Shown in pieces: positions 1 to 64,000 of a stretch of 64,000 nt of DNA (its first letter is position 1; every line of letters begins with the position of its first letter). The notes under the pieces are model-generated. The model was given only the letters and a program-made list of their open reading frames with translations, was not told the origin of the DNA and searched no databases. Origin of the DNA: an uncultured Prevotella sp. (lineage in GTDB: Bacteria; Bacteroidota; Bacteroidia; Bacteroidales; Bacteroidaceae); assembly GCA_945830055.1 (NCBI GenBank), contig CALZXH010000001.1, positions 1-64,000 on the forward strand. Direction: 5' to 3'. The position numbers were made by a program, and so were the translations under genes.

Positions 1-146
1 GTACTACTACTCTGTTATGTAAATCTTTCAAAGAACTCTTTCTCGTTCGCTCACCGGCAATACTTGATTGTCGAAAGCGGATGCAAAGGTACGACTATTT
101 TTTGAACTACCAAACTTTTTCGAAAGAAAAATGATTTTTTTTTTGA

Positions 147-191
147 AAATGTTACTTTGTTACTTTGTTACCCGCCTTTTTCACTATACCC
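147..191 (+). repeat. Iteron-like repeat block, copy A
   Basis: AAATGTTACTTTGTTACTTTGTTACCCGCCTTTTTCACTATACCC; 43/45 identical to the reverse complement of copy C (550-594). Confidence 0.85.
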
Positions 192-257
192 TACCATGTG
201 CCACCCGCTTTACGACCCTGACCAAACATCCGTCTTCCTCCCTCCATACTGCTCTCT

Positions 258-280
258 TACCTATAGGTAGGATAGCAGAC
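258..280. repeat. Inverted repeat arm containing the perfect palindrome TACCTATAGGTA
   Basis: TACCTATAGGTAGGATAGCAGAC; its reverse complement matches 715-737 at 22/23 positions. Confidence 0.85.
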
Positions 281-380
281 GAGAGGTGTTTACACGGAAC
301 GGACAGCAAACAACTCTTTTCTTCCCTTGTTTTTCCTTCTATTCTTCTTATTCTATTATTATAATATATTTCTTAGGAAG

Positions 381-409
381 GATATATATGCATATATATC
401 GCGTACGCG
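381..409. repeat. 20-bp perfect palindrome GATATATATGCATATATATC abutting CGCGTACGCG
   Basis: Read directly; both are self-complementary and share the C at 400. Confidence 0.9.
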
Positions 410-455
410 CGAGATATACTCAATTTCAGAGGCAGGGACGGGCTGACCGCTGCTT

Positions 456-508
456 CTACCCATAGGTATATAAAAAAACGCAGGTAACAAGGTAACAAAG
501 TAACATTT
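456..508 (-). repeat. Iteron-like repeat block, copy B (53-bp unit)
   Basis: CTACCCATAGGTATATAAAAAAACGCAGGTAACAAGGTAACAAAGTAACATTT; about 48/53 identical to 542-594. Confidence 0.85.
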
Positions 509-541
509 GGGGCTTCGGCCGTCGTCCTGACATAGGCATCC

Positions 542-594
542 CTACCCATGGGTATATTGAAAAAGGCGGGTAACAAGGTAACAAAGTAACATTT
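542..594 (-). repeat. Iteron-like repeat block, copy C (53-bp unit)
   Basis: CTACCCATGGGTATATTGAAAAAGGCGGGTAACAAGGTAACAAAGTAACATTT; direct repeat of copy B. Confidence 0.85.
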
Positions 595-656
595 TCAAGC
601 ATGACGGCTGCTGCGTCGGGAAGAAGAAATTTTTTCCACGTGTAGAAAAAAATTCG

Positions 657-701
657 AAATGTTACTTTGTTACCTTGTTACCTGCAAAAAAACATATACC
701 C
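657..701 (+). repeat. Iteron-like repeat block, copy D
   Basis: AAATGTTACTTTGTTACCTTGTTACCTGCAAAAAAACATATACCC. Confidence 0.8.
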
Positions 702-714
702 CCCTGCCCATGAA

Positions 715-737
715 GTCTGCTATCCTCCCTATAGGTA
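715..737. repeat. Second arm of the 258-280 inverted repeat
   Basis: GTCTGCTATCCTCCCTATAGGTA. Confidence 0.8.
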
Positions 738-781
738 AAAGAATCCGGAACAGAGGCTCCCAACATCCTGAACAACCATTG

Positions 782-834
782 GAGGGATGGAACAAACGTT
801 GTAACTTTGTATCATCTCGTTCGTTCCATCCCTC
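782..834. repeat. Inverted repeat downstream of the pectinase gene
   Basis: GAGGGATGGAAC (782-793) and GTTCCATCCCTC (823-834), extendable to 17 nt with one mismatch. Confidence 0.7.
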
Positions 835-857
835 TCTTGCACAATGTCGGGAAGACA

Positions 858-3800
858 TTACCTGCAAATAAACTTCTTGCCGCCGCGGATATACATGCCG
901 CCCTGTTTCATCACTTCCACCCTGCGTCCTGTCATGTCATATACAGGAGCATCCATATAGGACCGGGAAGGTGCCGTGAGGTCATTGATACCGTCTGACA
1001 CAGCATCCACCCTGACATTCAGATAGTCAATCCTGCAACGCATCTTTCCGTCCACATAGAAGTCAGCACGAATCTCATCGCCCTTCGTCAGCTTGACCTG
1101 CTGCGAGGCATCATGAGTGACCATGGCATACGACTTCTTGTCACCCCGCCACGATTCAACCTGCTGGTTGTTCACAAAGAGGAAGAATCCTGCGGCACCG
1201 GAGGTCTCGTTCCAGTAGGTAAGACTCAGCGTACAGGTGGCATCTGGTCCGTCCCAAATACCGGTAAGCGAACCCGGTCCGGCTTCTCCCACCGTGGCAT
1301 AGTTGCCGGAAGACTGGTACCAGGAACCGTCGGAATACTCCTTATACACGTATGCGCTGCGTGCCAGACTTTCCGCCTCTGTCTTTCCCTCCAGCATCTC
1401 CACTTTCGGCGAGGAGAAACGCCACTCATCACCTTTCACCTCTGTGCCGTCTGAGGTAACGACATCCACACGCCACAGATACTCTGCGCCATAGTTCAGA
1501 TAGCCGGGATTGATATAGGTATCCGTGGTAGTGCCAACCGTCAAGACAGCCTCAGCGCCATCGGGTTCGGAAACATATACCTTGTATTCCTTGGCATCGA
1601 ATGCCGGACGCCATTTCAGCGTCATCGGTCCACATGCCACCTTCTCTCCCACCGCCTCATGCAACTGAGCATTCGTCTCGCCATCAGCAGGATAGGGCTT
1701 GGATGCCGTTTCTGCAGCAGTAGTAAAAGCATACATCGGCGTGAAGCAGGACGAATTGTCCTCAAAAATGGTCTGCACCTTCCAGTAGTAAGTGGTGTCA
1801 GGCAGCAGCGCCACTTTTCCCGGAGCAGCTCCATTGCTCGAAGCCTCGGCATTGTAAGCCAGCGAGGCAGGTGTATGGCCTATCCATACCCTTGTTTCCT
1901 TGACATTCTCCAGCGGTCCCCACAGCAAACGGGCGTCACAAGCCACCTCCGTGGCACCGTTTCCGGGCCACAGGATTGCCTCTTTTTCCAGGCCCTCTTT
2001 CGGACCGGCATATTCAGCTATCAGAGACGGCAGGGTGCCTGCCTCATCGAGCAGATGGCTGTAGGCATAATACCTGCCGGGCACGAATGAGGTGCCTGTG
2101 GGTTGGTTGAGCGCAGACGACCCGATTGATTTTCCGAAATAGCTGCCCGTCTCCCCTATCTCGCCATAAGAGGCATCATGGGAGGTGGCAGAGTACATCT
2201 GGTTGAAAGGCTTGTTGGCATTGGCCGAGAAATAGTTGTTCTCTGACAGCACCTTCGCCTGAGTGTGCGTGCCGATGCAATAGCTGGAAATGTCTTCATA
2301 ATAGTTGTTGAACACATGGCCCAGTCCGTAGCCTACACGCGGATTGCGTTGGGTGGTCCTCACGAATCCGTTATGGTGGTAAGTGAGCCTTATCTTCCCG
2401 TTGTCTTCATAGTGCATGGTGCCGCTGTTGCATACCGATACCTTGTCATGGTCGTGGAACCGGTTCCATGAGGCGGTGAGATAACTGCTGCCAATGGTAA
2501 AGTCGAGCAGTCCGTCCCAGTCTTCCTTCTCATTGTCGTGTTCACTCGACAGGTCACAGTGATCAACCCACACATGGTGAGCATTGCGACAGGCGATGGC
2601 ATCGGGGTCGGCATCAAAGATGGTGAGATTGCGGATGATAATATTTTCTTTGCCGTTGATATCCAGTCCGATACCATACAGTGTAGCGTCTTTTCCGGCA
2701 CCTACAATGGTCTTGTTGGAGCCCACAGAGATGATGTCTTTTTTTCTATCTACTCCCGTACCTTCCAGTTTTCCCTCAAGGATAATCACTCTGGGTTCGT
2801 TGTCACCTACATAGCGTGCGAAATCCGTGCGGTTATCTACTCTTACCACAGTGCCGCCATATCCTCCGGTCACACCGTTGCGCAGGTCGTTGTAGTTGGC
2901 AAAGCCCACCATTCCGCTCCATTCGTGACTGCCCGCAGGCGCTGCAATCACGGTCTGCTCCATCTGCTTGCAAAGGGCATGCACCTCGGCAGCCCCCCAG
3001 AGCCAGCATCCGATACCGAAATCCTCAAAATTGGGAATACTGTTGTAAGTGATCACCCCTCCGTCTTCAGGTTTGGCGCCCGTGCCTTGCATGTAGCCTA
3101 CAAAGCCCGTATCGTCGTGTACGGCATTTCTCATTGCCTGCCATCCTTTCTTTACGGCAGGCAGATAGGTTGCCTCGTCAAGCAATCCGGTGCGGATGCC
3201 CCATGCCATGCCACCCACGAAGAGTGAGGTACCTGTCATTTCAGGACCTTCGCTCCCTGCTTCACCATAGTTGGAGGGGGCGGCAAGACTCACATTCCAC
3301 GAGCCGTCAGCACGCTGGCAGTCGAGCAAGGCACGGCTCATAGCCAGAAAATCCGACACATATTCCGAGCGATGGCTCTCCGTTTCGGGAGTGAACTGCA
3401 ATACCCTCGCCAACGCCATATACACCCATCCATTGCCTCTGCTCCAGTAGCAGTCCTTGTCTGTTTCCGTAAGGTCTTTGTAGGGCGGGTCGTATTGGTA
3501 GTCACGGTACCAGAGTCCCGTCTCCGTATTGAACAGCGGACTGCCTCCTCCCTTTTTGCTGCCGCCATGCTGGTTGCGGGTATAGGTGTATTTGGTGTAC
3601 ATACGCTCCCAGTAGGACTGGTCACCGGTGATGCTGCCCAACCGTGCATAGATGGGCATCGCCATCTGTATGGCGTCAATCCAATACCAGTCTGCCTTGT
3701 CATCGGTAGCCATCAGTTCGTCGATGCGTTGCTGCACATGAGCCAGTCTTTCCGTCTTGGTCTTGTCTATCAGATACATCTCTATATACGACTGTCCGCA

Positions 3801-4139
3801 GCACAGGAAATCGGCATTGTGCAACTGGCTGTCAGAACAGGTCTGCCACTGGTGGAACTCGCCCCAGTCCAGCGAATACTGCAACCAGTCTTCACGCTGC
3901 TTCTCGCGATAGATATTCAGCAACCCCTCGTAGAACACGCCCCGGGTCCATATCCTGCTGTTCCGTTTTTTTCCTCCCACATAACTGTCAGCACCCACAT
4001 CCGGGGTAGAATCCATAAAATACTTTGCCACTTTCTCGGAAGTGTTCATCACCGTATCGGAAGAAAAGGCATCCGACTGGGCATTGGCCATCAAGGACAA
4101 CGAGAGGGAGGCGGCAATACAAAAGGCTGTAGTTTTCAT
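858..4139 (-). CDS. GH105-like unsaturated rhamnogalacturonyl hydrolase fused to PL1-family pectate lyase, with C-terminal accessory domains and a T9SS-type C-terminal signal
   Basis: N-terminal GH88/105-like sequence (WTRGVFYEGLLNIYREK..., CYWSRGNGWVYMALARVL); central pectate lyase signatures (NIIIRNLTIFDADPDAIACRNAHHVWVDHCDLSS, VCNSGTMHYEDNGKIRLTYHHNGFVRTTQRNPRVGYG); C-terminus VYDMTGRRVEVMKQGGMYIRGGKKF; signal peptide. Confidence 0.85.
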   Translation of the reverse strand: MKTTAFCIAASLSLSLMANAQSDAFSSDTVMNTSEKVAKYFMDSTPDVGADSYVGGKKRNSRIWTRGVFYEGLLNIYREKQREDWLQYSLDWGEFHQWQTCSDSQLHNADFLCCGQSYIEMYLIDKTKTERLAHVQQRIDELMATDDKADWYWIDAIQMAMPIYARLGSITGDQSYWERMYTKYTYTRNQHGGSKKGGGSPLFNTETGLWYRDYQYDPPYKDLTETDKDCYWSRGNGWVYMALARVLQFTPETESHRSEYVSDFLAMSRALLDCQRADGSWNVSLAAPSNYGEAGSEGPEMTGTSLFVGGMAWGIRTGLLDEATYLPAVKKGWQAMRNAVHDDTGFVGYMQGTGAKPEDGGVITYNSIPNFEDFGIGCWLWGAAEVHALCKQMEQTVIAAPAGSHEWSGMVGFANYNDLRNGVTGGYGGTVVRVDNRTDFARYVGDNEPRVIILEGKLEGTGVDRKKDIISVGSNKTIVGAGKDATLYGIGLDINGKENIIIRNLTIFDADPDAIACRNAHHVWVDHCDLSSEHDNEKEDWDGLLDFTIGSSYLTASWNRFHDHDKVSVCNSGTMHYEDNGKIRLTYHHNGFVRTTQRNPRVGYGLGHVFNNYYEDISSYCIGTHTQAKVLSENNYFSANANKPFNQMYSATSHDASYGEIGETGSYFGKSIGSSALNQPTGTSFVPGRYYAYSHLLDEAGTLPSLIAEYAGPKEGLEKEAILWPGNGATEVACDARLLWGPLENVKETRVWIGHTPASLAYNAEASSNGAAPGKVALLPDTTYYWKVQTIFEDNSSCFTPMYAFTTAAETASKPYPADGETNAQLHEAVGEKVACGPMTLKWRPAFDAKEYKVYVSEPDGAEAVLTVGTTTDTYINPGYLNYGAEYLWRVDVVTSDGTEVKGDEWRFSSPKVEMLEGKTEAESLARSAYVYKEYSDGSWYQSSGNYATVGEAGPGSLTGIWDGPDATCTLSLTYWNETSGAAGFFLFVNNQQVESWRGDKKSYAMVTHDASQQVKLTKGDEIRADFYVDGKMRCRIDYLNVRVDAVSDGINDLTAPSRSYMDAPVYDMTGRRVEVMKQGGMYIRGGKKFICR

Positions 4140-4154
4140 GATGTTTTAGTATTA

Positions 4155-4187
4155 GATTAAAAAGGGGAAGTCATTTATCCTTCCCCT
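4155..4187 (-). terminator. Stem-loop plus T-tract ahead of the pectinase ATG (terminator or attenuator)
   Basis: Minus strand AGGGGAAG-GATAAATGA-CTTCCCCT-TTTTAATC. Confidence 0.6.
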
Positions 4188-4284
4188 CCTGTATGATTAA
4201 GGTAAATATTCTAAGGCGTACCCAAGAGGGATATCCCCCCCTTCAGGTTCTGTTTTAGAGCGTTACTGCCCTGTGAGGCAGAGG

Positions 4285-5004
4285 TCAATCCCTGCGACCG
4301 CCAAAGATGCGGAGCAGGAAGATGAACAGGTTGATGAAGTCAAGATAGAGCGACAACGAGCCCAGCAGCGCCAGTTTCTGCATATTCTCGCCTGCATCGG
4401 GAGCCATCATCAGCATTTGCTTGATTTTCTGCGAATCGTATGCTGTAAGTCCTACGAACACGAGCACTCCAACGATGCTGATGAGCAGGTCCATACCTGT
4501 ACTCTTGATCAGGAACACGTTGACCAAAGAGGCGATGATGATGCCAATGATGGCAAACATGAACATCTTGCCCAACGAAGTAAGGTCTTTCTTGGTGGTA
4601 TATCCCACCACAGCCATGGTGGCAAAGGTGCCGGCTGTAATCAGGAATACGGAAGCCACCGAGGTTGCGGTGAAAGCATAAAGAATCACGGAAAGCGTGG
4701 CGCCGTTGACCACAGAATAGAGCAAGAACGCCAAAGTGGCAGTAAAGAGCGACATGCGGTTAATGGCGGCACTCAGTCCCAAGACAAGCAGGAACTCCCC
4801 TATCAGCAAGCCCCAAAAGAGCACACTGTTTGACACGATGGCACTGAACACACCGGGACTATTCAGCACGCCGTATGCAGTGGCAGCGGTAACCACCAGT
4901 GCCAAGGTCATCCATACATACACTTTTCTCATCAATACCGGAAAGGCAGAGGCTGATGCGTATGCCCTGCTTTCCATCACATTCTCCATTTCAAATCTGT
5001 TCAT
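4285..5004 (-). CDS. Bax inhibitor-1/YccA family membrane protein
   Basis: Multi-TM; VGLTAYDSQKIKQM signature typical of the BI-1 family. Confidence 0.9.
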   Translation of the reverse strand: MNRFEMENVMESRAYASASAFPVLMRKVYVWMTLALVVTAATAYGVLNSPGVFSAIVSNSVLFWGLLIGEFLLVLGLSAAINRMSLFTATLAFLLYSVVNGATLSVILYAFTATSVASVFLITAGTFATMAVVGYTTKKDLTSLGKMFMFAIIGIIIASLVNVFLIKSTGMDLLISIVGVLVFVGLTAYDSQKIKQMLMMAPDAGENMQKLALLGSLSLYLDFINLFIFLLRIFGGRRD

Positions 5005-5208
5005 TTCTCGAAAAAGGATAAATTATACACTTAAAAACTGTTCTCTTGCCAAGCCATTGCAACTACCGTGCCAAAGGGCATAGGGCGAGAACTCTACAGT
5101 TTTTGCAAAGATAAGGAAAATAACCTGATAAGCCATCACCCGACAGCAACATTTTGCTCATTTATACTTTTTTTCTATCATGAGGGGGATAGAATGGAAA
5201 AAACTTTT

Positions 5209-5216
5209 TATCTTTG
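5209..5216 (+). promoter_or_regulatory. Putative Bacteroidetes -7 box (TATCTTTG)
   Basis: Matches TAnnTTTG, about 58 nt upstream of the 5274 start. Confidence 0.5.
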
Positions 5217-5273
5217 CAAAAGGCATTCAGATTACCCGAATTGCCATTGACAGCCAACTCTACCAACAGAAAA

Positions 5274-5849
5274 ATGCAGACATCCTATACTATAAGACAG
5301 GGGAAAATACAGGATGCCCCGGTCATTACCCAACTGATTATACAAGCGATGACACCCGAATGCTGCCTGTATTTCTGTGGCAGGGAGCACAGCATCGAAG
5401 AGTTTGCCCAGATGATGCAGCAACTGGTGGAACGCACCGATACGCAATACAGCTACCTGAATACGCTTTGCGCCGTGGACAGCCACGACCGGGTAATCGG
5501 CATCAGCGTGAGCTATGACGGGGCTTTGCTGCACTCCCTGCGCCAAAGATTTATCGATGCCGTGAGCATTACCTTCGGCAAGCAACTGGACGGTATGGCT
5601 GACGAGACCTCGGCAGGAGAACTGTATCTCGACTCCCTGGCCGTACATCCCTCGGCACAAGGCAGGGGAATCGCCACCGCTCTGCTGGACGCTACGGCTG
5701 AAAAGGCACGACAGATGGGCGTGGGTCCGTTAGGACTGCTGGTAGATACCGGCAACCCACGGGCTGAGCGACTGTATCTGCGCTGCGGCTTCAGACAGGT
5801 AGGCACCAACCGCTGGGGCGGACACAACATGAAACACTTACAACGATGA
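5274..5849 (+). CDS. GNAT family N-acetyltransferase
   Basis: SLAVHPSAQGRGIATALLDATAEKARQMG acetyl-CoA binding motif. Confidence 0.85.
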   Translation: MQTSYTIRQGKIQDAPVITQLIIQAMTPECCLYFCGREHSIEEFAQMMQQLVERTDTQYSYLNTLCAVDSHDRVIGISVSYDGALLHSLRQRFIDAVSITFGKQLDGMADETSAGELYLDSLAVHPSAQGRGIATALLDATAEKARQMGVGPLGLLVDTGNPRAERLYLRCGFRQVGTNRWGGHNMKHLQR

Positions 5850-6655
5850 AAAGACACACCTTACTCTTCATGGCTGCGCTGCTGATTTGCCTGCCAGCCA
5901 TCACACAAACAGTATTCACGCACCCCTGGCAAGGCAAGCGGGTGGCGTACTTCGGAGACTCGATTACGGACCCGCGCAACAAGGCCTCGCAGACAAAATA
6001 CTGGGGATTTCTGCAAAACTGGCTGGGCATCACTCCCTATGTGTATGGCGTCAGCGGAAGACAGTGGAACGATATTCCCCGACAGGCTGACTTGCTGAAG
6101 CAGGAGCATGGCGACGATGTAGATGCCATCCTGATACTGATGGGCACCAACGACTACAACAATGCGGTGCCCCTGGGCAAATGGTTCACGGAGACTGCCG
6201 AAAAAGTGGAATATGGGCACGGCTACGAGAAGCGCATGGAGACCCGCATGAAGCGACAGCCCGAGATGAACGACGCCACCTATCGCGGCCGCATCAACAT
6301 CGCCCTCGACAAGGTGAAACGCATTTATCCCGGCAAACAGATTGTGCTGCTTACCCCCATCCACCGCTCCGGATTCTATGCCAATGCCAAGAACTGGCAG
6401 TGTACCGAGGAATACATGAACCGCTGCGGAGAATACCTGGATGCCTATGTGGAGGCTGTCAAGGAGGCAGGCAACATCTGGGCTGTTCCGGTGATTGACC
6501 TCAACGCCACCTGCGGACTGTATCCCGTGATGGATGAGCACGCATCCTTTTTCAAAGATGCCGATACCGACCGCCTGCACCCCAACGACAAGGGGCATGA
6601 GCGCATGGCAAAGACACTGATGTACCAGCTGCTTACCTTGCCCTGCAATTTCTGA
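5846..6655 (+). CDS. Secreted SGNH/GDSL hydrolase
   Basis: FGDSITD, GTNDY and DRLHPND blocks; signal peptide. Confidence 0.85.
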   Translation: MKRHTLLFMAALLICLPAITQTVFTHPWQGKRVAYFGDSITDPRNKASQTKYWGFLQNWLGITPYVYGVSGRQWNDIPRQADLLKQEHGDDVDAILILMGTNDYNNAVPLGKWFTETAEKVEYGHGYEKRMETRMKRQPEMNDATYRGRINIALDKVKRIYPGKQIVLLTPIHRSGFYANAKNWQCTEEYMNRCGEYLDAYVEAVKEAGNIWAVPVIDLNATCGLYPVMDEHASFFKDADTDRLHPNDKGHERMAKTLMYQLLTLPCNF

Positions 6656-6684
6656 ATTTCACAATCTCACAATACTCCAAAAAA

Positions 6685-7422
6685 ATGAAAATAGGACTAT
6701 TTGTTCCCTGCTACGTGGATGCCATCTATCCTGAAGTGGGGATAGCCACCTACAAACTGCTCACACACCTGGGACTGGAGGTGGAATACCCGATGAACCA
6801 GACCTGCTGCGGACAGCCCATGGCAAACGCCGGTTTTCAAGAGAAAGCTACCAAGATGGCAGCTGACTTTGACGAGCTGTTCAAGCCATTCGATTACGTA
6901 GTGGCGCCATCAGCCAGTTGTGCTGCCTTTGTCAAGTTGCACCACCCCCATCTGCTGCATGGCAAGCAGGAATGTGGCGCTGCGAAAAAGGCGATGGACG
7001 TGGTGGAGTTTCTACACGATGTGCTCAAGGTGACCTCCTTGCCAGGCAAGTTCCCGCATGTGGTCAGCGTACACAACTCCTGTCATGGCGTACGCGAGTT
7101 GGGACTCTCATCGCCCAGCGAGCGCAATATCCCCATGTATTCCAAGATAAAAGACCTGCTGCAACTGGTGGAGGGCATCACCGTCAAGGAGCCGGAACGC
7201 CCCGACGAGTGCTGCGGTTTTGGTGGCATGTTCTCTGTAGAAGAGACCGCTGTTTCGGTACAGATGGGCAAGGACAAACTGAAACGTCACATGGCAACGG
7301 GTGCAGAATACATCACCGGTCCCGACTCTTCCTGTCTGATGCACATGCAGGGTATTGCCAAGCGCGAGCAGATGCCTATACAGTTTATTCACGTAGTACA
7401 GATTCTTTCCGCAGGATTATGA
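6685..7422 (+). CDS. lutA: (Fe-S)-binding protein LutA/LldE (lactate utilization)
   Basis: CCG-type Cys motifs (NQTCCGQPMANAG, DECCGFGGMFSVEE). Confidence 0.9.
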   Translation: MKIGLFVPCYVDAIYPEVGIATYKLLTHLGLEVEYPMNQTCCGQPMANAGFQEKATKMAADFDELFKPFDYVVAPSASCAAFVKLHHPHLLHGKQECGAAKKAMDVVEFLHDVLKVTSLPGKFPHVVSVHNSCHGVRELGLSSPSERNIPMYSKIKDLLQLVEGITVKEPERPDECCGFGGMFSVEETAVSVQMGKDKLKRHMATGAEYITGPDSSCLMHMQGIAKREQMPIQFIHVVQILSAGL

Positions 7423-8780
7423 GCACATTACACAGCAAAGCCGCTGCCGGTTTTCTGAAAGACAGTCAGAAGGCAGCATGGCACGACGAGACGTTCTGGT
7501 CGGTACGCACCAAAAGAGACATACAGGCCAAGGGACTGGATGAGTGGGAACAGCTGAGGGAGACCGCCAGCAATATCAAGAAGCACACCATCACCCATCT
7601 GGACGAGTATTTAGAGCAGTTTGCCGGCAATGCAGAGAAAAACGGTGTCATAGTACACTGGGCAAAGGATGCCGAGGAGTTCAACGCCACCGTGCTCGCC
7701 ATTCTGCGGGAACACGGCGTGACCAAGATGGTGAAGAGCAAATCCATGCTCACCGAGGAATGTGAGATGAACCCCTATCTGGAGCAGTATGGCATCGATG
7801 TGGTAGAGACCGACTTGGGTGAGCGCATCATCCAACTGATGCACTCCAAGCCCAGTCATATCGTGATGCCTGCCATCCATATCACACAGGAGGAAGTGGG
7901 ACACCTGTTTGAAGACAAACTGAAGTCGGAACCGGGCAACTACGACCCGACCTACCTCACCTACTGTGCGCGCATGAGTCTGCGCAACGAGTTCATGACA
8001 GCAGGAGCGGGAATGACGGGAGCCAACTTCGGAGTGGCTGCCACCGGAGACATTGTGGTGTGCACCAACGAGGGCAACGCCGACATGAGCACCTCCATGC
8101 CCAAGCTGCACATTGCGGCGATGGGACTGGAGAAGGTGGTGCCCGACTACCGTTCGCTGGCTGTATTCCAGCGCCTGCTATGCCGCTGCGGCACAGGTCA
8201 GCCTACCACCACCTTTACCTCGCACTTCAGAAAGGCAAGACCGGGAGCAGAGATGCACATCATCCTCGTGGACAACGGCAGAAGCGACATCATCGCCAAT
8301 GCAGAGCACTGGGAGTCGCTCAAGTGCATCCGCTGCGGCGCCTGTATGAACACCTGTCCCGTTTACCGTCGTTCGGGAGGTTATTCCTACACCTATTTCA
8401 TTCCGGGACCTATCGGCATCAATCTGGGAATGTTGCGCAACAAGCACAAATATACGGACAACGTGAGCGCTTGCTCGCTCTGCTGTTCATGTGACAACGT
8501 GTGCCCCGCCAAGGTGAACCTTTCGGAGCAGATATACCGCTGGAGACAGGAACTGGACTCCCTGGGCAAAGCCGACAGCATGAAGAAAATGATGAGCAAG
8601 GGCATGAAGGTGCTTTTCGATCATCCTTCGCTCTACCGCACAGCCCTGAGATTTGCTCCTTGGGCAAACCACGCTCCACGTAGCATCATGTACAATCACC
8701 TCAACGGCTGGGGAGAAGGACACGAAATGCCTGTCTTTGCCAGACAGTCGTTTCATGAATGGTGGAAAAACAAAAAGTAA
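7419..8780 (+). CDS. lutB: LutB iron-sulfur protein (lactate utilization)
   Basis: KCIRCGACMNTCPVY and CSLCCSCDNVCPAKV ferredoxin motifs; start overlaps the lutA stop (ATGA). Confidence 0.9.
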   Translation: MSTLHSKAAAGFLKDSQKAAWHDETFWSVRTKRDIQAKGLDEWEQLRETASNIKKHTITHLDEYLEQFAGNAEKNGVIVHWAKDAEEFNATVLAILREHGVTKMVKSKSMLTEECEMNPYLEQYGIDVVETDLGERIIQLMHSKPSHIVMPAIHITQEEVGHLFEDKLKSEPGNYDPTYLTYCARMSLRNEFMTAGAGMTGANFGVAATGDIVVCTNEGNADMSTSMPKLHIAAMGLEKVVPDYRSLAVFQRLLCRCGTGQPTTTFTSHFRKARPGAEMHIILVDNGRSDIIANAEHWESLKCIRCGACMNTCPVYRRSGGYSYTYFIPGPIGINLGMLRNKHKYTDNVSACSLCCSCDNVCPAKVNLSEQIYRWRQELDSLGKADSMKKMMSKGMKVLFDHPSLYRTALRFAPWANHAPRSIMYNHLNGWGEGHEMPVFARQSFHEWWKNKK

Positions 8781-8785
8781 AAGGT

Positions 8786-9370
8786 ATGAAGAAAGAAGAA
8801 CTATTCGCAAAGATAAAGCGCAACATCACTACACAATACGAGATGCCTTCTACAGATGACATCCACCCCATTACATTCGCCGACCCACTGAAACAGTTCA
8901 TGGAAGTGACACTGGTGGTGGGTGGCAAGGTGATGCTCGTGGAAGAAGGGACGAAAGCTGACATCAACAGCATCGTGAAAAAACTGCATCCTGAGGCAAA
9001 ACAGATAGCATCCTCACTGCCCGAAGTGACCATCGCCACCATCAATCCCGACACGGTGAGCGAGGCCAACGAACTGAACGGAACGGATGTGGCTGTGCTG
9101 AAAGGAGTGTTTGGAGTGGCTGAAAACGGCTGCATCTGGATTCCACAGACCATGAAGGAAAAGGCGGTATGCTTTATCTCGGAGCAGTTGGTCATCATTC
9201 TCGACCGCAAGGAAATTGTGAACAATATGCACGAGGCATACAACCGCATCGAGTTTACCGACTACGGCTATGGCTGTTTTATCAGCGGACCATCCAAGAC
9301 TGCCGACATCGCACAGGCTTTGGTAATGGGAGCGCAGGCAGCACGTGGCGTCACAGTAGTCATCGTATAG
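8786..9370 (+). CDS. lutC: LutC-like LUD domain protein
   Basis: Third gene of the lut operon; GYGCFISGPSKTADIAQALVMGAQAARGVTVVIV. Confidence 0.85.
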   Translation: MKKEELFAKIKRNITTQYEMPSTDDIHPITFADPLKQFMEVTLVVGGKVMLVEEGTKADINSIVKKLHPEAKQIASSLPEVTIATINPDTVSEANELNGTDVAVLKGVFGVAENGCIWIPQTMKEKAVCFISEQLVIILDRKEIVNNMHEAYNRIEFTDYGYGCFISGPSKTADIAQALVMGAQAARGVTVVIV

Positions 9371-9393
9371 TACCATGGCATCGCCTAACTGTT

Positions 9394-10545
9394 TCAGACA
9401 AAGGACTGAAGCAGTTGGGCGATGTGCTCTACCTCGGCATCGGTAAGCACCTGATTGCAGGGAATACTCAGTTCCCGGTCGTGTATCTGTTCGGTTATGG
9501 GCAACTGCAAGTGGCTCATGCTTTTGTAACAATGCTGCCGATGCGGGGGTATGGGGTAGTGAATCATGGTATGCACCCCCCCTTCTTCAAGATACTGTTG
9601 CAGTCTGTTGCGCTCGCTGCACATCACAGGGAAGATGTGAAACACGCTCTTTTCCCAATAATCCATATCGGGCAGTTGCAGTTGGCTGTTGCACACATTA
9701 TTTATATAATAGGCTGCCACACGGCGCCGCTGTTCGTTTTCCCTGTCCAGATAACGCAGTTTCACATTAAGTACAGCTGCCTGAACCTCGTCCATCCTGC
9801 TGTTTTTCCCGGCATATCCGAACACATATTTCTGTTTAGAACCATAGTTGGCAAGCGCCCTGACTACCTCAGCCAGCTGTGCGTCGTTGGTGGTTACGGC
9901 TCCTGCATCACCTAATGCTCCCAGATTCTTTCCGGGATAAAAGCTGTGCCCTGCGGCATCACCCAATGAACCGGTACGGGTTTGGGATGCTGAACTCATA
10001 TCGCCGGAACCCGCAAGAAGTCCATGCGCCTGGGCATTGTCTTCTATCAGTTTCAAATGGTGTTTCCGGCATATCCCGGCAATGCGGGAAGAATATGCCA
10101 TTCTGCCGTATAGATGCACTATCATCACCGCCCTTGTTCGTTCGGTAACAGCCTGTTCCAGCCGGTTTTCGTCTATCTGAAAGGTATTGGGATCGGGTTC
10201 CACGAGGACGGGAATCAACCTGTTTTCCGTAATGGCAAGCACCGATGCGATATACGTATTGGCGGGAACTATCACCTCGTCACCCTCTTTCAGCACCCCC
10301 ATTTCCATATAGGCGCGGAGTATCAGGGTGAGAGCATCCAGTCCGTTGGCACAAGTCACGCAATACGACGTGCCGATAAAGGAGGCATAATGCTGTTCAA
10401 AAGCCTTGTTTTCCTGCCCCTGCAGATACCATCCGCCACGCAGCACCCGGAGCACAGCCTCATCTATTTCCTGCTGATGGAGCGCATTGATTTTCTTCAG
10501 ACTAAGGTAATCAACAGTAGGTATGGTATTAGAGAACAACGCCAT
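9394..10545 (-). CDS. DegT/DnrJ/EryC1/StrS sugar aminotransferase (FdtB-like)
   Basis: [60 protein letters not shown]-fold motifs; adjacent to an FdtA-like gene. Confidence 0.85.
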
Positions 10546-10579
10546 GGCAATATGGGTGATATTGGTTATTAATGAGTCA

Positions 10580-11527
10580 TTATAAGGTCCATTCGTAGGT
10601 ATCGTAGCACACTGCACGCGCTCCAAACCCCTCTTTCTGATGTATCAGGTTTTCATTGAGCCACTGCCCATGCTGTTCGGTAGAGATGCCGAAATCGAAA
10701 TAGTTCATGTGGGTGTATTCCTCTGTGAGCAGATGATAAAACAGTTTGTCGAGAGCACCCATCTGCTTGCCACGGGGTGAGGCTGAGATGTATTGCGAAT
10801 GGGCAATCCTGTCTTCTGTTTCGTAAATCACTGTTCCTGCCAACATTTCACAGCCCTGTTTTGCAACGAACAAACGGATATTGCGAGGAAAACGACCGGC
10901 AAGCAATCTGATTTCTTCAAGAGAATGCACAGGGGCTTTGCCGTATTTTTGCAACAGATTGTCGGAAAGGATGTTCCAGAAGCCGGCATAGTCATCACTC
11001 TGTACCACCTGTACGCCCTGTCTGTCTGCCTTCTTGACGCCTCTCACTCGCAATTGCGACCACTTGGGCATGTTTCCATCCAGAGGAACGACAGATGCGA
11101 TCTCTCTGAACTGCAGTCGGGCATGGCAGCACTGCACAATGGCATAGAGGTCTTCCTCCGCCGGACATCTATGGTAAATATGAGGGGCAGGTTTGTACCT
11201 CACCCTGTCAATTCCATTGTCAGCAAGAAAGGAATTGAGCGCGTCGAACACCTGCATTGCCTTCTGTGCAGTCATGTCGTTGCCCATCACCAATCCGCCG
11301 TAAGTGAGTCCGCCATGCGAAAAGAGGCAATTATCCTCGCGATGTGCCGGCAACACAGCCTGCAATGCCCCCTTTTCCGTGTATATCATCAGGGAGAAAT
11401 CGGAAAACCTGTGGGCATGATAGTCCATGTAGCGCCTGTCAATCAGAAAGGTGCCATTCTTGGAACGTGCCACAAACAGGTTCCATTCCTCCTTCTGTTC
11501 ACTATGATACCGCCTTATTTCGAGCAT
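10580..11527 (-). CDS. FemAB/GNAT-like acyltransferase in the nucleotide-sugar cluster
   Basis: [26 protein letters not shown]..., [11 protein letters not shown]; start overlaps the end of the FdtA-like gene. Confidence 0.65.
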
Positions 11528-11952
11528 TGCTTGGATGCCAGGAATTCGTCATAATCATATATATAGTCCTCTTCATCGTAGAGCTCTGATGCCAGGACCA
11601 GGCAAACGGCTCCCGAAGAGAAGTCCTCCAGGGTGCGCCAGATGCCCGTATTGATAAGCAATCCCTGCCAAGGATGGTTCAGATGATATTCGTGCTTTGT
11701 GCCCAAACCGTCATCCAGCGTCACTGTAAACGAACCGCTCACGGCTATGATGAACGACAGACATTCCTTATGCGCATGCCCACCCCTACTTTCACCGCCG
11801 GGCACATCGTATGTCCAATACGCCCTTTTGATGTCGAAGGGCACGTTCTTGCGCTCCTCTGCAACCGTCAGATTGCCACGAGGGTCACATATCTTGGGCA
11901 GTTCTATGATGCGTCCCAGATGGCAAGGGATTTCCTGTTTTGTATTACTCAT
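11515..11952 (-). CDS. WxcM/FdtA-like dTDP-4-keto-6-deoxyglucose 3,4-ketoisomerase
   Basis: Cupin signature [40 protein letters not shown]. Confidence 0.85.
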
Positions 11953-13132
11953 GGAACTTGGTATAAGGGTCAGTACCCAAAACTGTTTTTGCCAATCGTT
12001 TTGCCTTGTCACGCAAGGCTGTGGTATCATCCCCCACCTCACCATAACACAGCACTACGCCCATACGCCTGCCCACATGAGCTTCGGGCTTTCCAAAGAT
12101 ACGGATGCGTGTATGGTCTTCCTTCAATGCCTCTACCAGATTGTATGGCAGCGGATCATTGCTCTCTTGGGGTGAAAGAATGACTGCGCTGGCACCTGCA
12201 TGCTCCAAGTGAATGCCTGCAATGGGCAAGCCCATCACCGCACGGAAGTGGAGTTCAAACTCGCTGAGGTTGGTGGTATGGCCTAAGGTCACCATACCCG
12301 TGTCGTGCGGACGGGGGGAGAGTTCGCTGAAAATCACCTCGCCCTGCTTGGTGAGAAAGAACTCCACGCCCCAGATACCGGCACCGGTGAGTGCCTTGGT
12401 CACCTCGTCAGCAATATGCTGTGCCTGCTTCAATGCCTCCTCGGGAATGCTGTACGGCTGCCAGCTCTCGCGATAGTCGCCACCTTTCTGCACATGACCG
12501 ATGGGCGGACAGAAAAGCGTAGGACCCTCTTTCTGCGTTACGGTGAGCAAGGTAAACTCTGAATCAAAGTCGATGAACTCCTCGATAATCACCTCCTTCA
12601 CATCACCACGACTGCCCTCCATTGCCTCGGTAAAGGCCTTCTGCAGCTCGTCATCGTTGTGCACGTAACTCTGTCCATGTCCGGAAGAAGACATCAAGGG
12701 CTTCACCACGCAAGGGAAACCAATCTCATCGGCAGCTTTCTTAAACTCCTCAAAGGTCTTCGCATAGAAATATTTGGCAGTTCTCAATCCCAATTCCTTG
12801 GCAGCCAGATCGCGGATGGCACGTCTGTTCATGGTATAGTTCACGGCCCTGGCACTGGGTACTACCTGAATGCCCTGCTTCTCGAAATCAAACAACCGTT
12901 CGGTGCGTATCGCCTCTATCTCAGGCACAATGATATCGGGCTGATGCTTTTTCACCACGGCATCCAGTGCGTCACCATCCAGCATGGAGAACACCTCCCG
13001 CTCATCAGCCACCTGCATGGCAGGAGCATCATTGTATCGGTCACACGCTATCACATACTGACCCGCACGCTTGGCGGCAATCACGAACTCTTTGCCCAGC
13101 TCACCTGAACCCAACAATAATATCTTCTTCAT
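11945..13132 (-). CDS. purT: Formate-dependent phosphoribosylglycinamide formyltransferase PurT
   Basis: ATP-grasp protein; [62 protein letters not shown]. Confidence 0.93.
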
Positions 13133-13136
13133 TTCA

Positions 13137-14270
13137 TCAGCGGTTTTGGTACATGTTTTCGTAATAATTCTGATAGTCACCCGAGGTCACGTTGTCGAGC
13201 CACTCCTGGTTCTCGAGATACCACTTCACGGTCTTCTCGATGCCCTCTTCAAACTGCAACGAGGGTTCCCAACCCAGTTCGCGCTGCAACTTGGTTGAAT
13301 CGATGGCATAGCGCGCGTCGTGTCCAAGGCGGTCGGTCACATAGGTTATCAAGTCCATATCCTCGCCTTCCTTGCGTCCCAACAGACGGTCAACGGTATT
13401 GATCACCACCTTGATGATGTCGATGTTCTTCCACTCGTTGAAACCACCGATATTGTATGTCTCTGCGATTGTTCCTTTGTGGAAGATAAGGTCAATGGCA
13501 CGGGCATGGTCCACTACATACAGCCAGTCGCGCACATTCTCGCCCTTACCATATACAGGCAACGGCTTGCGATGGCGGATATTGTTGATGAACAGAGGTA
13601 TCAGTTTTTCGGGGAACTGATAAGGACCGTAGTTGTTAGAGCAGTTGGTCACGATGGTAGGCATTCCGTAGGTATCGTGGAAAGCACGCACAAAATGGTC
13701 ACTTCCGGCTTTAGATGCCGAATAGGGAGAATGGGGGTTATACTTAGTGGTCTCCAAGAAGAAGTCCTCACCGTATGCCTCGTGGTGCTGTGACGAAGAA
13801 GCCTTGGTGGTGAACGGTGGTTCGATGCCCTCGGGATGGGTCATTGTCAACGCGCCATACACCTCGTCGGTAGAGATGTGGTAGAAGCGTTTGCCCTCGT
13901 ATTTCTCGGGCAGCGACTCCCAGTACAGTTTGGCGGCCTGCAACAGAGACAGGGTACCCATCACATTGGTGCGGGCAAAGGTGAAGGGGTCCTTGATGGA
14001 ACGGTCCACATGGCTCTCGGCTGCCAGATGGATGATACCATCCACCTGCTCGTCCTGCATCAGCTTGTAGAACGCGTCGAAGTCGCAGATGTCCATCTTC
14101 ACAAACTTGTAGTTGGGCTTGTCCTCAATATCCTTCAGATTGGCAAGATTGCCTGCATAAGTCAACTTGTCGAGATTGATGATTCTATACTCGGGATACT
14201 TGTTCACGAAAAGGCGAACCACATGCGAGCCGATAAAGCCGGCGCCTCCTGTTATAACTATAGTCTTCAT
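13137..14270 (-). CDS. rfbB: dTDP-glucose 4,6-dehydratase
   Basis: [40 protein letters not shown]. Confidence 0.93.
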
Positions 14271-14321
14271 AATAAATGTTGTATTATTTGTTTCTGTTCT
14301 TTTAATTCTATATTTGCATCA

Positions 14322-14810
14322 CTATTTGATGGTGATGACCTCACAATCGGAAAACTTGCTCCCGTCAATGGTAAGCCTCACCAATGTGCGCTCTTTGTGC
14401 CATCCCTGCATACCAGCAGCACCGGGATTTATGTGAAGCAGTCCCAAGGTCTTGTCATACTGCACCTTCAGAATATGCGAATGACCGCTGATAAACAGTT
14501 GGGGAGGCATGCTGTATATCTGTCCACGCACGGAAGCATCGTAATTGCCGGGATATCCCCCGATATGTTTCATCAGCACCTCCACCTCTTCACACTTGAA
14601 ACGCAACACCTGCGGGAACATCAGTCTTAGGTCGCCACCGTCACAATTGCCGCATACGGCTCTCAACGGTTTGAAGGCGGCCAGGCGGTCTGCCAATTCC
14701 ACGCTGCCGATATCACCGGCATGCCATATCTCATCACACTCGCTGAAATAATGCAGATACTTGTCGTCCCAATAGGAGTGGGTATCGCTCAGTATGCCTA
14801 TTTTCTTCAT
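14322..14810 (-). CDS. YfcE-type metallophosphoesterase
   Basis: GILSDTHSYWD, HAGDIGS, GNCD, SGHSH, NPGA. Confidence 0.85.
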   Translation of the reverse strand: MKKIGILSDTHSYWDDKYLHYFSECDEIWHAGDIGSVELADRLAAFKPLRAVCGNCDGGDLRLMFPQVLRFKCEEVEVLMKHIGGYPGNYDASVRGQIYSMPPQLFISGHSHILKVQYDKTLGLLHINPGAAGMQGWHKERTLVRLTIDGSKFSDCEVITIK

Positions 14811-14827
14811 TTTTCCTATTCTTTTTT

Positions 14828-15457
14828 CTATTCCTCAAGATGCAGTACCTCGGTCACATACTGTTCTATCAGTCGTTCTGTACCTTCCAACCCTAACACA
14901 CTGCTGTTGATGCAGAGATGATAACTGTCGCTGTGCCCCCATCGCTTGCCCGTGTAGTAGTTGTAATACTGGGCACGCTCCTTCTCTCCATTGACAATCA
15001 GCTTGCGTGCTGCTGCTCTGTCGCATCCCTTGCGTTCACATACCAGCTGCAAACGCTTGTCCATATCGGCTGTAACGAACACATTGACCACGTTGGGATA
15101 ATCACGCAGTACGTAGTCGGCACACCGTCCCACAAACACGCACGATGAGTCGGCAGCAGCCTTGCGTATGGCATCACTCTGTATTTTGAACAAAGACTCC
15201 TGCGAGATGCTGTCACTGTAGAAATTGGAGTCGCCCAAATGAGGAGTAGCGATATGCAAAAAGGAACTGAAGAATCCTTTTTGTTCATCATTCTTCTCAA
15301 AAAACTCCTTACAAAAACCACTCTCCTTTGCCGCAAGATTCAGCAGTTCGCGGTCGTAGAACCGACATCCGAAATATGTAGCCAGCCGCTCTGCTATGAG
15401 TCGTCCGCCGCTGCCTATCTGCCTGCCCACATTGATAATGATTTTCTTGTCTTTCAT
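14828..15457 (-). CDS. Cytidylate kinase-like family protein
   Basis: INVGRQIGSGGRLIAERLATYFGCRFYDRELL. Confidence 0.85.
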   Translation of the reverse strand: MKDKKIIINVGRQIGSGGRLIAERLATYFGCRFYDRELLNLAAKESGFCKEFFEKNDEQKGFFSSFLHIATPHLGDSNFYSDSISQESLFKIQSDAIRKAAADSSCVFVGRCADYVLRDYPNVVNVFVTADMDKRLQLVCERKGCDRAAARKLIVNGEKERAQYYNYYTGKRWGHSDSYHLCINSSVLGLEGTERLIEQYVTEVLHLEE

Positions 15458-15475
15458 CTCATTGCTTGTTTTATG

Positions 15476-16828
15476 TCACTTCATTTGCCCTTTCATCTTT
15501 CTCACATACCTTGCCATCATCACCAGCGTCACTATGGCCGAGATGGTATCCGAAACAGGCATAGCCCACCACACGCCGTCCACACCGAAGATAGGGGGCA
15601 GAATGAATATCAGGGGCAAAAGGAAAATCATCTGTCTGGACAAGGAAAGGAAGATGCTCACTTTTGCCTTGCCTATACTCTGGAAAAAGTTGGTAACCAC
15701 CATCTGATAGCCTACGATAAGGAAGGCAGCCATCATGATACGCAGTCCGCGGACAGAATGCTCTATCAGCTGACTGTCAGTGGTAAAGAGACGCACGCAG
15801 GGTGCGGGGAAGAACTGCGCTACCACGAAACCCAACGCGGTGACGGCAGATGCTGCCACCATAGAGAGCTTGAGCACAAGCATCAGTCGGTCGTATCGCT
15901 GTGCTCCGTAGTTATATCCCGCAATGGGCTGCATACCTTGGTTCACACCCATACACACCATCACAAAGATGAACGCCACCCTGTTGGCTATACCGTAGGC
16001 TCCCACCACCATGTCGCCCCCGTAGATTTGCAGACTCCTGTTAATGAATATCACCACAATACAGGCACACACGTTCATGGAGAAGGGAGACAGACCGATG
16101 GCTATGATATTGCGCACTATATCGGTAACCGGGCGAAAAGTGCCGGAGGCGAGGTGAAGCAACTGACGCTTGTCGGCAAGCAGACGCATCTGCCATGTCA
16201 GCGATACCATCTGCGACAGTATGGTGGCAATGGCTGCACCTCGTATGCCCATGTCAAACGTATAGATGAACAGGGGGTCGAGCGCCGTATTGAGCATCAC
16301 CGTAAAGATAGTGGCATACATGGCAAGCCTCGGTTTGCCTGAAGCACGCAGTACGGCATTCATCCCAAAATACATGTGGGAGAACACATTGCCCAGCAAG
16401 ATGATGATCATATAGTCACGGGCATAAGGCAATGTGTATTCACTGGCACCAAAGAAGTAAAGGATAGGATCAAGGAAAAGCAGAGACACCACACTGAAGA
16501 GCACACCGATAATCAGGTTGAGTGTGACCGTATTGCCCAGGATATGGCGTGCCATCACATAGTCTTTCTGTCCCAGTTTGACAGAGATAAACGTGGAGGC
16601 ACCCACACCCACTGCCGCACCGAAGGCTGCAGAAAGGTTCATAAAGGGGAATGTGAGCGCCAGTCCGGCAATGGCAAGCGCACCTACTCCCTGTCCGATG
16701 AAGATGCTGTCAACCATATTGTACAGCGAAGAGGCCGTCATTGCCACAATAGCAGGTAATGCGTATTGCAACAACAACCGCCCGACGGGTTTTGTACCCA
16801 ACTCAAGAGTAGCCTGATGTTTATCCAT
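15476..16828 (-). CDS. MATE family efflux transporter
   Basis: Multi-TM; ELGTKPVGRLLLQYALPAIVAMTASSLYNMVDSIFIGQGVG. Confidence 0.9.
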   Translation of the reverse strand: MDKHQATLELGTKPVGRLLLQYALPAIVAMTASSLYNMVDSIFIGQGVGALAIAGLALTFPFMNLSAAFGAAVGVGASTFISVKLGQKDYVMARHILGNTVTLNLIIGVLFSVVSLLFLDPILYFFGASEYTLPYARDYMIIILLGNVFSHMYFGMNAVLRASGKPRLAMYATIFTVMLNTALDPLFIYTFDMGIRGAAIATILSQMVSLTWQMRLLADKRQLLHLASGTFRPVTDIVRNIIAIGLSPFSMNVCACIVVIFINRSLQIYGGDMVVGAYGIANRVAFIFVMVCMGVNQGMQPIAGYNYGAQRYDRLMLVLKLSMVAASAVTALGFVVAQFFPAPCVRLFTTDSQLIEHSVRGLRIMMAAFLIVGYQMVVTNFFQSIGKAKVSIFLSLSRQMIFLLPLIFILPPIFGVDGVWWAMPVSDTISAIVTLVMMARYVRKMKGQMK

Positions 16829-16898
16829 AAAAAAGTGGCATAAGCACCGCAAAGGTAGGCAAAAAAAATCTTATCTCTGTCAAGATTCGATGTTTTTA

Positions 16899-16930
16899 TT
16901 TGGTTTTTAGCAGAATAAGCAGTAAGTTTG
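16899..16930 (+). promoter_or_regulatory. Putative Bacteroidetes promoter (TTTG-N20-TAAGTTTG)
   Basis: Matches TTTG/TAnnTTTG; ATG at 16955. Confidence 0.55.
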
Positions 16931-16954
16931 CATCCCACAAAAAAGAAGCAGGAG

Positions 16955-18391
16955 ATGTATCGCACCTTTCTCTTACTCTTCGTGTGTATGGCAATGCCAC
17001 TGACCCTGGATGCCCACACACACAGTTCCCCGTCGCACAAACGCGCCTATGCGGGTGAGAAATGCTGGATGTATCGCCTGATTTTAGGAGACAAGAGCGG
17101 TGGGAAATACTCGTTGCAACAGCCACAGCACTACCTGTCGCACAAGGCATTGGAACGCCGTAAACGCCAGGGAATAGCCATCGACTCCACCGACTTGCCC
17201 GTAAGCCACGAATACTTGCAGCAGATACGCACTACAGGTGCCCGCATCAAGGGTACCAGCCGCTGGCACAACTCAGTATTGATAGAGACTTCCGATACCA
17301 CTCTGTGCCAAGCGCTGCACGACCTGCCTTTTGTTGTATCGTGTACCAAGGTGTGGCAGTCGCCCGACTCTGTAATGGAAGGACATACGAAACGATCGGT
17401 ACGCACTGACTTCAATCCCTGGGACTCCATCCCATCCTCCTACTATGCCTCCTCTTTGGAACAGATAGCTTCGGTAGGCGGCATAGACATCCACAAAAAG
17501 GGTTATAACGGCAGGGGCATCACCATTGCAGTTCTTGACGAGGGTTTCGAGAACGTCAACCGCATTCCGGCTTTCAAATACACACGCATCAAGGGCAAAC
17601 GGTCGTTTGTGGCTGCTCCTATAGAGAAGGGGTACAACGAGAGCGACCATGGAACGAAGGTCTTTTCCGTGATGGCTGCCAATGCTCCACATGTTTATGT
17701 GGGTTGCGCCACTGCCGCCACCTATTGGCTGTTGCAATGCGAAGACCCGAGAACAGAGCAACAGGTAGAAGAAGACTACTGGACCTTTGCTGCAGAATTT
17801 GCCGATTCGGCGGGGGTGGATATCATCAACAGCAGTCTGGGATATAACGAGTTCGACTTCCATTATGCCGACCATCAGTTGCACGAACTGAACGGGACCT
17901 CATCATTTATCTCCCGTTCGGCATCCATGCTCTACCGCAAAGGCATTGCACTGGTATGCAGTGCGGGTAACAACGGAATGGGACCATGGAAAAAGATTTC
18001 TTTTCCTGCCGACGCTTTGGAGTGCATTACCGTAGGTGCGGTGACCACCACCCTGAAGAGTGCTCCTTTCAGTAGCGTGGGTCCCACCCAGGACGGACGT
18101 GTAAAGCCCGACGTAATGGCCATCGGCAGTCCTGCTTATCTCATTTCCGGACGCGGATCCCTGGTGCAGGATATGGGCACTTCGTTTGCCGCCCCACTGG
18201 TATGCGGCATGATGGCTTGCCTGTGGCAGGCACTGCCTCACCTTACAGCCTTGCAACTGATGCAACTGGTAAGGCGTTGCGGCAACAACGTGGAGCATGC
18301 TAACAACGTGTATGGCTACGGCATACCCGACTTCACACAAGCCCTGGAGCAAGCCAACCGGTTCTATTCCCCATCTGTTTCATCACATTGA
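16955..18391 (+). CDS. S8 family serine peptidase (subtilisin-like)
   Basis: Catalytic blocks ITIAVLDEGF, ESDHGTKVFSVMA, GTSFAAPLVCGMMACL. Confidence 0.9.
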   Translation: MYRTFLLLFVCMAMPLTLDAHTHSSPSHKRAYAGEKCWMYRLILGDKSGGKYSLQQPQHYLSHKALERRKRQGIAIDSTDLPVSHEYLQQIRTTGARIKGTSRWHNSVLIETSDTTLCQALHDLPFVVSCTKVWQSPDSVMEGHTKRSVRTDFNPWDSIPSSYYASSLEQIASVGGIDIHKKGYNGRGITIAVLDEGFENVNRIPAFKYTRIKGKRSFVAAPIEKGYNESDHGTKVFSVMAANAPHVYVGCATAATYWLLQCEDPRTEQQVEEDYWTFAAEFADSAGVDIINSSLGYNEFDFHYADHQLHELNGTSSFISRSASMLYRKGIALVCSAGNNGMGPWKKISFPADALECITVGAVTTTLKSAPFSSVGPTQDGRVKPDVMAIGSPAYLISGRGSLVQDMGTSFAAPLVCGMMACLWQALPHLTALQLMQLVRRCGNNVEHANNVYGYGIPDFTQALEQANRFYSPSVSSH

Positions 18392-18400
18392 CCACTACCC

Positions 18401-19717
18401 ATGAAAGCCCTGTCACTTTACGAACTCAACTCCCTTGTCAGAGAGGTGATAGAACTCAATCTTGACCACTCTTTCTGGGTAGAGGCTGAAGTGTCTGACC
18501 TGAACGAGTCAAGAGGACACTGTTACATGGACCTGATACAAAAAGAGGAAGGAGCCAACACTCCTGTGGCACGTGCCTCTGCCAAATGCTGGCGTAGCAC
18601 TTGGGTTGTACTCAAGCCTTTCTTCATCAAGAGTACCGGACAGGTACCCCATGCCGGAATGAAGATGTTGCTGCAGGTTCATGCAGACTTCCATGAGAAC
18701 TATGGCTTTTCGTGGATTGTCACAGACATTGACCCCACCTATTCCCTGGGCGACATGATGCAGAAGCGCAGGCGCATCATCGAACAGCTGAAAAAAGAGG
18801 GGGTATTTACACTCAACAAGGAACTGCCGTTGCCGATGTTCGCACAGCGCATAGCGGTCATTTCAAGCGATACCGCTGCCGGCTACGGCGACTTTCAGAA
18901 CCAGCTACTCCATAACGAGCGCCACTTGGCATTTACCACTACCCTTTTTCCTGCCATCATGCAGGGCGAACGGGTGTCTGAGAGTGTGATTGCAGCCCTG
19001 AACAGCATCATGCTGCGTGAAGACGAGTTTGACTGCGTGGTAATAATCCGCGGGGGCGGTGCAACCAGCGACTTGTCTGGTTTCGACAGTCTGGAACTGG
19101 CAGAGAATGTGGCAAACTTCCCACTGCCCATCATCACTGGAATAGGTCATGAGCGCGATGAAAGCGTGATAGACATGATTTCACATACACGAGTGAAGAC
19201 CCCGACAGCGGCTGCAGCCTTCCTGACAGACCATCTCGCGGAAGTGGCAGAACGAATAGACGATACAGCCCGAAGACTCACCTATATCGTCACACAACGG
19301 ATGAAAGACGAGCGCCACCGCATTGACATGGCATCACAAAGGCTGGACGGTATAGTGAGACAAACCATGAAAGAGCAGCAGCATCGTATCGCACGACTAC
19401 AAGAACATATCCCGGCTGCGTGCAAGCTGACCATCGCCCGACAGAAATCCCATCTTGACCTGTTGCAGATGCGTATTCCCACAACCCTCAGCCAGCGCAT
19501 ACAGAAAGAGAAACACCGGTTACTGCTGGCAGAAACACAGTTGAAGGCACTTGACCCGGAACTGCCGCTGAAACGAGGCTACAGCATCACCCTGCACCAT
19601 GGGAAACCCGTCAAAGACATTGCCATGCTGCAACCCGGAGAACAGATAGAGACAAGGATAGCCCAGGGGACCATCACCTCGACAGTGACCGGAACCCGAA
19701 CCAGGCACACAAAATAA
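18401..19717 (+). CDS. xseA: Exodeoxyribonuclease VII large subunit
   Basis: VIIRGGGATSDLSGFDSLELAENVANFPLPIITGIGHERDESVID. Confidence 0.95.
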   Translation: MKALSLYELNSLVREVIELNLDHSFWVEAEVSDLNESRGHCYMDLIQKEEGANTPVARASAKCWRSTWVVLKPFFIKSTGQVPHAGMKMLLQVHADFHENYGFSWIVTDIDPTYSLGDMMQKRRRIIEQLKKEGVFTLNKELPLPMFAQRIAVISSDTAAGYGDFQNQLLHNERHLAFTTTLFPAIMQGERVSESVIAALNSIMLREDEFDCVVIIRGGGATSDLSGFDSLELAENVANFPLPIITGIGHERDESVIDMISHTRVKTPTAAAAFLTDHLAEVAERIDDTARRLTYIVTQRMKDERHRIDMASQRLDGIVRQTMKEQQHRIARLQEHIPAACKLTIARQKSHLDLLQMRIPTTLSQRIQKEKHRLLLAETQLKALDPELPLKRGYSITLHHGKPVKDIAMLQPGEQIETRIAQGTITSTVTGTRTRHTK

Positions 19718-19759
19718 AGACACATTTCCACCGACATTGCAAACAAACACCCCAAGGAC

Positions 19760-19948
19760 ATGAACAAGAAATATGAAGATGCCGTAAAGCAACTGGAACA
19801 GATAGTGCACCAGATGGAAGCAGGAGAACTCGATATAGACCAACTGAGCGAACAGCTGAAAAAGGCACAACAGTTGATAAAATTGTGCAGGGAGAAACTC
19901 TCCAAAACAGAAAAGGAGATAGAAGACATATTGGACAAAACTGAATGA
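19760..19948 (+). CDS. xseB: Exodeoxyribonuclease VII small subunit
   Basis: YEDAVKQLEQIVHQMEAGELDIDQLSEQLKKA; follows xseA. Confidence 0.9.
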   Translation: MNKKYEDAVKQLEQIVHQMEAGELDIDQLSEQLKKAQQLIKLCREKLSKTEKEIEDILDKTE

Positions 19949-19994
19949 TTTTCCGTCTTCCCGCAATCACTATTGTCTTTTTCTGTACATTTTG

Positions 19995-20025
19995 TTTGTC
20001 ATTAATATCCTTTTTTGTACTTTTG
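19995..20025 (+). promoter_or_regulatory. Putative promoter of ilvE (TTTG-N19-TACTTTTG)
   Basis: Matches the Bacteroidetes -33/-7 consensus; ATG at 20062. Confidence 0.6.
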
Positions 20026-20061
20026 CAACTTGTAAATGATGAAATCTAAAGCAAAAAGAAT

Positions 20062-21084
20062 ATGAAAAATTTGGATTGGTCTAATCTCTCGTTTGGCTAT
20101 ATGCCAACGGATTACAACGTGCGCTGTTGCTATCGCGATGGCAAATGGGGCGAAATAGAAATCAGTTCCAGCGAATACATCACCATGCACATGGCTGCCA
20201 CCTGCCTTCACTACGGTCAAGAGGCGTTTGAAGGTCTGAAAGCCTACAGGTGCCCGGACGGGAAGGTGCGTGTGTTCCGCGTGGAAGAGAATGCAGCCCG
20301 TTTGCAAAGCACCTGCAGGGGCATTCTGATGCCGGAAGTGCCTACAGAACTCTTTGTGGAAATGGTGAAGAAAGTGGTGAGACTCAACCAGGAGTACATC
20401 CCCACCTATGAGAGCGGTGCCACCCTGTATATCCGCCCGCTGCTCATCGGCACAGGAGCTCAGGTGGGTGTGCATCCTGCCAAGGAATACATGTTCCTTA
20501 TCTTTGTCACCCCTGTAGGACCCTATTTCAAGGGCGGGTTCTCAACCAATCCCTATGTCATCATCCGTGAATACGACCGCTCGGCACCGCTCGGCACCGG
20601 AAAATACAAGGTGGGAGGCAACTATGCCGCATCACTATTTGCCAACAACCTGGCACACGAAAAGGGTTATGCCTGCGAGTTCTATCTGGATGCAAAGGAG
20701 AAGAAATACATTGACGAGTGCGGAGCTGCCAATTTCTTTGGTATCAAAGACAACACTTATGTAACCCCAAAATCCACCAGCATCCTGCCCTCTATCACCA
20801 ACAAGAGTCTGATGCAGGTGGCTGAGGATTTGGGCATGAAAGTGGAAAGACGCCCCATCCCCGAAGAAGAGCTGGAAACCTTTGAAGAAGCAGGAGCCTG
20901 CGGCACCGCTGCCGTTATCTCTCCTATTTCGTATATCGACGATCTGGACAAGGGAAAACGCTACACTTTCAGCAAGGACGGACAACCGGGCCCTGTTTCC
21001 AAGAAGCTGTACGACACACTTCGTGGCATCCAATATGGAACCATTGAGGACAAACATGGGTGGACCACCGTAGTGATTGAGTAA
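20062..21084 (+). CDS. ilvE: Branched-chain amino acid aminotransferase
   Basis: CLHYGQEAFEGLKAYR, LYIRPLLIGTG, GGNYAASL, ECGAANFFGI. Confidence 0.95.
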   Translation: MKNLDWSNLSFGYMPTDYNVRCCYRDGKWGEIEISSSEYITMHMAATCLHYGQEAFEGLKAYRCPDGKVRVFRVEENAARLQSTCRGILMPEVPTELFVEMVKKVVRLNQEYIPTYESGATLYIRPLLIGTGAQVGVHPAKEYMFLIFVTPVGPYFKGGFSTNPYVIIREYDRSAPLGTGKYKVGGNYAASLFANNLAHEKGYACEFYLDAKEKKYIDECGAANFFGIKDNTYVTPKSTSILPSITNKSLMQVAEDLGMKVERRPIPEEELETFEEAGACGTAAVISPISYIDDLDKGKRYTFSKDGQPGPVSKKLYDTLRGIQYGTIEDKHGWTTVVIE

Positions 21085-21167
21085 GTTCAAAGACATCAAA
21101 AGCAATATCTTACGAGGTGGGTCCGAACAGAGCCCACCTCCCTTTTAACTTCAACACATCGAAAAAA

Positions 21168-21803
21168 ATGCTATCATCAAGCGAATTCAGAAACCTCTCT
21201 GCCAACACACTGCAAGGAAAATGGGGAGAGGTCGCCATTTTTACATTGGTTTATTTTTTGGTTGTGGGCGGTATCAACCTGTGCCCCACCCTTCTGAACA
21301 TTAAGACGACAGCGACAGATCTATTCACCAATCTCCTTACGCTTGCACTACTGCCTATGCAGTGGGGCTATTACGTGTATTTCCTTGCCAAGACACGCCA
21401 AGAGAAGGCAGATCTCGATTATCTCTTTATCGGCTATAAGGACTTTGGACGCATCTTCGGCACCATCTTTCTACAGAGTATATATATCTTTCTGTGGTCT
21501 TTGCTGTTCATCATTCCCGGCATTATCAAATCATTTTCGTATGCCATGACTCCTTATGTACTGCGCGACGAGCCGGATCTTTCTTATGATGCGGCCATCA
21601 CTCGAAGCAGCCAACTGATGGGAGGGCACAAGGCAGAACTTTTCTTCCTGTACCTTAGTTTTATTGGATGGTTCGTGCTTTGTCTGCTCACATTGGGTAT
21701 CGGTTTCCTCTTTCTCTCTCCTTATTTCCACACCGCTCAGGTACATTTTTATGAGGAATTGCTAAAAGAAGAGGCTGCAAGTACAGAAGAACAAGAACCA
21801 TAA
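21168..21803 (+). CDS. DUF975 family membrane protein
   Basis: Multi-TM; FLWSLLFIIPGIIKSFSYAMTPYVLRDEPDLSYDAAITRSSQLMGGHK. Confidence 0.8.
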   Translation: MLSSSEFRNLSANTLQGKWGEVAIFTLVYFLVVGGINLCPTLLNIKTTATDLFTNLLTLALLPMQWGYYVYFLAKTRQEKADLDYLFIGYKDFGRIFGTIFLQSIYIFLWSLLFIIPGIIKSFSYAMTPYVLRDEPDLSYDAAITRSSQLMGGHKAELFFLYLSFIGWFVLCLLTLGIGFLFLSPYFHTAQVHFYEELLKEEAASTEEQEP

Positions 21804-21806
21804 GAT

Positions 21807-22577
21807 ATGAGCAAAGGGAAACTGGCAAAATTCGCTGACATGGAACGCTACGAAAACGTGTTCCAATATCCGTTTTCTGTAGTGGAGCAAGTACCTTTTG
21901 AGATGAAAGGGCACTGGCGTGAACTGTATTTCCACAACAGCCATCCCATCATATTGGAACTGGGATGCGGCAAGGGGGAATACACCGTAGAACTGGCACG
22001 TATGTTTCCGGATGTCAACTTTATCGGAGTGGATATCAAAGGGGCTCGAATGTGGACAGGTGCCACTCTGGCACTTCAGGAAGGACTGAAGAATGTGGCT
22101 TTTCTGCGCACCAACATCGAGGTCATCGACCGCTTTTTCTGCAAGGACGAGGTACAGGAGATATGGCTCACCTTCAGCGACCCGCAGATGAAGAACCCGC
22201 GCAAACGACTCACCAGCACCTATTTCATGGAGCGCTATCGCCATTTTCTTTGCGACGGCGGGTTGGTGCATCTCAAGACAGACTCCAACTTTCTGTTCAC
22301 CTATACCACCTATATGGTGAATCACAACAAGTTGCCTTTGCTCTTCCATACCGAAGACCTGTACCATACCGATGTGACAGACGACGACACCCAACGTATC
22401 CTATCCATACAGACCTACTACGAAAAGATGTGGATAGAGCGTGGACTGAACATCAGATACATGAAATTCAGGTTGCCACAAGAGGGCACACTTAGCGAGC
22501 CTGAAGTGGAAATAGAGTTTGACGACTACCGCAGTTACCGCCGCGACAAGCGCACTCCACTGGAGGCAGGTCGGTGA
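21807..22577 (+). CDS. trmB: tRNA (guanosine(46)-N7)-methyltransferase
   Basis: [44 protein letters not shown]. Confidence 0.93.
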
Positions 22578-22614
22578 CACATAACACTTATAACCGAAAA
22601 AACAAAAGAACACA

Positions 22615-23715
22615 ATGACATTATATCCCAAACTGATTATGGATGCCCTTGCCACCGTGACCTATCCCGGCACCAAAAAAAACCTGGTGGAGAGCGAGAT
22701 GGTGGCAGATACCCCCAGCATCAACGGCATGAAGGTGAAAGTGGTACTCGTTTTCCCACGCGACACCGACCCTTTTCTGAAATCTACCCTCAAGGCTGCA
22801 GAGGCAGCCATCCACTACCATGTGGGCAAAGAGGTAGAGGTAACCATTGAAACGGAGTTCAAGTCAAAGCCGCGCCCTGAAGTGGGAAAGATGTTACCTC
22901 AGGTGAAGAACATCATTGCCGTAAGTTCGGGAAAAGGAGGTGTAGGCAAGAGCACTGTAGCCGCAAACCTTGCCATTGCACTGGCTCGTTTGGGCTATCG
23001 TGTAGGACTCTTGGACACCGATATTTTCGGTCCGTCAATGCCCAAGATGTTTCATGTGGAGGATGCCCGTCCCTATGCTGTCGAAAAAGACGGCAGACAA
23101 CTCATAGAGCCCATAGAACAATATGGTGTAAAACTGTTGAGCATCGGTTTCTTCGTCAGTCCCGATACCGCCACCTTATGGCGTGGAGGCATGGCCAGCA
23201 ATGCCTTGAAACAACTGATTGCCGACGCAGACTGGGGCGAACTGGACTATTTCATCCTTGATACTCCTCCAGGTACCAGCGATATTCACCTCACCTTGCT
23301 GCAGACACTTGCCATCACAGGTGCCGTAATTGTGAGCACACCTCAGAAAGTGGCACTCGCCGATGCACGTAAGGGTATCGACATGTATCGCAACGAGAAG
23401 GTCAACGTACCCATTCTTGGCCTAATAGAAAATATGGCATGGTTTACCCCTGCCGAACTGCCCGAAAACAAGTACTACATCTTCGGCAACGGAGGTTGCA
23501 AAGCCCTTGCAGAGGAGATGGGTACACCTCTGCTGGCACAGATTCCTCTGGTGCAAAGCATCTGCGAGAGCGGTGATGCAGGAGAGCCGGCCGCTACCAA
23601 AGTAGATACCATTACCGGACAAGCTTTCCTTAGTCTGGCACAGGCAGTGGTGACGGTGGTCAATCGCCGCAACAAAGAGCAGGCACCCACCAAGATTGTG
23701 GGAGTAAAGAAATAG
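22615..23715 (+). CDS. mrp: Mrp/NBP35 family ATP-binding Fe-S carrier
   Basis: AVSSGKGGVGKSTVAANLAIALA, DTDIFGPSMP, ILDTPPGTSDIHLTL. Confidence 0.93.
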   Translation: MTLYPKLIMDALATVTYPGTKKNLVESEMVADTPSINGMKVKVVLVFPRDTDPFLKSTLKAAEAAIHYHVGKEVEVTIETEFKSKPRPEVGKMLPQVKNIIAVSSGKGGVGKSTVAANLAIALARLGYRVGLLDTDIFGPSMPKMFHVEDARPYAVEKDGRQLIEPIEQYGVKLLSIGFFVSPDTATLWRGGMASNALKQLIADADWGELDYFILDTPPGTSDIHLTLLQTLAITGAVIVSTPQKVALADARKGIDMYRNEKVNVPILGLIENMAWFTPAELPENKYYIFGNGGCKALAEEMGTPLLAQIPLVQSICESGDAGEPAATKVDTITGQAFLSLAQAVVTVVNRRNKEQAPTKIVGVKK

Positions 23716-23763
23716 GGAGTTGTCCCGTCATCGGAGCGTCATAGGCAGGAGGTTTTACAGTTC

Positions 23764-24246
23764 CTACTCTGACACATAATCCACAAAATCATAGGCAAAG
23801 GCGTGCTTTTCATCCTTATCGTGATGTTCACGCCTTTCTTCTTTCCATCCGTCATAGGCAGGAAAGAAGGCATCTGCTTGCGCCGGAGTATCATCCACCT
23901 CCGTGAGACACAGGCGATGCGCCAGAGGCAAGGCCTGTTCATATACGCTTGCACCTCCAATGACAAACACCTCTTCGTCGGCACCGCAATGTGCCAGAGC
24001 CTCATCCAGCGAAGCATAGGTGTCACAGCCTTCAAAATGGTTGCAACTTTTACTCAACACCACGTTGCGACGGTTGGGAAGCGCCCCTTTGGGCAACGAC
24101 AGAAAGGTGTTGCGTCCCATGATGATGGTGTGCCCTGTAGTCAGCGCCTTAAAACGTTTCAAGTCGTTGGGCAACCAGTATATCAGTTTGTTTTCTAATC
24201 CGATGGCCCTGTTACGTGCCACAGCTGCAATGATATGTATCTTCAT
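23764..24246 (-). CDS. folA: Dihydrofolate reductase
   Basis: AVARNRAIGLENKLIYWLPNDLKRFKALTTGHTIIMGRNTF. Confidence 0.95.
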   Translation of the reverse strand: MKIHIIAAVARNRAIGLENKLIYWLPNDLKRFKALTTGHTIIMGRNTFLSLPKGALPNRRNVVLSKSCNHFEGCDTYASLDEALAHCGADEEVFVIGGASVYEQALPLAHRLCLTEVDDTPAQADAFFPAYDGWKEERREHHDKDEKHAFAYDFVDYVSE

Positions 24247-24262
24247 ATTGTCATATATCTGT

Positions 24263-25057
24263 TTACACCGACACCTCTGCCTTAATATGCGGCCACGGGT
24301 CGTAGTTTTCTAACTGAAAGTCTTCGTACTGGAAATCAAAAATGCTCTTCACATCCGGATTGATACGCATCACCGGCAGGGGGCGCGGGGTGCGTGTCAG
24401 TTGCAGTCGAGCCTGCTCCAGATGGTTCAGATACAAATGCGTATCTCCCGTAGTGTGTATGAAATCTCCTGGTGTCAGACCGCTCACCTGTGCCATCATC
24501 ATCAACAGCAGGGCATAACTTGCTATATTGAACGGTACACCGAGGAAAGTGTCTGCCGACCGTTGGTATAGTTGCAGGCTCAGCCTGCCATCGGCTACAT
24601 AAAACTGGAACATGGTATGACAGGGAGGCAACGCCATCTTCTCTACCTCCGCCACATTCCAGGCACTCACTATCATCCGTCGCGAGTCGGGGTTATGCTT
24701 CAGTTGATCCACCACACTCTGTATCTGGTCAATGGTACCTCCGTTGTAGTCAGGCCAGGAACGCCACTGATGCCCATAAACAGGTCCCAGTTCCCCATTC
24801 TCATCAGCCCATTCGTTCCATATCCTCACGCCATGCTCCTGCAGATATTTCACATTGGTATCGCCTTGCAGAAACCATAGCAGTTCGTATATAATAGATT
24901 TGAGGTGCAGTTTCTTGGTAGTGAGCAGAGGAAATCCCTCTTGCAGGTTGAAGCGCATCTGGTTACCGAAGATGCTGACGGTGCCGGTACCAGTACGGTC
25001 ACCTTTCTTCACACCCTCCGTCATAATGCGGTTGAGCAAATCTAAGTATTGTTTCAT
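24263..25057 (-). CDS. thyA: Thymidylate synthase
   Basis: [40 protein letters not shown]. Confidence 0.97.
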
Positions 25058-26490
25058 AATTGGAATATTGTAGTTTCTTCTGGTATATGGGTACTCTTGA
25101 TGCGCCATTCGCGCGGATAGAGATTGTTTGCCCGGCTCCCGATGTTCTTACAAAAACCCAAAGGGACACCCCTGTACGTAAGCAGCACAAACCCTTTTGG
25201 GGTTCCTTCCGGCAACGCCACAGCCTCGCAGCGCAGAAAATCCACTGCAGTGGCATAAGACACTTCTGCCGACGGGAATACGCAGGGAGCCAATTCACGA
25301 CTCAATGCCAAAGCATGATGTGGAATGAGATCGCGACCTTTGATTCTCGCCACAGGCACACCGGCACTCAGCACTCTGAGTCCCTGCCTTGTCGCCAGAT
25401 CATAGTAGTCAGCCAATAGTGACGGCAATGCCATCACCTCGTCATCTGTTGTGCGCAACACAAAACCATCCGCTTGTTTCAGCCATTGCCTCACAGATTC
25501 TGTTTGCCGGTCGTCTGAAGTTGCACCTCTTTTTTTTCTACGTGGCTTGCCTGCCTCTTTTTTTCTGTTTCCACCCTCCACAGGATCCAGCACACAAGGT
25601 GCATCTCCATGTTTTTTCAGTACCGCCATAAACAATCCCTCACCTTGGGTATAGCCAGGCAAAAAGCGATATACAGGTGCGTCATAACAAGGAAGCAGTG
25701 AGGGAAGAATCTGCCACATTTCATCCACAGGCACTGACAGTACCTCCGCCCCCAGCTCTTCGGCTATCCACTTCACATTCTCTTCGTTTTCAAGGGTATT
25801 GAACGTGCAGGTGGAATAGACCATGATGCCACCGTCTCGCAGTTGCCCCCATATCGTCTGCACTATCTCCCGCTGCAGTTGGGCACACTGGGTCACACGC
25901 AGTCTGCTCCATCCTTCCACAGCCTCGGCATCCTTGCGAAACATCCCTTCTCCCGAGCAGGGCACGTCACAAAGCACCACATCAAATCGCAGGGAAGAGG
26001 CGGAAAAATGCTCGGGATAGCCATTGGTGACCATCACTCCCGCTGCACCCCATTTCTGGATATTCTCCGCCAATATCTGCGCCCTCAACTTTATCGGTTC
26101 GTTACAAACCACCAGACTTCCTTGAGGCAGGGCATCTATCGCCACCGTGGTTTTTCCCCCTGGAGCCGCACACATGTCTAGCATCGCCACAGGACGGTTG
26201 ACGTAAGTGGAGATGACACGGTGCAAGAACATGGATGAAGCCTCCTGCACATAGTAGCAACCGGCATGAAGCAAAGGGTCGAAAGTAAAATTCGGACGCC
26301 TATCCAATATCCATCCCCTATCACACCAAGGTACTCTTGTGGCGTTCCCAACAGGCTTCATGGTGCCATATTTGGCATTCACACGCACGGCTGTTACCGG
26401 TTCTTCGGCCAATCCGTCGAAGAGGCGTTCTGCCCTTTCGTTTCCCAAAAGAGCTTGCATCTGAGTGGTAAAATCGGCGGGTAACTGCAT
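25054..26490 (-). CDS. NOL1/NOP2/Sun (RsmF-like) rRNA cytosine-C5 methyltransferase
   Basis: [42 protein letters not shown]. Confidence 0.9.
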
Positions 26491-26608
26491 TTTTACATTG
26501 TTTTATATGCAAAAGTAGAAAAAAAATCGCATCTTTGCAAAGCCAGTCCAAAAGAATAGGAAAAATGGCATACCAACCCATACAGAACAACAGGAAAAAA
26601 CTAAGATT

Positions 26609-26803
26609 ATGGCATATAAGAAACTGACACTATCCAACGACAAAAAGATTGCAGGCGTATGCGGCGGTATTGCCGAATACCTGGATATTGACCCCACTGT
26701 TGTGCGTCTTGTCTACGCCCTTCTCACTGTTTTCACCGCTGTCAGCGGCATCATCATCTACCTTATTCTGATGCTTGCTTTGCCGAAGGCGTCTCGCCAG
26801 TAA
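26609..26803 (+). CDS. PspC domain protein
   Basis: KLTLSNDKKIAGVCGGIAEYLDIDPTVVRLVYALLTV. Confidence 0.9.
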   Translation: MAYKKLTLSNDKKIAGVCGGIAEYLDIDPTVVRLVYALLTVFTAVSGIIIYLILMLALPKASRQ

Positions 26804-28781
26804 ACATGCCATAGGTGGTGCGCAGCACTATAAACTCAGTACGGCGATTCAACTGGTTACAGATTTCCTGCTCCTCGGGCTTGAGTGTTTTGATAAAATC
26901 CTCAGAGAGCACATCATTCTCTTTCAAGAAACTATAGGTTTCCGTCAATTTCCGTTTGATGGTCTTAGGTTTGTCTTTGCCATAGCCCACAGGACTCAGT
27001 CGATCTGCTACTATTCCCTGTGCGATGAGATAGTTGACCACCGCCTCGGCTCGTCGCTGCGACAGGTTTTTATTGTATGCTGATGGTCCTCGGTAGTCGC
27101 AGTGAGCACTCAATTCTATGGTCACATTGGGATTTTCGTTGAGCAGTTTCACCAATCTGTCCAGCGCCTCCGTTGATTCCGGACGCAGATCGGCCTTGTC
27201 AAAGTCATAGAAGATATTGTCGATGAGCACGGGGGCGGTAATGGATGCCAGCGGGAACTGCAACACATACTCTTCCGATTCTGTGACCGGCTCTACACGC
27301 AACTGCTCCTTATGATTCAGATACCCCTTGCATGTGCCCAGGAACACATAGTCCACATTGGGTTTGATGGCTTGGGTAAAACTGCCATCTCCCTTCACGT
27401 TCAGTTTCATGTTGGTGCCGTCGTTGCCCACCATATAAACCAAGGCATCTGGCAGCTCATAACCGTCTTTTTCATATACCCACCCCTTCACCGTCTGCAC
27501 TATCTCCGGATTGACAAAACTGTAGATATGATCCCATCCCTTACCGTCTCCGCGGTTGGACGAGAAGAATCCCTGGTTGAGCAATCCCTCAAAGGTCATA
27601 CCGAAGTCATCTCCCTGCGAATTAAGCGGATAGCCTGGATGCTCTATGGTCCATCGGCCTGCCAGCGAGTCGGGTTTGGCGATGAAGATGTCAAGTCCGC
27701 CCATGCCGGGATGACCGTTGGACGAAAAATACAGGTCGCCATTGGGTCGGAAAGTGGGAAACATCTCGTCGCCCTCGGTATTGATGGGTCGCCCTAAGTT
27801 CTCCACTCCGCCCAGTCCGTGACTGTCTGCACGCACGCGCCACAAGTCCAGGCCTCCGATACCGCCAGGCATGTCGCTCACGAAATAGAGCCACTCCCCA
27901 TCGGGCGAAATGGCAGGATGAGCATAACTGGAAAGGGTATCTTTGGTGATGGGTACCTCCGTGAGTTTGCCCCAGGAGGCATCTGAACGCTGGGAGGTAC
28001 ATATCGTGGCAAAGCGGGGATAAGAGGCATCGCTGAGACAACGTGTCAGGTACATGGTCTTATTGTCGGGAGTAAAGCAACAGGCGCCCTCGTCAAACTC
28101 GGTATTCATTTCTCCCTCTATCACTTCCGGCCTCTCCCACTTACCCTTTTCGTCCTTCACTGCTATCAGTATATCACCATTTTTAGTACCAGTGATGCCG
28201 CTCAGTTCGTCGCCGGCCACCTGGTTTCGGGTAGAGGTAAAATAGAGTTGGTCGTAATTGTCGCCAGCCAGCACGGGCGAATAGTCTGCACGCCGTGAGT
28301 TGAAGAAATTCTCGCGCTTCACTGTATAGGCAGACCCCTCTTGCTTCCACAACGGAGCCTGCAAGGCAGAAGTGAGGCCAGCCTGCGCCAAACGGTTGCC
28401 CGGCATACTGTCCACCAATATCTGGAAATATTTGGCAGCCTCTTTGTAGTTGCCGTTTTTCAGCAGTTGCTGCCCCAGATAGAGCATGGTCAGACTGTCG
28501 GTCTGCTTGTATCTCACGGCATTCTGATAGGCTGCGATGGCACGCTGCGTGTAGTTGATGCGCCTGTAACAGTCTGCCAGTTTCAGTGCACGTTTTCCCC
28601 TGTTCACCCTATCCTTGGCAGGGGTGGCACTATATGCTTTCTTGTACTGCGTGGCGGCATCGTAATACTCTCCCAGGGCATAGAACTTGTCTCCCTTCTT
28701 CATGGCGGCATCAGCCCCGCATCCCGCCAAAATGAGCAGGAGGGTCAGGGACAGGGCTATGGTTCTGAGGTATTGCGTCAT
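26763..28781 (-). CDS. PorE-like lipoprotein (TPR + PD40/WD40 + OmpA C-terminal domain), putative T9SS component
   Basis: Lipobox LILAGCGAD, TPR repeats, PDGEWLYFVSDMPGGIGGLDLW, OmpA motif NVTIELSAHCDYRGPSAYNKNLSQRRAEAVVNYL. Confidence 0.8.
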   Translation of the reverse strand: MTQYLRTIALSLTLLLILAGCGADAAMKKGDKFYALGEYYDAATQYKKAYSATPAKDRVNRGKRALKLADCYRRINYTQRAIAAYQNAVRYKQTDSLTMLYLGQQLLKNGNYKEAAKYFQILVDSMPGNRLAQAGLTSALQAPLWKQEGSAYTVKRENFFNSRRADYSPVLAGDNYDQLYFTSTRNQVAGDELSGITGTKNGDILIAVKDEKGKWERPEVIEGEMNTEFDEGACCFTPDNKTMYLTRCLSDASYPRFATICTSQRSDASWGKLTEVPITKDTLSSYAHPAISPDGEWLYFVSDMPGGIGGLDLWRVRADSHGLGGVENLGRPINTEGDEMFPTFRPNGDLYFSSNGHPGMGGLDIFIAKPDSLAGRWTIEHPGYPLNSQGDDFGMTFEGLLNQGFFSSNRGDGKGWDHIYSFVNPEIVQTVKGWVYEKDGYELPDALVYMVGNDGTNMKLNVKGDGSFTQAIKPNVDYVFLGTCKGYLNHKEQLRVEPVTESEEYVLQFPLASITAPVLIDNIFYDFDKADLRPESTEALDRLVKLLNENPNVTIELSAHCDYRGPSAYNKNLSQRRAEAVVNYLIAQGIVADRLSPVGYGKDKPKTIKRKLTETYSFLKENDVLSEDFIKTLKPEEQEICNQLNRRTEFIVLRTTYGMFTGETPSAKQASE

Positions 28782-28844
28782 GATAGGGATATACTATGTT
28801 GTTCTTAGTTCATGTATGGGGTTGATGCTGTATGTATAACGTAT

Positions 28845-30866
28845 TCAGTCGTCATTTATTGCATGCCGCCAGGTACATCCCTCCTTCCAACGCGAACAGC
28901 CATACTGCGTGTTGCCCCTTATCACGGTACCTTCTCCACACAGGGGACATTTCATACCCACTGCAATGGTGTCCTTCGATACAGTCTTTTTTCTGCTTGC
29001 GGGCTTTTTGACAGCGGTGTCTGAGGCAACGGCAGCACTTTTTCGCTTTTTCTTCAAGTCCTCTTCGGTAGTCACCGCCACGCGCCGGTTGCTGCCATCG
29101 CGCATCACGTCATCTACGATCTGTCGTATCTGCTCCTTCAGTTCGTTGACGAACTGTGCAGCATCATATTTCCGGTGTTCTATGTCACGGAGTTTCTTCT
29201 CCCATATACCGGTCAGTTCGCAACTCTTGAGCAGTTCTTCCCGTATCACACCTATCAGTTCTATACCTGTGGGAGTAGCCACCAGATTCTTGCGTTCACG
29301 CCTGATATAGCGCCTTTTAAAGAGGGTCTCTATGATGGATGCACGCGATGAGGGCCTGCCTATACCGTTCTCCTTGAGAGCCATGCGCAGGGTTTCGTCT
29401 TCCACAAACTTACCGGCTGTTTCCATCGCCCTCAGTAGGGTGGCTTCCGTGTAGTACTTGGGCGGTGTGGTCCATTTCTCTGTCAACGAGGGCAGGTGTT
29501 CTCCACTCTCTCCTTCCACGAAGTCGGGTAGCACCGACTGCTCGCCTGTCGCATTGTCTGTATTGCTGTCTTTCTGCTGTGCCGAGGCATCCACCACGCG
29601 CCAACCTGGACTGAGGATAACCTTTCCCGTTACCTTGAACTCTATGTCCTCCACCTTGCCCAGCACGGTGGTGGTAGCAAACTTGCAATCGGGATAGAAC
29701 ACAGAGATAAACCTGCGGGTAATCAGGTCATATACATTCCGTTCCATGTCCGTAAGGTTCATCGCCGCCACTCCGGTGGGGATGATGGCATGGTGGTCGG
29801 TCACCTTGGACGAGTCGAACACTTTCTTTGACTTCAGCAGTTTTTTCCCTTCCAGGGGCTGGGTAAACGCCTCATACCCGCGTATGCTCTTCAGTATGAT
29901 GGGGCATTTGGCATACACGTCATCACTGAGATACTGAGTGTCAACACGCGGGTAGGTGGTCAGTTTTCGCTCGTACAGTCCCTGTATGATGTTGAGTGTC
30001 TGCTCGGCACTCATGTTGAACTTCTTGTTACAATCTACCTGCAGTGAGGTAAGGTCATAGAGATGCGGGGGCGCTTCGGTGCCGTTTTTCTTCTGTACAG
30101 AGGTCACGGTAAAAGGTTTTCCCGTGATGGTGTTCAGAAACTGCTCGCCCTCCTCTTTTACCGTAAACTTTCCCTTGGTAGCGGTAAACACGGTGTCCCG
30201 ATAAGTAGTGGAGAGCACCCAGTATGCCTCGGGCACAAAATGATCTATCTCGTGCTGACGGTTCACGATGAGCGCCAACGTGGGAGTCTGTACCCTGCCG
30301 ATGCTGAGAACCTGCCTGTTCTGCCCGTACTTGAGGGTATAGAGGCGTGTGGCATTCATCCCCAACAGCCAGTCACCGATGGCCCGACTGAGTCCTGCCA
30401 TATACAGGGGCTGGTAGTCGTCCTGGTTCTTCAAATTGCTGAAGCCCTCTCTGATGGCCTCATCGGTCATCGACGAAATCCACAGGCGTTTGACAGGACA
30501 GGTGGCTTTGGCTTTCTGCATCACCCACCGCTGTATCAGTTCTCCTTCCTGTCCGGCATCACCGCAGTTGATGATGCTGTCGGCCTGCTGCATCAGCCTC
30601 TCTATCACGGCAAACTGCTTGCGTATCCCCTCGTCGTCTATCAGTTTGATACCGAAGCGGGCAGGTATCATTGGCAGCGAGGTGAGGCTCCACGACTTCC
30701 ACATATCAGTATAGTCGTTGGGTTCCTTGAGCGTACACAGATGACCAAAGGTCCACGTCACCTGATAACCATTGCCCTCCATATATCCCTGGTAGGACTT
30801 GTTGGCTCCGATGATGCGGGCAATGTCCTTTGCCACACTGGGTTTCTCTGCAATGCAAACAATCAT
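28845..30866 (-). CDS. topB: DNA topoisomerase III
   Basis: MIVCIAEKPSVAKDIARIIGA, CGDAGQEGELIQRW, SIGRVQTPTLALIV; C-terminal CPLCGEGTV zinc finger. Confidence 0.93.
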   Translation of the reverse strand: MIVCIAEKPSVAKDIARIIGANKSYQGYMEGNGYQVTWTFGHLCTLKEPNDYTDMWKSWSLTSLPMIPARFGIKLIDDEGIRKQFAVIERLMQQADSIINCGDAGQEGELIQRWVMQKAKATCPVKRLWISSMTDEAIREGFSNLKNQDDYQPLYMAGLSRAIGDWLLGMNATRLYTLKYGQNRQVLSIGRVQTPTLALIVNRQHEIDHFVPEAYWVLSTTYRDTVFTATKGKFTVKEEGEQFLNTITGKPFTVTSVQKKNGTEAPPHLYDLTSLQVDCNKKFNMSAEQTLNIIQGLYERKLTTYPRVDTQYLSDDVYAKCPIILKSIRGYEAFTQPLEGKKLLKSKKVFDSSKVTDHHAIIPTGVAAMNLTDMERNVYDLITRRFISVFYPDCKFATTTVLGKVEDIEFKVTGKVILSPGWRVVDASAQQKDSNTDNATGEQSVLPDFVEGESGEHLPSLTEKWTTPPKYYTEATLLRAMETAGKFVEDETLRMALKENGIGRPSSRASIIETLFKRRYIRRERKNLVATPTGIELIGVIREELLKSCELTGIWEKKLRDIEHRKYDAAQFVNELKEQIRQIVDDVMRDGSNRRVAVTTEEDLKKKRKSAAVASDTAVKKPASRKKTVSKDTIAVGMKCPLCGEGTVIRGNTQYGCSRWKEGCTWRHAINDD

Positions 30867-30996
30867 GACGGGTTCTTTTTCTGTTGTTGAGTAGGTTTTA
30901 CGAGACTGCAAAAGTACAATAAATGTACCGAATTCTTGCTCATTCCTAAGATTTTTTGTTTCTTTGCAGCACGTTACACTACATCATCCCACGATT

Positions 30997-31635
30997 ATGA
31001 CAACACCATTGGAAACAAGAAACGAACATTTGGCAAACCACCTCATCAAGCAGTTGAAGAAGCGCAACATGGAGGCTATATATTGCACAACGGCACAACA
31101 GGCGATAGAGAAAATAAAAGAGATGATTCCTACCGGGGCATCGGTCACTTGGGGAGGATCTATGACCCTGCGCGACATGGGACTGACCCGGGCACTTCAT
31201 GAAGCAGGCTGTTATCAGCTGTTCGACCGCGACCTAGCAAAGAGTCCTGAAGAAGCACAAGAGATTTACCGTAAGGCTTTCTCAGCAGATTTCTACCTTT
31301 CCAGTGCCAACGCTCTCAGCGAAGACGGTGTCATCGTGAATATCGACGGCAACGGCAACCGGGTGGCAGCCATCACCTTTGGTCCCAAGCATGTCATCTT
31401 TGTCATCTCGCTCCAAAAGGTGGCACACAATGTAGAAGCAGCACTGGCAAGGGCACGCGGCACAGCAGCTCCCATCAACGCAGCACGCTTCGACATCAAC
31501 ACACCTTGCAAGATAGACGGCATCTGCCACAACTGCAACTCCCCACAAAGTATCTGCAACCACATCCATCTGCTGCGCAACTCCAAACTGGGAAGAATCT
31601 CAGTGATACTGCTGGCAGAGGAGTACGGGTATTAA
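30997..31635 (+). CDS. Stand-alone LUD domain (YkgG/LutC family) protein
   Basis: GASVTWGGSMTLRDMGL, FYLSSANALSEDGVIVNIDGNGNRVAAI, PCKIDGICHNCNSPQSICNH. Confidence 0.85.
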   Translation: MTTPLETRNEHLANHLIKQLKKRNMEAIYCTTAQQAIEKIKEMIPTGASVTWGGSMTLRDMGLTRALHEAGCYQLFDRDLAKSPEEAQEIYRKAFSADFYLSSANALSEDGVIVNIDGNGNRVAAITFGPKHVIFVISLQKVAHNVEAALARARGTAAPINAARFDINTPCKIDGICHNCNSPQSICNHIHLLRNSKLGRISVILLAEEYGY

Positions 31636-31654
31636 GCCCCAATCGGCATTAGAA

Positions 31655-31697
31655 TGAACGTTCATAAAAGTGTGGATTTTCACCGATTGAACGTTCA
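31655..31697. promoter_or_regulatory. Two copies of TGAACGTTCATAAAA, 33 bp apart (operator-like)
   Basis: TGAACGTTCA palindromes at 31655-31664 and 31688-31697, each followed by TAAAARTGT. Confidence 0.6.
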
Positions 31698-31884
31698 TAA
31701 AAATGTAAATCACTTGTATATTCCATTTATTTTCAGTTACTTTGCAGACAGAACAAAGCAAAGATGAATATTGTCTGTTACCCTATCATGATGCTCTGCT
31801 GTTAAATAGTCATAACTTCATTAAAATAACTGTCGTAATATTTGGTGGATAGTTATTTTAAATGTACCTTGCAGCCTGTTAGAT

Positions 31885-31977
31885 TTTCCGTCCACCGATG
31901 TTGGACGGACATCCAGCGGCGGTGGACGGACATCCAGCGGCGGTGGACGGACATCCAGCGGCGGTGGACGGAAATCG
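31885..31977. repeat. 21-bp tandem repeat (three full units plus a partial) flanked by inverted arms
   Basis: GGACGGACATCCAGCGGCGGT at 31903, 31924 and 31945, partial at 31966; TTTCCGTCCACCG (31886-31898) is the reverse complement of CGGTGGACGGAAA (31962-31974). Confidence 0.95.
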
Positions 31978-32078
31978 GAAGCCTATTCTTTATATATTTA
32001 AACAGGCATCGTGACGGATTGATGATAACAGTCGTGAAGAAGTAACAACAGTAGTAATCAACAACAAAGGAAACAGCA

Positions 32079-32723
32079 ATGGCAAAGTACATATTACAGG
32101 AAATGAACGACCTCGGAAATACGGGAGAGCGCAAGGTATATCCCAAGATTCAGGTCAACTACACCGTGTCACAGGATGAGTTTGTGGACCGCGTACAGAA
32201 GCATCTGCGAGCGGTTGACAAGGGGTTGGTAATAGCGGTAACCTCAGGGGTGGCAGATGTGCTTGCGGAGCTGCTCTCTGAGGGCTGCAACGTGACTATC
32301 GACGAGATAGGCACCTTCTCCCTGTCACTTCAGTTCTTGGACGAGAAACCCACGGAGATGACAAGCGACGAAGACCCAATGATCTATCGCAAAGTGGGGG
32401 TGAAGGATGTTAACTTCAAGACTTCGCCCGAACTGAAGAAGAAACTATATATGAAGACCAAACTATCGCGCGTGACTTCTGGTGTGAAGGTGATAAAGAA
32501 GAAGCTTTTCACACCAGAGGAACGGCTTGACCGCGCGCTTAGCATCATAGACTCCAAGGGATTCATCACCCTTTCGGAATATGCCGCCACAAACAACATG
32601 TCGCACTCCTCGGCTTCTTTGGAGCTGTCAAGACTGACATCAGGCCCCACACCTCCCTTCAATACCTCAGGACGAGGAAGCCACAAGGTATGGGTGAGAG
32701 CAGAGTCACCCGATCATTTGTAA
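32079..32723 (+). CDS. HU-like (HU-HIG type) DNA-binding protein with C-terminal extension
   Basis: YTVSQDEFVDRVQKHLRAVDKGLVIAVTSGVADVLAELLSEGCNVTIDEIGTFSLSLQF. Confidence 0.8.
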   Translation: MAKYILQEMNDLGNTGERKVYPKIQVNYTVSQDEFVDRVQKHLRAVDKGLVIAVTSGVADVLAELLSEGCNVTIDEIGTFSLSLQFLDEKPTEMTSDEDPMIYRKVGVKDVNFKTSPELKKKLYMKTKLSRVTSGVKVIKKKLFTPEERLDRALSIIDSKGFITLSEYAATNNMSHSSASLELSRLTSGPTPPFNTSGRGSHKVWVRAESPDHL

Positions 32724-32778
32724 AAGTCTCCTGAATGGTACAGTTACTCCATGGGAGTCTGGTTCGGCTTTATTCTAC

Positions 32779-33412
32779 CTATGGCATCTCGTCAATAACT
32801 ATTTTCACTGCCTCCTCGGTCATTCCTGTTGCTATCGCAATAATATCGACAGAAGCACCAGAAGCCAATAACCTCTTGACCGTTTCTTTCTTCTCGTCCG
32901 CACGACCTTTTTCAAGCCCTTCAGCAAGTTCCTCTTCACGCCCTTCCATTTTTGCCGTGTCAATCGAGTTCTTGATATCGCGGTAAGCCTTGAGGCTGTC
33001 CTCATATTCCCGGAGTTCCTCGGGGGTGAACGTGGCTATCTCCGCTTCCTTGAACAGACGGTCGAACACCTTGTCGCGCAACGCCTTCGGACGGTCCTCC
33101 AACTTGTAAAGGTTCTTTAGCACGTAGAGCCACTTGTCGTAGAGTGTCTCCAACTCGTCCTCCGCCTTCTTGAACTTGGCTATCTCAACGTAGATGAAAT
33201 CGAGTTTCTTGTAGAACACCTTGTTGGTGTCGATGTCGCAGAATTTCACTGTGTGGGTAATCTTCTCCTCGTCAAAGGCATCGACCTCAGTTTGGATGGA
33301 AAGATAATGATGGAATGCACAAATGGCATATTCGACTACTTCGCATCCGTGCTCCGCAAGAAATACAACAATTATTCTTTGTCCAAAGCATTGTATGTTA
33401 CTATTGCCGGAT
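32779..33412 (-). pseudogene. Rpn-family (PD-(D/E)XK nuclease/transposase-like) C-terminal remnant
   Basis: KVFYKKLDFIYVEIAKFKKAEDELETLYDKWLYVLKNL...FTPEELREYEDSLKAYRDIKNSIDTA matches the family tail; the frame stays open upstream (LAEHGCEVVEYAICAFHHYLSIQTEVDAFDEEKITHTVKF) but I see no nuclease N-terminus. Confidence 0.65.
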
Positions 33413-33462
33413 AGGCCTACAGCATCCGATAAACTACATGTAATACCACCTATACACTATAG

Positions 33463-33502
33463 CAATAGCAGCTACCATCACCATCGACAGTAGCTGCTAT
33501 TG
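33463..33502. repeat. 13-bp perfect inverted repeat
   Basis: CAATAGCAGCTAC (33463-33475), 14-nt spacer, GTAGCTGCTATTG (33490-33502). Confidence 0.85.
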
Positions 33503-33626
33503 TAATTTGTTGCGACTCTATGTCGTGCACATATCACGTAGTTTTAGTTATGACTGATTGCGGATGTGTGAGTTTCCCCCACTGATGCGGCAGTAGCATC
33601 AACAGTTCCTCATAAGATGCTGACTC

Positions 33627-33666
33627 TTTAACCCAAAATCGGTCTTTAGACTGTTACGTGCAAACA
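33627..33666. repeat. Dispersed intergenic element, half copy
   Basis: TTTAACCCAAAATCGGTCTTTAGACTGTTACGTGCAAACA, closely similar to 60750-60790. Confidence 0.75.
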
Positions 33667-33672
33667 GGATTC

Positions 33673-34797
33673 TCACCTCTTGTCTATCGCCCGCCAGGCA
33701 TACCAGATATATGCCAGTACGAAGGGAACGAACAGGCTTACCCACGACATCACCGTGAGCGTAAACTCACTGCTGCACGCATTGGCAATGGTGAGCGATG
33801 ACTGCAGGTCGGCAGTGGAAGGATAGAAGGCGGTATGGTTATAACCCACGCTGAGCAACAGGGCAAAGACCGTGAGTACCGTGCCGATGCCTACATACCA
33901 TATTCCACAACGGCAACCGCTACGCCACAACGCCACACCGATGCCATAAAGCACCAGCACCACTCCTACCAACAAGATCAGCGTGACCGGCCAAAGGGCA
34001 AGGAAGTTGTGCAGGTATTTCAACGGCTCCATCACAATCAGTCCGCTATCAGGAAGATAGGCATAACCGTCCTTCAGCAAGGTGCGCACCACAAAGGCAA
34101 GGAAGAACACCAGGAAGGTGACGGCATTGACCATCACTGCATGACGGCTGCGCCCCACTATCGCCTCGTTGTCAATATTGTTGATGAAATACAGTGCCCC
34201 CAACACACGCGCCAGGAAGAGCACCGCAAAGCCCAAGACAAGATTCCAGGGGTCGAGCAGGGCATCCAAGCCATGAGAAGCATTCGCCCAACTGCTGATG
34301 ACAGGCTGCATCCCGTCGGTGATATTGTCGTGAGACACCACAAAGTTACTGCCGTTGAAGAAGGTGGCAACCGCTCCGCCCAAGAGCAGGGGACCCACGA
34401 TGCCGTTGATGACCAGGAACCAGCGGAAGGTATTGTTGCCCAACAGATTGCCCAGTTTGTCCTGAAATTCATAACTCACCGCCTGCAACACGAAGGTGAA
34501 AAGGATAATCATCCACAGCCAGTAGGCACCGCCGAAACTGGTGCTGTAGAACAAGGGGAAGGAGGCAAAGAAAGCGCCACCAAAGGTGACAAGGGTGGTG
34601 AAGGTGATTTCCCACTTTCTGCCGGTACTGCCTATGAGGAGTTTGTGTTCCTCTTCCGTCTTTCCGATGCTGAAAAGCATGGAGTTGCCGCCCTGAACAA
34701 AGAGCAGGAACACGAGCAACGCGCCCAACAGGGATACTATAGCCCACCAATATTGCTGCAAAAATTCGTATGTCATAATGGTTTCTATTTGGTTCAA
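33673..34797 (-). CDS. cydB: Cytochrome bd ubiquinol oxidase subunit II
   Basis: Multi-TM CydB-like (FLFVQGGNSMLFSIGKTEEEHKLLIGSTGRKWEITFTTLVTFGGAFFASFPLFY); downstream of cydA. Confidence 0.9.
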   Translation of the reverse strand: MNQIETIMTYEFLQQYWWAIVSLLGALLVFLLFVQGGNSMLFSIGKTEEEHKLLIGSTGRKWEITFTTLVTFGGAFFASFPLFYSTSFGGAYWLWMIILFTFVLQAVSYEFQDKLGNLLGNNTFRWFLVINGIVGPLLLGGAVATFFNGSNFVVSHDNITDGMQPVISSWANASHGLDALLDPWNLVLGFAVLFLARVLGALYFINNIDNEAIVGRSRHAVMVNAVTFLVFFLAFVVRTLLKDGYAYLPDSGLIVMEPLKYLHNFLALWPVTLILLVGVVLVLYGIGVALWRSGCRCGIWYVGIGTVLTVFALLLSVGYNHTAFYPSTADLQSSLTIANACSSEFTLTVMSWVSLFVPFVLAYIWYAWRAIDKR

Positions 34798-34806
34798 CGA
34801 CGTTTG

Positions 34807-36402
34807 TTACTGTTCATTCATCTGCGGTCCTTTTTTGATCTGCTTCCACAGGATGCCTATCTCTACGGCAAGCAGTGTGGTGAACAGGGCGAGGAAGAGG
34901 AAGAAGGTGAGCATCACACTGCCCGCACCCACATTGCTCACACCTACCCATGTGGGAAGCATGTCCTGAATCGCCCACGGCTGACGGCCGAACTCTGCCA
35001 CCAACCATCCGCTCTCACTGGCTATATAGCCCAAGGGAAGCATCGCCATGGCGGTCAGATGCAACCAGCGGTAGCGGGTGATGTCTTTGCGATAGGCAAG
35101 GAACAGCACCACGATGAAGAACAGGATAAACAGGGTGCCCAGTCCCACCATGGCTCTGAAAGCATAGAAGCAGACGGGGATATAGGGCACCAGTTGATGC
35201 ACATCCTTCACATAGCCATAACCGAAATAGGGCATTGAGGCCTGAAGGGTGTTGGACAGGTCGTCCAACTGCTGTTGCTGAAGTTCGGTGGGTTGCTTGC
35301 CACGCAAGGAGGCACGCAGTTCACGATAGCGCTGCAAGGAGATGATGGCCACCTTTCCGGTAGCAATCTTCTCCTCCATAGAGGGTTCCTTGCTGCCATC
35401 GGCATGAGGATAGCCACCTTCCAGAAGATTTCTCACTCCGGGCACATAGCCGTGGATGTCGCGGGTGGCAAGGAGTGACAATACATTGGGGGCGGCGATG
35501 CGCAAGGGCGGTTCCTCTTCGTTCATATAGTCGGGCTGTTCAAATGGGTTGACCCAGGCGATGACGGTGAGCGACTGGTCGGTACCTCCCTCATAGAGAG
35601 CCTCCATGGCAGCCAGTTTCATGGGTTGGGTCTGCGCCACCTTGTGAGCAGAGAGGTCACCGCTGTGCAGGGCAATGAGCGTGCCCACCAATCCTACGAT
35701 AGCCCCAATCTTGATGCTCGCCACAGAGAGTCTCTGCTCGCGCTTGCAGAAAAGATAGTAGCAACCCACCGCCACGGTAAACAACGCACCGATAATCCAT
35801 GCGGATGTGACGGTGTGGATAAACTTGTTGACGGCAAAAGGTGACAGCGCCACCTCCATGAACGAGGTCATCTCATTGCGCATGGTGTCGGGATTGAAGG
35901 TGCAGCCCACGGGGCACTGCATCCAGGCATTCGCCACCAATATCCACCAGGCGGAGATGGTGGCACCCAAGCCGGTGAGCCAGGTTGAGGCAAGGTGGAA
36001 ACCTGCCGACACCTTTTTCCATCCGAAGAACATCACCGCCACAAAGGTGGATTCCATAAAGAAGGCGATGATGCCCTCCACCGCTAACGGAGCACCGAAG
36101 ATGTCGCCCACAAACCAGGAATAATTGCTCCAGTTGGTACCGAACTCGAACTCCAGGATGATACCCGTGGCGACACCCATGGCAAAGTTGATACCGAAAA
36201 GGCGCTGCCAGAAGCGGGCGGCATCGCGCCAAAAGTCCTTACGCGTGCGGTAATAGCACGTCTCCATAATTCCCATGATGACCGCCAGTCCCAACGTGAG
36301 GGGAACGAACAGCCAGTGATAGATGGCGGTGAGCGCGAACTGCGCACGCGCCCAATCGATGGCAGAGGCATCAATGTTTAATAATAAATGCTGCATAGTC
36401 AT
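34807..36402 (-). CDS. cydA: Cytochrome bd ubiquinol oxidase subunit I
   Basis: RAQFALTAIYHWLFVPLTLGLAVIMGIMET, FQRLFGINFAMGVATGIILEFEFGTNW-type block. Confidence 0.95.
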   Translation of the reverse strand: MTMQHLLLNIDASAIDWARAQFALTAIYHWLFVPLTLGLAVIMGIMETCYYRTRKDFWRDAARFWQRLFGINFAMGVATGIILEFEFGTNWSNYSWFVGDIFGAPLAVEGIIAFFMESTFVAVMFFGWKKVSAGFHLASTWLTGLGATISAWWILVANAWMQCPVGCTFNPDTMRNEMTSFMEVALSPFAVNKFIHTVTSAWIIGALFTVAVGCYYLFCKREQRLSVASIKIGAIVGLVGTLIALHSGDLSAHKVAQTQPMKLAAMEALYEGGTDQSLTVIAWVNPFEQPDYMNEEEPPLRIAAPNVLSLLATRDIHGYVPGVRNLLEGGYPHADGSKEPSMEEKIATGKVAIISLQRYRELRASLRGKQPTELQQQQLDDLSNTLQASMPYFGYGYVKDVHQLVPYIPVCFYAFRAMVGLGTLFILFFIVVLFLAYRKDITRYRWLHLTAMAMLPLGYIASESGWLVAEFGRQPWAIQDMLPTWVGVSNVGAGSVMLTFFLFLALFTTLLAVEIGILWKQIKKGPQMNEQ

Positions 36403-36453
36403 TGGTTTTTAGTGTTTCTCAAAGTTTCATATTCCCATACAATCAGTCCGCCG

Positions 36454-36672
36454 TCAGCGCTGCAACACCTGTGTCGCCACGAAGTCAGCCTCCTCCCCAT
36501 CGGCGGCATGCGTGTCGATATAGTCGGGGAAGAAAAACAGTTTGAGGATAAAGAAGATGATGAAGAGTTTGACGAGGATGACCAACCACAGGGTGCGCCC
36601 GAGCACCATGTGGCGGAAACCGTCGGCGTAGAGGTCATAGATGCGGTAGATCAGACTGTGTCTCTTATTCAT
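36454..36672 (-). CDS. DUF4492-like small membrane protein of the cyd operon
   Basis: IYRIYDLYADGFRHMVLGRTLWLVILVKLFIIFFILKLFFFPDYI; immediately upstream of cydA. Confidence 0.8.
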   Translation of the reverse strand: MNKRHSLIYRIYDLYADGFRHMVLGRTLWLVILVKLFIIFFILKLFFFPDYIDTHAADGEEADFVATQVLQR

Positions 36673-36896
36673 TTCTCAGATTTCAGGTTACTGTCAGGGG
36701 GACAAACCCACAAGCAGGATACGGTGGGGGACAGGATAGTCCTCCGAGCGTCACAAATATAGGACATTTCAGACAATCAGACAAATTATCCATAGGAAAT
36801 TGTAAGGTTGGAGTGCAAAAAAAAGTGCATTTTGTCCATTATTTCCATAATAAACGTTTAATTGTCCTCTCTGCAAAGGATGAATGTACAATTTAT

Positions 36897-36927
36897 TTTG
36901 CCGGTTAGTGAGATTTGCTTAATTTTG
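36897..36927 (+). promoter_or_regulatory. Putative promoter (TTTG-N19-TAATTTTG)
   Basis: Matches the Bacteroidetes -33/-7 consensus; ATG at 36983. Confidence 0.6.
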
Positions 36928-36982
36928 CCGAATATTAAGTAATGTGGGCAATACGCCACACATACATTTAAAACAGAGCTAT

Positions 36983-37855
36983 ATGAACAAGAAAGTCATC
37001 ATTCCGTTACTGGCAGTCATCATCGTTTTGGTTGGTGGCGTGGCCTATCTCTTCACCAGTCTGACACAGCAGAAGCAAGTTAACAAGGAAATGCAGGAAC
37101 TGGCTGACCTGGACAAGAAGGAGATGCAGAACGAATACGAGCAGTTTGCCAAGCAATACAGCGAGATGAAGACGCAGATAAACAACGACTCCATCGTGGC
37201 ACAACTTACCCAAGAGCAGATGCGCACGCAACAACTGCTGGAAGAGCTGAAAAGGGTGAAGAGTTCTGACGCGCGTGAAATAGCCCGACTGAAAAAGGAA
37301 CTTGCCACCGTGAGGGCAGTGCTGAGGAGCTATGTGCTGCAGATTGACTCGCTGAACAGACTGAACCAAAACCTCACCGAAGAGAATACTCGCATCAAGG
37401 GACAATACGAACAGGCCACCCAACAGATACAAGGACTGAGCAGCGAAAAGGCATCGCTGTCGGAAAAGGTGGCGATTGCCGCCCAACTTGACGCCAGCAA
37501 CATCAACATGGCGCTGAAGAACAAGCGCCAAAAGACAGCAAAAAAAATCAAGGACTGCAAGACCATTGAGGTGTCATTTAGCATCGCACGCAACGTAACG
37601 GCAGCCAACGGTGTACGCACCTTCTACGTTAGGATTGCCAAACCCACAGGCGAAGTGCTCAACGGCGGAGGCACTTTTGAATATGAGAACAAACAGATTG
37701 CCTACTCCATGAAGCGTTCTATGGAATATACCGGCGAAGAGCTGCAGGTGACGACCTACTGGAACGTCAACGAGTTTCTGAGTAGCGGCAGTTACAACGT
37801 AAGCATCTTTGCCGACGGGCATGCTATAGGTTCGCGTACCTTCACATTCAAATAA
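36983..37855 (+). CDS. Membrane-anchored coiled-coil protein of unknown function
   Basis: N-terminal TM (VIIPLLAVIIVLVGGVAYLFTSL), long coiled coil, C-terminal beta-rich domain (VSFSIARNVTAANGVRTFYVRIAKPTGEVL). Confidence 0.75.
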   Translation: MNKKVIIPLLAVIIVLVGGVAYLFTSLTQQKQVNKEMQELADLDKKEMQNEYEQFAKQYSEMKTQINNDSIVAQLTQEQMRTQQLLEELKRVKSSDAREIARLKKELATVRAVLRSYVLQIDSLNRLNQNLTEENTRIKGQYEQATQQIQGLSSEKASLSEKVAIAAQLDASNINMALKNKRQKTAKKIKDCKTIEVSFSIARNVTAANGVRTFYVRIAKPTGEVLNGGGTFEYENKQIAYSMKRSMEYTGEELQVTTYWNVNEFLSSGSYNVSIFADGHAIGSRTFTFK

Positions 37856-37884
37856 TACCGTTTCAAAGCGGTTTTGAAGTTATC

Positions 37885-39354
37885 ATGCAGAAACGTATGA
37901 AGAGTTATAAGTTGCTACATTCCACCTGCGCCTGGAGCGCATGGCTGCTCCTGCTGTCGGCACTGGTTGCCGGCAATACCGGGGTGCAGGCACAGCGCAT
38001 CCTGACGCTCGACAGTTGTCTAAGCATGGCATTGGACAACAACAAGCAACTGGGGGCTGCAAAGATAAAGCAGGAGATGAGCAAGAACCTGCGCAAATCG
38101 GCACGCACCAAGTATCTGCCCCAGGTGAACTTGGTAGGAGGCTACGTGTTTTCGAGCAGGGAGATATCCATCCTCAGCGACGACCAGAAACAGCACTTCG
38201 CCAATCTGGGCAGTAACATGCAACAATACATGAACAGCATGGGTGCCAGCATCGGTGGACTGGAAGCCATCCTCAACGCAGAGGGAGCCGGCATCGTAGA
38301 CGGATTCCATACCAATACCCGCCATCTCTTTGCTGGGAGCGTAGTGGCAGCCATGCCCCTGTATATGGGCGGCAGCATCACCGCCCTGAACAGGATGGCG
38401 GACATCGGCGAGGAAATGGCAGAAAACAGCACCGAGACTGTAAGACAGAATACACTCTATGACACCGAGCAGGCCTATTGGATGGTAGTATCGCTGAAAA
38501 ACAAGCAGCGGTTGGCCGAGAGTTATCTCGCCCTGGTGAAAAAGCTCAACGGAGATGTGCAGAAGATGATTGCCGAGGGAGTGGCTACACGCTCGGAGGG
38601 ACTGAGTGTGGAGGTAAAACAGAACGAGGCGGAGATGACCCTGCTACAGGTAAACGACGGACTGACCCTCGCCAGGATGATGCTCTGCCAACTGTGTGGG
38701 ATGCCTGCCAACGAAAACATACTACTGGAGGACGAGAAGAGCGAGAATGTCATCATGGGCCTACCCACTGATTTGGATGAGGGGAAAGACAACTCCGACT
38801 ACAGCATCATGCGTCCAGAACTGAGAATACTGCAAAACACCATAGACATGAGCCGCCAGACTACCCGACTGGCGAAATCAGGCTATCTGCCCAAGGTGAC
38901 CTTGATAGGCTCTTACTCGATGACCAACCCCAATGTGTACAACGGTTTTCAGCGCGAGTTTGCCGGCATATGGAACATCGGCGTGCTGGTGAGTGTGCCA
39001 GTGCTCAACTGGGGTGACGTAACCTATAAAGTGAGGGCCTCGAAGAATGCCACCGCCATGGCGCAGATGGAACTGAACGACGCGCGTGAAAAGGTAGATC
39101 TGCAGGTGAACCAAAGCACCTTCAAGGTAAACGAAGCGGCAAAAAGACTGGCTCTGGCTGAGACCAGTTGCAAGCGGGCTGAAGAAAACTTGCGATGCGC
39201 CAACATAGGCTTCAGGGAGGGAGTGATGCAGAGCACCACGGTGATGGAGGCCCAGACTGCATGGCTACAGGCACAATCCCAGAAGATAGATGCCGAAATA
39301 GAGATGCTGCTGAGCCGCTCTAATCTGAAGAAAGCAAAAGGAATACTGCAATAA
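37885..39354 (+). CDS. TolC family outer-membrane efflux protein
   Basis: ILTLDSCLSMALDNNKQLGAAKIKQEMSKNLRKSARTKYLPQVNLVGGY. Confidence 0.9.
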   Translation: MQKRMKSYKLLHSTCAWSAWLLLLSALVAGNTGVQAQRILTLDSCLSMALDNNKQLGAAKIKQEMSKNLRKSARTKYLPQVNLVGGYVFSSREISILSDDQKQHFANLGSNMQQYMNSMGASIGGLEAILNAEGAGIVDGFHTNTRHLFAGSVVAAMPLYMGGSITALNRMADIGEEMAENSTETVRQNTLYDTEQAYWMVVSLKNKQRLAESYLALVKKLNGDVQKMIAEGVATRSEGLSVEVKQNEAEMTLLQVNDGLTLARMMLCQLCGMPANENILLEDEKSENVIMGLPTDLDEGKDNSDYSIMRPELRILQNTIDMSRQTTRLAKSGYLPKVTLIGSYSMTNPNVYNGFQREFAGIWNIGVLVSVPVLNWGDVTYKVRASKNATAMAQMELNDAREKVDLQVNQSTFKVNEAAKRLALAETSCKRAEENLRCANIGFREGVMQSTTVMEAQTAWLQAQSQKIDAEIEMLLSRSNLKKAKGILQ

Positions 39355-39374
39355 AACGAGAAAACACAAGAACA

Positions 39375-40361
39375 ATGTCAGCAAAAACACAACATAACAA
39401 CATCCTTCTGGCAGTGATTTGCTTTACTGCAGTAGTGGGTATCGTGGCACTGATAGGCTATCTCACTATCGGAAACGAGACGGAGGTCATACAGGGCCAG
39501 GTGGAAGTGACAGAATACAGGGTATCAAGCAAGGTTCCGGGACGAGTACTGGAACTCTGTGTGAAAGAGGGAGACTACGTGAAGGCAGGAGACACCCTTG
39601 TCATCATAGACGCCCCGGATGTGAAAGCAAAGATGCAACAGGCACAGAGTGCGGAGGATGCCGCCAGCGCCATGGAACAGATGGCACGCAACGGGGCACG
39701 CAGAGAACAGATTGCCACTGCCTACCAGATGCTACAACAGGCAAAGGCAGGCGAAGAGATAGCCGAAAAATCATACAGGCGCGTACAGAGACTGTATGAA
39801 GAGGGGGTGATGAGCGAACAGAAAAGAGACGAGGCCTTTGCCCAATACAAGGCTATGGAAGCACAGGTAAAGGCGGCACAGAGCCAGTATGACATGGCTC
39901 GTAACGGTGCCCGACAGGAGGAAAAAATGGCGGCACAGGCTCAGGTGAACAGGGCCAAGGGTGCAGTACAGGAAGTAAACTCTTACATCTATGAGACCGT
40001 ACAGACGGCACAGAAAGAGGGAGAGGTAAGTGAAATCTTCCCCAAGGTGGGAGAACTGGTGGGTACAGGCTCACCCATCATGAACATCTCGGTGCTTGAT
40101 GAGATGTGGGGAACCTTCAACATCCGCGAAGATCAACTCAACGGCATGAAGACCGGCGATGTGCTGAAGGCCTATCTACCGGCCTTTAACAAGGAGATAG
40201 AGATGAAGGTGTATGCCATCAAGGATCAGGGCAGTTACGCAGTATGGAAAGCCACCAAGGCAAACGGACAATATGACCTGAAGACTTTTGAGGTTAAAGC
40301 ACGACCCACGAAAAGAATCGATGGCCTGCGCCCTGGGATGTCGCTGGTACTGAAGAAATGA
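39375..40361 (+). CDS. HlyD family secretion/efflux periplasmic adaptor
   Basis: VEVTEYRVSSKVPGRVLELCVKEGDYVKAGDTLVIID and coiled-coil hairpin. Confidence 0.9.
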   Translation: MSAKTQHNNILLAVICFTAVVGIVALIGYLTIGNETEVIQGQVEVTEYRVSSKVPGRVLELCVKEGDYVKAGDTLVIIDAPDVKAKMQQAQSAEDAASAMEQMARNGARREQIATAYQMLQQAKAGEEIAEKSYRRVQRLYEEGVMSEQKRDEAFAQYKAMEAQVKAAQSQYDMARNGARQEEKMAAQAQVNRAKGAVQEVNSYIYETVQTAQKEGEVSEIFPKVGELVGTGSPIMNISVLDEMWGTFNIREDQLNGMKTGDVLKAYLPAFNKEIEMKVYAIKDQGSYAVWKATKANGQYDLKTFEVKARPTKRIDGLRPGMSLVLKK

Positions 40362-41518
40362 GAACGCTGAAGGCTCTGATACGACGCGAGGTGCGCCGAC
40401 TGCTCAAAAACCCTATATACGGATTCTGCATGATAGGGTTTCCACTGATTGTGATGGTGTTCTTTACCACACTGATGGGTGACGGTCAGCCTACCGATAT
40501 GCCTGTTGGCGTGGTGGATCTTGACAACACATCCACCACACGCAAACTCACCCGGATGCTCGACGGTTTCCAGTCATCCCAAGTAACGGGGCACTACAAC
40601 AGCGTGGAACAGGCACGCAAGGCGATGCAGCAAAACGAGATTTATGCCTTTCTCTATTTCCCGAAAGGAACCACCGAAAAGCTACTTGCCTCTCGCCAAC
40701 CGCAGGTGTCCTTTTACTACAGTATGACCTGTCTCACAGGAGGATCGTTGCTCTTCCGTGACCTCAAGACTATCTCCACACTCGGAGCAGCTGCTGTGGG
40801 CAAGAGCGTGCTTACCGCCAAAGGAGCCACCGACAAACAGGCGCAAGCATATCTGCAACCTATCGTTATTGACCTGCACCAGATATCCAATCCCTGGACC
40901 AATTACAACATCTACCTGTCCACCATGCTGATACCGGGAGTATTTATGCTGTTCATCTTCCTCATCACACCCTACTCCATCGGCACCGAACTGAAATTCG
41001 GCGAGAGCAAGGCATGGTTGCATACAGCCAACGGTAACATGGGCATGGCTTTGACGGGGAAGATACTACCCCAGACACTGGTATTCATGAGCGTAATGTA
41101 TTCCTACATGGTGTATATATTCGGCATCCTGCACTTCCCTTGTCCGGGAGGCATCTTCCACATCCTGCTGCTTGGTGCTTTGGCCGTTGTGGCTGCACAG
41201 GGATTCGGAATCTTCATGTTTTCCATCATGCCTTCCATGCGCATGAGCATGAGCGTTTGTTCGCTGTGGGGTGTGCTCAGCTTCTCCATGGTGGGCTCCG
41301 CATTTCCCGTATCAGCCATGGACAGCGCCCTACAAGGCTTGTCATGGCTTTTTCCGCTGAGGCATTATTTCATGCTCTACCAAGCCACTGTTTTCAACGA
41401 TTATTCATTACTCAGCGTGTGGTATCACTTCACTGCTCTGCTGGCATTTGCCCTGCTGCCTTTTATCACCTTACCCTTGCTGAAGCGTTCCATGCTGGAG
41501 TACAAGTACCTGCCATAA
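40358..41518 (+). CDS. ABC-2 type transporter permease
   Basis: LIRREVRRLLKNPIYGFCMIGFPLIVMVFFTTLM, MPVGVVDLDNTSTTRKL, C-terminal TM bundle. Confidence 0.85.
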   Translation: MRTLKALIRREVRRLLKNPIYGFCMIGFPLIVMVFFTTLMGDGQPTDMPVGVVDLDNTSTTRKLTRMLDGFQSSQVTGHYNSVEQARKAMQQNEIYAFLYFPKGTTEKLLASRQPQVSFYYSMTCLTGGSLLFRDLKTISTLGAAAVGKSVLTAKGATDKQAQAYLQPIVIDLHQISNPWTNYNIYLSTMLIPGVFMLFIFLITPYSIGTELKFGESKAWLHTANGNMGMALTGKILPQTLVFMSVMYSYMVYIFGILHFPCPGGIFHILLLGALAVVAAQGFGIFMFSIMPSMRMSMSVCSLWGVLSFSMVGSAFPVSAMDSALQGLSWLFPLRHYFMLYQATVFNDYSLLSVWYHFTALLAFALLPFITLPLLKRSMLEYKYLP

Positions 41519-41534
41519 CACACCCAAAAACAAT

Positions 41535-42830
41535 ATGAACACGACTGTGAAATATATCCGACATGTCTGCGACATATGGACAGAGGAGATGAAAAACATC
41601 TCCAAAGACCAGGGTGTGCTCATTTTCTTTGTACTGGTGCCCCTGCTCTACCCTCTGCTGTACTCCTGGATATACAACAACGAAGTGGTCAGGGAGGTAC
41701 CCGTGGCGGTGGTAGATCACTGCAACAGTCACACTTCGCGCGAGTTCATACGCCTGTGCGATGCCTCTGCCGACGTGAGCGTGGCAAGTCATGCCACCGA
41801 TATGGAACAGGCAAGACTTCTGATGAACCGACAGAAGGTGAAAGGCATTTACTACATCCCAAGCGACTTTGAAGAAAGACTACGCCAACATAGGCAAGCC
41901 ACGGTACACGTGTATTGCGACATGGGACTGATGCTGTACTACAAGGCGGTATTCCAAACAGCGACGGCAGTGGCACAGCAGACAAACAGCCGATTGATTG
42001 TGGCAGCTGCCAAAAAAAGCACACGCCACGAAGACGAGTTGACGGCAACTCCACTGAAGATACAGGAGGTGGACATGTTCAACCCCACCGGCGGCTATGG
42101 CAACTTCATCTTGCCCGGGGTGCTGATACTGATATTGCAGCAGACAATGGTTCTGGGTATCGGACTGGCGGCAGGAACAGCACGCGAACGCAACAACTAC
42201 GGTTATCTTATCCCTTACCGGCGAAAGGGTTACGGCATAACCGTCCTGCTGGCAGGCAAAGCACTGTGCTACTATATGATTTATGTGGTGCTGGCGGCCT
42301 ACCTGTTACTTTTGGTACCGCGCTTTTTCCATTTTGTCAACCTTGCCGGCTGGCGCGAGCTGTGTGCCATCCTATTGCCCTACATTCCAGCCTGCATATT
42401 CTTTGGCATCACCGTATCGTGCCTCATCCGTTACCGCGAAAACGTGTTGCTGCTGGTGGTGTTCATGTCGGTACCCCTGCTCTTCGTGTCTGGCATATCA
42501 TGGCCACAAAGCAATATCCCTTGGTTCTGGCAGTCAGTGGCTACACTCTTTCCCTCCACTTTTGCCATACGTGCCTTTGTGAGGGCTAATACCATGGGAG
42601 CCACCGTGAACGATATCAGTACGGAATGTATTGCCCTGTGGATACAACTGGTAGCCTATCTGGTGCTGGCATGCGGGGTTTACCGCTTCCAGATGGCAAC
42701 AGCACATAAAAACATATTGCGCCGCGTGCAGAGCATACGGCGCAAGCGTGAAGTGAAAAGACGCATCAAGAGAAATCAATCCTCACTATCATCCTCGTCA
42801 GACACTGGAATGCCGGCAATGGACAACTGA
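41535..42830 (+). CDS. ABC-2 type transporter permease
   Basis: DQGVLIFFVLVPLLYPLLYSWIYNNEVVREVPVAVVDHCNS. Confidence 0.85.
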   Translation: MNTTVKYIRHVCDIWTEEMKNISKDQGVLIFFVLVPLLYPLLYSWIYNNEVVREVPVAVVDHCNSHTSREFIRLCDASADVSVASHATDMEQARLLMNRQKVKGIYYIPSDFEERLRQHRQATVHVYCDMGLMLYYKAVFQTATAVAQQTNSRLIVAAAKKSTRHEDELTATPLKIQEVDMFNPTGGYGNFILPGVLILILQQTMVLGIGLAAGTARERNNYGYLIPYRRKGYGITVLLAGKALCYYMIYVVLAAYLLLLVPRFFHFVNLAGWRELCAILLPYIPACIFFGITVSCLIRYRENVLLLVVFMSVPLLFVSGISWPQSNIPWFWQSVATLFPSTFAIRAFVRANTMGATVNDISTECIALWIQLVAYLVLACGVYRFQMATAHKNILRRVQSIRRKREVKRRIKRNQSSLSSSSDTGMPAMDN

Positions 42831-43270
42831 CGATTGATAGCCGAATTGAAGGAGATAATAGTTTCGCTGCGCGACAGACCCAAGGGTTGCAACTTGTCGT
42901 GAATGATATTGAGCAGATGATGGTTGTTCACGGCATAGATTTTAATGAACAAATCGAAATCTCCTGTGGTATAATGGCACTCCACCACCTCCGGAATATT
43001 CTTGAGTTCCTCAACCACCAGATCAAATTTCTCGGGATTTTTCAGGTTCAATCCAATATAGGCACACGTCTCATAGCCAATCTTCTCTGGGTCGATTACA
43101 AACTTTGAACCTTTGAGTATGCCACAATTGGACAACTTCTGTATTCTCTGGTGAATGGCGGCTCCACTCACATTGCATGCTCTCGCCACCTCAAGGAATG
43201 GAATACGAGCGTCATCTGCTATCAGTTTCAGAATCTGTTTGTCTAACTTGTCAAGTTTTTGAGATGCCAT
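42776..43270 (-). CDS. Lrp/AsnC family transcriptional regulator
   Basis: LDKLDKQILKLIADDARIPFLEVARACNVSGAAIHQRIQKL. Confidence 0.93.
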   Translation of the reverse strand: MASQKLDKLDKQILKLIADDARIPFLEVARACNVSGAAIHQRIQKLSNCGILKGSKFVIDPEKIGYETCAYIGLNLKNPEKFDLVVEELKNIPEVVECHYTTGDFDLFIKIYAVNNHHLLNIIHDKLQPLGLSRSETIISFNSAINRQLSIAGIPVSDEDDSED

Positions 43271-43416
43271 ATCAGTTATATTGTGGTAAGTTATTTCGCA
43301 AAGTTGTTTTGCAAAGTTATCAAAAAAAGAGGATATTCACAACAAATTATAAGGAAAAGCATCAAAACTGATTACAAATTCCATTTTCCTGCGAAAGTTC
43401 ACCTTCCTTCCCCGAC

Positions 43417-43872
43417 TCATTTCCGTTTGATATCTGCCGAATACTGTATCTTCAAGGCACCTGCCTTGCGCAACTGTTCTTTCACGGCATTGATGGTTTC
43501 CATCCTGGTGTGCAAGTCGGCCTTAATACATACTACCATCTGCTGACGGTCTTCACTGCTCATCGCCTTGCGCTCGTCAGACACCGCCTCGGCAATCTGA
43601 TGCAGTCGCACCATACGGTCATTCACCTGAAAGGCGGTGGCTGTGCTTCCATCTGGCTGTACTGCCATGCCCACATACAGATATACTACCGAGGACTTGC
43701 TGCGCAGTTTGTCCAGTGCTTCAGCATCAGGAGCATCATACTTTACCCGTTCCGGCACTTCATGCAGATGGGTCACTATCATAAAGAAGAACAGTACAGT
43801 AAACACAAGGTCGGGCATGGAGGCGGTGTTCAGTCCTGGCATCATGCGTCGCTGGCGACGAAAAAGACTCAT
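43417..43872 (-). CDS. ExbD/TolR family biopolymer transport protein
   Basis: RRMMPGLNTASMPDLVFTVLFFFMIVTHLHE. Confidence 0.85.
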   Translation of the reverse strand: MSLFRRQRRMMPGLNTASMPDLVFTVLFFFMIVTHLHEVPERVKYDAPDAEALDKLRSKSSVVYLYVGMAVQPDGSTATAFQVNDRMVRLHQIAEAVSDERKAMSSEDRQQMVVCIKADLHTRMETINAVKEQLRKAGALKIQYSADIKRK

Positions 43873-44396
43873 GGAGCGACTCCTTTCCCGGTATCCTGTA
43901 CCGTTTCCACTATCCGCTGCGGACAGGCTTCCATCACCCACCGTTTTTCCTCTGCCGAACATTTCTTCAAGGACTTGCCGAATTGGCGCAGGGCTACTTT
44001 TTCGCGCACCTGTCTATACACACAGGAAAGGGTGTGCTGTAATTGGAAATAGGTGTCGTAATCGGCATCTGGATGCACCTGGATATTGATAAGCATATGA
44101 GGATTGGCAGACAACTGCTGTTCAAAAAAAGCGGATAACTGCTGTACCGATGAGGGCTTGCCGTCGCACCAAAGGGTATTCCGGGCATCAATACACAATT
44201 CTATTCCATCACGTTTCTTCACCTGGACCTCCTGCGCATCCTTGTCTTCAGGAGCGGCAAGTCGTTTCATCAGCCCCGTTTCACTGTCGAGCGAGGTGGT
44301 CACCAAAAAGAACACCAGCAACATGAATGAGATGTCAGCGGTGGCTGTGGTATTAAGTGCCGGTGTGCGACGTCGGCGAAAGTTAAACTTTCTCAT
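43869..44396 (-). CDS. ExbD/TolR family biopolymer transport protein
   Basis: RRRRTPALNTTATADISFMLLVFFLVTTSLDSETGL. Confidence 0.85.
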   Translation of the reverse strand: MRKFNFRRRRTPALNTTATADISFMLLVFFLVTTSLDSETGLMKRLAAPEDKDAQEVQVKKRDGIELCIDARNTLWCDGKPSSVQQLSAFFEQQLSANPHMLINIQVHPDADYDTYFQLQHTLSCVYRQVREKVALRQFGKSLKKCSAEEKRWVMEACPQRIVETVQDTGKGVAP

Positions 44397-44778
44397 GCTT
44401 GCCGATGGATTTGCTCTTGAATAATCTTCTGTTCAGACCGCCCACGCCGAGCACCATCAGCACCGCAGCCACCACCCCAAGTGTAATGGCTGTGTTGATA
44501 AACATGTCGGTAACCTTGAGCCATTCCTCTTGCCGGTAATCCTTACCGTTAACCTGCAGCACATCTGTTGCCCCCAACGCATAGGTAAGTACAAGCATAA
44601 CGACAAAAAAGGCCGCTGTGCTCCACATGATGGTCTTGGCAGGTACACCATTGCGTGCAGAGTCCACCTCTCCACGTACTTTGAAGGCATGTACCATGCT
44701 TACTACCACTGCTGTCAGCACCGCTGCCAACAACACGTATATCAGCACCAAAAACACATCTACCGCAGCCTCTGTCAT
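44383..44778 (-). CDS. Membrane protein of the ExbB/ExbD operon
   Basis: Three predicted TM segments; overlaps its neighbours by a few nt on the same strand. Confidence 0.75.
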   Translation of the reverse strand: MTEAAVDVFLVLIYVLLAAVLTAVVVSMVHAFKVRGEVDSARNGVPAKTIMWSTAAFFVVMLVLTYALGATDVLQVNGKDYRQEEWLKVTDMFINTAITLGVVAAVLMVLGVGGLNRRLFKSKSIGKHEKV

Positions 44779-45638
44779 TGTTTGTTCTGCTTGTATTGGG
44801 TTATCTCATCCATCAAAGAGATGGCAGACTCTTCCATCTGCGAAGTAAGATGCTCTATTTTGGAGAGGATGAAATTATAGAACACTTGAAGCACTAACGC
44901 TGCAATGATACCGAAAACGGTAGTAATGAGCGCCACCTTCATTCCTGATGCCACAATGGAGGCATTGATGTCGCCAGCCAGACGTATATCATCAAACGCC
45001 ATCACCATACCCACCACTGTACCTAAAAACCCTAACGAAGGTGCTATGGTAATAAACAATGATATCCAGGTACAGCCCTTGTCCAAATTGGCAGCCTGCA
45101 CCGAACCGTAGGAGGCGATACTACGCTCTATGCTGTCGAGGGACTCCTGGATGCGCAACAGGCCCTGATAACAAATGGATGCCACCGGTCCACGGGTGTC
45201 TCTGCACAGTTGGCGCGCCTCATTCACCTTGTCTTCTGCCAACAGTTTTCCTATATCCGCCAATAACTTCTTGACATTCACCTCTGACATGGTAAGGTAA
45301 ACGATGCGCTCAATACAAAATGCCAAGCCCAGAACCAGCACCAAAGCCACCAGCGACATGAACCACACATTGCCCTCTATAAACTTGGTCTTCAATGTAT
45401 TATGCAATCCTATTTGGGTGAGCATATCTTCAGGCTCTCCTTCTCCCACTGTCTTGGCAACATCTTCCAGACTCATTTGGGTCACATCCTCCCTGGAAAC
45501 TGCGCTTGCCGAATCAGCAGAAGGCAACACCTCGGATGATACGCTCACGGCAGTATCTTTCTTCTGAGCCTGTACAGCTGACACTCCCGTAGCAAACATC
45601 GCCAGAAAGAAAACCAACCACACAAATCTTTTCATCAT
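44775..45638 (-). CDS. exbB: MotA/TolQ/ExbB proton channel family protein
   Basis: SIASYGSVQAANLDKGCTWISLFITIAPSLGFLGTVVGMVMAFDDI. Confidence 0.92.
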   Translation of the reverse strand: MMKRFVWLVFFLAMFATGVSAVQAQKKDTAVSVSSEVLPSADSASAVSREDVTQMSLEDVAKTVGEGEPEDMLTQIGLHNTLKTKFIEGNVWFMSLVALVLVLGLAFCIERIVYLTMSEVNVKKLLADIGKLLAEDKVNEARQLCRDTRGPVASICYQGLLRIQESLDSIERSIASYGSVQAANLDKGCTWISLFITIAPSLGFLGTVVGMVMAFDDIRLAGDINASIVASGMKVALITTVFGIIAALVLQVFYNFILSKIEHLTSQMEESAISLMDEITQYKQNKQ

Positions 45639-45670
45639 TGTCTCATCGTTTTTACGGCTGGCAAAGGTAG

Positions 45671-45711
45671 CAAATAAAATGCAACTTTGCAAATGAGTTG
45701 CATTTTATTTG
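45671..45711. promoter_or_regulatory. 16-bp perfect inverted repeat in a divergent promoter region
   Basis: CAAATAAAATGCAACT (45671-45686), TTGCAAATG, AGTTGCATTTTATTTG (45696-45711). Confidence 0.8.
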
Positions 45712-45791
45712 TATTACTTTTGCACTCGTTATCATACAATTACAGGACTTTTAAAAACAAGGGGAGTATCATCGGCTCTCCACACGAAAAC

Positions 45792-46865
45792 ATGGAAGAA
45801 ATTATCGATTTAATCAACGAAATGTCGCCCTACATCCTTTTGGGCTTTCTGCTGGCAGGACTGATGCACGCATTCATCTCACCGGCACTGTATCACCGTT
45901 ATCTTGGCGGCAACACATTCCGCTCAGTGGTCAATGCTGCTCTGCTGGGCATTCCACTACCACTCTGCTCATGTGGTGTCATACCCACTGCCATGTCATT
46001 GCATAAGGAGGGTGCTTCCAAAGGTGCCACCATTTCCTTTCTCATCGCCACCCCACAAACGGGAATTGATTCCATCATTGCCACCTATTCGTTGATGGGA
46101 CTCCCCTTTGCCTTGCTGCGCCCCATAGCAGCTCTGTTCACAGCCCTCTTCGGCGGTGCCATCACCAACCTTTGGAGCCACTGCGATCATCAGCCTGCCA
46201 AGTCCCGCACCTGTTGTTGTGATGACGACCATTGCGACGATGATGACTGTAAGGGAGGCTGCTGTTGCCATGAAGATAATGGAGAAGCACCTGTCACTTT
46301 ATGGCAGAAACTGGTCAAGGCCCTGCACTACGCCTTTGTTGAGATGATGGGCGATATAGGCAAATGGCTGTTAGTGGGATTGCTGGTAGCAGGACTGATT
46401 ACCGTATTTGTTCCTGCATCATTCTTCAGTATGTTTACAGACAAACCTTTGCTGAGTATGCTGCTGGTGCTGGTGTGTGCCATGCCCATGTATCTGTGCG
46501 CCACCGGTTCTATTCCCATCGCCGTCGCTTTGATGCTCAAGGGACTATCTCCCGGCACTGCCTTGGTGTTGCTCATGGCAGGTCCGGCAGTCAATGCCGC
46601 CTCCATGATTGTCATCGGCAAGGTGATGGGCAGACGAACCGTATGGCTTTATCTCATCTCAGTGATCATGGGTGCAGTGGCATGCGGACTGACAATAGAC
46701 TATCTGTTGCCTCACGAATGGTTCTCCGTTCCTCTCAACAGCATCCATCACAGCAAGACAGAAGGAGTACCTGTTTTCAGCACTATCTGCTCCATTCTGC
46801 TTCTCGCCATGATTCTGTTTGCCCGACACCACAAAAAACGCACATCACACAAATGCTGCGGATAA
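45792..46865 (+). CDS. SO_0444/ArsP-like permease (probable Cu/Zn efflux) with Cys/His/Asp-rich loop
   Basis: LGFLLAGLMHAFISPALYHRYLGGNTFRSVVNAALLGIPLPLCSCGVIPTAMSL; loop CCCDDDHCDDDDCKGGCCCHEDN. Confidence 0.85.
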   Translation: MEEIIDLINEMSPYILLGFLLAGLMHAFISPALYHRYLGGNTFRSVVNAALLGIPLPLCSCGVIPTAMSLHKEGASKGATISFLIATPQTGIDSIIATYSLMGLPFALLRPIAALFTALFGGAITNLWSHCDHQPAKSRTCCCDDDHCDDDDCKGGCCCHEDNGEAPVTLWQKLVKALHYAFVEMMGDIGKWLLVGLLVAGLITVFVPASFFSMFTDKPLLSMLLVLVCAMPMYLCATGSIPIAVALMLKGLSPGTALVLLMAGPAVNAASMIVIGKVMGRRTVWLYLISVIMGAVACGLTIDYLLPHEWFSVPLNSIHHSKTEGVPVFSTICSILLLAMILFARHHKKRTSHKCCG

Positions 46866-46997
46866 GGTTGCGACTATTCTCCGTCAATCACTTGACCGGA
46901 CAATGTGCGGTCGATATTAAGACCGATATAGTTGACCTTTATCTATCACACCGCTGCGCAGATAAGACACTTATATTTCGTCGAACTCACATTAAAA

Positions 46998-47028
46998 GAA
47001 GATGCTCGCCTTACTGGCGAGCATCTTC
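46998..47028 (-). terminator. Intrinsic terminator of tRNA-Ser
   Basis: Minus strand GAAGATGCTCGCC-AGTAA-GGCGAGCATCTTC-TTTTAATG; 13-bp perfect stem. Confidence 0.9.
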
Positions 47029-47056
47029 AAGACTCCTTCATTTACAAGGATTTCTG

Positions 47057-47144
47057 CGGAGAGAACAGGATTCGAACCTGCGAACCGGTTTTGCCGGTTA
47101 CACGCTTTCCAGGCGTGCCTCTTCAACCACTCGAGCACCTCTCC
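47057..47144 (-). tRNA. tRNA-Ser (anticodon GGA)
   Basis: Minus strand GGAGAGGTGCTCGAGTGGTTGAAGAGGCACGCCTGGAAAGCGTG...GGTTCGAATCCTGTTCTCTCCG; long variable arm; CCA not encoded. Confidence 0.95.
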
Positions 47145-47254
47145 TTGTTGCGTTTTCCTTAATTGCGGTGCAAAAGTAGTATATTTATTTCTGATTTGGA
47201 CAGAGAGAGGCATTTTTTAAGTTTCATTAAGATTTAGAGACAAGCTAATCAATG

Positions 47255-48058
47255 CTACTCCGCATAAATCTTACTGTCTGATGACAGGAAAAGCCTATTG
47301 GCTGTCTGCGTGGTCACTTGCGCCACTTCCTCCTCCGTTACGCCGTAACTCTGCGCCAATACCGAAATGATATAAGGTATGAAGGAGCTTTCATTGCGGG
47401 TGCCACGCTTGGGAACTGGTGCCATATAGGGCGCATCCGTTTCCAGCACAATGCGGTGCAAGGGCACTGCCTGCGGCAGCACCGTAGGCAGAGGCGACTT
47501 CTTGAAAGTGAGTACTCCCCCTATACCCAAAACAAAACGTGGGAACGACAGCAGTTGTTCGGCCTCCTGCTCATTGCCTGTAAAACAGTGGAATACGCCA
47601 CCTACCAGGTCTTTCTCATATTCACGCAACAGTTTCACCATCTCGTTTTGCGCCTTCCTGCAATGTATCATCAGCGGTTTCTTCATCTCCACTGCCCATT
47701 CCACCTGTATTCTGAAGGCATCCAACTGTGCCTGTTCAAACTCTCGACTCCAGTAGAAATCAAGTCCCACTTCGCCGATAGCGATAAAATCATCACAATA
47801 CATTGCCTTGAGTCGGGCAATCATCTCCCGATAGTCTGGCTTTACCTCTTCCGGATGTAGTCCCACCATAGGGAATACCACTCCAGGGTATTCTGAGGCG
47901 AGTGTCAGCGCCCTTTCGCTTGATGCCACATCAATAGCAGGAACAAATATCTTCTCTGCTCCCTGTTCACGGGCACGCTTCACTACTTCGGGAAGATCTT
48001 GCGCAAACTCTTCCCCGTCCAGATGGGCATGTGTATCTATAAAATTGATCATCATCAA
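47255..48058 (-). CDS. TatD family hydrolase
   Basis: FIDTHAHLDGEEF, AIGEVGLDFYWS, HCRKA, VLETDAPYMAP. Confidence 0.95.
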   Translation of the reverse strand: MMMINFIDTHAHLDGEEFAQDLPEVVKRAREQGAEKIFVPAIDVASSERALTLASEYPGVVFPMVGLHPEEVKPDYREMIARLKAMYCDDFIAIGEVGLDFYWSREFEQAQLDAFRIQVEWAVEMKKPLMIHCRKAQNEMVKLLREYEKDLVGGVFHCFTGNEQEAEQLLSFPRFVLGIGGVLTFKKSPLPTVLPQAVPLHRIVLETDAPYMAPVPKRGTRNESSFIPYIISVLAQSYGVTEEEVAQVTTQTANRLFLSSDSKIYAE

Positions 48059-48091
48059 ACCGTATAACTATCAAAAGGGCTTTACAGAGCC

Positions 48092-49075
48092 TTACTTCTC
48101 GCGTTTCATCATGTCAAGGGCATAGCGCCGAAGCACTTCCTTGCGTTCCGCAGGCAATGGGATGCTTTCCAGACATTCCAGACTCTCCTGAAAATAGGTA
48201 TTTATCTTTTTCTCGCAGAGTTCACGGATACCTATTTCATTATAAAGGCGCGTCACAGCTTCAATTTTCTCTTGTCTGTCAAAATCATTGACAGTAGTCC
48301 AATGGGTCAGTTCCGCACGTTGCTTATCATTGGCATGCAGGAATGCATTGATAAGCATGTAGGTTTTCTTGTTAGAAGTGATATCACCTCCTATCGCCTT
48401 GCCAAAGACTTGGGGGTCACCATACACATCCAGCAAGTCATCCTGCAGTTGGAATGCCAGTCCCACCAATTCACCAAAGCGATACAGTTGCTGTGTATCC
48501 TGCTTTGAGGCATCAGCCAACAGTGCCCCCATCTTGGTAGCACAAGCCAGCAGCACGCTGGTTTTCAGCCTTATCATTTCTATATACTCCTCTTCAGTCA
48601 CATCGTCGCGTGTCTCGAACTCCATGTCATACTGCTGTCCCTCCCCTATCTGCAATGCCGTTTCAGTGAACAGATGCAGCAATTCCGGAAGCTTGTCTTC
48701 ATCACATTGCGCCAATCGTTGATAAGCAAGTACCTGCATGGTATCTCCCGAGAGAATGGCAGCGTTGGCATTCCATTTCCGATGCACAGTGGGTTTTCCG
48801 CGCCTCACATCAGCATTGTCCATCAGGTCATCGTGCAGTAGCGTATAGTTATGATAGGTTTCCAGAGCGCAGGCAGGCATAAGTATATGTTCGGGATTGT
48901 CCTTATACATATTGTATGCCAGCAGCATCAGCACCGGGCGTATGCGCTTGCCGCCTAATGACAGCACGTATCTGACGGGGTCATAGATGGTTTGCGGTTC
49001 TCTCTCGTAAGGCAGGTTACTGATAAAATCATTCACCATGTCCAAAAGTTCCTGTGATGTTTTCATGATTATCAT
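48092..49075 (-). CDS. Polyprenyl synthetase (isoprenyl diphosphate synthase)
   Basis: GGKRIRPVLMLLA, LLHDDLMDNADVRRGKPTVH, FQLQDDLLDVYGD. Confidence 0.95.
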   Translation of the reverse strand: MIIMKTSQELLDMVNDFISNLPYEREPQTIYDPVRYVLSLGGKRIRPVLMLLAYNMYKDNPEHILMPACALETYHNYTLLHDDLMDNADVRRGKPTVHRKWNANAAILSGDTMQVLAYQRLAQCDEDKLPELLHLFTETALQIGEGQQYDMEFETRDDVTEEEYIEMIRLKTSVLLACATKMGALLADASKQDTQQLYRFGELVGLAFQLQDDLLDVYGDPQVFGKAIGGDITSNKKTYMLINAFLHANDKQRAELTHWTTVNDFDRQEKIEAVTRLYNEIGIRELCEKKINTYFQESLECLESIPLPAERKEVLRRYALDMMKREK

Positions 49076-49108
49076 TGGTTTATGGTGGCAATGGGTGCCA
49101 CCGTCATA

Positions 49109-49819
49109 TTAAAGTCTGAACACAATGGGCACAGCCACCATGGTTCTGCAAGGTTTGTCATTTTGTATTCCTGGTTTCCAATTGGGCATCTTGTGCATCA
49201 CACGCATGGCCTCATTGTCGCAGTTAGGTTCCAGCGACTTGGCCACCTTAATGTCGGATATTGACCCGTCGGTATTCACAATAAACTGCACCAGCACCTT
49301 ACCCTGTATCTTACGCATCTTGGCAAAGGGCGGATAAGTGAGATTGCTGGTAAGCCATTTCATGAAGGCAACAGCCCCACCTGGGAACTGCGGAAGATCC
49401 TGTACCACTCTGAAATTGAGCGGATTGTCATTAGTATCCACTACGGGTGGCATATCATCTTCAGTATCATCTGTTTCCATCGCCTGATCGAGGTTGTTGT
49501 CGCCCGTATTCAATGGTTCTGATATATCTTCTTTCTGTGCCTGCTGCGGGTCTTCCGTTTCCACCACCTTTAGAGCCTGTTTCTTTTCGGGTTCCAGCGG
49601 CAGCAAAGGTATTCGATCTTCGTTCTTCTCTTCCTCTATCATGTCGAGCTCTTCGGTTATCTCTTCTATCTCCTCATCCGAGAACTCGTCCTCATCATCG
49701 CCCAAAGGGATATGGACAAGCACTAAGAGAGCTACGGTCACAAGCAGTAGCGCGATAAAAAAGCGCCGTGCCCGTCCTCTCTCCAAATCTGCTTTCGGTG
49801 ATTTCTTCAATTCCATCAT
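49109..49819 (-). CDS. tonB: Energy transducer TonB
   Basis: N-terminal TM, acidic/Pro linker, KVLVQFIVNTDGSISDIKVAKSLEPNCDNEAMRVMHKMPNWKPG. Confidence 0.92.
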   Translation of the reverse strand: MMELKKSPKADLERGRARRFFIALLLVTVALLVLVHIPLGDDEDEFSDEEIEEITEELDMIEEEKNEDRIPLLPLEPEKKQALKVVETEDPQQAQKEDISEPLNTGDNNLDQAMETDDTEDDMPPVVDTNDNPLNFRVVQDLPQFPGGAVAFMKWLTSNLTYPPFAKMRKIQGKVLVQFIVNTDGSISDIKVAKSLEPNCDNEAMRVMHKMPNWKPGIQNDKPCRTMVAVPIVFRL

Positions 49820-49941
49820 CCCTTGTCCAATGTCGTTTCAGAAAGATGTTCTTAGGTTCTGTTGATTTTCCCGTCACAGACCAAAAAACGATTCTTCCGT
49901 TAAATCATTTACAAAAGTAATCAGATATTTGAAAAAAGCCG

Positions 49942-49949
49942 TATCTTTG
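49942..49949 (+). promoter_or_regulatory. Putative -7 box (TATCTTTG) upstream of porQ
   Basis: Matches TAnnTTTG; ATG at 49971. Confidence 0.5.
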
Positions 49950-49970
49950 TAGTCAAAATAATAAAAACGG

Positions 49971-50918
49971 ATGAAAAAAGTCTCCATCACGCTACTTTCC
50001 TTGCTTCTTTCCTTCGTGGTACATGCACAGGAAAGTGGCACGGCATATAATTTCCTACGCCTGCCTGTAAGTGCCCACGCAGCAGCATTGGGCGGAGACA
50101 ACATCTCCATCACTGAGGATGATCCATCTGTCATTTTCCATAATCCTGCTCTTATCAGCAATGTGACCGACAAAAGCATTAACATCAACTTCATGACCTA
50201 CATGGAAGGAGTGAATATCGGAAGTGCGTCGTTTGTAAAAGCATGGGGTGAACGTGCTACCTGGGGAGCTTGCGCCATGTACATGGACTATGGAAAGATC
50301 AAGGAGACCACCGCAACGAACGAGGTGATAGGCGACTTCTCTGCCAAAGACGTAATGCTGGGCGGAACCTTTACATATCTGCTCTCCAACAAGATTGCCG
50401 GTGGTATCACCGCCAAAATCATCTCTTCTTCTATCGGAGGCTACAGTTCTATGGCCGTGGGTATCGACCTTGGACTGAATTACTACGATGCCGAGCGCAA
50501 TTGGTCGGTCGCTGCAGTGGCGAAGAACCTGGGTGGACAGGTAAAAGCCTATGACGACAATTTCGAGAAAATTCCTTTTGACCTGCAGTTAGGAGCCAGC
50601 AAACGACTGGAGGGAGCTCCCCTGCGTTTTTCTGCTACGCTCACCCGTCTCAACTCCTGGGACGAGGACTTTATCAACCACCTTGCCATCGGTGCCGACC
50701 TATTTTTGGGCAACAGCATCTATGTGGCTGCAGGCTACAATTTTCGACGTGCCGACGAAATGAAAATCAATCAGGACGATGACAGCAGCAGCAATCATGG
50801 AGCAGGTCTGTCCGTAGGCGGGGGCATCCAACTGGAACGTTTCAAGTTTCAGATGTCGTATGCCAAGTACCATGTTTCTTCCACCTCGCTGCTGTTCAAC
50901 CTCTCCTACACATTATAG
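49971..50918 (+). CDS. porQ: Type IX secretion system protein PorQ
   Basis: [40 protein letters not shown]; beta-barrel; next to cmk. Confidence 0.9.
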
Positions 50919-50958
50919 AAGATTCCAAATCCATTTACATCATAATACCGACAGAAAC

Positions 50959-51648
50959 ATGAAAAAAATCGTGATAGCCATCGACGGTCACTCTTCTTGC
51001 GGCAAAAGCACCATGGCAAAGGCACTGGCCCGCCAATTGGGATACATCTACGTAGATACAGGCGCCATGTACCGCGCCGTAACGCTCTTTGCCCTGCAGC
51101 ACCAATTGTTCGAGACCGACGGCACCGTGAAGGCAGAAGCCCTGAAATCCATGATGCCTCAGGTACACGTATCGTTTGTAATGAACGAGGAAACGAGACT
51201 GCCCGAAATCTGCCTCAACGGCGTGGCAGTAGAGCGGGAGATACGCACCATGGAGGTGTCTTCGCATGTCAGTCCCATCGCAGCTCTTCCCTTTGTGCGC
51301 GAGGCTATGGTGGCACAGCAGCGTGAGATGGGCATCCAAAAGGGCATTGTAATGGATGGAAGGGATATAGGCACCACCGTTTTTCCCCATGCCGAACTGA
51401 AAGTATTTGTCACGGCGACAGCAGAAACAAGAGCACAACGACGCTTCAAGGAGCTGCAGGAAAAAGGAATGGAAGCCGACTACGAAACGATATTGAAGAA
51501 TGTCCAGGAACGCGACTACATAGATTCACACAGGGAGGTGTCACCGTTACGTCAGGCAGAAGATGCCATTCTTTTAGACAACAGCAATATGACCATCAGC
51601 CAGCAACAACAATGGCTTTTAGACCAGGTACAACGCGTATGCCGCTAA
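50959..51648 (+). CDS. cmk: (d)CMP kinase
   Basis: [49 protein letters not shown]. Confidence 0.96.
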
Positions 51649-51660
51649 GTTGACAACAAG

Positions 51661-51909
51661 CTACTCTGATTTGTCAAAAGGAAGTCCGGACTGCCGTGCC
51701 AACGCCTCGTTGCATCGGTTTGAGAGATCTTCGAACAGATTGTGATTCAACACCATACTTATCTTCATCAACAAGTCACTGCCGATATTGTCACGCTGAA
51801 ATATGTCATATACATTGGAACGCTCACAATGAATTGCCTCAGACAACTGTTTTACTGTCACATTTTTCTGTAACATTATATCTCTAATATATTCTCCCAA
51901 TTTTGCCAT
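51661..51909 (-). CDS. Small helix-turn-helix (XRE-like) protein
   Basis: LGEYIRDIMLQKNVTVKQLSEAIHCERSNVYDIFQRDNIGSDLLMKISMVL. Confidence 0.75.
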   Translation of the reverse strand: MAKLGEYIRDIMLQKNVTVKQLSEAIHCERSNVYDIFQRDNIGSDLLMKISMVLNHNLFEDLSNRCNEALARQSGLPFDKSE

Positions 51910-51988
51910 CAGTTCTTTAATTTAACGGTTTCAGTAGTTAGTCTATCAATTTTATTATCGCCTAATCATCTTTTTCCTATTTAGAATG

Positions 51989-52035
51989 CAAAGGTAACTA
52001 TTTATCTCTGACTATTACCACGTTACCCCCCCCCC
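51989..52035 (-). promoter_or_regulatory. Putative TACCTTTG -7 box with G10 tract upstream (minus strand)
   Basis: CAAAGGTA at 51989-51996 (reverse complement TACCTTTG); C10 at 52026-52035. Confidence 0.45.
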
Positions 52036-52059
52036 ATTAACTTTTATTAACTGCGTTTT

Positions 52060-52932
52060 TTATTTTTCCCTAATCTGCTCCATCCGCTCTATGGCATCCC
52101 TACACTGATCCATCAGCCATTTGGGAGTGCTGGTTGCCCCACAAATACCCACTGTATTAACATTCTTAAGCCACGAAGAGTCTATCTCTTCAGGACCTTC
52201 TATCAAGTGACTGTTGGCATTAACCCTCAGACACTCATCAAAGAGCACCCTTCCATTGCTGCTCTTTCTGCCGCATACAAAAAGCACCAGATCGTGCTGT
52301 CCTGCAAAAGCCGATACATTAGGCATCCGGTTTGCCACCTGACGGCAGATGGTATCGAAACTCTGGAATACCGCCGAGGGCGAGATATGCTGCTGGATGT
52401 AGTCGATGATACGGTGGAACTCATCAAGTGACTTGGTGGTCTGAGAATAGAGATAGATATCTCTGCTGAAATCGAGCTGTGCCACGTCCTCAAAATGCGC
52501 AAGCACGATAGCCTTGCCCTTGGTCTGTCCTACCAGGCCAAGCACCTCGGCATGTCCGGGCTTGCCGAAGATCACTATCTGTGCATCGGGATTTCTGTCA
52601 CACTGTTGCTTGATACGCCGCTGCAGTTGCAATACCACAGGACAGGTGGCATCAATGATTTCTATGTTGTTACGCTGTGCCAAACAGTAGGTTTCCGGCG
52701 GTTCGCCGTGAGCCCTCAGCAACACCTTGGCATGGTGCAGTCGTTCCATCTCCTCATGGTTGATGGTTATCAGTCCCATCCTGCGTAGCCGCTCACATTC
52801 CATGCCATTGTGAACGATGTCGCCCAGACAATAAAGAATGTTTCCCTTTGCCAGTTCCTCCTCCGCCTTGTTGATGGCAGTGGTCACACCAAAGCAGAAA
52901 CCACTGCCATTGTCTATCTCTATCTGTAACAT
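52060..52932 (-). CDS. ispH: 4-hydroxy-3-methylbut-2-enyl diphosphate reductase
   Basis: IEIDNGSGFCFGVTTAINKAEEEL, GDIVHNGMECERLRRMG, DATCPVV, GGATSTPKWL-type end (ICGATSTPKWLMD). Confidence 0.95.
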   Translation of the reverse strand: MLQIEIDNGSGFCFGVTTAINKAEEELAKGNILYCLGDIVHNGMECERLRRMGLITINHEEMERLHHAKVLLRAHGEPPETYCLAQRNNIEIIDATCPVVLQLQRRIKQQCDRNPDAQIVIFGKPGHAEVLGLVGQTKGKAIVLAHFEDVAQLDFSRDIYLYSQTTKSLDEFHRIIDYIQQHISPSAVFQSFDTICRQVANRMPNVSAFAGQHDLVLFVCGRKSSNGRVLFDECLRVNANSHLIEGPEEIDSSWLKNVNTVGICGATSTPKWLMDQCRDAIERMEQIREK

Positions 52933-52945
52933 ACACACATTCTGA

Positions 52946-54058
52946 TTAAATGATGCTCTCCCCTCCATCTCGTTTGTAATAGGCGTTGAGCAGGTCAGCA
53001 GCCGCCATGAACGAGGTCTTCGCACCTGTCAGTACCTGTTGCTCTGCCGCTTTCAGGCGTTGCTGCATCTCACTGTTGTTGTAGAAGTGGTTGCGCAGAT
53101 GCTCATTGATGGTTTCGTACATCCAGTATTTTGCCTGCTCGTTGCGACGGTATTCAAAATAGCCGTTTTCCTTCACGAAGTCAATATACTTGTACACCAT
53201 ATCCCACACCTCACGGATGCCGATACCGTAGAATCCGCTGTAGCAGAGTACCTGCGGTGTCCACCCGCTCTCATGGGGCGGAAAGAAGTGCAAGGCATTC
53301 TTCAGACTGGTGGCCGCCAGATGACATTTGTCCACATTGTCGCCGTCACACTTGTTGATGACGATGCCGTCGCTTATCTCCATGATACCTCGCTTGATAC
53401 CCTGCAGTTCATCGCCCGTTCCTGCCACCTGTATCAGCAGGAAGAAATCCACCATGGAGTGGCAGGCTGTCTCACTCTGTCCCACACCCACTGTTTCCAC
53501 GAAAATCTTGTCAAAACCGGCAGCTTCACACAGGATAATACTTTCTCTTGTCTTGCGTGCCACACCGCCCAGCGACCCTGCCGACGGGCTGGGACGTATG
53601 AACGACTTAGGATGCTGCGACAGTTTTTCCATTCTGGTCTTGTCACCGAGGATACTTCCTTTGCTGCGCTCACTGCTGGGATCGATGGCAAGCACTGCCA
53701 ATTTGCCTCCGTACTGTTGCAACACATGGATGCCGAACTCGTCGATGGAGGTGGATTTGCCGGCACCAGGCACACCACTGATGCCCACTCTCACCGAACG
53801 GCCGCTATAAGGCAGGCACTTTTCTATCACCTCCTGTGCCATACTCTGATGATCGGGATTCACGCTTTCCACCAGTGTCACGGCACGGCTCAGTACAGTA
53901 ACATCCCCCTTGACGATGCCTTCCACCATCTCGGCAGGCGACAACTCACGGCGCTTCACACGCTGTCGTTTCAGATAGGGGTTGACTATTGACGGCTGTG
54001 CCACACCGTCGTTGACAGTAAGTCCCTTGTATGCTTCGCTATTCTCTGGATGTTCCAT
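52946..54058 (-). CDS. meaB: Methylmalonyl-CoA mutase-associated GTPase MeaB
   Basis: RVGISGVPGAGKSTSIDEFG, DPSSERSKGSILGDKTRM, FVETVGVGQSETACHSMVDFF. Confidence 0.95.
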   Translation of the reverse strand: MEHPENSEAYKGLTVNDGVAQPSIVNPYLKRQRVKRRELSPAEMVEGIVKGDVTVLSRAVTLVESVNPDHQSMAQEVIEKCLPYSGRSVRVGISGVPGAGKSTSIDEFGIHVLQQYGGKLAVLAIDPSSERSKGSILGDKTRMEKLSQHPKSFIRPSPSAGSLGGVARKTRESIILCEAAGFDKIFVETVGVGQSETACHSMVDFFLLIQVAGTGDELQGIKRGIMEISDGIVINKCDGDNVDKCHLAATSLKNALHFFPPHESGWTPQVLCYSGFYGIGIREVWDMVYKYIDFVKENGYFEYRRNEQAKYWMYETINEHLRNHFYNNSEMQQRLKAAEQQVLTGAKTSFMAAADLLNAYYKRDGGESII

Positions 54059-54059
54059 A

Positions 54060-55154
54060 TTATTTGGCATTTACAGTTATCGTTACATGTGGTTTGTCGG
54101 GGTCATTGGTAATCATCAGTACACGAGGTTTGGTGCGCACTTTTGCCAGTTCATCACGCACTGCGGTAACCCTCAGCTTTGCAGTCCCTCCAGGTGGCAG
54201 CACGCTCTTCGACAGTTCCACCCGCAATCCAGCGGTAAAAAGTTGCAGTGAAGAGATTTTCAGGTCGGTACGTCCTGTATTGGTGATAGTGATATCCCCT
54301 TTCTTCTTCGTTTTCTTGCCAAACACGATGTCAAGCTGTTCGGCCGTGAGCTCCATGTGGGGTGCAGACTGTTTCTGCATTCCCTGGTAAGAGGACAGGT
54401 CGGGCAGCAGCACCGCTGAAGCCGTCACCTCATTGTCGGCACTCACCTTGTCACCCGGATTGTTGGCAAGATGCAGCGAGGTCTGTGTCAGTCCGTAGTC
54501 GCGCAGCTTCTCTGACAGCAGGGTCACCACCATTTTTCCTGTCTTCCCGGGTGCCAGGTTCTCAGGCTGCATCACGGCACTGAGGTAGTTGGGCAGGTGC
54601 ATCATGTTGGGCGACAACACGGTGGTACCGTTGTTCACCATGCGTATCTCCTGGGTGGGATGCTCGCCTTTGTTCACATTCTCAAACTCCAGGTCAAGCC
54701 TATCCACACACAGGTTTCCCACTGTATAGGGATAGCTCTTGGAATAATCCACATAGTCTGCCAGCACTACACCTTTCATTCTGAGGTACACAGGTTCGTC
54801 CGAGGCGTTGGTATATAAGCCCACCGTCTTATTGAAATGCCCCAACTGACGCGCATCATAGGTAAGGGTAACGGTAAAATTGTCTCCACCGTCTATGCCA
54901 TTGGTAGGATATTTCACGTCGGTACAGCCACAATCGGTATGTACCTTATGGATAAACAGTTTCCTGCCTCCCTTGTTCTTCAGTTCAAAAGTGGCAGTCA
55001 CAGGCACTTCATATCCCGTTTTTCCACAATCCACTTCTCCCTTGACAATGGTCAGCCTTTGCGCCTTGGCATCGGCAGGCAAGAAAGCCAGCAGCATCGT
55101 CAGGCAACCGGCGCTGCACTGTTTCAGTATATGGGTGATTGTCCAATTTTTCAT
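54060..55154 (-). CDS. DUF1573-like domain protein
   Basis: VTATFELKNKGGRKLFIHKVHTDCGCTDVKYPTNGI and repeat Ig-like segments. Confidence 0.85.
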   Translation of the reverse strand: MKNWTITHILKQCSAGCLTMLLAFLPADAKAQRLTIVKGEVDCGKTGYEVPVTATFELKNKGGRKLFIHKVHTDCGCTDVKYPTNGIDGGDNFTVTLTYDARQLGHFNKTVGLYTNASDEPVYLRMKGVVLADYVDYSKSYPYTVGNLCVDRLDLEFENVNKGEHPTQEIRMVNNGTTVLSPNMMHLPNYLSAVMQPENLAPGKTGKMVVTLLSEKLRDYGLTQTSLHLANNPGDKVSADNEVTASAVLLPDLSSYQGMQKQSAPHMELTAEQLDIVFGKKTKKKGDITITNTGRTDLKISSLQLFTAGLRVELSKSVLPPGGTAKLRVTAVRDELAKVRTKPRVLMITNDPDKPHVTITVNAK

Positions 55155-55209
55155 GAGTTCTTCTTATATGGTTTACTACAGGTTTATCTCCGTTTCTTCT
55201 TTCTGTTCA

Positions 55210-58200
55210 CTATTTGTCGTCATGCGTTTCAGCGCCAGCCACGTTCAAGGTGAGAATGCCTTCTGTACCTCTGTATGCCGGAGCATAGGTACAGGTAGCA
55301 GTACAGGTACCCGTGTCATACTTGCCGCTACGGTCAATATAGTATTCCGTTTCTATCACACGGGTTCCCTTGCGCAGATGGTCTATGCGGTAGGTCGTCA
55401 CGCGGTCGTTCACCGATACATAGCAGCCCGCACGGTATCCGCTCAGCTGGATAACGGGTTCCAGACAGGCGGCACGACGGTCTTCGATACTCACGAAGTC
55501 AAGGTCACGCTTGCTCTGCAGAGTGATACGCACCACCACCCTGTCGCCAGCCTTAAGATTCCTGCCCGACACCACCTCACGCTTCACGGTGATGTCCCCC
55601 TCTGTCCTTTCTATCTGCGATGCAGGCAAGGTATAGGAAGCATATACCGCTCCCCACGATACGCCTTGAGAATACTTTTTCACTTGCAGTTGCTTTCCTG
55701 AGGGGGCTGCCGTCTCGGTTTTCACATACCCCAGGAAGGCAGTGGGGGCCGACAGTTCCAATGGTTTTCCGTCTAACTTCAGTTCTGCCGGTTTGCCAGG
55801 CTGTAATACCTGGGCATTACCCTGAAGGAAAGCATGGATGGCATTCACCGTATTCACCGGTGTGCTCCACTGCTGGGTACGTTTCTCTTGCAGCAGCCAG
55901 CGTTGCATCTGCTGCAAGGTAAGGGTATCGCCCGGTGTCAGGGTTGCGATTGCCTCTATGGCTGCCGTCTGAGTAGGTATGCGGTAGTCACACCAGCTGT
56001 AGGGAGCTCTCGGCGTGTCATAGTAGCGTCCCATTTCCTCTTGATATACGGTGTATTCCTTAAGACTCTTCACATACTCTCCTGCCCTTTCCGTCTCACC
56101 CGCAGCATGGAGTATCAGGGCACTCATTGCCTTATCGTAGAGGGTCTGTGACTTGATTTCCTTCTTCAGCAAAGGCAGCAGATACCGTATATCCTCCTTT
56201 ACCGATGCCGTAGCAAGTCCGGGGGCAATGGCATGGATGTACATCCACTTCAGTGCGGTGGCACCGGGCAACTGCTGTACTCTGGCATGTTTCTCGTCAT
56301 CTTTCATCCTGAGCACCATACGATGCATCTCTGCATCAAGATACGCCACACTTCTTTTCCACAGCTGGTCCAGTGAGTTGTCCATAGATTCCTTGCCCGC
56401 CATGTGCCGTAACCTGCCTAACAGCAACGCCACTTCGGCAGTAACATACTCATTCCCGTTCATGCCCTTGCACCAGGCGATAGAACCATTGCCTTGCTGC
56501 AAGGAGCGGAGATGCCCAGTCAGCGTTTCCATTGTCTGCCTCGTCCTGTTGGCATCTATGAGCCACGCCAGCCGGCGTATCTGCTCGTTCTGTTGCGGTT
56601 CTTGCTGCCACTGCATGATGGCTTTCCTTACCTGTTCACTGCCATTGGCTATATGGCTGGCCATGGCAAGCGAATACAGTGCTGTTGCTGTCTCGATGGC
56701 ATCCTCATAGGCTGTTGTCTCCTTGGCAGGCAACGCCTGTATCACCATCCACGCCGGATGATGGGTATATTCCACCGCAAGACTGCGGTGGGTGGCGTCG
56801 GCAGGGAACATCTTACGGATGTCGATGGTATGAGTAGAGGGACCGTTCTGACTGAAAGGACGGGTCACCACTACGGGTTCCGTACAGGGTAGCACAGGAA
56901 GATAGTGCTGTTCGCCATCGCTGTAGCCCTTTCCGTTCACAGTGACACGACAGATATACACGGCGGCCTCCATCCGTATGGGTTGCACAAAGGTAACCGC
57001 ACGTGAACTGCCACCGGGAACCGTATAGGAAATGCGTTGCCTCGATACTACCTTGTCTGTCTCGGGATGTATCAGTTCCATAACCGCATGACCGCTCACC
57101 TCATGCTCTCCTTGGTTAAAGACAAGTGCAGACAATGCCAGTTGGTCACCCTCTCTGACAAAACGCGGCATCTGCGGCTGCACCATCACCGGTTTGACAG
57201 CTTCCACCTCAGCTACAATCTGTCCGCAATAGGCATCCTGCGTGTGAGCCAGTCCCATGAACTTCCACGTTGTCACACTCTCTGGCAGGGTGAACTGCAG
57301 GGTTACATTGCCTTCTCCGTCAGTATGCAGAGAGGGATAGAAGAATGCTGTTTCCTGAAGGTTCTTACGTATCGGATAACCGGAAGACGCTGATTCGGCA
57401 TTGTTATCTATATCATCCTCCGCCAACAAAGCCACTGCCTCCCCTGATATGCTCTCTTCCTGCGCCACATTCCCAAGTGCGGTAGCAGAAGTCCGTGCCA
57501 TGACTTTCATCAAGGGGCTTGCCGTCTTGCCCGTAGTCTGAAATGACAAGTCCTGCAACCTCAGGAAACTTCCGTCACCTTGCAGGCACCACAGCAATTC
57601 ATATACCGACGGACTGATACGGCTCAAATCCAAATTACGGAATTTCATGGGTTTCCACGACTGGATACCTGTGCCCCATACACTGTGCGTTGACACTCCA
57701 TTGAGTACGAGATAGGGTAGCGACAGAGAGGATGATGTGATACGGGAGTTCCAGCGGTGACTGCGGAACATGTCCAGCGACCGGTCATAGAGGGTTGCCA
57801 TCAGCTGTGCTTTAGCCGGACTTCCATCGAGCATGAGTACCTGCAGCTGCCATGTTTCTTTCTGTCCGGGCGTCAGTTTGTCCCTGAAGGTACTCCATTT
57901 CATCTGCAATCCGGTGTCGGTCGCAGGACGTTTGACATAGAATTTATGTGTGTGCGCCTTGCCGTCCTTCACCCAGGCAAAGGTAACGAGCAATGCATCA
58001 CCGTAGGATTCCTTATATGTAAACTTCCTGTTTATCAGCGCATTGGATTTCTTCACCATCCCTTTCTCCAGTACCTTGTCACACGCTATTACGGCATAGT
58101 GGATAAACAGATCAGCTGCGCTGCCTCCTGCCTGGATGGTTACAGTGTCGTTTGCCGAGCGGAAAGACTCCGCTGACTGGTAGAACCACTCGTCGCAATC

Positions 58201-60663
58201 AACGGGAGGAACCTCATCATCGCGAGAGAACACCACAAACTCATGGCGCAGGGTATCTCCCTCTGCCATTGCCACCAAGGTATGCCTACCCGAAGCGAGA
58301 GTCTTGTTCCACCTGTACCACTGCATACTGCGAATGGTTTTCACAGCGGTGGAATCATCCATATAAAAAGATACAGGTACGTCTATTTCTCTGCCTGATG
58401 CGTTTTTTACGTAGAACCTGAGACTGTCAGCCTCTTCTGCCAGCATCTTCCCGGACAGGTTGCAGCTCATCTGTACCGGTTTTCGGTTCAGCAACACACT
58501 GAGTTCTCCTTCATGGGTCTCGCCAGCAAGGTCGGTCACCGCCGCTCTTGCCACAAAGCGATAGTTCTGCCTGCGGGATTCCAAGTCCTGTTCGTCCTCA
58601 GGCACCACAAGGGGCACTATCACCTCAAAACTGCCGTCGTTTCCCGTTACCACCGTGTCCTGTCTCAGCAGTTCTCCGTTGCCAGCATATCCACCAGGAA
58701 AATAGCCCGAGGAATAGCGATATGGGAAAGCATGCTCACGCCTCACGCCGATGCACACCTTGGCACCCTGCACGGGCAGTCCCGTATAGGTGGTGGCTTT
58801 GCCGCGCACCACCAAAGTGTCACCCTCATGATAAGCCGTGTTGATTTCGGGGAAGGTCACCTGAAAGGCTGGTCGCTTGTATGCCGCCACCTCAATGGTC
58901 TGCAATACCTTGTCGGTCATCAGCCTGTAGGTGCCTGTGGCAGCATCGTCTGCCAGCACAAAATCAGCAGAGGCCTTGCCATACTCATCAGTAATTACGG
59001 TGCAGGAGCCAGCCTGCTTCCCACGGGCGTCACGGAGTCGGATGGTCACCGTCTCTCCTGCGGCTGTTTTGTACTGTCTGCCTTTCGTATCCACCGCCAT
59101 CACGGCAACCCTCACCGTCTGTCCGGGACGATATACTGCCCTGTCTGTATAAAGGTAAGTACGCCTGCCCGTTTCGTTGCTTCGGTCGTTGTACTGGAAG
59201 CGGCTTGCATAGAGTGCAGACTTGGGCATGGCCTTGTCTTCTTCCGTATAGGCATAGACAGAGTCAGGAGTGGCAGCACCCATGATATACGATGCCTCTC
59301 CCTGTGCGTCACAGGCAAGTTGTACCATGGCGGCGTTGTTGCCACGGAGATAGAGGTTCAGCTTGGCATATGCCAGGGGTTCGCCCGTAGTGGCGTTCAT
59401 CACATAGTAGTTCATGCGGTTATAGGGCAGCGACTGCTGCAACACATACACGTTGGAAACATACAACAGGGTACGCCACACCTCGGTCTGCGGCACAGAA
59501 GACACTTCCATCATATACACGCCCACAGGCAGGTCGGGCAACAGGATGCTGTCCTTGGCCATCTTCCACGGGGCACCCGGTACGAATGATTTGTGTAAAG
59601 TATGTTGCGGCAACGGAGTGAGCAGCGGCTTGAGCTGTTCCATGTCCTTGGCTGTTTCCACGGCAAGAGGGGTAGTACCGTCTGCCTCAACCTGATAGAA
59701 ACGGAAAGACAGTTGTGACAAGTTGCGCAGGCGTTCCAAAGAGACCTTTTGCCTTGTATGAGGACGGAGCACGTCACCCGACAGGCACAAACTGAACAGA
59801 GGGGCGGTAAGGTCTTTTTCCGCATTGCGAAGTTCCCCCATCCGTTGCCATCCGCCCCAACGGTCCAGGGCATAATGGATGTAGTTGATCTTGTCTTCCA
59901 AGGTTACGTCGGTACACTGCTCCATATAGCGGTAGCGCTCCACTGCCACCTCTCCTGCCACATCCAGATGACCGCACACGGCAATGAGCGAGTCGAGCAT
60001 CACACGGTAATACGATTTTTTCAGTAAGCGCCCAGCCTTGGCTTTCCCCTTTTGCTTCACATAGTCCAAGGCGGCGAGACAAGCGGCACGATCGTTGCCC
60101 ACACGATTGTAGTAGTACATCAGCGTCTCGTAGTCCTCCACACTGCGCCCTACCACCGAGAGCATGTCATTATTGAAGATGTAGGCATGTTCACCGCTCT
60201 CCACCAACGGCGCATAGTCTTTATCCTTGGCAGCAAACAGCAGACGAAGGGGCTTCATGGCACATTTCCTGTAATAGGCAGACTTGGCACGGGCATTCAC
60301 AATCTTACCTGTATCCGCATTCAGGAAGAGCCTGTATAGGGTGGCGGCATAGAGACTCTGAGTCACGCTATCAGCTATCATCGGGAACTCTTGCTCCAGC
60401 CTTTCCACCACGGGGACGAGCGAATCGGGCGAAAGGCATACTTCTATATTGGCACTCATCAGCCGGGCCTTAACAAGATGGTTATAGCATTTCTCACGTA
60501 CAGCTTTCGTGGTTATTTTTTCGAGCCACTGAAGTTGCGAGCGTGACTGGTCATTTTCATCAGCTGTCTGCACCTGTTTCCACAGAGCAGCATAGTTCTG
60601 CGCTGTCACCATCAGCGACAGACACCACATCACAGCAGTCAATATCCATGCCTTTGTTCTCAT
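55210..60663 (-). CDS. Alpha-2-macroglobulin family protein (MG2 / A2M domains)
   Basis: TYLYTDRAVYRPGQTVRVAVMAVDTKGRQ, LPESVTTWKFMGLAHTQDAYCGQI, VMVQPQMPRFVREGDQLALSA. Confidence 0.93.
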   Translation of the reverse strand: MRTKAWILTAVMWCLSLMVTAQNYAALWKQVQTADENDQSRSQLQWLEKITTKAVREKCYNHLVKARLMSANIEVCLSPDSLVPVVERLEQEFPMIADSVTQSLYAATLYRLFLNADTGKIVNARAKSAYYRKCAMKPLRLLFAAKDKDYAPLVESGEHAYIFNNDMLSVVGRSVEDYETLMYYYNRVGNDRAACLAALDYVKQKGKAKAGRLLKKSYYRVMLDSLIAVCGHLDVAGEVAVERYRYMEQCTDVTLEDKINYIHYALDRWGGWQRMGELRNAEKDLTAPLFSLCLSGDVLRPHTRQKVSLERLRNLSQLSFRFYQVEADGTTPLAVETAKDMEQLKPLLTPLPQHTLHKSFVPGAPWKMAKDSILLPDLPVGVYMMEVSSVPQTEVWRTLLYVSNVYVLQQSLPYNRMNYYVMNATTGEPLAYAKLNLYLRGNNAAMVQLACDAQGEASYIMGAATPDSVYAYTEEDKAMPKSALYASRFQYNDRSNETGRRTYLYTDRAVYRPGQTVRVAVMAVDTKGRQYKTAAGETVTIRLRDARGKQAGSCTVITDEYGKASADFVLADDAATGTYRLMTDKVLQTIEVAAYKRPAFQVTFPEINTAYHEGDTLVVRGKATTYTGLPVQGAKVCIGVRREHAFPYRYSSGYFPGGYAGNGELLRQDTVVTGNDGSFEVIVPLVVPEDEQDLESRRQNYRFVARAAVTDLAGETHEGELSVLLNRKPVQMSCNLSGKMLAEEADSLRFYVKNASGREIDVPVSFYMDDSTAVKTIRSMQWYRWNKTLASGRHTLVAMAEGDTLRHEFVVFSRDDEVPPVDCDEWFYQSAESFRSANDTVTIQAGGSAADLFIHYAVIACDKVLEKGMVKKSNALINRKFTYKESYGDALLVTFAWVKDGKAHTHKFYVKRPATDTGLQMKWSTFRDKLTPGQKETWQLQVLMLDGSPAKAQLMATLYDRSLDMFRSHRWNSRITSSSLSLPYLVLNGVSTHSVWGTGIQSWKPMKFRNLDLSRISPSVYELLWCLQGDGSFLRLQDLSFQTTGKTASPLMKVMARTSATALGNVAQEESISGEAVALLAEDDIDNNAESASSGYPIRKNLQETAFFYPSLHTDGEGNVTLQFTLPESVTTWKFMGLAHTQDAYCGQIVAEVEAVKPVMVQPQMPRFVREGDQLALSALVFNQGEHEVSGHAVMELIHPETDKVVSRQRISYTVPGGSSRAVTFVQPIRMEAAVYICRVTVNGKGYSDGEQHYLPVLPCTEPVVVTRPFSQNGPSTHTIDIRKMFPADATHRSLAVEYTHHPAWMVIQALPAKETTAYEDAIETATALYSLAMASHIANGSEQVRKAIMQWQQEPQQNEQIRRLAWLIDANRTRQTMETLTGHLRSLQQGNGSIAWCKGMNGNEYVTAEVALLLGRLRHMAGKESMDNSLDQLWKRSVAYLDAEMHRMVLRMKDDEKHARVQQLPGATALKWMYIHAIAPGLATASVKEDIRYLLPLLKKEIKSQTLYDKAMSALILHAAGETERAGEYVKSLKEYTVYQEEMGRYYDTPRAPYSWCDYRIPTQTAAIEAIATLTPGDTLTLQQMQRWLLQEKRTQQWSTPVNTVNAIHAFLQGNAQVLQPGKPAELKLDGKPLELSAPTAFLGYVKTETAAPSGKQLQVKKYSQGVSWGAVYASYTLPASQIERTEGDITVKREVVSGRNLKAGDRVVVRITLQSKRDLDFVSIEDRRAACLEPVIQLSGYRAGCYVSVNDRVTTYRIDHLRKGTRVIETEYYIDRSGKYDTGTCTATCTYAPAYRGTEGILTLNVAGAETHDDK

Positions 60664-60752
60664 ATTACTACACCTATTACCCGACGTGAACAAGCCGGTT
60701 TATGCAAAGGTAATATTTTTTCATTTATCCATGGCACAATAGAACAACTTTT

Positions 60753-60830
60753 AACCCAAATCGGTCATTAGACTGTTCTGCGCAAAAACACAAGATGTTA
60801 TCATCATAACGCTAATGACCGATTTGGGTT
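60753..60830. repeat. Dispersed intergenic element with 19-bp perfect inverted arms
   Basis: AACCCAAATCGGTCATTAG (60753-60771) and CTAATGACCGATTTGGGTT (60812-60830), 40-nt loop. Confidence 0.9.
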
Positions 60831-60872
60831 TAAGACATTATCACTTCCAACAGCAAACAATAATAAAATCAA

Positions 60873-60904
60873 AAAGCAAACGATTCTCACGAATGGTTTG
60901 CTTT
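60873..60904 (-). terminator. Probable intrinsic terminator of the esterase gene
   Basis: Minus strand AAAGCAAACcATTC-GTGA-GAATcGTTTGCTTT-TTGATTTTATT. Confidence 0.7.
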
Positions 60905-61067
60905 CTTAGGAAAATGATAAATATAGATTAAAATTACTAGTTGTCAATGCAAAGTTAACACTCTTGTGCTTACTGTCCAAATATTTTGGACAATAAACGC
61001 AAAAGAAACCCTATATTTAACATTTTATACCATTTAAGGCGACATTTAAGCAATATTTCGTGCTTTA

Positions 61068-62492
61068 TTATTTGCGTGAAGTGATGCAATCAGCTACTGT
61101 CTTTGCCATCTTGGATGCTCCTTTAGGAGTGGGATGCACACCGTCGGCCATCATCTCCTCCTTGTTCATCTGTACCACTGGATTCAGGTCAATGAGCTGA
61201 AGCTTGTTTTTCTTCGCCAGTTTTCTGATGATGGGGATGATTTCGTTGGTCATTACAGAGTCACGTATCTGCCAGTTCTTGGACACCTCGGTCTTATACG
61301 ACCTGATGGGTGTGCATAGCATTACAGTGGGTTGTGAGGGCAACGCCTTCAACTCGTCAATCATCTGCTGCATGTCGGTGGAAAACTCGCTTCCATAGTT
61401 GTCCCAGTTGATGTTTTTAGTATCATTGGTGCCCAACATAATGACGGCGATATCAGGATTGTACGCCTTGGCTTCTGTCCATGCCCGCTCCTTCATATAC
61501 GGCTGGTTACCTTTGTTGAGCATCGTTCTTCCGCTGCGTCCGAAGTTACGTACCTTATAGCCGCCCCCCAACATCCGTTGCAGTTGTGCCGGATAGGCGT
61601 TCACGTCAGCCATGTCCATACCGAACCCATCGGTGATACTGTTGCCTATACATGCCACTTTCAGCGCCTCTTTCCGGGGCATCTTCAGGTTCTTCAACCA
61701 AGCCTTGAGTTCGTCGAGCATCTGCTCATGCCAGACAAAGGTGGTACGGTAGCCGAAGCCATGCCCGCCCGAGGGGTAGATATGCATCGCCACAGGCACT
61801 CCTGCCTTACACATGGCAGTATAATAAGGGATGGCATTGGTAAGGGGCGGCACAGCTTTGTCGTCGGCAGCCAACAGCAACAGGGCTGGTGGGGTCTGAT
61901 GAGTGCGCACCTGCTTGTCGTTGCTGAACTCCTTTATCAGACGGGCGTCTCCCCTTCCCTCACCAAGGAAATTGACCACCGAACCCTTGTGGGTGAGTTT
62001 CTCTTCCATGGATATCACGGGATAGAACAGTATCTGGAAATCAGGTCTTGCCGGAAAGGGAGCATGGGTGGCGGTGGTAGAAGCAAGATGCCCTCCAGCT
62101 GAGAAGCCCATGATACCCACATCATTGGGATTGACATTCCATACCTTGGCAGAGTCGCGCATCATCTTGATGGCATTCTGTGCGTCAGACATAGGTAGGG
62201 AGCGGTCTCCCTTGGGCATTCTGTAAGTCAGCACTCCATAGGTAATACCCAGTTCATTGAAAAAGGGCGCCCAATAGGTTCCCTCGTTCTGCATCGACAG
62301 GTGTGAGTAGCCGCCACCGGGGCAACCCACAATGGCCCTCCCCGTGGCGTTTTCGGGTATAAACACCTGCATGGTAGCCTTGCCGTCGTCAGACACATTG
62401 ACTGTCATCACTTTTTTCGTCTGGGCAGCTACGCTCATGACAAGGGCAAGCGAAGCCCCCAATACATATCCTCTCATCCTCTTATAGTTCAT
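61068..62492 (-). CDS. Two-domain carbohydrate esterase: alpha/beta hydrolase + SGNH hydrolase
   Basis: N-terminal PGGGYSHLSM, GIMGFSAGGHLAS, YPSGGHGFGY; C-terminal CIGNSITDGFG, MLGTNDTKNI, DGVHPTPKGA. Confidence 0.85.
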   Translation of the reverse strand: MNYKRMRGYVLGASLALVMSVAAQTKKVMTVNVSDDGKATMQVFIPENATGRAIVGCPGGGYSHLSMQNEGTYWAPFFNELGITYGVLTYRMPKGDRSLPMSDAQNAIKMMRDSAKVWNVNPNDVGIMGFSAGGHLASTTATHAPFPARPDFQILFYPVISMEEKLTHKGSVVNFLGEGRGDARLIKEFSNDKQVRTHQTPPALLLLAADDKAVPPLTNAIPYYTAMCKAGVPVAMHIYPSGGHGFGYRTTFVWHEQMLDELKAWLKNLKMPRKEALKVACIGNSITDGFGMDMADVNAYPAQLQRMLGGGYKVRNFGRSGRTMLNKGNQPYMKERAWTEAKAYNPDIAVIMLGTNDTKNINWDNYGSEFSTDMQQMIDELKALPSQPTVMLCTPIRSYKTEVSKNWQIRDSVMTNEIIPIIRKLAKKNKLQLIDLNPVVQMNKEEMMADGVHPTPKGASKMAKTVADCITSRK

Positions 62493-62581
62493 AGTTTACA
62501 ATGCTTTATCCTTAGTTGTTTTGACTTGGTTTTTCTCCCTACTGCTATTCGGGATGGGGTAACCACGAGGTTAGGAAACTA

Positions 62582-62623
62582 AAATACCCCTTCCTCCATC
62601 ATGTTGAAGAGGAAGGGGTATTT
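62582..62623 (-). terminator. Intrinsic terminator after the SusD gene
   Basis: AAATACCCCTTCCTC / GAGGAAGGGGTATTT, 15-bp perfect stem, 12-nt loop. Confidence 0.85.
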
Positions 62624-62645
62624 GTTCCATTGTCTCTTTCCCCTA

Positions 62646-64000
62646 TTATTTGAAGGGCAAGAACCAGTTTTCTTTCACAGAGAGATCCACCACAGGATTC
62701 TTGTAAGCCAGTTTCTTCTTCAGCCAAAGGCTACCAAAGTTGGCTGTGTAGGGATTGTCTGCATTCTTATGGTTTGCCACACGCATCAGGTCATAGTAGC
62801 GTGTTCCCTCGAAGGCAGCCTCCAATGCCATTTCATCCACGATAAGGTCTTCGATGGCATTGATGGTGTCTTGCTTGGTGGGAGCAAGGCGGTTGATGTT
62901 CAACTGATGCTCTTTCACCAAATAATCCAGCTTCATGGCCACCACAGTATCCATCTGGTACAAGGTAGTGGAACTGTCCTTCACGAAGTTACCATTCTGG
63001 TCGAAGTTTACAACGAAACTGCCTCCACGGGCATGCACACCAGTGGCGGTGTACTTGCTGAAGCGCTTCAGATTCTTTCCGTTCAGCATACCATATACAT
63101 TTTCCAAGGCATTGACACCCTCGGGAGTCATGTACGAAGCAGCGAGCATCTCTTCAAAGATACCATCCTTCAGAATGGCAAAAGCCACATCGGGATAGCC
63201 CGCACGGTTGAATGCCTCGGCCAATCTCAACCACACCATAGGCGGACGATAGAGATAGAGCATGGGGTTTTTCAACTTGCTTATCCATATCTGCTCCCTG
63301 CCGGTGTCTTCGTCTTTCTCCCTGCTGCAGAGCGAACGTGTACGGGCATCACCCATGTTGCGCACCTGGGGCTCATACTTACTACCATTTGCCACCAAGA
63401 AATAGAAGCACGTGGTATCAATCAGTTCCTTGTACGATGCAGACATCACAATCTGCACATCGTCTAACTTGCTGTTCTGTCCGTAGTAGTCGTAACCGTA
63501 GAACTTGGGCAACTGTGAGGTGCTGCCCGACTCGCTGTTGGCAGGGAAATTCACTGCCGTGATACAGCCTTTATCCTGCACGCCTTCGAACAGTTTTGTA
63601 TAAGAATCGCCAAACGTTCCAGAAATCATCGCACCATTAGGCAGTTGCGATGGGTCAAAATCAAGCACCCTGCTCCTGTCTGAAGCCATTGCGCTGCTGT
63701 ATTCTCCAACCTGAATCTCATCTGCCGATGCCACTTCCGTGAGATAGGTCACGTAGTGTCTGATGGCTTTGTCATACTGGTTGGTTTCCAGATAGAGGTC
63801 GGCCATCACCAAATCCACGGGCATGAAGAGCTTGGTGGGGGTCATTCCCGAAATCTTGTTCTTGTCGTCAGAAGTTCCCCAGACAGGCACATGATAGCCC
63901 GTGTATTGCTCCAAATCGGGCAGCAAGGCGGCAGCTATCTGGTCCATGTTCTTGTTTTCAAACTGGCCCTCTTCTATCTGGCTTATCTTGGTCAGCGGTT
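62646..64000 (-). CDS. SusD/RagB family nutrient-binding outer-membrane protein (N-terminus beyond window)
   Basis: TKLFMPVDLVMADLYLETNQYDKAIRHYVTYLTEV, PMLYLYRPPMVWLRLAEAFNRAGYPDVAF; reading frame stays open to 64000 (PLTKISQIEEGQFENKNMDQ). Confidence 0.85.
   Translation of the reverse strand, partial: PLTKISQIEEGQFENKNMDQIAAALLPDLEQYTGYHVPVWGTSDDKNKISGMTPTKLFMPVDLVMADLYLETNQYDKAIRHYVTYLTEVASADEIQVGEYSSAMASDRSRVLDFDPSQLPNGAMISGTFGDSYTKLFEGVQDKGCITAVNFPANSESGSTSQLPKFYGYDYYGQNSKLDDVQIVMSASYKELIDTTCFYFLVANGSKYEPQVRNMGDARTRSLCSREKDEDTGREQIWISKLKNPMLYLYRPPMVWLRLAEAFNRAGYPDVAFAILKDGIFEEMLAASYMTPEGVNALENVYGMLNGKNLKRFSKYTATGVHARGGSFVVNFDQNGNFVKDSSTTLYQMDTVVAMKLDYLVKEHQLNINRLAPTKQDTINAIEDLIVDEMALEAAFEGTRYYDLMRVANHKNADNPYTANFGSLWLKKKLAYKNPVVDLSVKENWFLPFK

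Follow-up and report, generated by a model that had tools for sequence, protein, structure and literature searches.

In phage P4, octameric type I iterons are present in both ori1 and crr and are bound by the alpha primase-helicase; the P4 word, GGTGAACA, appears to resemble GGTAACAA. In the origins of SaPIs and other PICIs, an AT-rich region lies between two sets of iterons directly 3' of the rep gene (PMC6092414, PMC7581432). The helicase gene is directly upstream of the SaPI origins, and the Cch2 protein of SCCmec binds to short iterons that lie downstream of the gene encoding it (PMC7581432). The DUF3987 and VirE domains of mobile elements are predicted to be helicases, and the BT4734-like proteins are a family of archaeo-eukaryotic primases (PMC5862659). 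Non-coding repeats have been described in the Bacteroidales as well, namely PINSR, a 188-bp repeat of Prevotella intermedia/nigrescens that is reported to lack terminal inverted repeats and to reach about 180 copies (PMC4755523), and BrickBuilt, a MITE/minisatellite of Porphyromonas gingivalis with 23-nt units and IS5-type terminal inverted repeats (PMC4596501).

How does the gene-free block near the start of the present window, the whole stretch of 64,000 nucleotides of an uncultured Prevotella that was analysed, compare with these systems? Like the SaPI/PICI origins, it has inverted sets of short iterons around an AT-rich stretch and, in relatives and viruses although not in the window, the array is located directly 3' of primase/helicase genes. 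Unlike those origins, the window copy lacks a replicase, an integrase and an att site, possesses additional palindromes, a promoter and a wider gap between its first two arrays, and is one among several orphan chromosomal copies. The likeness to P4 consists of the 8-bp iteron steps and of two separated iteron regions, one of them adjoining the replicase gene; unlike P4, the window has no alpha-like gene. Arrays of three to thirteen boxes bracket BT4734/DUF3987 genes in Bacteroidales elements (genomes G527, G554 and G275), whereas the window contains none of the genes of these elements. The block shares with PINSR the character of a dispersed, intergenic, non-coding Prevotella repeat, PINSR being set apart by its published description; with BrickBuilt, it shares short tandem repeats within a dispersed non-coding Bacteroidales element, but BrickBuilt differs in its units and termini and lacks the iteron/AT-rich layout. 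The reading that we favour is that the block is probably an orphan, replicase-less copy of an origin module of the satellite/island type (SaPI/PICI/P4-like) that has been dispersed as a repeat.

Anatomy of the block

With an rRNA promoter on one side and the 3' end of a pectate-lyase gene on the other, the block fills the gap between the two. On the left, a 16S rRNA operon is transcribed leftwards off the contig, which ends at window position 1; its promoter and leader occupy the minus strand of positions 1-115 (-33 region at 114-107, -7 box TACCTTTG at 91-84). The segment from 1 to ~115 aligns with the sequence that immediately precedes the 16S rRNA gene of Prevotella oral taxon 299 and of Segatella hominis, the SSU rRNA in both comparison records having been identified by Rfam. 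This match and the size of the genus are the basis for calling the host Prevotella-like. The source assembly, a 120-contig draft of 2.35 Mb that is about 86% complete, ends at the rRNA operon. On the right, a GH88 plus pectate lyase gene (858-4139, minus strand) flanks the block and lies outside the element. The absence of genes claimed by the earlier note holds for positions 147-857. No integrase, att site or rpr/rep gene is present in the block or its flanks, so we do not file it as a PICI, and a search of the block for known RNA families gave no match. A plasmid or phage remnant recognizable by direct similarity was rejected, the rRNA leader being the sole match.

The four copies, A to D, that had been read from the letters were all found in register by a repeat search of the window. 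Each is an array of three GTAAC boxes in 8-bp steps, in line with the GTAACAAR steps originally proposed, and the orientation is + - - + when the boxes are read as GTTAC: copy A (147-191, GTAAC boxes 172-151 on the minus strand), copy B (456-508, plus strand, boxes 483-504), copy C (542-594, plus strand, boxes 569-590) and copy D (657-701, minus strand, boxes 682-661). Over 49 nt, copy A (147-191) is 96% complementary to copy C (550-594), copies B and D are complementary at 29 of 29 positions, and B and C are direct repeats of 53 nt at 91%, matching the earlier estimate of about 48/53. The 22-mer GTTACTTTGTTACYTTGTTACC, with up to three mismatches, has four matches in the window against 0.00 expected from 100 shuffles. 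The second inverted pair, first placed at 258-280 and 715-737, extends to 253-280 and 715-742 (28 nt, 93%); its left arm belongs to the palindromic inverted-repeat arm CTGCTCTCTTACCTATAGGTAGGATAGCAGAC (249-280), the motif of which recurs at L010 6079, and its right arm is GTCTGCTATCCTCCCTATAGGTA (715-742).

Copy A is followed by an AT-rich stretch (330-400; 80% A+T, 83% in the best 60 nt), a candidate unwinding region, and then by B, C and D. The stretch contains the conserved core TTTCTTAGGAAGGAT (369-383) and is adjoined by a GC-alternating palindrome, ATATATCGCGTACGCGCGAGATAT (392-417); GCGC blocks adjoin the AT core also in G110, G157, G232, G554, G497 and G527. The gap between A and B amounts to 311 bp, which exceeds the gap in the viral origins. 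The spacer between C and D (595-656) includes an inner hairpin, and C, spacer and D together can be folded into a 30-bp stem (z -8.6). Despite this strong fold, we prefer recognition of the boxes over an RNA hairpin as the conserved feature because, in pairs outside the host genome, the arms differ in their spacer letters without compensation.

An outward promoter region of the Bacteroidota type (745-812, plus strand, -7 TAACTTTG at 802) completes the block; it was aligned by eye to the element-end promoters in G232 and G157, and its distance to the array pair is similar in the window, G232, G157 and G110. This regular spacing, and the proximity of array A, which starts ~40 bp ahead of the -33 region of the rRNA promoter, would be compatible with a multi-site regulator platform, as the earlier note had considered, that serves either the adjacent rRNA promoter or the right-hand outward promoter. 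Such a role nevertheless appears highly improbable and gains no positive support: the other array loci of the host genome are away from rRNA operons, the rRNA leader matches in other species stop short of the arrays, which are not conserved upstream of the rRNA operons of relatives, and orthologous and non-orthologous copies alike have unrelated gene neighbours.

Dispersal in the host genome and the genus

A whole-genome search of the host assembly (G000) detected nine arrays, mostly as inverted pairs, spread over four intergenic loci, which are the window, contig 2 (between a DUF4301-type gene and purF), contig 47 (between a lipocalin-like gene and YjbR) and contig 75 (between a PDDEXK_2 gene and SGNH-MBOAT). 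A unit of ~175 bp (window 562-736) is duplicated on contig 2 at 86%. Another dispersed repeat of this genome, CACAAATCATCAGCAAGCAGTC ... ATTCATCGAACTCACGTTAAAA, is found near two array loci (L011 70-105; L012 7660-7690 and 8060-8095). Among 399 genomes of the genus, the array is present in eight, and the wider block or its arrays are matched in nine.

Complete composite blocks, comprising inverted arrays, CCTAWAGG/GCAG palindromic arms, an AT-rich core that contains TTTCTTAGGAAGGAT, a CGCG palindrome and an outward promoter, are found in G110, G157 (two loci, a and b) and G232, and 25 of the 26 arrays of this composite class consist of exactly three GTAAC boxes. The G110 and G157b copies are orthologous; the G157a and G232 elements are 85% identical over ~480 bp and have unrelated gene neighbours. 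The G157a element is flanked by members of a distinct inverted-repeat family, AATGAAAAATG...CATTTTTCATT (L114 7561-7683), which is matched more than 30 times in G110. The composite block of G275 has the same architecture with GTTGC boxes in place of GTAAC. Its surroundings (contig 51, 63.5-67.7 kb, L116), with a type III R-M methylase gene on one side and a DUF2326/SMC-like gene on the other according to Pfam, might be a defence island.

Could the block, then, be an ordinary non-coding mosaic repeat of the BIME or MITE kind, unrelated to replication, that recombination or some unknown transposase has scattered and that came upon its octamer by convergence? The 86% duplication between the window and contig 2, the ~480-bp element shared by unrelated G157 and G232 loci and the strong hairpin formed by the C/D pair would all fit. 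We nevertheless consider this explanation unlikely, given that the exact three-box array is linked to replicases in 14 of 23 viral contigs (see below), that, in the pairs outside G000, the boxes are kept while the spacer letters drift without compensation, and that no Y1/RAYT transposase is present in G000, G232 or G047. Specifically, REP/BIME with RAYT was rejected on the absence of the Y1 transposase PF01797 from G000 (itself about 86% complete), G232 and G047. As regards the features that define a MITE, inverted arms are present, no target duplication was detected at the loci examined, nor did the empty-site check advised by the earlier note turn up a clean empty site there: for contig 2, the relatives are too distant and without synteny, and the G157a element is missing from G110 but at a site confounded by tandem lipocalin genes.

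Association with replicases

An independent test of the origin reading comes from viruses. The exact 22-base array GGTAACAARGTAACAARGTAAC was found in 23 contigs of IMG/VR, compared with one for its reversed, uncomplemented version, and in 14 of the 23 its position is 10-215 nt 3' of a replicase gene that Pfam identifies as a primase or helicase. The probability of at least 14 such cases by chance is 2e-17, or 1.5e-13 with near-identical contigs collapsed, values that are rough because they presuppose a single replicase in each contig and a target of 220 nt. The linked replicases belong to seven architectures: DUF927 + Cch HTH (8 contigs, four near-identical), PriCT_1 + DUF927, VapE, Prim-Pol + DUF5906, NrS-1 polymerase, BT4734_N + PriCT_2 + VapE, and CHC2/Toprim (DnaG-like). 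In the viral layout, the array is followed by an AT-rich stretch and then by an inverted second array. The control array word GTAGCGGT, in 30 viral contigs, is never 3' of a large ORF, so the viral linkage holds for the GTAAC word only. A search of the viral contigs with the BT4734 protein gave no confirmed match. Two ORFs without Pfam matches, L327:1585-3585 and L308:6342-7289, lie 130-150 nt from a viral GTAAC three-box array and are candidate unknown replicases.

Cellular genomes present a similar picture. In G884, from another family, 7 nt separate the array from the end of a Prim-Pol/DUF5906 gene, with an integrase and an HTH gene alongside, so that this genome joins the 14 viral contigs in having a cognate rep or primase next to the array, as SaPI/PICI origins do. 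In the sister genus g42, G527 carries an element that reads array, peptidase M15, HU-HIG, array - AT-rich - array, S24-like, a 103-aa protein, BT4734_N-DUF3987 and array. The element of G554 is similar, with HU-HIG, 374-aa, 105-aa and BT4734-type genes and with terminal inverted repeats of 53 nt that are 96% identical and 6.2 kb apart. In both genomes, arrays stand at the two ends and in the middle of the BT4734-DUF3987/HU-HIG element, and the order and orientation of the arrays in the replicase-less elements (+ - AT + -) are those of G554 minus the genes. At the end of a BT4734 element in G527 (L278:6227-6316), the GTAAC octamer array has 13 steps compared with the usual three boxes.

When homology was taken as the starting point, the BT4734-DUF3987 gene of G275 was found to have a four-box GTAGC array at its stop; at the far end of an 8-kb segment, this array recurs around a stretch of 83% AT. 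This element, bounded by GTAGC arrays (contig 51, about 90.8-99 kb; L206, L282), has as cargo, by eye, an apparent Vsr-type nuclease and a cytosine methyltransferase. By the same route, such arrays were not found near the second DUF3987 gene of G275, the BT4734 gene of G047 or the B. finegoldii BT4734/DUF3987 locus. The primase/VirE-like neighbours that the earlier note had proposed to look for thus exist in relatives but not beside the host arrays: none of the four G000 loci has an adjoining replicase gene, a BT4734-type replicase was absent by tblastn from the window and ~0.85 Mb of the 2.35-Mb assembly, and the incomplete genome yielded no origin linked to a replicase.

A second use of the word

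The word alone is not diagnostic because G047, G199 and G325 carry the same octamer as plain arrays without the origin anatomy. G047 holds 118 matches of plain GTAACAAR arrays, which are found also in G199, G325 and a few other genomes; they directly follow stop codons, with 30 in the sense orientation relative to the upstream gene against 7. Three 8-bp steps placed after a stop codon provide TAA/TGA in all three frames. Plain GTAACAAR/TRACAARG arrays at or just after stops were noted in G047, G325, G199, G172, G176 and G287 (L074-L087, L060-L073), and a different, highly copied octamer array, the reversed, uncomplemented control pattern, has 88 matches in G778 in a survey of the order.

Tandem 7- and 8-mers of many other words are common in these genomes, and the window arrays might accordingly be simple sequence, one such word among many, possibly acting as three-frame stop signals or as unstructured spacers after genes. 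The strand bias after stops is in keeping with this explanation, which we nonetheless regard as quite doubtful for the window copies: unlike the plain arrays, these have a fixed three-box length and inverted placement, their palindromes and AT core are conserved across species, and the G157a/G232 and G110 copies suggest conservation of each composite block as a whole.

Origin of the block and its implications

Returning to the orphan origin module, we find that its ancestry among origins is well supported by anatomy and association taken together. Weighing against this reading are the lack of a replicase at all four host loci and of a BT4734-type one in the ~0.85 Mb searched, the homology-first cases without arrays, the wide A-B gap, the plain arrays of the same word in other genomes and the failure to detect a clean empty site or target duplication. 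The layout of the window matches the SaPI/PICI origins but the replicase is missing, so we describe the block as one that would work like such origins and is probably descended from them, rather than as a PICI. Two of the options raised in the earlier note, an origin remnant and an undescribed non-autonomous repeat family, thereby survive as two sides of one thing, while the third, the regulator platform, has nothing positive in its favour; "iteron-like" was an apt word, although the match is to origins of the satellite/PICI type and not to classical plasmid iterons.

In intact elements, the product of the neighbouring primase-helicase gene would bind to the GTAAC boxes and then melt the AT-rich stretch. 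In the window and at the three sister loci of G000, what is left would be no more than the origin-like DNA or pieces of it, as a dispersed intergenic repeat. The window copy presumably derives from such an element through loss of its genes and may be inactive without a helper. A bolder variant, which strikes us as rather far-fetched at present, is that orphan origins are kept or spread by exploiting or titrating satellite or phage replicases in trans, the GTAAC word being shared. If so, they would be minimal, gene-less, helper-dependent replicons, or decoys that confer incompatibility-based immunity, and the GTAAC three-box word would be an origin code common to several unrelated primase-helicase families.

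Why should chromosomes contain copies of an origin without its initiator? The question arises because an unannotated intergenic repeat is now tied to the modules with which satellites and phages replicate. A single iteron word shared by DUF927, VapE, Prim-Pol, NrS-1 polymerase and BT4734 replicases would be unexpected. In practical terms, GTAAC boxes repeated three times at 8-bp steps, together with an AT-rich stretch and an array in inverted orientation, constitute a simple DNA signature for finding origins, and this signature could also locate replicases that have no Pfam match.
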